Origin: Oscillospiraceae bacterium
Lineage (GTDB): Bacteria > Bacillota > Clostridia > Oscillospirales > Acutalibacteraceae
Length of the DNA stretch: 38,437 bases
Direction of reading: 5' to 3'
NCBI GenBank assembly: GCA_031280825.1
Contig: JAITGE010000035.1
Location: 1-38,437, forward strand
The notes beneath the pieces are model-generated. The model did no database searches. It had not been told where the DNA came from and saw only the letters and a program-made list of their open reading frames with translations. Position numbers and translations under genes: made by a program. Below are positions 1 to 38,437 of this stretch, one piece after another; positions within the stretch are counted from its first letter, which is position 1, and the number at the start of each line of letters is the position of its first letter.

Positions 1-275
1 ATTTCGGTTTCGCCGAGCCGGTAACGCTCCGCCCGCCGGTTGCCGCGCCGCAGCCCGCAATAATAACAGTCATTCTTGCAATAACTGCTGATTTCAATCA
101 GACCGCGCAGCCAAACCGATTTACCGAACTCCCGCTCCCGCACGAACCGCGCGCGCGAATAAAGGTATTCCTCCTCGGCGGCGCTGCAGCTCTCAAGCAG
201 CACGCGCATTTCGCCGCGCGGCAGAACGGTGTTGGCTTCCAGCGAATCAATACGTTCGATATTGTTCATCGTCAT
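1..275 (-). CDS. hydE: [FeFe]-hydrogenase maturase HydE, N-terminal part (cut by window edge)
   Basis: HydE is a radical-SAM enzyme that helps build the organometallic H-cluster of [FeFe]-hydrogenases in the cytoplasm. About 91 codons are visible. The radical-SAM [4Fe-4S] motif CKNDCYYC (CxxxCxxC, residues 66-73) follows the family-typical lead-in WLRGLIEISSY and is followed by GLRRGN and RYRL, a context that fits HydE better than BioB or PylB, its close relatives. The start ATG at 275 overlaps the stop of the upstream flavodiiron gene (ATGA), which implies translational coupling; a second in-frame ATG lies two codons further in. The remainder lies beyond base 1, so the SAM-binding barrel cannot be checked. 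Being cotranscribed with an oxygen-reducing enzyme suggests protection of an oxygen-sensitive maturation step, but that is inference. Confidence 0.85.
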   Translation of the reverse strand, partial: MTMNNIERIDSLEANTVLPRGEMRVLLESCSAAEEEYLYSRARFVREREFGKSVWLRGLIEISSYCKNDCYYCGLRRGNRRAERYRLGETE

Positions 276-1471
276 AACGTTTGCGCAAACGCCTTGCCAA
301 ACGCGTGCGCCTGCGCAAGCTCCGCCGCGCCGGGCACAAAGTTCACCTTGCACTGCGCGTCATACAGCTTACACTTGAGCATTTGCAGGCGCTGCGCCAT
401 GTTGCCAAAGCCCTCGCCGCTCCAACCGTAAGAGCCGAAAAGGGCGCAGGGACGTTTGGCGATATTGATGGCGTCCGCACCGGCAAGCAGCTCCCAAAGC
501 GGCGGCGGGGCGTCGCGGTTGATGGTCATAGCGCCCAGCAAAAACGCGTCACACGCATTGAGCTTTTGCCGCAAGGCAGGCATATCCGTTTGCTCCGAAA
601 GGTCAATCAGCTCCGCCTCCGCTTCGGGCAGAACCTCCAAAACGCCCGCGCGCACCGCTTCGCCGATGCGCCGCGTGTTGCCATACGCAGTGCAATAAAA
701 CAACGGAATCCGGCAAGGTCGGGGAGCTTGCTCCCGCGACCAGGCTTGGTACAGCAGCACGGTTTCCTCCAACCTGCCGCCCTTGGTTAAAACGGGACCG
801 TGGCTGGGGTAAACCGCGCCGACCGGGAGCGCTTCCAAAACGGATAAGCCGTTGCGCACAAAACGCGGGAAGGGAGAAAATATGCAGTCATAATAATATT
901 GCCGCGCCTGTGCATACGCATCCGGGTAAGCGATTGCGGTATCCAACAGCGTCGGCTCACAATAATGGCAGCCCAAAAAATCGCACGAAAAGAGAGCTTG
1001 CTCTTCTTCAAGGTAAGTGAACATGGTATCCGGCCAATGCAAAAAAGGAGCGGTACAAAAACGCAGCGTGCGGTCGCCCAGGCACAGCGTGTCGCCATCC
1101 TTCACAATTTGCAGCGGAAGCGCGGCGCGGTTGGTGATCTGCGCAAGATATTTTGCCGCGACGGCGTTTGTGACCACGCACAGAGAGGGATAAGCCTCCA
1201 GAAGCGCCGCAATCGCTCCGCTGTGATCCGGCTCCGTATGGTTCACGATGAGGTAATCCGGCGCTTTGCCGCCCAAAGCTTGCGAAACCTCGCCCAGAAG
1301 CTGCCCGGCAAAGCGCCCGTGCGCCCCGTCGATCAAAGCGGTGGCTTCACTGCCGCGCACAGCGTAGGAATTGTAGCTTGTGCCATATTCCGTGCGCATA
1401 ATAACATCAAAAATCCGCATGTTCGGGTTCAAAACGCCTGTAAAAGTAACGCGATCGCTCAATTGCATCAT
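272..1471 (-). CDS. Flavodiiron protein (FprA-type A flavoprotein), O2/NO reductase
   Basis: Flavodiiron proteins reduce O2 to water and/or NO to N2O in anaerobes. The N-terminal metallo-beta-lactamase-like domain carries every diiron ligand: HTEPDH (H78, E80, D82, H83), H145 in FLHWPD, D164 in SCDFLG and H224 in PSHGP. The flavodoxin domain starts near residue 255 and has the FMN loop TAYGNT (about 261-266). Length (399 aa) is normal and there is no rubredoxin or flavin-reductase extension, so it needs a separate electron donor. The start is set at the ATG at 1471, which has GAGG eight bases upstream and matches the family N-terminus (MMQLSDRVTFTG). An upstream in-frame ATG would lie on top of the -35 element and is rejected. 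The gene is followed directly by hydE and has its own strong promoter. O2 versus NO preference cannot be read from sequence. Confidence 0.95.
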   Translation of the reverse strand: MMQLSDRVTFTGVLNPNMRIFDVIMRTEYGTSYNSYAVRGSEATALIDGAHGRFAGQLLGEVSQALGGKAPDYLIVNHTEPDHSGAIAALLEAYPSLCVVTNAVAAKYLAQITNRAALPLQIVKDGDTLCLGDRTLRFCTAPFLHWPDTMFTYLEEEQALFSCDFLGCHYCEPTLLDTAIAYPDAYAQARQYYYDCIFSPFPRFVRNGLSVLEALPVGAVYPSHGPVLTKGGRLEETVLLYQAWSREQAPRPCRIPLFYCTAYGNTRRIGEAVRAGVLEVLPEAEAELIDLSEQTDMPALRQKLNACDAFLLGAMTINRDAPPPLWELLAGADAINIAKRPCALFGSYGWSGEGFGNMAQRLQMLKCKLYDAQCKVNFVPGAAELAQAHAFGKAFAQTL

Positions 1472-1526
1472 ATGGGGTGCCTCAACTTTCCAATATCTGT
1501 GTCCGGTGCTATCCGGTGCTGCTTTT

Positions 1527-1555
1527 ATTATAACAGGCTTTATTGTTTTATGCAA
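1527..1555 (-). promoter_or_regulatory. Sigma-A type promoter of flavodiiron-hydE
   Basis: On the minus strand a -35 TTGCAT (1550-1555) and a perfect -10 TATAAT (1527-1532) are separated by exactly 17 bp. Predicted transcription starts near 1520, leaving a leader of about 50 bases. It is back to back with the promoter of the peptidase genes. Confidence 0.8.
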
Positions 1556-1565
1556 GCAAAAACGC

Positions 1566-1594
1566 TTGTTTTATAAACGCGTTCGTGGTATACT
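1566..1594 (+). promoter_or_regulatory. Sigma-A type promoter of the M42 peptidase operon
   Basis: TTGTTT (1566-1571), a 17 bp spacer and TATACT (1589-1594). Transcription would begin near 1601, exactly where an in-frame ATG lies, so that ATG would be leaderless. This is one reason to prefer the downstream TTG start of the first peptidase. Confidence 0.7.
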
Positions 1595-1651
1595 TCGTTT
1601 GTGGCATACCTGCGTCAAAGCGCATCACAAAACAAAACAGGGGGGAGCATA

Positions 1652-2674
1652 TTGGAATTGGACAGCATCCTCTTTCTCCTCTGCGCCGCGCCCGGCGTTT
1701 CCGGGCACGAAAGCGGCGCGGCGGAAACCGCAGCGGAGCTATTGCGCCAGCTCTGCGACAGCGCGGAAACAGACGCTCTCGGCAATGTAGTGGGAAAAAT
1801 CGGCGACGGCGAAACACCGCCCGTCCTGCTGGAAGCACATTTAGATCAGATCGGCTTCGTAATTACGGCGATTGAGGCGGAGGGCTTTGCACGCATCACA
1901 CCCTGCGGCGGCATTGACCGCCGCGTATTGTGCGGGCAGGAAATCACGCTTCTGGGCAACGAACACGTGTATGGGGTAATCCCCGCCGACGCGCCGCATC
2001 TAAAAGATGAAAACGCAGGCAAAGCCCTGCCTGCCGATGCAATTCTGGTGGATACCGGGCTTTCGCAGAAAGACGCGGCATTGAAGCTGCCCTTGGGCAG
2101 CCGCGCGGTGTTTCGCACGCCGCCCGCGCGTTTGGGCAAGCACCGCGTCGCCGCCCCCGCGCTGGATAACCGCGCCGGTGTTTGCGCGCTGCTGCGCTGC
2201 ATGGAGCTGCTGCAAGGGCGAGCGCACGTTCCTGTAAACGTGCTGCTTGCCGCGCAGGAGGAAACCGGCGGCGCGGGGGCGGCGGCGGCCGCTTTCACGG
2301 CGGGAGCGGCGGAAGCGCTTGTGGTGGACGTCAGTTTCGCACAGGGTCAAGGCGTATCCGCGCCGGACGCTCAAGGACGGCTGGGAGGCGGCGCCATGGT
2401 CGGTTTCAGCCCCGCACTGGATCACCGCATGAGCGAACAGCTATGCGATTTGGCGGAACGGAACAGCATCGCGTTCACACGCGAGATCATGGGCGGGCGC
2501 AGCGGCACAGACGCGGACCGCATACAAACGGCAGGCAGAGGCGTACCCTGCGCACTGCTTTCCATCCCCCTGCGTAACATGCACACACCTGTGGAAATCG
2601 TCGATCTGCGCGATATTGAAGCCACGGCACAGCTGCTGGCAGCGTATATTCTTGCGAAAGGGGGTGAGGCATAA
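1652..2674 (+). CDS. M42 family metallopeptidase (first of tandem pair)
   Basis: M42 enzymes are cytosolic two-metal aminopeptidases, often large tetrahedral assemblies, that trim peptides. The family signatures are all present in order: CAAPGVSGHE near the N-terminus, the metal-binding EAHLDQIGFVI (His/Asp), ALDNRAG (bridging Asp), the catalytic AAQEETGGAGA (Glu-Glu), VDVSFAQ (Asp) and a C-terminal HTPVEIVD (His). Length 340 aa is typical. The start is the TTG at 1652, because GGGGGAG lies just upstream and the protein then begins at the usual alpha helix; an ATG at 1601 coincides with the predicted transcription start. The stop overlaps the ATG of the second M42 gene by one base. Substrate (acidic, leucine-type, lysine-type or general aminopeptidase) cannot be assigned. 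Confidence 0.93.
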   Translation: MELDSILFLLCAAPGVSGHESGAAETAAELLRQLCDSAETDALGNVVGKIGDGETPPVLLEAHLDQIGFVITAIEAEGFARITPCGGIDRRVLCGQEITLLGNEHVYGVIPADAPHLKDENAGKALPADAILVDTGLSQKDAALKLPLGSRAVFRTPPARLGKHRVAAPALDNRAGVCALLRCMELLQGRAHVPVNVLLAAQEETGGAGAAAAAFTAGAAEALVVDVSFAQGQGVSAPDAQGRLGGGAMVGFSPALDHRMSEQLCDLAERNSIAFTREIMGGRSGTDADRIQTAGRGVPCALLSIPLRNMHTPVEIVDLRDIEATAQLLAAYILAKGGEA

Positions 2675-3702
2675 TGCCGCTGCAGCTGAATGTGCTCGAA
2701 AGGCTCTGCGCCGCCTCTGGTGTTTCTGGGCGGGAAGACGCAGTGCGCGGCGTGATCACCGAGCTGCTGCCCGCCGGGGCGCAACACAGTGTTGATCCAC
2801 TGGGAAATCTGATTGTGCGGAAAGAAGGTGCGCGGGCAGGCGCAAAAGCGGTAATGCTTTGCGCGCATATGGATGAAGTCGGCTTGATTGTGACGGATAT
2901 CCACGACACAGGCGATGTATCCTTTGCCGCCGTGGGCGGTGTGGATACACGCGCCTATCTGGGCAAGCAGCTCTTTGTCGGGCAAGCAAGAATACCGGGA
3001 GTGATCGATTTAAAGGCTGTGCACCTGCTGGAGGGGGATGAGAAAAACATCATCCCGCACACGGCAAGCCTGCGCCTGGATATTGGCTGCGATAGCCGCG
3101 CCGAAGCTGAAGCCCTCGTGCGGCGCGGCGATTTCATCTGCTTCTCACCAACATTTCAGGCGTTTGGGGAAGGATATATACAGGGCAAAGCCATAGACGA
3201 CCGCATCGGCTGCCTGCTCCTGCTGACCTTGCTGCGCGAAGAGCTGCCTTATGATATGCTTGCCGTGTTCAGCACAAACGAGGAAACCGGCGTGGGCGCG
3301 GCGCGGACGGCGGCATTCACCTGTGCGCCGGATTACGCGCTTGTAGCCGAAACCACCACCGCCAACGATTTGCCGGGCACAGAGGGCGCGGCGCGGGTCT
3401 GCCTGCTCGGCGGCGGCGCAGTCGTGCCGTTTATGGATCAGGGCACGGTCTACCCCCGGGCGCTTTATGAACGCGCCATGCAAATTGCCGCGCGGGAGAA
3501 TATCCCCGCGCAAACCAAAACGAAAATCGCCGGAGGGAACGATGCCAAGAGCATCACCGCCGCGCGCGGCGGCATTCCGACGCTGACCGTATCCGTCCCT
3601 TGCCGCGGTCTGCATTCGCCCTCCGTTGTGATGAAGCAAAGCGACGCCGAGGCAAGCCTCCGGCTGCTGCGCAGCCTATGGAAGGAGCTGAGCGCGGAAT
3701 GA
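2674..3702 (+). CDS. M42 family metallopeptidase (second of tandem pair)
   Basis: A 342 aa M42 aminopeptidase that is clearly diverged from its neighbour. It shows LCAASGVSGRE, the metal-binding LCAHMDEVGLIV, AIDDRIGC, the catalytic FSTNEETGVGAA, the metal Asp/Glu region ALVAETT and the C-terminal HSPSVVMKQSD. Its ATG overlaps the previous stop (TAATG), so translation is coupled. Paired M42 genes with different sequences often build hetero-oligomers or divide substrates; here that is only inferred from adjacency and probable cotranscription from the promoter at 1566-1594. The gene ends overlapping the acetyltransferase start. Confidence 0.94.
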   Translation: MPLQLNVLERLCAASGVSGREDAVRGVITELLPAGAQHSVDPLGNLIVRKEGARAGAKAVMLCAHMDEVGLIVTDIHDTGDVSFAAVGGVDTRAYLGKQLFVGQARIPGVIDLKAVHLLEGDEKNIIPHTASLRLDIGCDSRAEAEALVRRGDFICFSPTFQAFGEGYIQGKAIDDRIGCLLLLTLLREELPYDMLAVFSTNEETGVGAARTAAFTCAPDYALVAETTTANDLPGTEGAARVCLLGGGAVVPFMDQGTVYPRALYERAMQIAARENIPAQTKTKIAGGNDAKSITAARGGIPTLTVSVPCRGLHSPSVVMKQSDAEASLRLLRSLWKELSAE

Positions 3703-4457
3703 TGCGGCTTGTTGAAACCGAAACCCCCGCCTTCACCGCTTTTTGTGCGGATGATGTTTTGGGCGCGCGCATTCTTGCCGCCCTGCGCAGCTACGCGAAT
3801 TTACCCGGCGAAAACGCGCAATGCTGGGTGCAAACAGACGAACTCGAAAGCATCACCGCCGCGCTTTCCTGCGTGGATGGCTTCGGTATTCTTTTCGCAG
3901 CACAAGCGGCTGATTTTGAAGAGCTTGCGGCGTTTCTCAAGGTCTCTCCCTGCGTAAAGCTACAATATGACGCCGCCGCGCGTATTCCCTGCGTGCGGAC
4001 GTCGCCAAGCCGCCTGATGCGCTTCCACGCGTCCGCGCGCCCGACTGTGCGCGGCGTCGCCATCGAACCGGCGGAGGAACTGAATGAAGTGTACGATCTG
4101 CTTGTACGCTGCGACTTTCCCGGTTTCACAAAGAATCGCGGCGCCTGGCTGGCGGATATGGCGCTGCGCATACGGCGGAAAACGGCGCACAGCTGGATCT
4201 TGCGCCAAAAGGCTTGCGCCGCCGCCACCGCGAGCGCGCTGAGCTTGACCGACGGCATCGCCTTCCTCGGCGCGGTTGGCACGCTGCCCGAAAAACGCGG
4301 GCAAGGACTGGCGGGCGCGCTGGTGGAGCAAATCGCCGCCGAATTACAAGCTGCGGGCAAGCGCGTTTATCTCTGCTGCCGCAAAGAATTGCAGGGCTTT
4401 TATGAATCCGTCGGCTTCACTGCCGCCGGGGAATGGGTATGCGGTTCCCTGCGCTAA
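3699..4457 (+). CDS. GNAT family N-acetyltransferase
   Basis: A 252 aa protein with a C-terminal GNAT fold. The acetyl-CoA binding motif A is RGQGLAGAL, preceded by the strand IAFLGAVGTLPEK and followed by the motif B region RKELQGFYESVGF near the C-terminus, which is the usual order. The first 120 residues are less conserved and may form a second, degenerate GNAT-like half. Two adjacent in-frame ATGs (3699 and 3702) overlap the end of the second peptidase; a GGAG sits about 11 bases upstream of the first. The gene is third in the peptidase operon, so an amino-acid, peptide or antibiotic-like amine could be the acceptor, but nothing in the sequence says which. Confidence 0.88.
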   Translation: MMRLVETETPAFTAFCADDVLGARILAALRSYANLPGENAQCWVQTDELESITAALSCVDGFGILFAAQAADFEELAAFLKVSPCVKLQYDAAARIPCVRTSPSRLMRFHASARPTVRGVAIEPAEELNEVYDLLVRCDFPGFTKNRGAWLADMALRIRRKTAHSWILRQKACAAATASALSLTDGIAFLGAVGTLPEKRGQGLAGALVEQIAAELQAAGKRVYLCCRKELQGFYESVGFTAAGEWVCGSLR

Positions 4458-4470
4458 CGCCGCACGGAAG

Positions 4471-4499
4471 TTGCAATTGCGTTCCACTTGTGGTATACT
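4471..4499 (+). promoter_or_regulatory. Sigma-A type promoter of the nucleosidase-epimerase fusion
   Basis: TTGCAA (4471-4476), a 17 bp spacer and TATACT (4494-4499). It lies in the 99-base gap after the acetyltransferase gene and gives a leader of about 50 bases before GGAGGAG and the ATG at 4557. Confidence 0.75.
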
Positions 4500-4556
4500 G
4501 TGCACAACAGGCGGTTCAGCACAACGCAAGCATCTAACATTTCATTTGGAGGAGAC

Positions 4557-5927
4557 ATGCTCGCTATTATCGGGGCTTTGCCCATGGAAATTGAAAAAGC
4601 CGCCGCCCTGCTAGCGCACCGCACAGTGGAGCAGGTAGGCTGCGGCACCTTCTTTCGCGGTCAACTGGAAGGCGCGGAGGCTGTCGTCGTTTGCTGCGGG
4701 GTTGGCAAGGTGAACGCCGCGCTTTGCGCCGAAGCGCTGCTGCTGCGGTACCTGCCGGATCTGGTGATCAACGTCGGTGTTGCGGGCGGGCTGGTCGAAG
4801 GGATGCGCGTGGGTGAAATCGCAATTGCCACCGCTGTTGTGCAGCATGATATGGATACAACCGCCATCGGCGACCCGCGCGGCTTTTTAGACCGTCTGCA
4901 CTGTGTTGAAATCCCCACTGCCGCCCCGGCGGCGGAAGCGCTGGAAGCGCTTGCACGGGAACTGGGCTTTGCGGCACGGTGCGGCGTAATCGCTTCAGGG
5001 GATCAATTTATACATTCCGAAGCGCAAAAAGAGGATCTGCGCAGCGCGTTTGGCGCAATCGCCTGCGAAATGGAGGGCGCGGCGGTAGGACAGGTCTGCG
5101 CGCTGCACAGCGTGCCGTTCGCGGTGCTTCGCGCTATTTCCGATGGCGCGGACGACGGGTCACCCCTCGATTTTGCCGCTTTTGCGGCGCAGGCGGCGGA
5201 GCGATCGGCGCAATTGCTGCTTCGCTTCGCGCAGCAATGTGGCGTTCCGCGCAAAAAGCAAGAACGTATCCGAATTGCGCCGTCCATCCTCGCGGGGGAT
5301 TTCGCGCAGCTCGGTTCCGAAGCCCGGCGCATGGAGCAAGCCGGCGCGGATTGGCTGCACCTGGATGTAATGGACGGTCATTTTGTGCCAAACCTCACTT
5401 TTGGCATGCCCGCAATCGCGGCGCTGCGCCCGCACTGCAAGCTGTTTTTTGACGTGCATCTGATGATCGAAACGCCCGAACGCTGGCTGGAGGCGTACAA
5501 AAAAGCCGGCGCGGACAGTATCTGCGTCCATCTGGAGGTCTGCGACACGGAAAAGATCCCGGAAACCCTTGCAAAAATCCGAAGCTTGGGCGCAAGGGCA
5601 GCGCTGAGCATCAAACCCGAGACGCCTGCCGAAGCGCTTTATCCCTACTTGGATCAACTGGATATGGTGCTGGTGATGACGGTTGAGCCCGGCTTTGGCG
5701 GGCAACGCTTTATGGCGGATATGCTGCCCAAAATCAAAGCCCTGCGGGAGGAGATATCCCGCAGAGCCTTGGACGTTATTTTGCAAGCAGACGGCGGAAT
5801 CACGGAAGACACCGCCGCCCTTGCCGCAAAGGCCGGAGCGAATTGCTTCGTCGCCGGCAGCGCAATCTTTAAAGCGAACGACCCCGCGCAAGCAATCCAG
5901 AGTCTGCGTGAAAGAGCAACGCAATGA
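4557..5927 (+). CDS. mtnN-rpe: Fusion: MTA/SAH nucleosidase - ribulose-phosphate 3-epimerase
   Basis: One uninterrupted 456 aa frame encodes two enzymes. Residues 1-230 are 5'-methylthioadenosine/S-adenosylhomocysteine nucleosidase: E11 in GALPMEIE, the CEMEGAAV motif with E173, and D196 in RAISDGADD, numbers almost identical to the E. coli enzyme (E12, E174, D197), so the domain is complete. Residues 238-456 are a complete ribulose-5-phosphate 3-epimerase barrel: APSILAGDFA, metal and catalytic residues H268 and D270 in LHLDVMDG, H301 in FDVHLMIE, VEPGFGGQ and D412 in QADGGI. The linker is under ten residues (GVPRKKQE). The start ATG has a strong GGAGGAG. One releases adenine from MTA/SAH; the other interconverts pentose phosphates. 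Both domains look active. I see no direct metabolic link beyond pentose moieties. Confidence 0.93.
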   Translation: MLAIIGALPMEIEKAAALLAHRTVEQVGCGTFFRGQLEGAEAVVVCCGVGKVNAALCAEALLLRYLPDLVINVGVAGGLVEGMRVGEIAIATAVVQHDMDTTAIGDPRGFLDRLHCVEIPTAAPAAEALEALARELGFAARCGVIASGDQFIHSEAQKEDLRSAFGAIACEMEGAAVGQVCALHSVPFAVLRAISDGADDGSPLDFAAFAAQAAERSAQLLLRFAQQCGVPRKKQERIRIAPSILAGDFAQLGSEARRMEQAGADWLHLDVMDGHFVPNLTFGMPAIAALRPHCKLFFDVHLMIETPERWLEAYKKAGADSICVHLEVCDTEKIPETLAKIRSLGARAALSIKPETPAEALYPYLDQLDMVLVMTVEPGFGGQRFMADMLPKIKALREEISRRALDVILQADGGITEDTAALAAKAGANCFVAGSAIFKANDPAQAIQSLRERATQ

Positions 5928-5962
5928 CGGACGCGTATTGCACTCGCGATGAAACGACCGTT

Positions 5963-6634
5963 TTATACGCTCACGAACACGTTCCCCGGGCGGAACAACT
6001 CCGCGCAGTCGCCGCTTTCGTTCGCGGGGCAGGCACCGCCTCCCAATTGGGCGAACGCGGTTTCGTCGCCCACACGCTCCCAATGCTCGCGCGTCGCGTC
6101 CGCGGCATAGCTTTCCTCGGTGCAGAGCTTAGCGAATTCCGAAAAAAACTGCTGTACTTTCGGCATCTCCTGCGCCGGATAAAGGAGCAGTCTGTATTTT
6201 TCTTTTTTTGCGTAAAGCGCGCTGGCGGCAATCAAACGGCGGTGCGCAGCAACGCAAGTCTGCGCGTAGCTCCCGGCACAATCCAGCAGCGCGTCCACGC
6301 CCGGGAATTCAAACACAAGCTCCAATTCCTCCTGCTTGCGCAGCGTGCGCTCCGGCGGCATCCCGCTGCTGAAAGGCTCGGCGCAGCCGCCGCGCAGCGT
6401 AAAAAACAAAATGCAGCCCCCTGTGGGGCGCGGCATCGCGTCAATCAGCAATTGCCCTGAAGGATCAATGTCGCAGCCCGTGGTTTCGCGCACACGATCC
6501 AAAATAATCCAGATAACCCTGCGTGTTTCGATGCTGGCATAATCCAGTGCGTCATACGTGATGTCCAAAGCCGCCAAATCCTCCGCGCTCAGCTCAACAA
6601 TCACCTTACGCCTTGTGATGGCTTCAATTCTCAT
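5963..6634 (-). CDS. mecA: Adaptor protein MecA
   Basis: MecA adaptors bind substrates through the N-terminal domain and deliver them to ClpC/ClpP for degradation; in Bacillus they restrain competence. The N-terminus (MRIEAITRRKVIVELSAEDL, then TRRVIWIILDRVRETTGCD and QLLIDAMPRPTGGCILFFT) matches the MecA substrate-binding domain. A low-complexity middle near residues 90-110 leads into the ClpC-binding C-terminal domain. Length 223 aa is normal. The start at 6634 is chosen because GGAGGG lies ten bases upstream and the protein then begins at the conserved MRIE; upstream in-frame codons fall in the promoter. The last part (RPGNVF) is slightly diverged. It is a single gene, convergent with the epimerase fusion. 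Confidence 0.9.
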   Translation of the reverse strand: MRIEAITRRKVIVELSAEDLAALDITYDALDYASIETRRVIWIILDRVRETTGCDIDPSGQLLIDAMPRPTGGCILFFTLRGGCAEPFSSGMPPERTLRKQEELELVFEFPGVDALLDCAGSYAQTCVAAHRRLIAASALYAKKEKYRLLLYPAQEMPKVQQFFSEFAKLCTEESYAADATREHWERVGDETAFAQLGGGACPANESGDCAELFRPGNVFVSV

Positions 6635-6668
6635 GCGGCTGCTGCCCTCCATTCCTGTGGCTAATACC

Positions 6669-6697
6669 ATCATATTAGAAGGACGGGCTGTGTGCAA
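6669..6697 (-). promoter_or_regulatory. Sigma-A type promoter of mecA
   Basis: On the minus strand TTGCAC (6692-6697), a 17 bp spacer and TATGAT (6669-6674). It is divergent from the Rnf-like operon, whose own promoter is not clear; a -10-like TAGAAT at 6721-6726 without a good -35 is the best plus-strand candidate. Confidence 0.75.
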
Positions 6698-6748
6698 TAC
6701 TGAAATGTTGGTAAGCAAACTAGAATTCTCCAAGTGGGAGGGATTCCT

Positions 6749-7741
6749 ATGGATGAAAAACAACCGCGCTGGAAGCAGGTTTTGCGCGAAAGCCGCGCAT
6801 TGCGCCGCTGGAACCTAACTTCGCTGGGGCTTTCGCTGCCCCTGCTTTTCGTCGGCTACTATTATTACGGTTCTTCCGCTTTGCGGCTGGCTGTTATTTC
6901 GGCACTAACCGCGGTCGCGTGCGAGGCGGTTGCGGGTCGGTTGGTGCTGCGCCGCCGCACGGTAGACGACTGGAATGCCGTTGTGATCGGGCTGTGGATC
7001 GCGCTGATGCTTCCGGCAGGTTGCTCGCCGTGGCTGGGCGTGACAGGCGCGGCGTTTGCCGTGCTGGTGGTGAAAATTCCCTTTGGCGGCACGCAAAGCG
7101 CCCCTTTCATTCCGGCTGCGGCAGGCTTTGCGTTTTTGACCGTGTGCTTCCCGGAGCGGGTTTTCGCCTATGCGCCCTCCGCTTTCGTGGATCCTATCGA
7201 CAGCCGCCCGCTTGCGGCGCTTTTGCGCGGCGGGCAATTCACGCCGCGCAACTGGAACATCAGCTCCATCCTGCTGGGGCAAACGGTTGGACCGATGGGC
7301 ACGGGCGGCATCCTGATGATCGCGGTGGTGCTGCTTGTGATGCTCCTGTTGCACGGGCGGCGCTCAGCAGCGCTTGCAAGCTTCGGTTTTTTAGCGATTT
7401 GCGCTTTGACCGCCTACCTCTTCCCGCGTGTGGAAAACAACCGCATCGCTTCCGTCTGGATGGAGCTTTGCTCCGGCAGCCTTGCTTTTGCGGCGGTTTA
7501 TCTTTTGCCCGACCCCGCAAGCCTGCCTGCGCGCTGGTTCACACGGTTGGGCTACGGCGCAATGGCGGGGCTTCTGGCAATGCTTTTGCGCTACTTGGGC
7601 AGCTACGACGAAAACATTTGCTTCGCGCTGCTTTTGGCAAACGCTTCGCTGCCCTTGCTGGAGCGTGCCCGCGCGGAGCTTCGGCACATCCGGGCAGAGC
7701 GCGCTGAAAAGAAGGGAGGTGGCGTAAATGCAAAAGCATGA
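6749..7741 (+). CDS. RnfD/NqrB-like membrane protein, divergent
   Basis: A 330 aa polytopic protein of the NQR2/RnfD/RnfE family. Family landmarks are present: GGTQSAPFIPAAAGFAFL (canonical GG..NPF.PA..G.AFL), LLGQTVGPMGTGGIL (canonical LG...G..GE.S.L), the LPDPAS loop at 253-258 (canonical TDPVTS) and a C-terminal ENICFALLLANASLPLLER. In Rnf/Nqr this subunit carries an FMN covalently linked to a Thr in an SGAT/SSAT-PL motif; here the corresponding stretch reads DPIDSRPLAAL (148-158), with Arg-153 where the Thr should be. At least seven hydrophobic segments can be drawn. The ATG follows GGGAGGG by six bases; an upstream in-frame ATG at 6734 is rejected. It overlaps the RnfE-like gene by 14 bases. 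Family placement is firm, function is not. Confidence 0.85.
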   Translation: MDEKQPRWKQVLRESRALRRWNLTSLGLSLPLLFVGYYYYGSSALRLAVISALTAVACEAVAGRLVLRRRTVDDWNAVVIGLWIALMLPAGCSPWLGVTGAAFAVLVVKIPFGGTQSAPFIPAAAGFAFLTVCFPERVFAYAPSAFVDPIDSRPLAALLRGGQFTPRNWNISSILLGQTVGPMGTGGILMIAVVLLVMLLLHGRRSAALASFGFLAICALTAYLFPRVENNRIASVWMELCSGSLAFAAVYLLPDPASLPARWFTRLGYGAMAGLLAMLLRYLGSYDENICFALLLANASLPLLERARAELRHIRAERAEKKGGGVNAKA

Positions 7742-8675
7742 CGGACCGCTCGTGACGGCAAAGGAGCGCCATTGGCTCGGCGACGCCATTGTGGCAAACC
7801 CCATCCTCGTGCAGGCGGTAGGGCTTGCGCCCGTGGTCGCCGTTGCGACGACCGTGCGCGCGGCGCTGCTGCTTGCCGCGGTCACAGCGGCGCTGCTGCT
7901 CATTTGCGAACCGCTGACCGCCGTTTTACTGCGCAAGCTCCCGGCATGGCTGCGCGTTCCGTGCTATTTCGCCATCGGCTTGGCGTTGGTTGTGCCGCTC
8001 GTGTTTTTATTGGAAAGCATGGACGCGCCCATTGTGGCTTCCATGGATATTTTTCTGCCGCTGTTGGCACTTAACTCTGTCGTTGCCGTGCGCTGCGAGC
8101 GCTATGCGGTGCTGCGTGCTGCACCCGCCGCCTTGCGGGATGCCGCCGCCAACGCCGCCGGCTATGCCGCCGCCGCGCTGCTCATCGGTTTTTTGCGTGA
8201 ATTGCTCGGGCACGGGAGTGTTTGGGGGCGGCACACCGCGGATTGGAACGTGCGCGGGCTGTGGATGCCCTTCGGCGGATTCCTTGTAATCGGTCTGCTG
8301 GCGGCGGGCTTAAAGCTGTTGCTGCGCACGCTCTCGGAGCACGGAATCATTATCGGTGCGCACCGCGCCATGGAGCTTGCTCCCGAAGACCGCGAGGTGC
8401 GCAAGGAAAAAACCCGCAAGCTCTTTGAGGATGCCGAAACCCGCCGCCGTGTGCTGCGCGCGGCAGGTGTGCTGCTCCCCGAAGAGGAAATTCCACCCAC
8501 AACGGAGCCTGCGCCCGCGCCTACGGAAGAGCCTCCCCCGGCGATCGAAAGCGCCGCTCGCGCCGCGCCGAAGCAAGCCGACGCCGTCACGCGCCCGCTC
8601 CCCGACGCCGTGCTTGCCGCGTTGCAATCGCTGGAGGAAATGGATTTGGAAGGAGGCGGCGCGCGTGATACGTGA
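7728..8675 (+). CDS. RnfE/NqrD-like membrane protein lacking cluster cysteines, with acidic Pro-rich tail
   Basis: A 315 aa protein whose first ~210 residues follow the RnfE/NqrD pattern closely: NPILVQAVGLAPVVAV (canonical NPVLVQ.LGLCP.LAV), the second segment LLLICEPLTAVLLRKLP, IFLPLLALNSVVAVRCE (canonical IPLI.VNC.ILGR.E) and GFLRELLGHGS (canonical REVLG.G). The two cysteines that in Rnf/Nqr ligate the intramembrane [2Fe-2S] cluster are Ala-34 and Ser-117. They are 83 residues apart, the same spacing as the NqrD pair. Residues 211-315 are a charged, then Pro/Glu-rich tail not found in normal RnfE, likely cytoplasmic and disordered. A strong GGGAGG precedes the ATG. The gene overlaps both neighbours. 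Confidence 0.85.
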   Translation: MQKHDGPLVTAKERHWLGDAIVANPILVQAVGLAPVVAVATTVRAALLLAAVTAALLLICEPLTAVLLRKLPAWLRVPCYFAIGLALVVPLVFLLESMDAPIVASMDIFLPLLALNSVVAVRCERYAVLRAAPAALRDAAANAAGYAAAALLIGFLRELLGHGSVWGRHTADWNVRGLWMPFGGFLVIGLLAAGLKLLLRTLSEHGIIIGAHRAMELAPEDREVRKEKTRKLFEDAETRRRVLRAAGVLLPEEEIPPTTEPAPAPTEEPPPAIESAARAAPKQADAVTRPLPDAVLAALQSLEEMDLEGGGARDT

Positions 8676-9285
8676 AACCCTGCTTTCGATGTTCAACGCA
8701 TCCCTTTACGCCGTGTTCCTGTATAATTTCATATTCAGCGGCGGCTTGGGCACAACCGAGGTCATTCGCGCGGCAAAAAAGAACGGCGGAATGCTTGCCT
8801 TCGCCGGGCTGATTTCGTTTTTTTCCATGCTGACATCCGCCGTTTCGCGCTTGCTGACCATTTGGATCCCTTCGTTTGAAACGCTCTCGTTTGCGTGGCG
8901 CTGCCTGCTTTTTGGCGGCATATTGCTGGTGCTCTATCTGTTGACCGGGGTAGCGCTGGCGTTCCTGAAAATCCGCGCGCAAGTTTTTTTACTCAAATAT
9001 CTGGGTATGGCGGTGCTTAACACGCTGGTGATGGCAATCCCGTTTTTGAACTTTCAGCGCAGCCACGATTTACCCCGCGCGCTGGCGTTTGGTCTTGGCG
9101 CGGGCATTGCTTTTGCCGGCGCGTCGCTGCTCATCAACAGCGGGATGCACAAGCTCCAGCAAAACAAATCAATCCCCGTGATGTTCACCGGTGTGCCGGC
9201 GACGCTGATCTACACCGGTCTGCTGGCACTTGCCTTCACCGGCTTCACCGGCGCGTCGCTTTTCGGCGCGGAGGGAGGCATCTGA
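8665..9285 (+). CDS. RnfA/NqrE-like membrane protein lacking cluster cysteines
   Basis: A 206 aa protein with six predicted membrane segments. The stretch NFIFSGGLGTTEVIRAAKK (21-39) aligns without gaps to the RnfA pattern NF.LS.FLGICPFLGVSKK, with Thr-31 in place of the cluster cysteine. YLGMAVLNTLVMAIPFLN (112-129) matches YLPLITTNCAVLGVALLN with Thr-120 in place of the second cysteine. GFGLG-like GLGAGIAFAGA (143-153) and the C-terminal LIYTGLLALAFTGFTG (canonical LI.AGLLALAFMGFSG) complete the match. The GTG start at 8665 follows GGAGG by eight bases and overlaps the preceding gene by 11 bases. No further Rnf gene follows; the next gene is convergent trpD. RnfA and RnfE are paralogues, so the A/E assignment rests on the motifs above. 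Confidence 0.85.
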   Translation: MIRETLLSMFNASLYAVFLYNFIFSGGLGTTEVIRAAKKNGGMLAFAGLISFFSMLTSAVSRLLTIWIPSFETLSFAWRCLLFGGILLVLYLLTGVALAFLKIRAQVFLLKYLGMAVLNTLVMAIPFLNFQRSHDLPRALAFGLGAGIAFAGASLLINSGMHKLQQNKSIPVMFTGVPATLIYTGLLALAFTGFTGASLFGAEGGI

Positions 9286-9309
9286 CCGCTCTCCTTTGTG
9301 AAAACGCAA

Positions 9310-10320
9310 TCACCGCTCCTGCGTCGCCGCCGCAAATGCTTCCAGCTGGCGTTGCGCCGCGCCGGAATCGATCGTTTGAGCCGCCTTTTCCAGCGCCCCG
9401 CCAAAGCCCATGGCAGGCAGCGCGACATAAATTGCGGCGGCGGCGTTGAGCAGCACGGCGTCGCGCCGCGGCGATTGCTCACCGGATAGCACCGCGCGTG
9501 TAATGGCGGCATTTTTCCGGGGTGAACCGCCGACAATTTCGCTTTTATCGCAGCGGTGCATACCATAATCCTCCGGCGCAATCACATAACTGTTGAATGT
9601 GCCGTCCCGCACCTCGCACACCGTCGTCGGCGCGCTGATAGAGATCTCATCCAACCCATCCTGCCCAAAAACGACCATCGCGTTGCGCACGCCCAGATTG
9701 TGCAGTACCTGCGCCAAGGGCTGCACCAACGCCTCGTCAAAAACCCCCAAGAGCTGCATCTGCGCACCGGCAGGGTTGGCGAGCGGTCCCAAAATATTAA
9801 AGATTGTGCGGATGCCCAGTTCACGGCGCACCGGCGCGACATATTTCATCGCAATGTGATAATTCTGCGCAAAAAGGAAGCACATGTTCATCTCCCGCAG
9901 GATGGCAAGACTGCGCTCCGGCGGGATCGTAATGCATACCCCAAGCGCTTCCAGAATATCCGCCGCGCCGCATTTGCTGCTTGCGGCGCGGTTTCCGTGT
10001 TTGGCGACAGGGATCCCCGCCGCCGAAACCACCAGTGCGGCCGTCGTCGAAATATTAAACGAATTGGATTTATCGCCCCCGGTTCCTACAATTTCCAATA
10101 CATCCAGCGCGTGCAGCAAGCGTACGCAGTGCTTGCGCATTCCCGCCGCGCAGGCAGTGATCTCCTCAATGGTTTCGCCCTTCACACTCATGGCGGTTAA
10201 AAACGCCGCCATTTGAATTTCACTCGCCTGCCCGCTCATAATCTCATCCATAACGGCTTCGGCGGTTTCGTAGCTGAGATTTTTCCGGCTGCTGGCTTGG
10301 CTGATCGCCTCTTTTATCAC
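9310..10320 (-). CDS. trpD: Anthranilate phosphoribosyltransferase TrpD
   Basis: TrpD transfers phosphoribose from PRPP to anthranilate, the second step of tryptophan synthesis. The sequence has the glycine-rich PRPP loop EIVGTGGDKSNSFNIST, the KHGNRAASSKCGAADILEALG segment, HIAMKYVAPVRRELG and TIFNILGPLANPA, which are hallmark TrpD motifs. The 336 aa length is full. The start is GTG with AAGGAGGG about seven bases upstream. It is the last gene of trpE-G-D. No trpC, trpF, trpB or trpA follows: 24 bases after the stop lies the end of the convergent Rnf-like operon. Confidence 0.97.
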   Translation of the reverse strand: MIKEAISQASSRKNLSYETAEAVMDEIMSGQASEIQMAAFLTAMSVKGETIEEITACAAGMRKHCVRLLHALDVLEIVGTGGDKSNSFNISTTAALVVSAAGIPVAKHGNRAASSKCGAADILEALGVCITIPPERSLAILREMNMCFLFAQNYHIAMKYVAPVRRELGIRTIFNILGPLANPAGAQMQLLGVFDEALVQPLAQVLHNLGVRNAMVVFGQDGLDEISISAPTTVCEVRDGTFNSYVIAPEDYGMHRCDKSEIVGGSPRKNAAITRAVLSGEQSPRRDAVLLNAAAAIYVALPAMGFGGALEKAAQTIDSGAAQRQLEAFAAATQER

Positions 10321-10351
10321 AAAAATCCCTCCTTGCTGTTCATGTTCATCT

Positions 10352-10918
10352 TTAGGAAAGGCGCAAAAAATTGCGCAGAATCGTTTCGCCCTGCGGCGTT
10401 AAAATGGATTCCGGATGAAATTGCAGCCCAAAAACAGGACGCTCCGCGTGCTGCACCGCCATAACCTCATCCCCCGCGCGGGCAGTGATCTTCAGCTCCG
10501 GCGGCATCGTTTCCTCCAACGCGGCCAGTGAATGGTACCGCGCACCTTGGATCGCTGCCGGCAACCCTGCAAACAGCGGGCAAGCGGTATCCAGCGTGAT
10601 TTGCGAGGGCTTCCCGTGCATGAGCTGTTTGGCATAGCAGACCGTTGCGCCATAGACCTCACAGATCGCCTGGTGCCCTAAGCAGACGCCCAAAATCGGC
10701 TTGCTTTTGCCGAAGATTCGCACCACCTCCTTGCAAACACCGGATGCACTGGGCTTGCCCGGACCGGGCGACAGAATGATATGCGTCGGCGCCAGCCCGA
10801 TAATTTCCGGCACCTTGATTTGATCGTTGCGCACCACACGGATTGCCGGATGGATTGCCCCCACAAGCTGATACAGATTATAGCTGAAGCTATCGTAATT
10901 ATCGATGAGCAGGATCAT
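10352..10918 (-). CDS. trpG: Anthranilate synthase glutamine amidotransferase subunit TrpG
   Basis: This subunit hydrolyses glutamine and channels ammonia to TrpE. It is a class I amidotransferase: N-terminal LLIDNYDSFSYNLYQ, oxyanion-loop LSPGPGKPS, the nucleophile Cys in LGVCLGHQAI, YHSL, and the catalytic His-Glu in GLQFHPESILTP. The 188 aa length is typical. Its ATG overlaps the trpE stop (ATGA). PabA of folate synthesis is nearly indistinguishable and one subunit often serves both, but the position between trpE and trpD makes TrpG the primary role. Confidence 0.95.
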   Translation of the reverse strand: MILLIDNYDSFSYNLYQLVGAIHPAIRVVRNDQIKVPEIIGLAPTHIILSPGPGKPSASGVCKEVVRIFGKSKPILGVCLGHQAICEVYGATVCYAKQLMHGKPSQITLDTACPLFAGLPAAIQGARYHSLAALEETMPPELKITARAGDEVMAVQHAERPVFGLQFHPESILTPQGETILRNFLRLS

Positions 10919-12387
10919 GACGCATCCCCCTTCCCGGCGGCTTCAAGCGCACGCAGAACCGCCTTCATTTTGTTGGCACATTCCTCGTGCTCTTTTTCCG
11001 GCACACTATCAGCGACAATCCCCGCGCCGGAGCGCACAAACACCGTGCCGTTCTTTTTAAAGGCAATGCGGATGGCAATGCAGGTATCCATATCGCCGGT
11101 GAAGCTCAGGTAGCCGATCGCCCCGCCGTAAATACCTCTCTTGTTATTTTCCAGCCTGTTGATGATTTCACAGGCGCGCAGCTTTGGCGCGCCGCTAAGC
11201 GTCCCGGCTGGGAGCAATGCACCCAGCGCCTCCAGCGCCCCGCAATCCGGGCGTAGCCGCCCCGTGACGGTCGAACCAATGTGCATCACGTGCGAAAAGC
11301 GCAGGATATCCATATACCGCTCCACCTTGACGCTGCCAAATTCGCTGATGCGCCCAATATCGTTGCGCCCCAAATCCACCAGCATGTTATGCTCGGCAAG
11401 CTCTTTCTCGTCACGCAGCAAGCCCTCCTCCAGCGCGGCATCCTGCGCCGCAGTCTTCCCGCGCGGGCGTGTTCCGGCAAGGGGAAAGGTGCTGGCAAGC
11501 CCCGACTCGCACTTAACGAGGGTTTCCGGCGCGGCGCCGGCAATCTCCAAATCATCGGAGCTGAAATAAAACATATAGGGCGACGGATTGCTTTCGCGCA
11601 AAATGCGGTAGGTTTCATAAAGGCTGCCCTCGGCGGCGGCGGCAAGACGGTTCGAAAGCACAGCCTGAAAAATATCCCCTTCAAAGATGTGCCGCTTCAC
11701 CGTTTCCACCATATTACAAAAGGTAGACTTATCAAACAGCGGCGTGAATTCCGAAAGCAAACGCAGCGGCGGCGGCACCGTTGGCTCCCCTTGTGTTACA
11801 ACACGCTCCAGGCTATCCAATTCCTGCAGGGCGCGGTGATAATTTTCCTCCAGATGCTCCGCCTTGGCGTTAACGATTAGGATGATCTCCTTCGCCACGT
11901 GATCAAAAGCAACCACCTTATCGAACAGCAGCAGGTCGGCGTCCATAAAGCCTTCTTCGTCCGCCGCGTCCAGGTTGAGCGTCGGTTCGGCGTATTTGAT
12001 ATAATCATAAGCAAAATAACCCACCAAGCCACCGGAAAACGCGGGCAGCCCCGGCAACCGCGGAGCACGGTTATCCTCCAGAATCTTGCGCAGCTGCGCA
12101 CCGGGATCGTTCGTTTCGATCACGATTTCCGTACCGTTTTTGATCGTCACGCGCCCGTCAAGGCAGGTAATGCTAAGCTTCGGATCGTAACCCAGGAAGG
12201 TGTAGCGCCCATGCGCGGCAACCTCCGCGCTTTCAAGCACAAAGCATTGCCGGCTCAGGCGTTTAAGCGCCAAAAACACACCCAACGGGTCGCGCCCGGC
12301 GGCGGGAACGCCGCGCCAAACAGGAATCACCCTGTATTCCCGCGCCAAGTTCACTGCCTCTTGCAGGCTCGGCTTGTTCTCGTTCAT
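10915..12387 (-). CDS. trpE: Anthranilate synthase component I TrpE
   Basis: TrpE makes anthranilate from chorismate and ammonia. The C-terminal chorismate-binding domain has FEGDIFQAVLSNRL, PSPYMFYF, GTRPRGKT, DEKELAEHNMLVDLGRNDIGR, VMHIGSTVTGRL, PAGTLSGAPK and the final YGGAIGYLSF with SGAGIVADS. The N-terminal region contains VLESAE..GRYTFLGYDP, containing the LESA feedback motif that binds tryptophan. The length is 490 aa. The start at 12387 is preceded by GAAAGGG and falls just after the T-box terminator; longer frames run into that leader RNA. Expression is probably set by the T-box, with activity also feedback-inhibited. First gene of trpEGD. Confidence 0.96.
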   Translation of the reverse strand: MNENKPSLQEAVNLAREYRVIPVWRGVPAAGRDPLGVFLALKRLSRQCFVLESAEVAAHGRYTFLGYDPKLSITCLDGRVTIKNGTEIVIETNDPGAQLRKILEDNRAPRLPGLPAFSGGLVGYFAYDYIKYAEPTLNLDAADEEGFMDADLLLFDKVVAFDHVAKEIILIVNAKAEHLEENYHRALQELDSLERVVTQGEPTVPPPLRLLSEFTPLFDKSTFCNMVETVKRHIFEGDIFQAVLSNRLAAAAEGSLYETYRILRESNPSPYMFYFSSDDLEIAGAAPETLVKCESGLASTFPLAGTRPRGKTAAQDAALEEGLLRDEKELAEHNMLVDLGRNDIGRISEFGSVKVERYMDILRFSHVMHIGSTVTGRLRPDCGALEALGALLPAGTLSGAPKLRACEIINRLENNKRGIYGGAIGYLSFTGDMDTCIAIRIAFKKNGTVFVRSGAGIVADSVPEKEHEECANKMKAVLRALEAAGKGDAS

Positions 12388-12409
12388 GCAATTCACCCTT
12401 TCTCCTTGC

Positions 12410-12453
12410 AAAATAAATAACCCCGCCAAAGGAAAAGCCTCCTTCGGCAGGGG
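12410..12453 (-). terminator. Rho-independent terminator of the T-box leader
   Basis: In the minus-strand transcript CCCCTGCCGAAGG pairs with CCTTTGGCGGGG around a short loop, followed by TTATTTATTTT. Part of the 5' arm would pair with the T-box sequence in the alternative antiterminator. It sits just before the trpE ribosome binding site. Confidence 0.85.
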
Positions 12454-12696
12454 CGATGTCTTCACCGCGGTGCCACCCTGCTTTGGGGCAAAGCCCCCTT
12501 GGCGAGATACCAGCATATCCCCGGCAACTGACGTATGCCCACACGTCGCAAGCTACTCACGAGGCAATCGCTTTCACCACGCCCTCGGCGGTCCATTTAA
12601 CAGGCAGCTCTCCGCCGGTTCACAGCAATCCCGGCTCTCTGTGGGCGCATTTCCTGTTTTTATCTCCGCGTCAACGGTTTGTTCGCTTTTTTAGTT
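12410..12696 (-). promoter_or_regulatory. T-box riboswitch, tryptophan-type, upstream of trpE
   Basis: The minus-strand leader contains the diagnostic T-box sequence AGGGTGGCACCGCGG (12465-12479), a Stem I with the AGAGAG element followed by CCGGGATTGCTGTGAACCGG, and a specifier-loop context AATGGACC. That gives UGG (12593-12595), the tryptophan codon, as specifier. Uncharged tRNA-Trp would pair with the specifier and with the T-box bulge, stabilise the antiterminator and let transcription enter trpEGD. The leader is about 290 bases from the predicted start to the terminator. It also fills the long gap between trpE and metG. The element lies on the trpE strand, not the metG strand. Confidence 0.93.
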
Positions 12697-12702
12697 TTGT
12701 GT

Positions 12703-12731
12703 ATTATATCCCACCGGCGCGGGAATGTCAA
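12703..12731 (-). promoter_or_regulatory. Consensus sigma-A promoter of the trpEGD T-box leader
   Basis: Perfect TTGACA (12726-12731), 17 bp spacer and perfect TATAAT (12703-12708) on the minus strand. A full consensus promoter fits control by attenuation rather than by initiation. Confidence 0.9.
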
Positions 12732-12749
12732 GTATTTTTTTGCAAACGC

Positions 12750-12778
12750 TTGCTATTGACGCGTAAATCATTTATAAT
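12750..12778 (+). promoter_or_regulatory. Sigma-A type promoter of metG-tatD
   Basis: TTGCTA (12750-12755), 17 bp spacer and TATAAT (12773-12778). It is back to back with the trp promoter, the two -35 boxes being 18 bp apart. The leader to the metG ATG is about 28 bases, too short for a riboswitch. Confidence 0.75.
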
Positions 12779-12812
12779 GGGGTGGCAAATCGCAGAACTG
12801 GAGGAGCTGTCC

Positions 12813-14387
12813 ATGCCCAAGCCAACGTATTTCATCACCACCGCCATACCCTATGCTACACAAAAGCCGCACATCGGCAACTTTTACGATCACGTGGTAT
12901 GCGATCTGCTTGCCCGCCACAAACGAATGCAGGGCTATGACGTATGTTTCCTCACCGGCATGGACGAACACGGGCAAAAAGTAGAAACCCTTGCCACGCA
13001 AGCGGGCATCTCGCCGCAAGCCTACGCCGACGGTATCACAAGCAGTGTTTTGAATATCTTCAGCACGCTGGATATCTCCTGCGACCGCTTCATCCGCACG
13101 ACGGACGCACAGCACGAAGCGGCGGTTGCGGCGGTATTCCAAAAGCTTTACACGCAAGGCGATATCTACAAAAGCGCCTACGAGGGTCAATATTGCGTCC
13201 CCTGCGAGAGCTTTTGGACGCAATCACAGCTGACAGACGGCAATTGCCCGGATTGCGGTCGCCCGGTAACCCCCGCCAAGGAGGACGCCTACTTTCTGCG
13301 CCTCAGCAAATACCAAAGTTGGCTGGAAGCCTTTTACGATGAAAATCCGCACTTCATTTTGCCGGATACCCGCCGTAACGAGATGCTCAACACCTTCATC
13401 AAGCCCGGCTTGCAGGATTTGTGCGTCACGCGCAGCACCTTCCGCTGGGGGGTGCCCGTGCCGTTTGACCCGCAGCACGTGGTCTATGTTTGGATTGACG
13501 CGCTGCTCAATTACACAACCGCCTTGGGCTACAACGCGGGCGAAAACAGCGACGACTACCGTAAGTATTGGCCGGCGGATGTGCATGTGATCGGCAAGGA
13601 TATTTGCCGCTTTCATACCATCGTCTGGCCAATTCTGCTGCACGCGCTGGGGGAACCGCTGCCGAAGCGGGTATTTGCGCACCCATGGCTGCTCGTAGGC
13701 GCGGACAAAATGAGTAAATCACGCGGCAACGTGATCTATGCGGATGCGCTTGCCGCCCGCATTGGCGGGGACGCGGTACGCTACTTTATGCTGGCTGAAA
13801 TGCCGTCGGCAGTGGATGGCACGATGACATATGAAACCGTGCTGGAGCGTTACAACGGCGACCTTGCCAACGTGCTGGGCAACCTTGTGAACCGCACCCT
13901 TGCCATGGCAAATAAATACTTCGGGGGCGTGGTTCCCGCGTCCGGCGAACCCACGGCGCTGGATTTGGAATTGCAAGCCTTCGCGCTCCAAACCGTGCAA
14001 AAAAGCGAAGCCTATTTAAATGATTACCGTTTTGCGGACGCCATGGATGCGATGATCACGCTGGCAAAACGGCTCAACAAGTATATTGATGAAACCATGC
14101 CCTGGGCACTGGCAAAGGATGAAGCACAGCGCGGCGCGCTGGGAAACGTAATTTACAACCTGTTGGAGGGTATTCGATTTTTGGCGGCGATTTTTGCGCC
14201 CGTCATGCCGAATGCCGCGCGGAGCATCCTCAGCCAGCTTGACCCCGGCTGCGACCCGGAGGTCATACTGGCAGATATTTTGCCGACCCTCACACGCTTT
14301 GGTGGGTTAACGCCGGGCGTTCAAGTGACCGAAACCCCAAAGCCGCTCTTTGCAAGGCTGGAGCTGTCAGCGGTGACAGGGGAATGA
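12813..14387 (+). CDS. metG: Methionyl-tRNA synthetase
   Basis: Class I aminoacyl-tRNA synthetase charging tRNA-Met. The HIGH motif is HIGN (20-23) after AIPYATQKP, a single Cys-x-x-Cys zinc knuckle (CVPCESFW and CPDCGRP) occupies the connective domain, and KMSKS is at 299-303. An anticodon-binding helical domain follows (NLVNRTLAMANKYF). The protein is 524 aa and ends right after the anticodon domain, so it lacks the C-terminal tRNA-binding (Trbp111-like) domain of longer bacterial enzymes. The ATG follows GGAGGAG. The stop overlaps the tatD ATG, a pairing of metG and tatD that is common in Bacillota. Confidence 0.97.
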   Translation: MPKPTYFITTAIPYATQKPHIGNFYDHVVCDLLARHKRMQGYDVCFLTGMDEHGQKVETLATQAGISPQAYADGITSSVLNIFSTLDISCDRFIRTTDAQHEAAVAAVFQKLYTQGDIYKSAYEGQYCVPCESFWTQSQLTDGNCPDCGRPVTPAKEDAYFLRLSKYQSWLEAFYDENPHFILPDTRRNEMLNTFIKPGLQDLCVTRSTFRWGVPVPFDPQHVVYVWIDALLNYTTALGYNAGENSDDYRKYWPADVHVIGKDICRFHTIVWPILLHALGEPLPKRVFAHPWLLVGADKMSKSRGNVIYADALAARIGGDAVRYFMLAEMPSAVDGTMTYETVLERYNGDLANVLGNLVNRTLAMANKYFGGVVPASGEPTALDLELQAFALQTVQKSEAYLNDYRFADAMDAMITLAKRLNKYIDETMPWALAKDEAQRGALGNVIYNLLEGIRFLAAIFAPVMPNAARSILSQLDPGCDPEVILADILPTLTRFGGLTPGVQVTETPKPLFARLELSAVTGE

Positions 14388-15151
14388 TCGGCGGTATTTT
14401 TGATTCCCATGCGCATTACACGGATAAACGCTTTGCGGCGGATCGCGCAGCCGTGCTGGCTGCCCTGCCCGCGCGGGGCGTTATCGCCGCACTTTGCTGC
14501 GGCAGCGATGTACCGGATAGCCGCGCCGCGCTGCGGCTTGCGCAGCAATATCCGTTCTTATACGCAGCCTGCGGGATTCATCCGCATAAAGCGCAAGCGG
14601 CAAACGAAGCTGCCTACGAAGCGCTTGCAGGGCTATTGAAAGAGAAAAAATGCGTTGCGCTGGGCGAAATTGGCCTGGATTACCACTACAATTTTTCACC
14701 GCGCGAAACGCAGAGGGCGTGCTTTTTACGGCAGCTGGCGCTGGCAAAGGAACTGGATCTGCCTGTAGTTATTCACGACCGCGAAGCGCACGAGGACACT
14801 CTCGCGCTGCTGCAAAGGCTTCGCCCGCGCGGGGTAGTGCACTGCTACAGCGGCAGCCGCGAGATGGCGAAGGAGCTGCTGAAAATGGATCTGTATTTAG
14901 GCTTTGGAGGAGCGGTCACGTTCAAAAACGCTCGCCGTCCGCTGGAAATTGCAGCGGAAATCCCGCAGGATCGTTTGCTGCTGGAAACCGACGCGCCCTA
15001 CATGACGCCCGAGCCGCACCGCGGCGCACGGTGCGAAAGCCCGCACATCGCATTCACAGCGCAAAAAATCGCCCGCGCCCGGGGGATGGACGCGCAGGAA
15101 TTGGTAGAAATTTGCAGTGAAAACGCACGCCGTTGCTTTGACCTCGCGTGA
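14384..15151 (+). CDS. tatD: TatD family metal-dependent hydrolase / DNase
   Basis: TatD proteins are TIM-barrel metallohydrolases with 3'-5' exonuclease or DNA-repair roles. The sequence begins IFDSHAHYTD (metal His-x-His), then CGIHPHKA, ALGEIGLDYHYNF (metal Glu), LPVVIHDREAHEDT (His), GVVHCYSGS (His) and RLLLETDAPYMTPEPHRG (Asp), giving the complete active site. The 255 aa length is normal. The ATG overlaps the metG stop by four bases (ATGA). The gene is convergent with the ANTAR regulator, 15 bases away, with no obvious terminator between them. Confidence 0.95.
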   Translation: MIGGIFDSHAHYTDKRFAADRAAVLAALPARGVIAALCCGSDVPDSRAALRLAQQYPFLYAACGIHPHKAQAANEAAYEALAGLLKEKKCVALGEIGLDYHYNFSPRETQRACFLRQLALAKELDLPVVIHDREAHEDTLALLQRLRPRGVVHCYSGSREMAKELLKMDLYLGFGGAVTFKNARRPLEIAAEIPQDRLLLETDAPYMTPEPHRGARCESPHIAFTAQKIARARGMDAQELVEICSENARRCFDLA

Positions 15152-15166
15152 ATTGCCAAGCCCTGC

Positions 15167-15745
15167 TCAATGCCTATCCTCATAAAGCTTCAGCACGTTG
15201 ACTGCAACCTCATGCTTTGTAACGCGCTGGTTCATCGCCTGGCGTTCCATGTGCTTGTGCGCCTGCGCTTCGCTCATGCCCAAATTGGAGATCAGCACGC
15301 ATTTTGCGCGGTTGATCAGCTTCATTTCATTGATCTGCCGCTCCAAATTCCGGTTTTGCGTTTGCACCAGCGCAAGACGCGTTTGCACTGCCTGCATCAA
15401 ATCCAAAGAGCTAAGCAGCACTTGACGGCTGACGGGCTTTTGCAGCAGCAGCACGCCCAGAGAGGTCAGATGCTCTTTGAATGCGTCAAACTGCTCCTGC
15501 GCTACCAGCGCGAGGATTTGCGCTTGCGTTTGCTCCGCTAAGGACTTTGCCAGCACCAAACCGGTTTCATCCGCCAGTGGAGCGTTCAAAACGCAGAAAT
15601 CAAAGGGCGCTTCGGCTTGCAGCAGTTCCAGCGCCTGCGCGGCGGAGACACAAACGCAAACCGCGCTGTGCGCCCGCCCACGCAAAAGCGCCCCAAAGGT
15701 CTGCCCGCCCTTTTCAGAACCGGAAACCAGCAAAAAACGCGGCAT
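15167..15745 (-). CDS. ANTAR-domain antiterminator with degenerate receiver
   Basis: ANTAR proteins bind paired-hairpin RNA and block transcription termination. The C-terminal three-helix ANTAR domain spans about residues 135-190 (LISNLGMSEAQAHKHMER, then NQRVTKHEVAVNVL), preceded by a coiled-coil linker (ALVQTQNRNLERQINEM). The N-terminal receiver-like domain has Asn where the phosphoacceptor Asp should be (CVLNAPL) and no acidic pair near its start, but keeps the Lys in LLLQKPVS. It is therefore probably not controlled by phosphorylation. The ATG at 15745 follows GAGGGG. It is 73 bases downstream of isocitrate dehydrogenase on the same strand, with no histidine kinase nearby. The target RNA is unknown; ANTAR regulators in Clostridia often control nitrogen or ethanolamine genes. 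Confidence 0.88.
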   Translation of the reverse strand: MPRFLLVSGSEKGGQTFGALLRGRAHSAVCVCVSAAQALELLQAEAPFDFCVLNAPLADETGLVLAKSLAEQTQAQILALVAQEQFDAFKEHLTSLGVLLLQKPVSRQVLLSSLDLMQAVQTRLALVQTQNRNLERQINEMKLINRAKCVLISNLGMSEAQAHKHMERQAMNQRVTKHEVAVNVLKLYEDRH

Positions 15746-15818
15746 AGCGCACCCCTCTCCACAAACTTCGCCCACTTATCCTGTTCCGTGCCCGCGCGCT
15801 GCGCGCATTGGCACGCCC

Positions 15819-16985
15819 TTAAAGCGCGGAAATGGTTTCCATCACATAATCGCCAAATGCCGCGCAGGTGCAACCGTTTTCGCGCCCGGTGATTTGCAGC
15901 TTCTTTTCGGTGAACATGCAAATATCCAGCGCCCTCTCAAGCAAATCGGCCTGTTTTTGCGCGCCGATATGCGAAAGCAGCATCACACTGGCGCGGAGCA
16001 TGGAGCACGGATCCGCGTATTGCCCGCGCCCCTCGCGCACCATGCGCGGCGCCGAACCGTGAATGGCTTCAAACATGGCGTAGCGCTTTCCGATATTCGC
16101 ACTCCCCGCCGTGCCCACGCCGCCTTGGAATTCAGCGGCTTCGTCGGTGATAATGTCGCCGTAGAGATTCGGCAAAATAAACACGCGAAAATCCCGGCGG
16201 CGTTTGGGATCAATCAGCTTTGCCGTCGTTATATCAATATACCATTCATCCGTCGTTATTTCGGGGTATTCCTTGCCAACCTCTTTGCACAGCGCGAGAA
16301 ATTTGCCGTCCGTCGTTTTTATAACATTCGCCTTGGTGATGATAGAAACCCGCTCCTTGCCGTTGCGGCGGGCATAAGCGTAGGCGAGCCGTGCGATGCG
16401 CTCACTGCCCTCTGTGGTCGTCACGACAAAATCCACCGCCAAATCATCCGTCACATGCACGCCCTGCGAACCAACGGCATACGCGCCCTCCGTGTTTTCG
16501 CGAAAGAACGTCCAATCGATACCCTCTTCCTCCACCTTCACGGGGCGTACGTTCGCAAAAAGATCCAGCGCCTTGCGCATAGCAACGTTTGCGCTTTCAA
16601 TGTTCGGCCACGGATCGCCGGCTTGCGGGGTCGTCGTCGGTCCCTTTAAAATGACGTGGCACTGCTTTAGCTCCGTCAAAACATCCTCCGGGATCGCCTG
16701 ATTGACAGCCACGCGATTTTCAATCGTCAACCCGTCAATTGAGCGGAAGGCGATCTTCCCAGCCCGCACTTCCTCCCGCAGCAGGTATTCCAGCACACGT
16801 GCGCTTTCTTTGGTAATCGTCGGACCGATGCCGTCGCCGCCGCAAACGCCGATGACGATTTGCTCCAGTGCGGTATAATCTAAAAACTCGCCCTGCGCCT
16901 TGATCTCCTCCGCGCGGCTCTGCTGCGCACGCAGCAGGGCTTCGAATTTTTGCATCGCGGCTTGTATGGATTCGTTTGTGGTCAT
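15819..16985 (-). CDS. Isocitrate dehydrogenase-type beta-decarboxylating dehydrogenase
   Basis: Member of the isocitrate/isopropylmalate dehydrogenase family. Residues 1-42 form an extra N-terminal helix-rich extension before the nucleotide-fold strand IVIGVCGGDGIGP. The substrate loop IESANVAMRKALDLFANVRP has the Ser-x-Asn...Arg pattern of isocitrate dehydrogenase rather than the isopropylmalate pattern, and FFRENTEGAY, the metal Asps in FILPNLYGDIITDEAAE and EAIHGSAP are present. NAD versus NADP use is unclear: the post-HGSAP loop (RMVREGRGQYADP) is unusual. Aconitase is directly upstream (41 bases), so the pair would turn citrate into 2-oxoglutarate for glutamate synthesis. The start ATG follows AAAGGGAA. 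Confidence 0.9.
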   Translation of the reverse strand: MTTNESIQAAMQKFEALLRAQQSRAEEIKAQGEFLDYTALEQIVIGVCGGDGIGPTITKESARVLEYLLREEVRAGKIAFRSIDGLTIENRVAVNQAIPEDVLTELKQCHVILKGPTTTPQAGDPWPNIESANVAMRKALDLFANVRPVKVEEEGIDWTFFRENTEGAYAVGSQGVHVTDDLAVDFVVTTTEGSERIARLAYAYARRNGKERVSIITKANVIKTTDGKFLALCKEVGKEYPEITTDEWYIDITTAKLIDPKRRRDFRVFILPNLYGDIITDEAAEFQGGVGTAGSANIGKRYAMFEAIHGSAPRMVREGRGQYADPCSMLRASVMLLSHIGAQKQADLLERALDICMFTEKKLQITGRENGCTCAAFGDYVMETISAL

Positions 16986-17026
16986 AGTCAGTTCCCTTTC
17001 ACCAAATTCGATTCAGAACGCAAGTA

Positions 17027-18970
17027 TCATTGATTCGCGATTGTCGATTGCGTATAATCCAACAAGCCTCCCGCCAGCAAAATTGCCAGCTGGCGCTCGG
17101 TGAGACTGTGCCGCAACGGGTAGCTTTCACCCCTTGTGAGGTTTTTCATCATCACCGTGCCACCGGCTTTGAGATCGGCGCGTATGCTCTGCAGCGCAAG
17201 CGCGTCACCGGGTTCAATTTTGTCATAATCGGCGGGGTCGGCGAAGGTCAGGGGCAAAATCCCCGCATTCACCAAATTCGCCGCGTGAATGCGCGCAAAG
17301 CTCTTGGTCACCACCGCGCGAACGCCCAAATAGAGCGGAACAAGCGCAGCGTGCTCACGGCTGGAGCCTTGCCCGTAGTTCGCCCCGCCAATGACGATTC
17401 CCTTGCCTGCCTCCTTGCAATGCGCGGCAAAATCCGGGTCGCATTGTGCAAAGCAGAACTTACTCAAATAAGGGATATTGGAACGGTAAGGCAGGATCTT
17501 CGCGCCGGCCGGCATGATGTGGTCGGTGGTAATATCGTCACCCACCTTGAGCACCGCCTTGGCTTCCAAAGCTTCCGGCAGCGGCTCACCCTTTGGGAAG
17601 GGCTTGATGTTCGGACCGTACTGAATCTCCAACGCGGCGGCTTCCCGCGGCGCGGCGGGCGGGATGATCATGTTGTCGTTCACCAAATACCGCGCGGGCA
17701 AATGAATCTCCGGCATCACGCCCAAGCTGCGCGGGTCGGTGAACAACCCCGTGAGCGCGGAAGCCGCAGCAGTTTCAGGGCTGACAAGATAAACCTGCGC
17801 ATCCGCCGTGCCGCTGCGCCCCTCAAAATTACGGTTAAAGGTGCGCAGGCTCACACCGCCGGAATTCGGACTTTGCCCCATCCCGATGCAGGGTCCGCAG
17901 GCGGATTCCAAAATGCGCGCGCCTGCGGCAATCAGATCCCCCAGCGCGCCGTTTTCCGCCAGCATTTGCAGCACCTGCTTGGAGCCGGGCGCAATTGAGA
18001 GGCTGACTGCCGGACAAACAGTTTTCCCCCTCAAGATTGCCGCGACCTTCAGCATATCCTGCAGACTGGAATTTGTGCAGGAGCCAATACACACCTGGTT
18101 CACCCGCACGCCGCCCAGGGATGCAACGGCTTTCACGTTGTCCGGCATATGCGGTGCGGCGGTTAGAGGCGCAAGCGCGGATAAATCCAGCTCGATAACC
18201 TGATCATAGACAGCGCCGGCATCCGCCGCAAGGGGCGTCCAATCCGCCGCGCGCTCCTGCGCCGCCAAAAACGCCTGCGTCGTAGCGTCCGAGGGGAACA
18301 CCGAAGTCGTCGCGCCCAGCTCCGCGCCCATGTTGGTGATGGTCGCCCGCTCCGGCACGCTGAGCGACGCCACGCCCGCGCCGCCATATTCCATCACTCT
18401 GCCCACGCCGCCCTTCACCGTCAGGCGGCGCAAAACCTCCAAAATAACATCCTTCGCGCTCACCCACGCAGGCAGCTTGCCTGCCAAGCGAATCAGCGTC
18501 ACCTGCGGCATGGCGATGTGATACGCCCCGCCCCCCATTGCCACCGCGACATCCAGCCCGCCCGCGCCCATGGCAAGCATCCCGATGCCACCGCCGGTGG
18601 GGGTATGGCTATCCGACCCAATCAATGTTTTGCCGGGCTTGCCGAAACGCTCCAAGTGCACCTGATGGCAAATCCCGTTGCCCGGGCGCGAAAACAGCAG
18701 CCCGCGTTTTTTTGCGCAGCTCTGAATAAAACGGTGATCATCCGCGTTTTCAAAGCCTGTTTGCAGGGTGTTATGATCCACGTATGCCACCGAAAGCTCC
18801 GTTTTTACCCGTTCGCAGCCCATTGCCTCAAATTCCAGATACGCCATTGTGCCGGTTGCGTCCTGCGTCAAGGTTTGGTCGATACGCAAAGCAATGTCGC
18901 TCCCCGGTGTTTGCATATCTCCCTCCAGCAAATGGCTCGCAATCAGCTTCTGCGTCAAATTCATCGGCAA
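17027..18970 (-). CDS. Aconitate hydratase
   Basis: A 647 aa [4Fe-4S] hydro-lyase interconverting citrate and isocitrate. Cluster ligands are Cys in VCIGSCTNSS and the CGPCIGMG pair. Substrate motifs include IGSDSHTPTGGGIG, YVDHNT, RNFEGRSGT, GDDITTDHIMPAG, GGANYGQGSSREHAAL and VTKSFARIHAANLVNAGILPL. The size and domain order fit the short, mitochondrial-like aconitase rather than AcnA or AcnB. The start may be the TTG at 18970, which is well spaced from AGGAGGGG, or the ATG two codons later. Cotranscribed with isocitrate dehydrogenase; no citrate synthase is in the window. Confidence 0.95.
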   Translation of the reverse strand: MPMNLTQKLIASHLLEGDMQTPGSDIALRIDQTLTQDATGTMAYLEFEAMGCERVKTELSVAYVDHNTLQTGFENADDHRFIQSCAKKRGLLFSRPGNGICHQVHLERFGKPGKTLIGSDSHTPTGGGIGMLAMGAGGLDVAVAMGGGAYHIAMPQVTLIRLAGKLPAWVSAKDVILEVLRRLTVKGGVGRVMEYGGAGVASLSVPERATITNMGAELGATTSVFPSDATTQAFLAAQERAADWTPLAADAGAVYDQVIELDLSALAPLTAAPHMPDNVKAVASLGGVRVNQVCIGSCTNSSLQDMLKVAAILRGKTVCPAVSLSIAPGSKQVLQMLAENGALGDLIAAGARILESACGPCIGMGQSPNSGGVSLRTFNRNFEGRSGTADAQVYLVSPETAAASALTGLFTDPRSLGVMPEIHLPARYLVNDNMIIPPAAPREAAALEIQYGPNIKPFPKGEPLPEALEAKAVLKVGDDITTDHIMPAGAKILPYRSNIPYLSKFCFAQCDPDFAAHCKEAGKGIVIGGANYGQGSSREHAALVPLYLGVRAVVTKSFARIHAANLVNAGILPLTFADPADYDKIEPGDALALQSIRADLKAGGTVMMKNLTRGESYPLRHSLTERQLAILLAGGLLDYTQSTIANQ

Positions 18971-19002
18971 GGCAATCCCCTCCTAACACACTTAATGGGA
19001 AT

Positions 19003-19031
19003 ATCATACCATGAATGCGGCAAAAACGCAA
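19003..19031 (-). promoter_or_regulatory. Sigma-A type promoter of aconitase-IDH(-ANTAR)
   Basis: On the minus strand TTGCGT (19026-19031), 17 bp and TATGAT (19003-19008), about 35 bases before the aconitase start. Divergent from the metA promoter. Confidence 0.75.
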
Positions 19032-19072
19032 GTGCGGCGTACGAGCTGGCGCAAAAACCCATTGTCACCCTA

Positions 19073-19101
19073 TTGCTTTTTTTGCATGATGGGATTATAA
19101 T
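19073..19101 (+). promoter_or_regulatory. Sigma-A type promoter of metA
   Basis: TTGCTT (19073-19078), 17 bp and perfect TATAAT (19096-19101). The leader to the metA ATG is only about 30 bases, so no SAM riboswitch or T-box is present here. Confidence 0.75.
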
Positions 19102-19136
19102 AACAGGTAATCTTCCGCGAAAGGAGCGTTCTTGAA

Positions 19137-20051
19137 ATGCCGATTCGGATTGACGCCTCGCTGCCCGCGCGCAGCGTGCTGGAAATGGAGAACATCTTTG
19201 TGATGACCCGGGAACGCGCCGTTCACCAGGACATCCGCCCCCTGCGTATTTTGATTCTCAACCTGATGCCCACCAAAATCGAAACCGAAACCCAGCTGCT
19301 GCGTCTGCTGAGCAACACGCCGCTCCAGGTGGATGTGGAACTGCTGCAAATGGCGTCACACACCTCCAAAAATACGGCGCAGGAGCATCTGCTGACGTTT
19401 TACCGCACGCTGAACGACGTGCGTGACGAAAAATTCGACGGCATGATCATCACCGGCGCCCCTGTGGAACAATTGCCCTTTGAACAGGTCGATTACTGGC
19501 CGGAGCTGTGTGAAATCTTCGATTGGACGCGGCATCACGTGTATTCCACCTTCCACATTTGCTGGGGCGCACAGGCCGGGCTTTACTACCACCACGGCGT
19601 CCCAAAATATCCATTGGAGCAAAAGCTTTCGGGCGTTTACGCGCATCGGCTGCTCGATGCCATTCATCCGCTTGTGCGCGGGCTGGATGATCTTTATTAC
19701 GCCCCGCATTCGCGCTACACAGAGGTGCGGCGGCAGGATATTTACAAGGTGCGCGAATTGCAGGTGCTTTCGCATTCCGAAAAAGCCGGCGTACACCTCG
19801 TAGCGGACGTGCATATGCGCAACGTTTACGCAACCGGGCACTCGGAATATGACCGCGAAACCCTTGCGAAGGAATATTTTCGCGATATAAACAAAGGCGT
19901 CAACCCTGCCCCGCCCGTCAATTACTTCCCCGAAAACGACACGCGCCGCACCCCGCAAATGCGCTGGCGCGGCGCGGCGACCATCCTCTTCACGAACTGG
20001 CTGAACTACTTCGTTTACCAAAGAACCCCCTATGATTTGGCGACGCTGTGA
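19137..20051 (+). CDS. metA: Homoserine O-acetyltransferase, MetA type
   Basis: MetA activates homoserine for methionine synthesis. The nucleophile is C142 in [14 protein letters not shown]; the catalytic H235 and E237 lie in ATGHSEYD, at exactly the E. coli MetA numbers. Acyl-donor choice is set at residue 111: succinyl-CoA enzymes have Gly, acetyl-CoA enzymes Glu. Here it is E111 in TGAPVEQL, so this is predicted to use acetyl-CoA despite its MetA fold. Length 304 aa is full. AAGGAG lies ten bases before the ATG. A putative lipoprotein gene follows after 64 bases without a visible terminator. Confidence 0.96.
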
Positions 20052-20115
20052 ACGGTTTTTATGACACATTCCATGTTCTATGCGTATGAAACAAACAAAG
20101 GAGATGCTTCACACA

Positions 20116-20889
20116 ATGAAACGTATCTACCTATCGGTCATTTTGCTGGGTTGCTTGCTTTGCGTCTGCGTTGGTTGTGCGAAGCCTTGGCAGGGCGACA
20201 GCGGGAAAACGACAGCTACAGCCGCACACCGAGTTCAGCCGCAATTTCTGGATTTTGCAGCCTGTGCCGACTTGCTGAACACACTTCCAGTAGATGATGC
20301 AAATGTACGGTTTACGGCGCGGTCGGAATTCCTGTTTTTGCAGATGGATCGTTACGTTATACGTTACAGCGTTCGCGAAAACAGAATTGACGCAGTTGTG
20401 GATCTGGGGAATCCTGTTGCGGAGGGTTGGACATTCGGAACATCATATTCCCAAAACGGGCGCTATATGATTTCTGTTTCATACAACGCGGCGGTGGAGG
20501 ATCCCACGCAGAAGGACGGAGCGCAGACCGGGCGCAATTATATCCTTTTGGATTTTGAAGAAGCGTCATCGGAATGGCTTGCGGATGCCTACAGCGAACA
20601 TGCCGCCGCAGAGGCAACGAAAAGAATCCCGCAGGAGGTTGCGGGCGATTATTATAATCTGCTGTTTTCTGTGGACGATTTCAAAAGCGAATTGCTGCAA
20701 AATAGCAACTGGTGGAAGGAAGCAACGCAAGGCTTCAACCGAAAAAGCTGCGCCGTGCTGGATGAAAATCGTGCGGGGATTTTCCTTCCCCACACGCTTG
20801 GGCAAGAAGCGGTTTTGGGTGATTATGAATTCGCGATCCTTGACCTCCGGCAGGATGTAATAGCGCAAAGACTTCGATTAAAAGCGTAA
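20116..20889 (+). CDS. Putative lipoprotein of unknown function
   Basis: I do not recognise a family. The 257 aa protein begins MKRIYLSVILLGCLLCVCVGC, a short basic start, a hydrophobic core and a Cys in a lipobox-like setting (CVGC, with Cys at -3 rather than Leu), so export and lipid anchoring are likely but not certain. The rest is soluble, with alternating beta-type stretches (FLFLQMDRYVIRYSVRENRI, NGRYMISVSY, NYILLDFEEA) suggesting a beta-rich extracytoplasmic domain. AAAGGAG lies 12 bases before the chosen ATG, which is a long spacing; an in-frame ATG four codons earlier sits too close to it. The gene may be read from the metA promoter. Confidence 0.75.
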   Translation: MKRIYLSVILLGCLLCVCVGCAKPWQGDSGKTTATAAHRVQPQFLDFAACADLLNTLPVDDANVRFTARSEFLFLQMDRYVIRYSVRENRIDAVVDLGNPVAEGWTFGTSYSQNGRYMISVSYNAAVEDPTQKDGAQTGRNYILLDFEEASSEWLADAYSEHAAAEATKRIPQEVAGDYYNLLFSVDDFKSELLQNSNWWKEATQGFNRKSCAVLDENRAGIFLPHTLGQEAVLGDYEFAILDLRQDVIAQRLRLKA

Positions 20890-20924
20890 CGCGCAGACAG
20901 ACCATGCATTCCCGTAGTCTTTGC

Positions 20925-21785
20925 TTACTTATGCAAAAGCTCCCGCTTGTTTTCGCCCGCTTTGTGCAGCAGACTGCGCAGAGCGGGCGCGCTGTTTTGC
21001 TCCAACGCGGCTTTGATGTCACCCAAATCCGCCATATATTGCGCCAAGCAACCGGTAATATGCGAACGGTTATCCAGCAAAAGCTCCGTCCACGCGTCGG
21101 CGTTGATATCCGCTACACGGGTGCAATCGCGGAACGCCCCGGCGGTGAAGGCAGGGTTCATTTCCGCTTTTGGGTGCAAGCACAACCCCGCTGCGGCAAT
21201 ATGCATCAAATCACTGGTGTAGGCAATCATGGCATCGTGCTCTTCCGGGCTGCAGACGCTCAGGCGCGTCGCCCCGATGTGCGACGCCAGCGCCCGCATG
21301 GTTTCAACGCCCTCCGCGCTGCTGCACGGCAGCGCCGTGATGATAAACCCGGAATTGCGGTAAAGCCCCGCTTCGGCATTTTCAAAGCCGTCCCGCTCCT
21401 TGCCCGCCATGGGATGCACACCCACGTAATCCACCCCTTCGGGCAATAACGGAGCAATTTTTGCGTAAAGCGGTGCCTTCACCCCACAAATATCCCCCAG
21501 CAGCGCACCCGGCTTGAGCCGCGCAGCGCCCGCTTGCAAAAGCCCCGGAATATGATGCGCATAAACGCAAAAGAGCAGCAAATCCGCGCGTTCCATCACC
21601 TCCATAGGGTCTGTGAACGCCCGGTGCACTGCGCCCGCGGCTTCTGCGCGGCGGCAAACCAGCGCGTCTGTGTCCGCACCCAGCAGCGTCGCTTGCCGAA
21701 AACCCCGCAGCGCATACGCCATGGAAGCTCCCATCAACCCCAAGCCAATAATGCCAACGGTATAGTCATCATGTTGCCGCTTCAA
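20925..21785 (-). CDS. tyrA: Prephenate dehydrogenase
   Basis: TyrA oxidatively decarboxylates prephenate to 4-hydroxyphenylpyruvate on the tyrosine path. The NAD-binding Rossmann start is VGIIGLGLMGASMAYALR; then LLLFCVYAHHIPGLL, LLGDICGVKAPL, the catalytic-loop VGVHPMAGKERDGFENAE, SPEEHDAMIAYTSDLMHI and an all-alpha dimer domain. At 286 aa it lacks a C-terminal ACT domain, so tyrosine feedback through ACT is not expected. No ATG suits the family start; TTG at 21785 follows GAGGAG by seven bases and lies inside the end of the DUF6020-like gene (17-base overlap), implying coupled translation with that membrane protein. Confidence 0.92.
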   Translation of the reverse strand: MKRQHDDYTVGIIGLGLMGASMAYALRGFRQATLLGADTDALVCRRAEAAGAVHRAFTDPMEVMERADLLLFCVYAHHIPGLLQAGAARLKPGALLGDICGVKAPLYAKIAPLLPEGVDYVGVHPMAGKERDGFENAEAGLYRNSGFIITALPCSSAEGVETMRALASHIGATRLSVCSPEEHDAMIAYTSDLMHIAAAGLCLHPKAEMNPAFTAGAFRDCTRVADINADAWTELLLDNRSHITGCLAQYMADLGDIKAALEQNSAPALRSLLHKAGENKRELLHK

Positions 21786-23217
21786 GTTTCCGCTCCTCGC
21801 TTTGATATTTCCGTACCCTTGCGCCGATCGAAAAAAGCAACGGCACCGCGCAAAAGACCGGCCACACATAACGCCCCACTGCGCCATGCGGAATCGTCAA
21901 AAACAGCGAAATCCACAAGCCCACAACCGGAATAAACGGCAGCAGCAGTCTTTTTTGCCTGCGGAGCAAAATGCGCACCATCATAACGCCACAGACCGCA
22001 AAGCAAACCGGCGGATTCCAAACGATATGGAATGGAATCGTGTAACGGCTGAGCATCCAAATATTGATCAGCTTATATTCCAGTTCCTGCAAAGCAGGGA
22101 AAGGTGTTTTTCGGCGAATGTGCGTATGCACCGATGAGTTGTAAAACTCTTCGAGCATACCCGGCTCTGCGGTAATATCCCAAAGCAACCGGGTCTCCCC
22201 CAGCGTCGCGGCAATATAATCCCCCGGGTAACGCAGCAGGAGCTTGCCCCAAAGCCGCATAAATCCTTGCTTATCCACTTCAACCGCATCACCATTGAAG
22301 GCTGCGTCAAATTTCACCGGGTCAACGGTTAATGAACTGTATTTGGCGCGCCACACATCCAACGGCAGAATTTCCGCAAGCGCCGCTTCCTCCTCCGGCG
22401 CAAGCGGGCGTTCCTTTGCAATCACACGCCCTATTTGCTGCAGCGGCAACGCCAATCCTTCAGTCACCGGCGTCTGCCGCACATGAAACGCCGGCAATAG
22501 GACACTCTGCGCAAAAGCAAACAGAGCGATCTCGCTTGCGCAAATGCCCGTCAAAATAAACTTGCGCCGCCTCTGCGGCAACAGCCATAACCCCAAGGGA
22601 AGCAACAGCAGAACCACAAACGCGCCATTGTTGCGAAAAAAGAGCGTTCCCAACACAGCAAGGCACAGCGAAAGAATGTGCAACCACCGCAACCGCGAGC
22701 TTTCCGCCGTATCCTTGCGCCAAGCAAGCTCCGCCAGCTCAATGACCAACAGCAAAAAAGCAGCGCTGAACATGGCATCCTTAGGAGTCGAAAAAGATAT
22801 GAAAGCGAACAACGGATGCAGCACGAACCATCCCCACGCACAACCGGTCAACCATCTGCTGCGCGTGCGCGTCGCGATCCACCAAACGGCATAAGCCGCA
22901 ACAAAAGCAACCAGCAGCATCTGCACCGCAATAAATAGCTGGATATTATCGCCCGCCAAGCGATAAAGCGCACCGAGCAGCAATGTATGCGCAATCGGCG
23001 CCCAATTATCGTAAGAACCACTCAAAACAGTATTGATCTGCCCGGAAGCGTCCTGAACAAAAATTCCCGGATATTCCAAAACGTAATAGCAACCCCAAAC
23101 GAACAGTATTGCGCCGAAAAAGCCAAGAAACCATCGCTTGCGCAGCTGCGGCAGCGCCCCGCCAAGCCATGCGCGCAATTTATTCCGCTCCTCGCTTCGA
23201 TTTTTCCTTCGCAACAC
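21769..23217 (-). CDS. DUF6020-like polytopic membrane protein (paralogue 1)
   Basis: A 482 aa protein with about ten hydrophobic segments and a long extracytoplasmic loop near residues 255-345. Landmarks are PGIFVQDASGQ, NWAPIAHTLLLG, FSTPKDAMFSA and FFRNNGAF, a layout that resembles the DUF6020 family; the paralogue at 24784-26592 has the matching elements at equivalent places. Such large membrane proteins with conserved Asp, His-Thr and Lys-Asp motifs in early loops could be GT-C-like glycosyltransferases, but this is inference. The start is GTG at 23217, with GGAAAGGGG just upstream and its own promoter. It is followed by overlapping tyrA. Confidence 0.82.
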   Translation of the reverse strand: MLRRKNRSEERNKLRAWLGGALPQLRKRWFLGFFGAILFVWGCYYVLEYPGIFVQDASGQINTVLSGSYDNWAPIAHTLLLGALYRLAGDNIQLFIAVQMLLVAFVAAYAVWWIATRTRSRWLTGCAWGWFVLHPLFAFISFSTPKDAMFSAAFLLLVIELAELAWRKDTAESSRLRWLHILSLCLAVLGTLFFRNNGAFVVLLLLPLGLWLLPQRRRKFILTGICASEIALFAFAQSVLLPAFHVRQTPVTEGLALPLQQIGRVIAKERPLAPEEEAALAEILPLDVWRAKYSSLTVDPVKFDAAFNGDAVEVDKQGFMRLWGKLLLRYPGDYIAATLGETRLLWDITAEPGMLEEFYNSSVHTHIRRKTPFPALQELEYKLINIWMLSRYTIPFHIVWNPPVCFAVCGVMMVRILLRRQKRLLLPFIPVVGLWISLFLTIPHGAVGRYVWPVFCAVPLLFSIGARVRKYQSEERKLEAAT

Positions 23218-23238
23218 AACACACCCCTTTCCGCCAAA

Positions 23239-23267
23239 AGTATAGCACAGAAAGGGCAAATGCGCAA
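23239..23267 (-). promoter_or_regulatory. Sigma-A type promoter of the DUF6020-like gene and tyrA
   Basis: Minus-strand TTGCGC (23262-23267), 17 bp and TATACT (23239-23244). The -35 begins immediately after the yunB stop codon, and there is no terminator in the 50-base gap, so read-through from yunB is also possible. Confidence 0.75.
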
Positions 23268-23972
23268 CTATTTTGTTCCGTAGCTCATAATGCCATTCGG
23301 CACATTGCCCACAATGACCGTTTCGGCAAGGCATACCGTAACGCTGATTTCCGTTGTGACAATCTCGCCGGGCAGAATCACCGAAAGCGTCACGCATAAA
23401 TCCATCAGGATGCGGTGCATCGTCTGGTTGACACCGGAAGACGTTAAATCGCTGCGGATATCCGAAAGCGCGTGCCCTGTCATCGTCAACGGCACGGATA
23501 ATTTCGGACCAGAGCCGGCAAACAGATCGCTGCCCAGCAACGCGCCCAGCGGCAGACGCAGCCGCGCATCGCGCAGGGATACCGCCTCCTCGGCTGCGGC
23601 ATTGATTTTGCCGCGCAGAAGGTTCACCTCCATCGCGTTGGTTTCAATGGAACGAATCCCGCCCTCCCCCGCCCCGGAAGCACCGATGGTCACAAGGCGA
23701 TCATAGGTCACCTGCTCTTCCGCCAACACCCGCTGCACAGCTTCCGTGATGCTTGCGGATGCCTGCTGCCGCGCTGCCGTGCTCGCCAGCGCGTGAATCT
23801 GCGGCTTGGCGCGGGCGTCCAGCCCCGCACAAAGCAGCGCAATAAGCACCGCCGCCACCAGCAAAAGCAAAACCAACCCCCGCCGCGAAAGCCGGGAGCG
23901 CCGAAAGCCTCGCCGCAGCCTAAAACGGGGCGCAAACGGCAGCACAAGGCAGGATCTGCCCAAACGGCGCAT
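23268..23972 (-). CDS. yunB: Sporulation protein YunB
   Basis: YunB is a mother-cell sporulation protein of spore-forming Bacillota, of unknown biochemical role. The 234 aa protein has a basic N-terminus (about 30 residues rich in Arg), a single membrane anchor (GLVLLLLVAAVLIALLCAGL) and an extracytoplasmic domain with the family pattern VTYDRLVTIG, SIETNAMEVNLLRGKIN, RLPLGALLGSDLFAGSGP and TLSVILPGEIVTTEISVTV. The ATG at 23972 follows GAGGGG by nine bases. In Bacillus subtilis yunB is under sigma-E; upstream I see only a weak -10-like CATACCGTA on this strand (24015-24023), not a convincing promoter. Its presence supports a spore-forming ancestry. Confidence 0.88.
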   Translation of the reverse strand: MRRLGRSCLVLPFAPRFRLRRGFRRSRLSRRGLVLLLLVAAVLIALLCAGLDARAKPQIHALASTAARQQASASITEAVQRVLAEEQVTYDRLVTIGASGAGEGGIRSIETNAMEVNLLRGKINAAAEEAVSLRDARLRLPLGALLGSDLFAGSGPKLSVPLTMTGHALSDIRSDLTSSGVNQTMHRILMDLCVTLSVILPGEIVTTEISVTVCLAETVIVGNVPNGIMSYGTK

Positions 23973-24050
23973 CAAACATCACCCCTCGCCGCTATTGGTA
24001 TGCGGCAGGGTTTGTACGGTATGAACCCCTGTTCCCTCCAACGCATACGC

Positions 24051-24056
24051 TATACT
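24051..24056 (+). promoter_or_regulatory. Possible -10 element for the ZIP transporter gene
   Basis: TATACT lies 25 bases before the ATG at 24082. No good -35 is found 16-18 bases upstream (closest CTGTTC), so this is a weak call. Confidence 0.35.
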
Positions 24057-24081
24057 GAGAAATGCCGCAGGAGGGCAATGG

Positions 24082-24870
24082 ATGGATTGGTTATTTTCGC
24101 TGCATCCGGTTTTGCAGGGGCTTTTGGCGACCTTGTTCACATATGGTATCACCGCGTTGGGTGCGGCAACGGTGTTCTTTTTTCGTTCCATGAATCAAAA
24201 AATACTCGACCTAATGATGGGCTTCGCCGCCGGTGTAATGATCGCGGCCTCGTTCTGGTCACTGCTTGCGCCCGCCATCGCGCTTTCAACCGAACTGGGC
24301 GGCGTTGCGTGGCTCACCGCCGCCGCCGGCTTTTTGCTGGGCGGCGCTTTTGTCGTCAGCTCAGACGTCGTGCTTTCCCGCACATCGCTGGTGCGCAAAA
24401 GAGGTTCGGCGCTCAAGCGCTCCATTCTGCTTACCACCGCCGTAACGCTGCATAATATCCCGGAGGGTCTTGCTGTCGGGGTCGCCTTCGGCAGCGCGGC
24501 GCTGGAAATTGAGGGAGCGACACTTCGCGGTGCGGCAATGCTGGCACTGGGCATCGGGCTGCAAAATTTCCCGGAAGGCGCATGTGTCGCCATGCCTCTG
24601 CGCCGCGATGGCATAACACGCGGCAAAAGCTTCCTCCTTGGGCAGGCGTCTGGCTTTGTCGAACCCATTGCGGGGGTGCTGGGCGTGCTGTTCGCGCTCA
24701 CGATGCGCAGCGCTCTGCCGCTGGCGCTCTCCTTTTCGGCAGGCGCAATGATCGCGGTGGTGTGCTCAGAGCTGATTCCCGAATCATTCAAGGATAACAA
24801 GCTGTTGGCAACCTTCGGCGTGCTCTTCGGCTTTGCCGTCATGATGGTGCTGGACGTGGCGCTCGGGTGA
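24082..24870 (+). CDS. ZIP family divalent metal transporter
   Basis: ZIP proteins import zinc, iron or manganese. The 262 aa protein has eight predicted membrane segments and both signature motifs of the binuclear metal site: TAVTLHNIPEGLAVG in TM4 and LQNFPEGACVAMP in TM5, plus CSELIPES near the C-terminus. The arrangement resembles bacterial ZupT/GufA. AGGAGGG lies seven bases before the ATG. There is no His-rich cytoplasmic loop, as usual for this subgroup. The last 29 codons overlap, on the opposite strand, the end of the second DUF6020-like gene. The metal cannot be told from the sequence. Confidence 0.94.
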   Translation: MDWLFSLHPVLQGLLATLFTYGITALGAATVFFFRSMNQKILDLMMGFAAGVMIAASFWSLLAPAIALSTELGGVAWLTAAAGFLLGGAFVVSSDVVLSRTSLVRKRGSALKRSILLTTAVTLHNIPEGLAVGVAFGSAALEIEGATLRGAAMLALGIGLQNFPEGACVAMPLRRDGITRGKSFLLGQASGFVEPIAGVLGVLFALTMRSALPLALSFSAGAMIAVVCSELIPESFKDNKLLATFGVLFGFAVMMVLDVALG

Positions 24871-26592
24871 CGCAAAAAGCCCCGCCAGCAGCACCGGCAA
24901 ACAAAAAACGACCGGCCAGGTATAACGCCTTTCATCACCCATCGGCATGGTTGCCGCAAGGGACAGATATAAGCCGGCAATCACGACAAAAGGCAGCAAT
25001 TGTCGCCTTTGCTTGCGCAAAAGCAGCACCAGCGCGATCAGCATTTCGGCGCAAAGCAACAATGTAGGCGACCAAAACGCACGCCGAAAAACGGTAAAAT
25101 AATCAACAAACTGATACAGCCCTATGCTGTTCGGCGATGTCTGCACTGCGGATATCGCCGCAAGCTCCGAAGGGGAAACAAAAAGCGGATCCCATAGTGT
25201 AACAGTTTCTTCCAGCGCAGCGGTCACATAATCACCTGGATAACGCAGAAACAGCTTCCACCACAACCGAAAAAAGCTCCTGGGGTTCTCTTGAATTTCC
25301 GTCCCGTTAAAGTCACTGTTAAATTTAACTGCATCCACCCCGCGTGTTTCGTAAGTCGCCCGCCAGGCATCCAGCGGCATAATTTTTGCAAGCGCCACTT
25401 CTTCTTGCGCAGTGAGAGCGCGTTCATTTTTCACCACCTTGCCGACTTGTTGCAAAGGCACGGCAAGTGCCTCGGTTATAGGCGTTTGCCGCACGCGCAG
25501 CGCCGGCAGCACAATCACTTGCGCCATAGAAAAAATCACCAAGACGCCTGCAAATATGCCGGCGGTAACATGCTTCTGCTTTTTTTCGGAAAGGAAAAAT
25601 AAAGCCGCAACCAACAGCAACAGTAAAATCAATGCGCCGTTATTACGCAGAAAGCAAACGAAAAAAGCTGCAACAGCCAGCAGCGCGAGGTGCGGAAATA
25701 CTTTGCCTTCCCCCGGGCGCGACGCCAGCTCAGAAAGCTCGATTACCAGCAACAGCACAGCGGCTGAAAACAATGTATCTTTTGTCCTTGAAACTACTGC
25801 CCCCATTATCACGGGATGCAGCGCCAGCCATATCCATGCACAGGCGGTGGCGAAACGGCTGCGCGTTCGCGCCGCATTCCACCACACAGCATACGCCGCC
25901 ACAAAAGTGTAAATGACCATCTGCACAAGCATATATGGAACCGCACTGCCATTTCCGATCCTATTGAGCGCACCAACAAACAACGTATGTAAAATCGGGT
26001 GCCAGTTAGAAAGAACACCGGATTCAAATTGCCTGACCTGCTCATAGCTATCCGGCGTTATCGTTCCGGGGAACACAATCAGGTAATAGACCAGTAACGG
26101 AAGCACGATGCCGCCGCAGAACACAAAAAACCACCTGCGCCGCAACGGCGGCTGTGGGAAACCTGCTTTTGGTTGAAACCGCGCCACAACGCCAACTGCG
26201 GCAATCACAACAAAAAAGCTCAGTAAAATAAGCCCGCCGGTTTGCGCCAATTCCTGCATCACACGAAGCAGGTTTGCATCGGCGAAAAATGCACCTGTTC
26301 GGTTGTGCGCCATTAAGCCAAACGCGAAAAACGTGCTTAACCAGAACGCACCCAACCAAAACAGCGGATTCCCGCCACGTTTCGCGCAAAACCCAACGGC
26401 AGGGCGCAACGCCCAAGCTTTACGAAAAAAGCCGTAAAAAGCAACAGTCAACAGAAGAACCAGCAGGACGTTGCTCGGTTTCAAAAGCACTCGCACCGCC
26501 GCATTCGCGCTCCAGAACGCAAGTGCGACAAAAGCCCCTTCGCACGCCACCCGTTTCTTTGCCGCGCCATCTGCCGCCGTCCGCAGCTTCAC
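24784..26592 (-). CDS. DUF6020-like polytopic membrane protein (paralogue 2)
   Basis: A 602 aa paralogue of the protein at 21769-23217, with an extra ~120 aa N-terminal membrane region. Matching landmarks: PGTITPDSYEQ, NWHPILHTLFVG, VSRTKDTLFSA and FLRNNGAL, then the shared RVRQTPITEALAVPLQQVG stretch and FLRYPGDYVTAALEET. The C-terminal tail RHVQHHHDGKAEEHAEG is histidine- and charge-rich and is encoded opposite the end of the ZIP gene (87-base convergent overlap). The GTG start overlaps the stop of the upstream oxidoreductase (GTGA), implying coupling. The function is unknown; membrane glycosyl or lipid-linked transfer is conceivable. Confidence 0.82.
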   Translation of the reverse strand: MKLRTAADGAAKKRVACEGAFVALAFWSANAAVRVLLKPSNVLLVLLLTVAFYGFFRKAWALRPAVGFCAKRGGNPLFWLGAFWLSTFFAFGLMAHNRTGAFFADANLLRVMQELAQTGGLILLSFFVVIAAVGVVARFQPKAGFPQPPLRRRWFFVFCGGIVLPLLVYYLIVFPGTITPDSYEQVRQFESGVLSNWHPILHTLFVGALNRIGNGSAVPYMLVQMVIYTFVAAYAVWWNAARTRSRFATACAWIWLALHPVIMGAVVSRTKDTLFSAAVLLLVIELSELASRPGEGKVFPHLALLAVAAFFVCFLRNNGALILLLLLVAALFFLSEKKQKHVTAGIFAGVLVIFSMAQVIVLPALRVRQTPITEALAVPLQQVGKVVKNERALTAQEEVALAKIMPLDAWRATYETRGVDAVKFNSDFNGTEIQENPRSFFRLWWKLFLRYPGDYVTAALEETVTLWDPLFVSPSELAAISAVQTSPNSIGLYQFVDYFTVFRRAFWSPTLLLCAEMLIALVLLLRKQRRQLLPFVVIAGLYLSLAATMPMGDERRYTWPVVFCLPVLLAGLFASPERHVQHHHDGKAEEHAEGCQQLVILE

Positions 26593-28850
26593 ACCCGCAC
26601 CCCCAGCCCGTAGCCCATTCGCGTGGCTTCAAGCACCTTGCCGCCCTGGAAGCTGTCGCCGATATTGTGCACCGACAAATGCGGGAACTCCTTTTGCAGC
26701 CGGTGAAAAAGCGCTTCGTTCGGTCGCCCGCCCGCCGCCAGCACCACCGCGTCGGCGGGTAACAGCTCCTCCCGCAACTCCAGCTTGAGCTTTTTCGCAA
26801 GGGGATTGACGACATTTTCAGGCAAAATCGGCGTCCAGCTCAAATAAGGGTCGGGGACGGTTTTTGAAAGATTCCGCTGCACCCTCACTCCATCCCCGGC
26901 AAACGCCAGCAACTTGGTGCAATTGAGCAGTCGCACCTTTGCGTCATATAAATACTTCAGCATATAACCGCGATTGGCAGTGAACGTGCCCTTCATGTAT
27001 TCCTTTTCCATTTCGATCACCGTGACCTGCTTCCCATGCTCCTTTGCAAGGAAAAACGCCGTTTCGCAGCCCACCACGCCGCCGCCGACGATCACAACCT
27101 TCTGCGCGCCCTCCAGCAACGCCGGGCGCAGCAAAACATTCACCGCCTGGTGCACCTTCGCGCTTTCAAGCCCCGGCAAAGGCATCTGCGTGTCCTTCGT
27201 CCCGGCGGCGACGATAATTTCTTCAAACGCACCCGCGCGGAGCAACTCCGGCGTGGCTTCCGTTTGCAAGCGCACCTGCAAATCATATGCTTTTTCAGCG
27301 CGCACCGCCCAGCCCTGTAAATATTGCAGATAATTCCGAATATCAAATTTCATCCCCGGTGTGCAGCCCTGCAAAAGCCGCCCGCCAAGCGCATCATTTT
27401 TCTCAAAGAGCGTAACGGAATGCCCGCGCCGCGCCGCCGTGATTGCCGCCGTAATGCCCGCCGGACCGCCGCCGATGACGGCAAGCTTCTTTTTTTGTGC
27501 CGCCGGGACAGGATTTTCAGGATAAATCTCCTCAAAAGCGGTGCGCGGGTTCACGGCGCACTGCGGGTGCCCGCCCTCCACAAATTCGTTAAAACAGCCT
27601 TCCTGGCAGCCAATGCAGGGGATGATCTCCCCCACCCTGCCCGCGCGTGCCTTATTCGGCCAATCAGGATCGGCCAACAGCGGGCGTCCCAGCATTACCA
27701 TGTCGCATTTGCCGTCGCGCAGGGCTTGCTCCGCCAAATCCGGGTAACCGAGCTTGCCCACGCTCACTATTGGCACGGGCTGTCCGGCGTTGGAAACAAT
27801 CCCCTCCTTGGCAAAAAAATCCTTTGCCATCTGCGCGATATCCAAATAACACCCGGGCGGCATCCCCTCCGGCGGGTGCGGCAGCCAAAAGTTATCGTAA
27901 CACCCCAGATCCACATCGAACAGATCCACGCCCGCCTTCACGAGATTTTTCATATAATCCAGCGATTGCGCGATCGTGCGCCCGTTGGTGAATTTTTTCA
28001 TATATGTATCGTTCATGCGCTCGCCATAGGTTTCATTCAGCACCAACGAAAGATCCAACCGGTACATCACCGGGAAGCGGTCGCCGCAGCGCTCGCGTAT
28101 ATACTCGACCATTTCGATGCCAAAGCGCTGCGGGTCGGCATAACGCCCCAGCTTACGGCGGTTGAACGCCGGGTTCGTCAGCTGCTCCATCAGATAGCCT
28201 TCGTGCCCGTGCAGATAAACGCCGTCCAGCCCCGCCGCCTTTGCGTCCGCCGCCGCCTGACCGATCGCCTTCACGATGCCGCGAATGTTGCGATCCGAAA
28301 GCCGCAGACAGGGCACATTCGGCATATACCAATTGGGATTGAAGGAAGCCGAACATGGAAACTTGTGCGAATTGACCAGACACTGCGGGTTGCCCACGCG
28401 CCCCAGCCCCGCGGAGGCTTGCAAAAACACCCGCGCCCCATGGTTGTGGCAGCGCTGCGCCAAATCCCGCCAACCGGCAAACACCGTGCGGCTGCGGTCA
28501 ATGCGCGGGAAATAGCTCAGCTCCCCGCGCTCGGTAAGGGAGTTGTCGATGTGGTGCGTCACGGGTACCAGCCCGGTGGTGATCAGACCCACGCCGCCCT
28601 TGGCGCGCTCCACAAAATAGGCGATCATCTTTTCGTTTGGCCGCCCCGTTTCCTCGCACATGCTGATATTGCTGATCGGCGCCATCACCAGCCGGTTTTT
28701 CAGTGTCATGCGATTGACGGTCACCGGAGTGAACAACCGCTCATATGGCGCAAGCGCTCCCGTCATTTCACCGCTCGCCCGCGCTTTTTCATCCAAAAAC
28801 CATTCGCCAAACCATTTCGTCATCGCCACCAATTTCGGATCTTGATACAT
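26589..28850 (-). CDS. NADH:flavin oxidoreductase, 2,4-dienoyl-CoA reductase-like (FMN, 4Fe-4S, FAD)
   Basis: A 753 aa enzyme of the old-yellow-enzyme/dienoyl-CoA reductase type. Residues about 35-405 form the FMN TIM barrel (LKNRLVMAPISN, GLDGVYLHGHEGYLMEQ, VSVGKLGYPDLAE, VMLGRPLLADPD). C412, C415, C419 and C431 (CxxCxxxCx11C) bind a 4Fe-4S cluster. The C-terminal half has the FAD motif VIGGGPAGITAA and the NAD motif VIVGGGVVGCE. It carries an extra ~35 aa at the N-terminus. The ATG at 28850 follows GGAGGG by seven bases. BaiCD/BaiH bile-acid enzymes, enoate reductases and trimethylamine dehydrogenase share this plan, so the substrate, probably an unsaturated carbonyl compound, is open. Operon partner of a lipoprotein and a DUF6020-like protein. 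Confidence 0.92.
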   Translation of the reverse strand: MYQDPKLVAMTKWFGEWFLDEKARASGEMTGALAPYERLFTPVTVNRMTLKNRLVMAPISNISMCEETGRPNEKMIAYFVERAKGGVGLITTGLVPVTHHIDNSLTERGELSYFPRIDRSRTVFAGWRDLAQRCHNHGARVFLQASAGLGRVGNPQCLVNSHKFPCSASFNPNWYMPNVPCLRLSDRNIRGIVKAIGQAAADAKAAGLDGVYLHGHEGYLMEQLTNPAFNRRKLGRYADPQRFGIEMVEYIRERCGDRFPVMYRLDLSLVLNETYGERMNDTYMKKFTNGRTIAQSLDYMKNLVKAGVDLFDVDLGCYDNFWLPHPPEGMPPGCYLDIAQMAKDFFAKEGIVSNAGQPVPIVSVGKLGYPDLAEQALRDGKCDMVMLGRPLLADPDWPNKARAGRVGEIIPCIGCQEGCFNEFVEGGHPQCAVNPRTAFEEIYPENPVPAAQKKKLAVIGGGPAGITAAITAARRGHSVTLFEKNDALGGRLLQGCTPGMKFDIRNYLQYLQGWAVRAEKAYDLQVRLQTEATPELLRAGAFEEIIVAAGTKDTQMPLPGLESAKVHQAVNVLLRPALLEGAQKVVIVGGGVVGCETAFFLAKEHGKQVTVIEMEKEYMKGTFTANRGYMLKYLYDAKVRLLNCTKLLAFAGDGVRVQRNLSKTVPDPYLSWTPILPENVVNPLAKKLKLELREELLPADAVVLAAGGRPNEALFHRLQKEFPHLSVHNIGDSFQGGKVLEATRMGYGLGVRV

Positions 28851-28868
28851 CGCCAATCCCTCCTCGCA

Positions 28869-29795
28869 TTATACCAATACTTCTTCTTCGCCGGAAATGA
28901 TTTGCATCCGATAGAAATGCGACGTTCCCTCACCGTCTGCGCCTGTATAATACACCCAGCCGCTCGCCACGCCAACCAGCGCAGTGCAGTTCTTTTGTGG
29001 GTAATCGTGCGTTTCGCCACTCCTCGCAATGCTGGAAACAGTACCGTCTTTGCGGCGCAAAATAACAGCTTCCCCAATCGCCACATCTGTGCCGTCCAAA
29101 ACATCGGAAACGTCGCCTGTGGCGTCGCCACGGTATCGTACCATGCCATCCTGCACAAAATAAACCCCCGTCACCGTGACAATTTTACCTTCAGGTGTGG
29201 TTTTCTTATACGTATCCGGCAGTATTTTTGTGATTTTTTTGCCCTTGCAAAGCTGCTGCACCTCCGCGCCGTTATCCATGCCAATGCGATACAGCGCATT
29301 CTTCGTTGCATAAAACACGCCCAATTCGCTGATGTTGAACGCAACCACAGCTTCTTCCGTCAGCGCCTTGGCTTCGCCGGTTGCCGGTTTCAACCGGTAT
29401 AGGCGATCATCATCGCTCTGATTGATGAAAAAGATCGTATCGCCAACGCAAACCGGCATTGCCGCCGCGGATTCCGAAAGCACGGTTCTGTTCGAGCCTT
29501 CAAACAGAACCGAGGTGAGCTTATCGTCTTGCGCGGTATCCACGTAGCCCAGCTGCCCGTCGTAATAAAAGACGGAACCGGCGCCGCTTTCCACAATCCG
29601 GTTTTGTCGGCTGAAATCCGGGGTTTCGCTGTATAGTCCGCCGTTATAGGTGAAATAGATGAAGCCATCCACCTCACAAAGCGAAACAGCGCCCGCCAAG
29701 GAGAATTTTTTACTTTGCCCGCAGCCGGGCAGGAACAGCGCCGCACAAAGCAACGCCGCCGCAAGGGAAGCAACCACACGCTTATACGTTTTCAC
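28869..29795 (-). CDS. Lipoprotein with repeated beta-propeller-like strands (DUF5050-like)
   Basis: A 308 aa exported protein. The signal (MKTYKRVVASLAAALL, then LFLPGC) has a good lipobox, LPGC, so it should be lipid-anchored outside the membrane. The mature part repeats short strand-turn units of the type DGFIYFTYNGGLYSE, GDTIFFINQSDDDRLYRL, ELGVFYATKNALYRI and GVYFVQDGMVRYRG, which is the DUF5050-like beta-propeller pattern; I infer a 6-7 blade propeller or an open array. The start is GTG with AAAGGAG upstream. It lies 18 bases before the FMN/FeS oxidoreductase on the same strand. Ligand unknown. Confidence 0.82.
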   Translation of the reverse strand: MKTYKRVVASLAAALLCAALFLPGCGQSKKFSLAGAVSLCEVDGFIYFTYNGGLYSETPDFSRQNRIVESGAGSVFYYDGQLGYVDTAQDDKLTSVLFEGSNRTVLSESAAAMPVCVGDTIFFINQSDDDRLYRLKPATGEAKALTEEAVVAFNISELGVFYATKNALYRIGMDNGAEVQQLCKGKKITKILPDTYKKTTPEGKIVTVTGVYFVQDGMVRYRGDATGDVSDVLDGTDVAIGEAVILRRKDGTVSSIARSGETHDYPQKNCTALVGVASGWVYYTGADGEGTSHFYRMQIISGEEEVLV

Positions 29796-29874
29796 CGGTT
29801 TCTCCTTTACTCAAAAGCATTTCATTTTTGAATGTAGCATTTCCGCCCGCAGACGCGTTATGCGGACAGGATTC

Positions 29875-30678
29875 TCACACACTAAGCAAGCCCGCGTCAA
29901 GCGCATATTGCCCGCCGGTCGTGTAGCGCGCACGGTCACTGGCAAGGTAGAGCACCATTTCCGCCACATCCTCCGGCTCAATCCATGGCACAGGCTGCAA
30001 ATTTCCCGCCGAAGCCTCCGCAATTTCAATGGGAGTTTTGCCCTCCATCGCCGCCAAACCGTCGTTCATGGGCGTGTTCACACCCGTTGGGTGAATGCTC
30101 ACCACGCGGATGTTCCAAGGCGAAAGCTCCAACGCCCAAGCCTTGGTCAGCCCCGTCAAGCCCCATTTCGAGGCTGTATAATGGCTCAGCCGCCGCCCGC
30201 CACGCAGCCCCATTACAGAGCTGTTATTGATGATCACACCGCCGTTTTGCTTTTTCATGTGCGGTACAACGCGCCGCGCGCAATTGAACGGTCCCTTCAG
30301 ATTGATGTCAATCATCGCGTTCCACTCCGTGTCCGTCATCTCGTCCACAGGCGCGTATGCACAAATGCCCGCATTGTTAAAGAGAATATCGATCCTTCCG
30401 AACGCTTGGATAGCAGCATCCACCGCCCTGCAGATGGCGGCGTCGTCCCGCACATCGCCCGCCGCAAGCACGGCGCCGCGCCCCAGCGCTTCAATTTCCG
30501 CGCCCAGCGATTCCAGCTCCGCGCCCGCACTTTCAGCATACGCCGGATATTCGATCTTAACGCCGACGTCAAACGCGACGATATCCGCGCCCTCCTTCGC
30601 CAGTGCCAGCGCGACCGCGCGCCCCTGCCCCCGTGCCGCTCCCGTAATGAAAGCGACCTTATTTCTAAAAAGCGACAT
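29875..30678 (-). CDS. Short-chain dehydrogenase/reductase
   Basis: A 267 aa SDR with Rossmann motif TGAARGQG (residues 13-20), NNAG, catalytic Ser in NNSSVMG and Tyr-x-x-x-Lys in HYTASK. Between the second strand (IVAFDVG) and the conserved VRDDAAI it carries a longer insert (VKIEYPAYAES onward) than classical SDRs. That insert plus GAARGQGR recalls the SDR subgroup that retains its NAD, including mycofactocin-coupled enzymes, though no mycofactocin gene is in view. The ATG follows GGGGG by five bases. It follows the GH13 gene by 16 bases, so it may be cotranscribed and act on a sugar or aglycone product, but that is inference. Confidence 0.88.
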   Translation of the reverse strand: MSLFRNKVAFITGAARGQGRAVALALAKEGADIVAFDVGVKIEYPAYAESAGAELESLGAEIEALGRGAVLAAGDVRDDAAICRAVDAAIQAFGRIDILFNNAGICAYAPVDEMTDTEWNAMIDINLKGPFNCARRVVPHMKKQNGGVIINNSSVMGLRGGRRLSHYTASKWGLTGLTKAWALELSPWNIRVVSIHPTGVNTPMNDGLAAMEGKTPIEIAEASAGNLQPVPWIEPEDVAEMVLYLASDRARYTTGGQYALDAGLLSV

Positions 30679-30694
30679 ATGAACCCCCTGTTTC

Positions 30695-32380
30695 TCATTC
30701 ATCTTTCCACTCGTATACCCTGCACTCATATGGTCTGGTGATAAACTGATTGCTCTGCACAATTTGCGGCGCATAATTGCCAAAAAGCTGTGTGGCGTGG
30801 AGCAAATCAAAGCCCAGCGGTGCGCAAAAGCGCTGCGGAGCCTCACTGAACGCGCATACAACCAGCAATCGGCTCCCCTCCCGGCGGCGGGAATAGCAAT
30901 ATATGTGTTTGCTGTTCTTGTAATGCTCAGTATATTCACCGTAAAGCACAAGCGGGTTGCCCTTGCGGAACGCCAGCATCCGCCGGTACCAGTGCAAAAG
31001 AGAAAACGTATCCGCTTCGGCGGCTTCGGCGTTAATTTCGGTATAGTTGGGATTCACGCGAAACCAGGGTTCGCCTTGGCAGAAGCCCGCATTGGGCGCG
31101 GCGCTCCACTGCATGGGGCTTCGCCCGTTTTCGCGCGAGCGACGGTTGGCGATGCGCAAGAATCGTTCAGACTTGATGCCAAGCTTCGCGAAAAGCTTGG
31201 CGTTGTTAAATGTCACAACATCCTTGAATTGCTCCAGCGAGTCCAGCCGCTGGTTCGTCATGCCAAGCTCCTGCCCCTGGTAAATGAATGGCGTACCGCT
31301 CTGCAAAAGATAAGCCGCGGCAAGCATCTTGCCGCTTTCTACCCGATATTTTTCACTGCCATAACGGCTGATAATGCGCGGATGGTCGTGATTTTCCAAA
31401 TAGAGCGCATTCCACGCGACCCCGCGCAGCTCTGTCTGCCAGCGCGTGAAGGCTCTTTTGAGCTTTTTCAGCCGGAAGGGCATCGGAATCCAATCCGTGA
31501 GAAAGCAGTCCGCCTCCATGTGCTGAAAGTGGAACATCATGTTCAAGAGCTGCCCCGCACCCTCGGTGATATATTCCTTGGCCAGCGTTGGCGTCATCAT
31601 CGGCGCCTCGCCCACGGTAAACGCCCCGGCGGGAGCAAGCACCTCATCTTTGAATTCCCGCAGGTAGTCCTTCACGGCGGGGAGACTTGTGTAGTGCTCC
31701 AGCCCCGTGCCAATGGGCAGGGGGAAGCCGTTGGGCAACCCCTCGCGCTTGGCGATGTACGTTATCACATCCTCACGGAAGCCGTCCACACCCAACGCCA
31801 GCCAAAAGCGCATGACGCTCTTGACCTCCTCCCGCACGGCAGGATTGCGCATATTCAAATCCGGCTGCTTTTTCGCGAACACGTGCAAGTAATATTCCTG
31901 CAATTTTTCGCTGAATTCCCAAGCGCCGCCTTCAAAAACAGATTTCCAGTTGTTGGGCGCCTTGCCCGGTCTTCTGCCCGGTCGCCAATAATAGTAATCA
32001 TGATAGGGGCTGCCCTTGCTTTCTTGCGAAGCCTTAAACCATGCGTGTTCATCAGATGTATGGTTGATCACCAGATCCATAAAAACCTTCATCCCGCGGG
32101 CGTGGGCTTGCTTCAGAACCTCTTTGAACAGCTCCAAATCGCCGTAATCGGGCGAAATATCTTTGTAATCGGCAATATCGTAGCCGTAATCCGCGTTGGG
32201 GCTGGGGTAGAGCGGCGAAAACCAGATGGCGTCCGCACCAAGCTTCTGAATATAATCCAGCTTTTGCAATACACCCCAAAGGTCTCCGACGCCGTCACCG
32301 TTGCCGTCGCAAAAGCTGCGCGGCCAAATCTGATATACCGCCATTTCCTTCCACCATGCAGCTTGCCGCGTGTCTTCCAT
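30695..32380 (-). CDS. GH13 alpha-glucosidase, likely oligo-1,6-glucosidase
   Basis: A 561 aa cytoplasmic GH13 enzyme without signal peptide. Conserved regions are DLVINHTSDEHAWF, the nucleophile D204 in GVDGFREDVI, acid/base E258 in FTVGEAP and the transition-state pair in LENHDHPR (N330-D332). Val-205 after the nucleophile is the residue that marks preference for alpha-1,6 bonds, as in oligo-1,6-glucosidase, whereas Ala or Thr marks alpha-1,4. It would cleave isomaltose-type or related oligosaccharides taken up from outside. It has its own promoter, GGGAGGGG as ribosome binding site, and is followed by the SDR gene. Confidence 0.93.
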   Translation of the reverse strand: MEDTRQAAWWKEMAVYQIWPRSFCDGNGDGVGDLWGVLQKLDYIQKLGADAIWFSPLYPSPNADYGYDIADYKDISPDYGDLELFKEVLKQAHARGMKVFMDLVINHTSDEHAWFKASQESKGSPYHDYYYWRPGRRPGKAPNNWKSVFEGGAWEFSEKLQEYYLHVFAKKQPDLNMRNPAVREEVKSVMRFWLALGVDGFREDVITYIAKREGLPNGFPLPIGTGLEHYTSLPAVKDYLREFKDEVLAPAGAFTVGEAPMMTPTLAKEYITEGAGQLLNMMFHFQHMEADCFLTDWIPMPFRLKKLKRAFTRWQTELRGVAWNALYLENHDHPRIISRYGSEKYRVESGKMLAAAYLLQSGTPFIYQGQELGMTNQRLDSLEQFKDVVTFNNAKLFAKLGIKSERFLRIANRRSRENGRSPMQWSAAPNAGFCQGEPWFRVNPNYTEINAEAAEADTFSLLHWYRRMLAFRKGNPLVLYGEYTEHYKNSKHIYCYSRRREGSRLLVVCAFSEAPQRFCAPLGFDLLHATQLFGNYAPQIVQSNQFITRPYECRVYEWKDE

Positions 32381-32413
32381 AGCGAAAATCCCCTCCCCGC
32401 TCCTGTCACCAAC

Positions 32414-32442
32414 ATCATATCACAAAAACAGAAAAGGCGCAA
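32414..32442 (-). promoter_or_regulatory. Sigma-A type promoter of the GH13 gene
   Basis: Minus-strand TTGCGC (32437-32442), 17 bp and TATGAT (32414-32419). The -35 lies within the 3' arm of the hairpin that ends the GH4 transcript. Confidence 0.7.
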
Positions 32443-32462
32443 GCGCAAATATGCGCCGCGCC
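32424..32462 (-). terminator. Rho-independent terminator after the GH4 gene
   Basis: On the minus strand GGCGCGGCGCA and TGCGCTTGCGCC form an imperfect hairpin with a short loop (32436-32462), followed by TTTTCTGTTTTT. It lies 26 bases after the GH4 stop and overlaps the promoter of GH13. Confidence 0.65.
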
Positions 32463-32488
32463 ATGGCTACGTTACCGAGCCGTCAACA

Positions 32489-33967
32489 CTATGTCTTATC
32501 CGTCTTCGCGGCGTTGCGGCGATTTTCTTCCCGCTGCGCCTGCATTTCCTCCACGGTTTTGGTGTGCACACGCACACCTTGGTAATCCCGGTGCGGGATC
32601 AAACCGCCAGCCGCCAGCCGCTCCTTTGCCTGCACGATTGCCTCGCCGTATTGCGGCAGCCACTCCGCTTGCGCAACAAGCATTTCATCCACCATCTGGC
32701 GAATCTCCGGCGGGTTGCACACCGCGCCCGTAAGGGGATCCATCAGCATTGCTTGACGCAAAAGGTCGATGTCGCCCGCCACCGCCGCTTCCACCGCAAG
32801 CCGCTGCACCCATGCCGATTGCGAACACACCGCCGCGCAGCCCAGTGGCAGCTCACCCACCTGCGGGATCGAAATACCGTTTCCGTCCACGTAGCCCGGG
32901 ACTTCAACCACGCATTCCTCCGGCAAATTGGTGATGCAGCCATTGTTCATCACATTGAAGTGCCCGCGATAGACGCGCCCGGTTTCCAATCCCTCAAGGA
33001 TGTATGAGCCATGCTCCTGGCTCCGCTTTTCCTGCGCAAAAACGCGCGGCTTTTCCTGCATCCAATTCGGGAAATCGCTCTCAAACCAATTACGCCCTTC
33101 GCGGCAGCAGCGCAGATAACCGCCCGTTTCGCCGCCGCTCCACCGATCCAAATGCATCCAGGTTTGCAGATCGCTCGGGCGCTTGCGGTACCACATCAGG
33201 TATTCGCTCAAATGCCCGTTGCTCTCTGTGGAATAATAACCGAAATTGCGCAGCACATCGATGCGGCATTTTTCCCATTTTGACATATCCGCATCCGCTT
33301 CGAAGGCGGGCAAAATCTTATCCAGCAACTCTTCGCCCTTGTGCTTAACGGAAATATACCACGTTTGGTGGTTCAGCCCGGCGCAAATGATGTCAACCTC
33401 GTCTTGCTTATACCCCAGCGCGCCGGCAATTTGCTTATGTCCGCCCTGCACGCCATGGCACAGCCCCAAGGTCTGCACGCCGCCATATTTGTTCGCCGCC
33501 CACGTAAGCATGGCGTTGGGGTTGCCGTAGTTCAGCAAAACCGCGCCCGGCGCACAAAGCTCGCGTATATCCTTGCACACATCCAAAACAAACGCGATGC
33601 CACGCTGCCCATACATGACGCCGCCGGCGCAGAGCGTGTCGCCCACGCATTGATCCACACCGTAACGCAGCGGGATTTCTACGTCCAGCTCAAACGCCTC
33701 AAGCATCCCGATACGGGCACAGTTCACAACATAACGCGCCCCGGCAAGGGCTTCGCGGCGATCCAGCGTGGAAAGGATCTTAATGGAAAGCCCGTTGCTG
33801 TCAATATCCCGCTGGCACAGCTTCGTCACCATGTCCAGATTCCGCGCATTGATATCCATGAAAGCGACGTCAATATTTTGCAATTCCGGAACAGATAAAA
33901 TATCCGCCAGCAGCGTACGCGTGAAGCCCACACTGCCCGCGCCGATAAACGCAACCTTAACTGCCAT
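32489..33967 (-). CDS. GH4 family alpha-glycosidase (NAD- and Mn-dependent)
   Basis: GH4 enzymes cleave glycosides through an NAD-mediated redox mechanism with a divalent metal. The 492 aa protein has the NAD motif FIGAGSVGFTRT, the GH4 motif LNYGNPNAMLTWA, the metal ligands C170 in GLCHGVQGG and H200 in CAGLNHQTWY, and the MelA-like C-terminal NMNG-type segment NVMNNGCITNLPEECVVE. The Cys-His-Gly variant and the VQGG/NHQTWY context fit the alpha-galactosidase/alpha-glucosidase/alpha-galacturonidase branch rather than the 6-phospho branch. GAGG lies seven bases before the ATG. Located 47 bases after the S1 gene, with no clear promoter of its own. Confidence 0.92.
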   Translation of the reverse strand: MAVKVAFIGAGSVGFTRTLLADILSVPELQNIDVAFMDINARNLDMVTKLCQRDIDSNGLSIKILSTLDRREALAGARYVVNCARIGMLEAFELDVEIPLRYGVDQCVGDTLCAGGVMYGQRGIAFVLDVCKDIRELCAPGAVLLNYGNPNAMLTWAANKYGGVQTLGLCHGVQGGHKQIAGALGYKQDEVDIICAGLNHQTWYISVKHKGEELLDKILPAFEADADMSKWEKCRIDVLRNFGYYSTESNGHLSEYLMWYRKRPSDLQTWMHLDRWSGGETGGYLRCCREGRNWFESDFPNWMQEKPRVFAQEKRSQEHGSYILEGLETGRVYRGHFNVMNNGCITNLPEECVVEVPGYVDGNGISIPQVGELPLGCAAVCSQSAWVQRLAVEAAVAGDIDLLRQAMLMDPLTGAVCNPPEIRQMVDEMLVAQAEWLPQYGEAIVQAKERLAAGGLIPHRDYQGVRVHTKTVEEMQAQREENRRNAAKTDKT

Positions 33968-34014
33968 ACCAAAACCTCATCAGCTCTAAAAATAATTTTT
34001 CGGGTTCGGTTCGC

Positions 34015-36120
34015 TTAATCCTCGCTGCTGCTGGAGGCGACGACCTCGTCCGCTTCCCCTTCGGCGGCTTGCTCCGGCTCATCCTCCAAAAGCGCACGGA
34101 TCGAAAGGCTGACGCGCCGCTTTTCAAAATCGACGCCCACGATTTTCACCTGCACCGTCTGCCCGATCTTCAACTCATCCTGCGGCTTTTCAATGCGGCG
34201 GTTCGCAATTTGAGAAATGTGAATCAGACCGTCCACACCGGGCAAAACGCGGGCAAACGCGCCAAACGTGGTGAAGCTGACAATCTGAGCCTCGACCACA
34301 GAATCCACAGGGTGCTTCTGCCGCAGGATCTCCCAGGGATTGTCCTCCGCCTTGCGGTAGCCCAGGGATATCTTCTTCTTTTCGGGATCAAGCGCCTTAA
34401 CGTATACGTCAATCTCATCCCCCACCTGGATGACCTCGGAAGGATTCTTGATGCGCCCCCAAGAAAGCTCAGAGATATGTACCATGCCGTCCAGCCCGCC
34501 GATATCCACGAACGCGCCATAACTCATAATGGATTTCACCTTGCCGCGGAAGGCTTGCCCCACCTCAGCAGTCGACCAGAAGGCTTCCTGTGCGCTCTTG
34601 CGTTCTTCCTGCTGCACAGCGCGGATCGAGCCAACCGCGCGGCGGCGCTGGCGATCCACCTCTGTGATACGGAAACGCACGGTTTCATGCAGCAAGCCAT
34701 CCAGCGGCATATTGCGCGGCAGACCCGTCAGCGAGCCGGGGATGAACACCCGCGCACCGTTGGCGAAAGCCAGCACACCGCCTTTGATAACCTCCACAAT
34801 CTTGCCCTCAACCGTCACGTCCTCTTCCTGCGAACGGACAATATCCATCCACGCCTTGCCGGCGTCAAAACGCTTTTTGGAAAGCTGCACAGTGCCTTCG
34901 GCGTCGTTCGTTTTCAGGATGATCAGATCCAGCACGTCGCCAAGCTTCAACTCCTTGGAAGGATCGGCGTTCGGATCATTGCTATATTCGCTCACGGCAA
35001 CATAGCCCGTCTGCTTCCGCCCGATATCCACCTGGATTTCGGAAGGATTGACGGCCGTAACGATGCCTTTCACTTTTTGATCGCTGTTCATGCTCTTAAG
35101 CGATTCTTCCAGCTGCGCGCTGAAGGAATCCTCTTCGCCCGCAGGCTCAACCGCCGCGAGTGCTTCTTCCACCGGTGCCGCCGCTTCAGCCGCAGGCATT
35201 TCATCTGCGATTGCTTCAGCACCGGAACGCTCAGGAAGGGTTTCGATTTCTTGAATGCTTTCGTTGGTCAGATCGGACATTGTTTTCAGTACCTCCTTTA
35301 TTGTGCGCGCCGGAGTGGACGCGCCCGCCGTGCAGCCAATGGTGCGGAACGATTGCAGCTCTTCCGCCAACGGTAATATCCCATCGCACCCTTCAACGAG
35401 ATAGGAAGGACACAATTCACCGCACACCGACAGCAGCTTAGCCGTGTTAGAGCTAAGTCGGTCGCCTATGACGACCATAGCATCGCAGCTGGCGGCCAGC
35501 TGCCGCGCTTCCTCCTGCCTTGATTGGGTTGCACTGCATATTGTATCAAATAAAATCACGTTTGTACAGAGTAAATTTAACTTTTTTATACTTTTTTTCC
35601 ATGCATCCAAATGGAAGGTGGTCTGAGCAACGACCAAGAGCGGCGAATCGCGCCAATTTTCGTTCCGCTCCAGCAAAAACTCCAGTTCCTCCGCGTTTTG
35701 CGCGGTCGCCGAAGCACCTGCCGCGTAGCTACGGATGCCAATCACCTCCGGGTGCGCCGGGTCGCCCAAAACCAAAAGCGGCACATCCGGCGCGGAATGC
35801 GCCGCGACGATGCGATGAATCTTGCGCACAAACGGGCAGGTCGCGTCGCAGCAAGGCAGCCCAAGCCGCTCAATTTCAGCGTTGATTTCCCGCGGCACGC
35901 CATGAGCACGGATCACGACCGTCTGCCCCGGCTTCGCCTCTGCGGGTTCGTCAATCACGCAGGCGCCTTGCGCTTTAAGCTTCCCCGTTACCTGCCGGTT
36001 ATGGATCAGCTCCCCCAGCAGCACCACCGGCACACCATCACGCAACAAGCCCTCTGTCATTTCCACCGCGCGGCGCACGCCAAAGCAAAAGCCCGCCGTC
36101 TTCGCCAAAAGAATCGGCAC
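34015..36120 (-). CDS. ispH-rpsA: IspH (HMBPP reductase) - ribosomal protein S1 fusion
   Basis: Residues 1-280 are IspH, the last enzyme of the MEP isoprenoid pathway, with cluster ligands C12 (GFCFGVRRA), C95 (CDATCPF) and C195 (DTICSATQSRQ), and H40, HPEV and QTTF around the substrate. Residues 281-701 are an S1-like protein with four S1 RNA-binding domains (about 347-416, 434-500, 520-590, 606-675) joined by an acidic, Ala/Glu-rich linker. This fusion is known in Clostridia. A strong internal Shine-Dalgarno and ATG at the junction suggest free S1 is also made. Last gene of cmk-plsC-ispH/rpsA, beginning four bases after plsC. Confidence 0.96.
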   Translation of the reverse strand: MPILLAKTAGFCFGVRRAVEMTEGLLRDGVPVVLLGELIHNRQVTGKLKAQGACVIDEPAEAKPGQTVVIRAHGVPREINAEIERLGLPCCDATCPFVRKIHRIVAAHSAPDVPLLVLGDPAHPEVIGIRSYAAGASATAQNAEELEFLLERNENWRDSPLLVVAQTTFHLDAWKKSIKKLNLLCTNVILFDTICSATQSRQEEARQLAASCDAMVVIGDRLSSNTAKLLSVCGELCPSYLVEGCDGILPLAEELQSFRTIGCTAGASTPARTIKEVLKTMSDLTNESIQEIETLPERSGAEAIADEMPAAEAAAPVEEALAAVEPAGEEDSFSAQLEESLKSMNSDQKVKGIVTAVNPSEIQVDIGRKQTGYVAVSEYSNDPNADPSKELKLGDVLDLIILKTNDAEGTVQLSKKRFDAGKAWMDIVRSQEEDVTVEGKIVEVIKGGVLAFANGARVFIPGSLTGLPRNMPLDGLLHETVRFRITEVDRQRRRAVGSIRAVQQEERKSAQEAFWSTAEVGQAFRGKVKSIMSYGAFVDIGGLDGMVHISELSWGRIKNPSEVIQVGDEIDVYVKALDPEKKKISLGYRKAEDNPWEILRQKHPVDSVVEAQIVSFTTFGAFARVLPGVDGLIHISQIANRRIEKPQDELKIGQTVQVKIVGVDFEKRRVSLSIRALLEDEPEQAAEGEADEVVASSSSED
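35278..35299 (-). promoter_or_regulatory. Internal ribosome binding site and ATG for the S1 part
   Basis: AAAGGAGG (35292-35299) precedes an in-frame ATG (35280-35278, M281) by 11 bases, exactly where the IspH domain ends. Initiation here would give a separate 421 aa S1 protein. Confidence 0.6.
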
Positions 36121-36123
36121 TTT

Positions 36124-36762
36124 TCAATACCCCTTTGCCCACAAGGCGTGAATGGCTTGCATGACCGCCGCGGTTGCGGCGCGGGTTTGCCTGGCGTTCG
36201 GCGCGTCGCCCAACCCCAGCTCCGCAAAAGGGATAACCTCGCCGACGCGAACGGTTAAACGCTTGCGGAAGCCCAAATCACCCTCATGATAAATGGAGCA
36301 GGGTAAAATATCCGCCTTGCAGCGCCGCGCAAGCATCGCGACGCCGTGTTTCCCCTCGCCCGGCTCACCGTTTTCAGAGCGCGTGCCTTCCGGGAAAATA
36401 CCCAAACCGTAGGAGCCTTCCTCCAACGCAGCAACAGCGCAATCCAGCGCGGCGCGGTCAATCTTTTCCCGATCCACAGGGATAGCATTGCAATGCGTGA
36501 AAAACCAAAAGAGGAAGCCATCCTTAAAAAGCTCCCGTTTGGCAATGAACCGCCAGCGCAACCCCGTCGCCGCGCCAAGGAACACAGGATCGATGGAATG
36601 AAGATGATTGCAGCACAAGATTACACCCGAGGCATCCTTGGGTAAATTTTCTCTGCCGACGATTTTCAGCCTGAACGCCGTGTGCATAAGCACCTTGCCG
36701 ATGGGCAGCAATATGTCATACGCCTTGTAAGGCTTTGTGCGTGTATAATCAAACACCTGCAT
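36124..36762 (-). CDS. plsC: 1-acyl-sn-glycerol-3-phosphate acyltransferase
   Basis: PlsC acylates lysophosphatidic acid to phosphatidic acid at the inner membrane. The 212 aa protein has the catalytic NHLHSID (NHx4D), the acceptor motif FPEGTRSENG and the downstream block ILPCSIYHEGD. The N-terminus is amphipathic without a long membrane helix, as in other Bacillota forms. AGGAGG lies six bases before the ATG at 36762, which is inside the end of cmk (14-base overlap). Longer in-frame starts lie within cmk and are rejected. Second gene of the cmk-plsC-ispH/rpsA operon. Confidence 0.93.
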   Translation of the reverse strand: MQVFDYTRTKPYKAYDILLPIGKVLMHTAFRLKIVGRENLPKDASGVILCCNHLHSIDPVFLGAATGLRWRFIAKRELFKDGFLFWFFTHCNAIPVDREKIDRAALDCAVAALEEGSYGLGIFPEGTRSENGEPGEGKHGVAMLARRCKADILPCSIYHEGDLGFRKRLTVRVGEVIPFAELGLGDAPNARQTRAATAAVMQAIHALWAKGY

Positions 36763-37447
36763 CGCGCGCCTCCTGCTTTGCCAATTTGTTTTGGATAATT
36801 GATACGATCCGCGCCGCCACCTGCTCCAGGGCTTCGCCGCCCCGCCGCACATGAACCGCGTCCTCCGCCGGGCGAAGCGGCGCGTTTGCGCGCTGCGTAT
36901 CCTGCAAGTCACGCCGTTCAATGTCCGATCTGATGGCATCAAGCGGCTTTTCGATTCCTTTTCTTTGCAGCTCCCGAAAACGGCATTCGGCACGCTCGTC
37001 CAGCGTGGCCTCCAAAAAAATCTTCACCTGCGCATCCCGCAAAACGACGGTGCCGATATCGCGCCCTTCCAAAATACAGGAATGTTCCCGCGCAAAATTC
37101 CGCTGAAAATCCAGCAAAAACGACCGCACGGCCGCATGCGCACCCACGGCGGAGCTTTCCATGGACAGCTTGTCCAGCTCCGACGTCACATCCTCCTGCC
37201 CCAAGCACGTGCGCTGCTTCCCGTTCACAAAACGCAAATGCAGCGCAACGCCGGGCAATACGCCCGCAACCGCCGCCTCATCCGCCAAATCGCAGCCCGC
37301 GCGAAGCGCCGCCAGCGCTACAGCCCGGTAAAGCGCCCCCGTGCTTACGAAAGCATACCCAAGCCGGCGTGCGACCAGCGCAGCCGTGCTGCTCTTACCC
37401 GCGCCGGAAGGTCCGTCAATGGCGACGTTAACAATCTCCCGCTCCAT
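36749..37447 (-). CDS. cmk: Cytidylate kinase
   Basis: Cmk phosphorylates CMP and dCMP. The P-loop is IDGPSGAGKSST (residues 10-21); the LID and CMP-binding elements are LEGRDIGTVV and RSDIERRDLQDTQR, followed by PLRPAEDAV. The 232 aa length is normal. In the first nucleotide-binding strand the usual Asp-Thr/Ser-Gly is replaced by Ser-Thr-Gly (VSTGALYRA). The ATG has only a modest GGGG upstream. The cmk-plsC-ispH/rpsA order is familiar in Clostridia. Confidence 0.95.
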   Translation of the reverse strand: MEREIVNVAIDGPSGAGKSSTAALVARRLGYAFVSTGALYRAVALAALRAGCDLADEAAVAGVLPGVALHLRFVNGKQRTCLGQEDVTSELDKLSMESSAVGAHAAVRSFLLDFQRNFAREHSCILEGRDIGTVVLRDAQVKIFLEATLDERAECRFRELQRKGIEKPLDAIRSDIERRDLQDTQRANAPLRPAEDAVHVRRGGEALEQVAARIVSIIQNKLAKQEARDAGV

Positions 37448-37500
37448 GCTCTGCCCCGCTTTCGCTCATTCCTGTTACAGCAAGCACCGCTCTGCTTGGT

Positions 37501-37529
37501 AGTATAACGCAAAGCCCGGGGCTTGTCAA
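37501..37529 (-). promoter_or_regulatory. Near-consensus sigma-A promoter of cmk-plsC-ispH/rpsA
   Basis: Minus-strand perfect TTGACA (37524-37529), 17 bp and TATACT (37501-37506). Predicted start near 37494, leader about 50 bases. Confidence 0.85.
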
Positions 37530-37629
37530 GCAACCCGAACGCAAAAACGCCAACGCCAACGCGCTCACGGCAAAAGCACTTACTTTTTCTTCACCCCAAG
37601 AAATGGTATACTATATCGGGGTGAGAGAT

Positions 37630-38331
37630 TTGAAAATACAAAAATTAATCGAACAGGCAGAGAAAATCAGCGACCCGCGGCGGCAATATGGGTATTTGCA
37701 GCACAAATTGGCAACAATTATCGTCATCGCGTTTTGCGCAATTATCTGCGGAGCTGAGGATTATGAGGACATCGAAAGCTTTGGAAACAGTCGAAAAGAG
37801 TGGCTTAAAGAATTTCTTGCGCTCGAAAACGGTATCCCTGACAAGGACACATTCCGGCGTGTGTTTGAGCGGTTGAATCCATCGGAGGTCGCCGAATGCC
37901 TATACAGTTGGTTGGGGAACCGCGAGATAAAAGGAAAAACCGTAAACATTGACGGAAAAACAATTTGCGGCAGCAAAAATGCGGAACACGGCGCGTATCA
38001 TGTGGTTTCGGCGTGGGTGAGCGAGAATCAAATCACGCTCGGTGAAATTGTTGTTGACGAGAAAAGCAACGAGATCACCGCGATTCCGAAATTGTTGGAT
38101 TTGGTAGCTGTAGAAGGCGCGGTCGTGACGATCGATGCGATGGGGACGCAGACCAAAATTGCTGAGAAAATCATCAAAAAGAAAGCGGATTACTGCCTTG
38201 CGCTGAAAGGAAATCATTCAGATTTGCATGATGATGTGCGATTTTATTTTGAAAATCAGGAAGTAAATGACAAAATCACAAACCGCGAAAAAGACCACGG
38301 AAGAATCGAAAAGCGGGAATATTTTTGGTGA
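37630..38331 (+). CDS. ISAs1-family transposase, C-terminally truncated
   Basis: DDE-type transposase related to the H-repeat proteins. It starts KIQKLIEQAEKISDPRR, then HKLATIIVIAFCAIICGAEDYEDIE, LPDK-like IPDKDTFRRVFERL, and the catalytic strands with Asp in VNIDGKTICGS and TIDAMGTQ, then DYCLALKGNH and KDHGRIEKREYF. Intact members run to roughly 370 aa; this one stops near 234-242, losing the third catalytic acidic region. The stop follows a five-T run; one extra T would restore the family-like YFLV. A -10-like TATACT (37607-37612) overlaps an in-frame ATG at 37603, so the TTG at 37630, preceded by GGGGTGAGAG, is taken as start. The DNA is clearly AT-richer than its surroundings. No terminal inverted repeats could be set. 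Confidence 0.75.
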   Translation: MKIQKLIEQAEKISDPRRQYGYLQHKLATIIVIAFCAIICGAEDYEDIESFGNSRKEWLKEFLALENGIPDKDTFRRVFERLNPSEVAECLYSWLGNREIKGKTVNIDGKTICGSKNAEHGAYHVVSAWVSENQITLGEIVVDEKSNEITAIPKLLDLVAVEGAVVTIDAMGTQTKIAEKIIKKKADYCLALKGNHSDLHDDVRFYFENQEVNDKITNREKDHGRIEKREYFW

Positions 38332-38437
38332 TAGTACAATTAACAGTTGACAAGTTGGCCTAAGTCAAGAATATCAAGGGTTTTGAGCTCGCTTACTTTT
38401 TTGGTAAAAATTCCGCTTTGCTGAATCAACATGTTGT
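38332..38437. other. AT-rich tail after the transposase stop
   Basis: No intact coding sequence. A shifted plus frame continues briefly (TVDKLA, then a TAA) and then reads VKNIKGFELAYFFGK to the edge, possibly decayed transposase or unrelated flank. I cannot assign it. Confidence 0.3.

Follow-up and report, generated by a model that had tools for sequence, protein, structure and literature searches.

What do membrane proteins of the Rnf type do once the residues that hold their redox centres are gone? This question is raised by three overlapping genes in the window, that is, the whole 38,437-nt stretch of DNA analysed here from an Oscillospiraceae bacterium (contig JAITGE010000035.1). A sequence-only reading had proposed D-, E- and A-like members of the Rnf family that lack their iron–sulfur and flavin sites. 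The features on which the analysis rests were as follows.

5963..6763, minus strand: MecA-family gene (PF05389), divergent from the trio, true start uncertain
6736..6742, plus strand: Shine-Dalgarno sequence GGGAGGG of the D-like gene
6749..7741, plus strand: D-like gene, RnfD/NqrB family (PF03116), start ATG at 6749
7714..7719, plus strand: Shine-Dalgarno sequence GGGAGG of the E-like gene, within the D-like gene
7728..8675, plus strand: E-like gene, RnfE/NqrD family (PF02508), 315 aa
7827..7829, plus strand: E-like codon 34, Ala, at the site of RnfE cluster ligand C25
8076..8078, plus strand: E-like codon 117, Ser, at the site of RnfE cluster ligand C108
8094..8099, plus strand: E-like codons 123-124, Cys123 followed by Glu124, the equivalent of the Na+-gating E115
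8650..8656, plus strand: Shine-Dalgarno sequence AAGGAGG of the A-like gene, within the E-like gene
8665..9285, plus strand: A-like gene, RnfA/NqrE family (PF02508), 206 aa, GTG start
8755..8760, plus strand: A-like codons 31-32, Thr31 at the site of RnfA cluster ligand C25, followed by Glu32
9022..9024, plus strand: A-like codon 120, Thr, at the site of RnfA cluster ligand C113

The trio genes and their family

The coordinates and frames given earlier for the three genes were correct, and the strong ribosome binding sites and tight overlaps were also found, with a Shine-Dalgarno sequence before each of the three starts and overlaps of 14 nt (D-like/E-like) and 11 nt (E-like/A-like). An in-frame GTG lies upstream of the D-like ATG, at 6734, and D-like residues are numbered from it. 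The E-like protein consists of a fold core at about residues 11-202 and, from residue 203 on, a charged C-terminal tail 113 residues long.

All three proteins exceeded the Pfam gathering cut-offs. The D-like protein scored 183.4 bits against PF03116 (NQR2_RnfD_RnfE; cut-off 27.7), the only Pfam domain on it, with no PF00175 NAD-binding domain, while the E-like and A-like proteins scored 95.9 and 51.6 bits, respectively, against PF02508 (Rnf-Nqr; cut-off 23.8). The trio stayed far under the cut-offs of all listed NCBIfam rnf and nqr models: rnfA, rnfD and rnfE gave 49.1, 115.2 and 76.9 bits (cut-offs 229.3, 207.05 and 213.4), and the best nqrB, nqrD and nqrE scores were 74.1, 69 and 26 bits (cut-offs 414, 235 and 247.55). 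Single-chain predictions gave an RnfA/NqrE-type fold for the A-like and an RnfE/NqrD-type fold for the E-like protein. When these two models were compared with known structures by VIA-align, the rows well above background all came from Rnf or Nqr structures. No further transporter family stood out, although none is thereby excluded. A PADLOC scan gave no match. The trio was placed in an Rnf-like clade with support of 1.0, of which 99 distinct members were examined (L210, identical to L087, was counted once). We read the trio as a descendant of the Rnf D-E-A core, a variant of the Rnf/Nqr kind and not an Rnf complex. Annotation by family name would label its genes as Rnf subunits, which would exaggerate how far these bacteria conserve energy through Rnf.

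Cluster ligands, new residues and a possible ion-coupled role

The ligand columns were placed by profile alignment to solved RnfA and RnfE chains and by alignment with 21 canonical Rnf sets drawn from the same and related genomes. All 21 canonical sets carry cysteine at all four sites, while the window trio carries it at none, confirming the replacement of the four [2Fe-2S] ligands by Ala34 and Ser117 in the E-like and by Thr31 and Thr120 in the A-like protein. The spacing of 83 residues pointed out between the E-like sites matches that of C25-C108 in Acetobacterium woodii RnfE (numbering from this alignment), and the A-like spacing is 89 vs. 88 residues. The same trio was present in many relatives, but its cysteine-free form only in part of them: among the 99 members, 38 have no ligand-site cysteine, 60 retain one and a single member (L200) retains two, with three or four found in none. 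As judged from the aligned residues, the complete loss in the window is one extreme of a range among relatives, and the known mode of intramembrane iron–sulfur cluster ligation is impossible in the window trio.

Other residues of the proposed ion path were retained or newly fixed. In the window's branch, the RnfE Arg67-Glu115 pair is kept as Arg76-Glu124 and RnfA Asn112 as Asn119. A-like Glu32 occurs in 67 of the 67 members of that branch, while the canonical residue is Pro (21/21). Counting against an ion-coupled role, the equivalents of five residues that the A. woodii model assigns to RnfA (E88, Y105, T110, T111 and R154) have been lost, and that of K32 is missing in most relatives and present in the window.

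The absence of RnfC from the operon, true of the window, does not extend to the whole family, as an RnfC-like gene lies upstream of the trio in 21 of the 99 members; parsimony suggests two losses. In the named set of 80, the 9 RnfC loci lack Glu32 and all 63 readable RnfC-less loci have it (8 were unreadable). A rule that Glu32 was gained wherever RnfC was lost is nevertheless broken, by 10 RnfC-less members of another branch with Arg, Val, Thr or Ile at this position and by two RnfC-bearing members (L047 and L208) that carry the Glu too. Since those 10 members place Glu32 in one RnfC-less branch only, it is unable to explain the whole family.

According to the model proposed for A. woodii Rnf, Na+ is attracted to the centre of RnfA/E by the [2Fe-2S] cluster in its reduced state, and the RnfE Arg67-Glu115 pair gates it. 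In the window's branch, where the gate pair and Asn119 are kept, Glu32 supplies a fixed carboxylate one position away from the site of the missing RnfA cysteine, and binding of Na+ or H+ could do without a redox switch. The inward/outward movement could then run on the ion gradient or on the binding of a partner rather than on electrons. It might be passed on to a solute or to an envelope protein outside the cytoplasm, the candidates being DUF4015 and, in one branch, a protein with a CAP domain. Ion movement by the trio would fit the retained Arg76-Glu124 and the gained Glu32. We tentatively infer a selectively maintained membrane module that no longer performs transmembrane electron transfer by the known route and acts as a cofactor-free, ion-coupled device. 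Its full course from electron-driven pump to electron-free machine in a large group of gut bacteria, with Glu32 as a permanent carboxylate standing in for the switchable negative charge of the cluster, the gate kept and a gradient used or sensed for a solute or envelope partner, is possible but doubtful.

The trio was compared with four known systems. The Rnf complex (RnfABCDGE; A. woodii 9eri, Clostridium tetanomorphum 7zc6) shares with it the D, E and A families, the A/E folds and, for the window's branch, the gate pair and the RnfA Asn; the window trio lacks the [2Fe-2S] ligands, FMN threonine, riboflavin Asn and adjoining RnfB/C/G, and adds Glu32, Cys123 and the long E tail. Na+-NQR (NqrABCDEF) shares NqrD/E-type folds and, by sequence, the NqrB family, but the trio scores higher on rnf than on nqr profiles and has lost the four ligands. 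The two-subunit NQR/RNF-like systems (PMC8238504; PMC10979944) are likewise partial Rnf-type loci whose D-like subunit lacks the flavinylation threonine; there an RnfD-like domain is fused to an NAD-binding domain and joined by an RnfG-like flavoprotein, whereas the trio has E and A and no NAD domain in its D-like protein. The Mtr Na+-translocating methyltransferase (MtrE/MtrCDE) is coupled to methyl transfer (PMC12774963); its structural Z was low and may reflect just a common arrangement.

The trio seems to be a second copy of the Rnf membrane D-E-A proteins in many gut bacteria, with the metal site gone, the proteins preserved by selection and the pump body repurposed. A survey of titles, abstract openings and text passages in an open-licence library turned up no account of an Rnf D-E-A trio devoid of its cysteines. 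Current structural papers dispute whether the ion is carried by RnfA/E or by RnfD (PMC11889175; PMC12174285), which also counts against the ion-coupled reading. A natural, selected D-E-A core without redox sites would be a direct test: should it bind or transport Na+ or H+, the path of the ion would be separable from electron transfer. The proposed course, if true, would show how a redox pump can become a membrane machine that does no redox work, and the RnfC-bearing members would be possible living intermediates.

Flavin sites, possible redox work and the D-like protein

The flavin site said to be lost is indeed without its FMN threonine in the window, where Pro159 (possibly off by one column) takes its place, but Ser is the usual residue in the relatives (69 of 80 trio members, with Thr in 5 more; Thr in 18 and Ser in 3 of 21 canonical RnfD). 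At the riboflavin-ligand column (A. woodii N123) the window has Ile126, and the RnfC-bearing members keep N126 in 11 of 13 and Asp260, the probable equivalent of D249, in 13 of 13 D-like proteins. A tie between loss of this ligand and loss of RnfC holds for the window's branch, but a second RnfC-less group keeps Asn or His there in 8 of 10.

Redox work could continue with the cluster replaced by other cofactors, namely thiols (E-like Cys123, D-like Cys138), a flavin bound non-covalently to D, or a quinone. In favour of this reading, Cys123 occurs in 66 of 67 members of the window's branch and in none of 21 canonical RnfE, all of which have Ala; the first tree shows E-like Cys34 retained in 49 of its 80 trio members; and the RnfC-bearing members have both the riboflavin-ligand residues (in the 13 cases above) and an RnfC-like protein in which two 4Fe-4S motifs were recognised, by eye in four of these proteins and with Pfam in two. 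The frequent Ser at the FMN site also counts here, as Ser flavinylation is reported for another family (PMC10979944). Against it, the window lacks Cys34, the FMN Thr/Ser and the riboflavin Asn, and adjoining RnfC, RnfG and RnfB genes, in agreement with what had been noted of the operon: RnfC_N and FMN_bind, the latter the domain of NqrC and RnfG, were absent from the window's contig. Their matches in the genome are confined to another contig (C3), where the canonical set and the one listed rnfB above cut-off are also located. Further, no ApbE was found in six trio-type genomes (G001, G003, G010, G011, G027 and G042), and no electron donor gene was recognised by Pfam next to the window trio. 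We rate continued redox work as rather unlikely.

The RnfD family has been described as a relative of ammonium/urea transporters, and the D-like subunit might itself do the work as a channel or transporter for a solute, with E and A forming a structural or gating platform. D-like Pro116 and Arg232, both invariant in the window's branch (67/67) and lacking in canonical D proteins in most or all cases, would suit such a role, as would the loss of the riboflavin-ligand residue in this branch; the two residues also occur in 11 and 12, respectively, of the 13 RnfC-bearing members. The neighbour genes point to no substrate, and we consider this role of low probability.

Genome context and selection

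The ion-coupled module has to be weighed against a role beside canonical Rnf, as an accessory or regulatory scaffold that joins canonical Rnf subunits or substitutes for D/E/A under some condition. Canonical Rnf is present in the window's genome, as a full locus on C3 (two PF02508 proteins, RnfC_N, rnfB, FMN_bind and D), and in at least 16 further trio-bearing genomes. The possibility raised earlier of rnfB/C/G elsewhere in the genome was thus borne out, but that locus has its own D, E and A. In contrast, 4 of 13 sampled congeners carry the trio although canonical Rnf was not detected in them. This speaks against the trio serving a normal Rnf complex, although the four genomes are 66-90% complete. 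Neither these four nor G042 (98% complete, RnfC-bearing type) showed FMN_bind, an rnfB above cut-off or a canonical pair of PF02508 proteins. A role solely inside canonical Rnf is unlikely, and the scaffold as a whole is improbable.

The four Rnf-less congeners did give RnfC_N matches of 50-52 bits, over the Pfam cut-off. These were rejected as an rnf locus: they are separate proteins of about 450-460 residues beginning at GxGGAGFP, which we take to be PduS, and they adjoin a PduL-looking gene in two of the congeners (L215 and L217). A PduS-like RnfC relative could still be a partner of the trio in these genomes.

That the trio is a decaying, functionless paralogue, as the missing cofactor sites and partner genes might suggest, is ruled out for practical purposes by dN/dS of 0.030-0.251 across 39 comparisons, open frames of all three genes in 72 of 80 named loci (the other 8 reach a contig end), conserved gene order and location, and the new invariant residues, in line with the earlier view that the genes are under selection.

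Among the neighbours, a CAP-domain protein is associated with the trio in one branch, whereas, as a point against the proposed envelope link, the genome's DUF4015 copy lies on another contig (C23) and does not adjoin the window trio. The MecA-family gene, for which complex membership is not claimed, is a frequent neighbour of the trio.

Family assignment and cluster sites

The three overlapping genes, each preceded by a ribosome binding site, matched Pfam families above cut-off, confirming the kinship with RnfD, RnfE and RnfA proposed from the sequence alone; the overlaps and ribosome binding sites were likewise borne out by gene reading:

6749-7741, + strand, RnfD-like gene (PF03116)
7728-8675, + strand, RnfE-like gene (PF02508)
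8665-9285, + strand, RnfA-like gene (PF02508)

The NCBIfam models of true subunits scored far below their cut-offs on the trio, rnf models higher than nqr models. The assembly (1.90 Mb, 53 contigs, 95.6% complete) contains the window as an entire contig, C21.

Site mapping used solved RnfA and RnfE chains as references, together with 21 canonical D/E/A sets, of which trio-bearing genomes (the window's included) supplied 17 and other genomes of the order 4. The [2Fe-2S] ligand positions corresponded to E-like 34 and 117 and A-like 31 and 120, where all 21 canonical sets carry Cys and the window carries Ala, Ser, Thr and Thr, respectively, so the reported replacement of all four intramembrane cysteines held under proper alignment. 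FastTree, run on 121 concatenated D+E+A sequences (716 columns), split the Rnf-like from the canonical sets, with support of 1.0 for the Rnf-like clade of 100 rows (99 distinct members, as L210 duplicates L087). Among these 99, cluster-site cysteines numbered none in 38, one in 60 and two in L200; Cys occurred at E-like 34 in 51 and at A-like 120 in 11. The canonical RnfA motif CPFLG became [S/T/D]-E-x-x-R in the majority of the window's branch (67 members lacking RnfC). Other members of the order, such as L192, L194, L198 and L203, have A-like 32 occupied by Arg, Val or Thr; Cys is frequent at their A-like 120, not at the other three sites. Judged from such residues, the old cluster site is replaced differently in different branches.

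Distribution, selection and neighbouring genes

A named genome collection was scanned once with a D-like profile, and the best 80 of 132 relatives were analysed; their titles are mostly Oscillospiraceae, Ruminococcaceae, Clostridia or similar, a few only Bacillota or "uncultured bacterium", and several name herbivore guts. The same trio, which the sequence-only reading had proposed to seek across genomes, was found in many relatives, with all three genes in 72 of these best 80 loci and a contig end reached in the other 8. Whole-genome searches gave 30 non-canonical among 33 A-type loci. In a class sample of 291 genomes searched with the A-like profile at E 1e-25, 11 matched, of which 7 were non-canonical, all from one order (which we take to be Oscillospirales): the window's genome plus six others. 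Of the remaining four, the three inspected (L165-L167) were canonical by residues, and in this sample, at this threshold, no non-canonical member was seen outside the order.

Nei-Gojobori dN/dS values of the three genes in 13 close locus pairs were 0.030-0.251, the ratios of the more diverged pairs being rough as several dS exceeded 1, and the A-like gene had the lowest value in 10 pairs. These results support selection rather than decay, as had been suggested. The trio is a real, conserved, redox-stripped Rnf paralogue.

Conserved neighbours could also be listed. Enough sequence was available at 67 loci to score the 3.5 kb upstream: a member of the rpe/nucleosidase cluster (which lumps two families, because the window's frame contains both) lay there in 58, and a MecA-family gene in divergent orientation in 47. 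A gene of the DUF4015 type (PF13200, putative glycosyl hydrolase; assigned by Pfam on three genes and by blastp on the remainder) lay downstream in 37/80 named and 14/20 further loci; that of the window's genome is on another contig. Extra gene(s) between D and E, the slot of rnfG in the canonical set, were found in 9/80 loci (L084, L091, L098, L101, L103, L109, L110, L114 and L120); a single one was tested, L042:5418-6188 (the locus also listed as L109), and it encodes a CAP-domain protein (PF00188) whose start resembles that of a lipoprotein. Other frames in the window were:

4533-5927, + strand, nucleosidase (PF01048) and ribulose-phosphate 3-epimerase (PF00834) domains in a single open frame
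34015-36120, - strand, 701-aa open frame
37603-38331, + strand, open frame at the contig end

The first would be either a gene fusion or a lost stop codon; congener locus L062 has two adjacent genes from the mixed rpe/nucleosidase cluster instead. The 701-aa frame presumably starts as IspH and is long enough for a second domain, e.g., ribosomal protein S1. The last frame, presumably an IS transposase, may have caused the contig break.

Canonical Rnf and RnfC-like genes

The sequence-only reading had considered that rnf genes elsewhere might form a normal complex with the trio. The window's genome indeed has a canonical rnf locus (contig C3), but four of 13 sampled congeners carry the trio and show none: G001, G003, G011 and G012 (90%, 70%, 86% and 66% complete). 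Their PF02508 matches were all low-scoring and trio-type, with one D match per genome; neither rnfB above cut-off nor FMN_bind was found in the four, nor ApbE in G001, G003 and G011. In each, a protein outside any rnf locus matches RnfC_N above cut-off and has its GxGGAGFP motif intact; we take it to be PduS-like:

L214:2474-3829
L215:2258-3613
L216:1136-2515
L217:880-2235

A presumed PduL-like gene lies nearby in L215 and L217, which suggests microcompartment loci. In G042, a 98% complete genome from another family, the trio is represented by the RnfC-bearing L048; neither a canonical pair nor FMN_bind, ApbE or an rnfB exceeding its cut-off was found there. Missing data could account for single Rnf-less genomes, less easily for all together.

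An RnfC-like gene lay directly upstream of the trio in 9/80 named loci, four first-set loci and 8/20 others. Four were read:

L048:6532-7851
L044:9758-11077
L046:6331-7992
L047:3130-4383

Two 4Fe-4S motifs are present in every protein, one of those in L047 being imperfect; by eye, none of the four showed GxGGAGFP. Of two run against the FMN domain PF01512 (cut-off 31.2 bits), L048 scored 65.8 and L044 30.8. The NADH/FMN site looks degraded in the four, whose adjoining D-E-A genes have no rnfG between D and E. Parsimony gave two changes, both RnfC losses: one in a clade of 69 rows (68 distinct; support 0.90), the other in a weakly supported clade of 10 members (0.28).

Flavin and ion sites, and E-like tails

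The claimed flavin-site loss stood only in part: in the D-like protein the window has Pro at the FMN-threonine column (the alignment may be one column off), but 69 of 80 trio members have Ser (Thr 5, Ala 3, Pro 2, Asn 1), compared with Thr 18 and Ser 3 in the canonical sets. The column of the riboflavin ligand, N123 of A. woodii (PMC11889175), has Asn in 21/21 canonical sets and Asn or His in 13/13 of the first tree's members with RnfC; in the window's branch, 60/67 have Val, Ser, Leu or Ile. Because 8/10 of the second RnfC-less group keep Asn or His, flavin loss is non-uniform across the family.

For A. woodii, Kumar et al. describe an RnfA/E dimer into which the reduced cluster attracts Na+, with RnfE Arg67-Glu115 as the gate (PMC11889175). 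The equivalents, numbered by profile alignment to the solved RnfE chain, are E-like Arg76 (67/67 of the window's branch) and Glu124 (65 Glu, 2 Asp); RnfC-bearing members have Arg in 8/13 and Glu in 2/13. The RnfA Asn112 equivalent is kept in 80/80. In the window's branch, A-like Glu32 and Pro126 (67/67 each) and E-like Cys123 (66/67) are residues that canonical and RnfC-bearing members lack or seldom have; D-like Pro116 and Arg232 (67/67 each; counted from GTG 6734) also occur in most RnfC-bearing ones. Glu32 would be a fixed carboxylate that stands in electrostatically for the reduced cluster, and the residues kept or gained would serve ion-coupled transport, or force on DUF4015. MtrE, said to resemble NqrE, holds Na+ by Asp and Ser with no redox centre there (PMC12774963), suggesting by analogy that a similar fold might do so. 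Against ion coupling, nearly every member of the branch lacks the equivalents of RnfA E88, Y105, T110, T111 and R154; that of K32 is lost in most, while the window keeps Lys38 and Tyr112. Of the readings of the trio, an ion-coupled membrane module is the most likely.

The E-like tails of the window's branch (window 8334-8672) are long, charged and variable, 54-494 residues from residue 203 (median 154, against 12 for members with RnfC and 32 for canonical RnfE). Some terminate in a short acidic stretch resembling a helix, which may be a docking motif.
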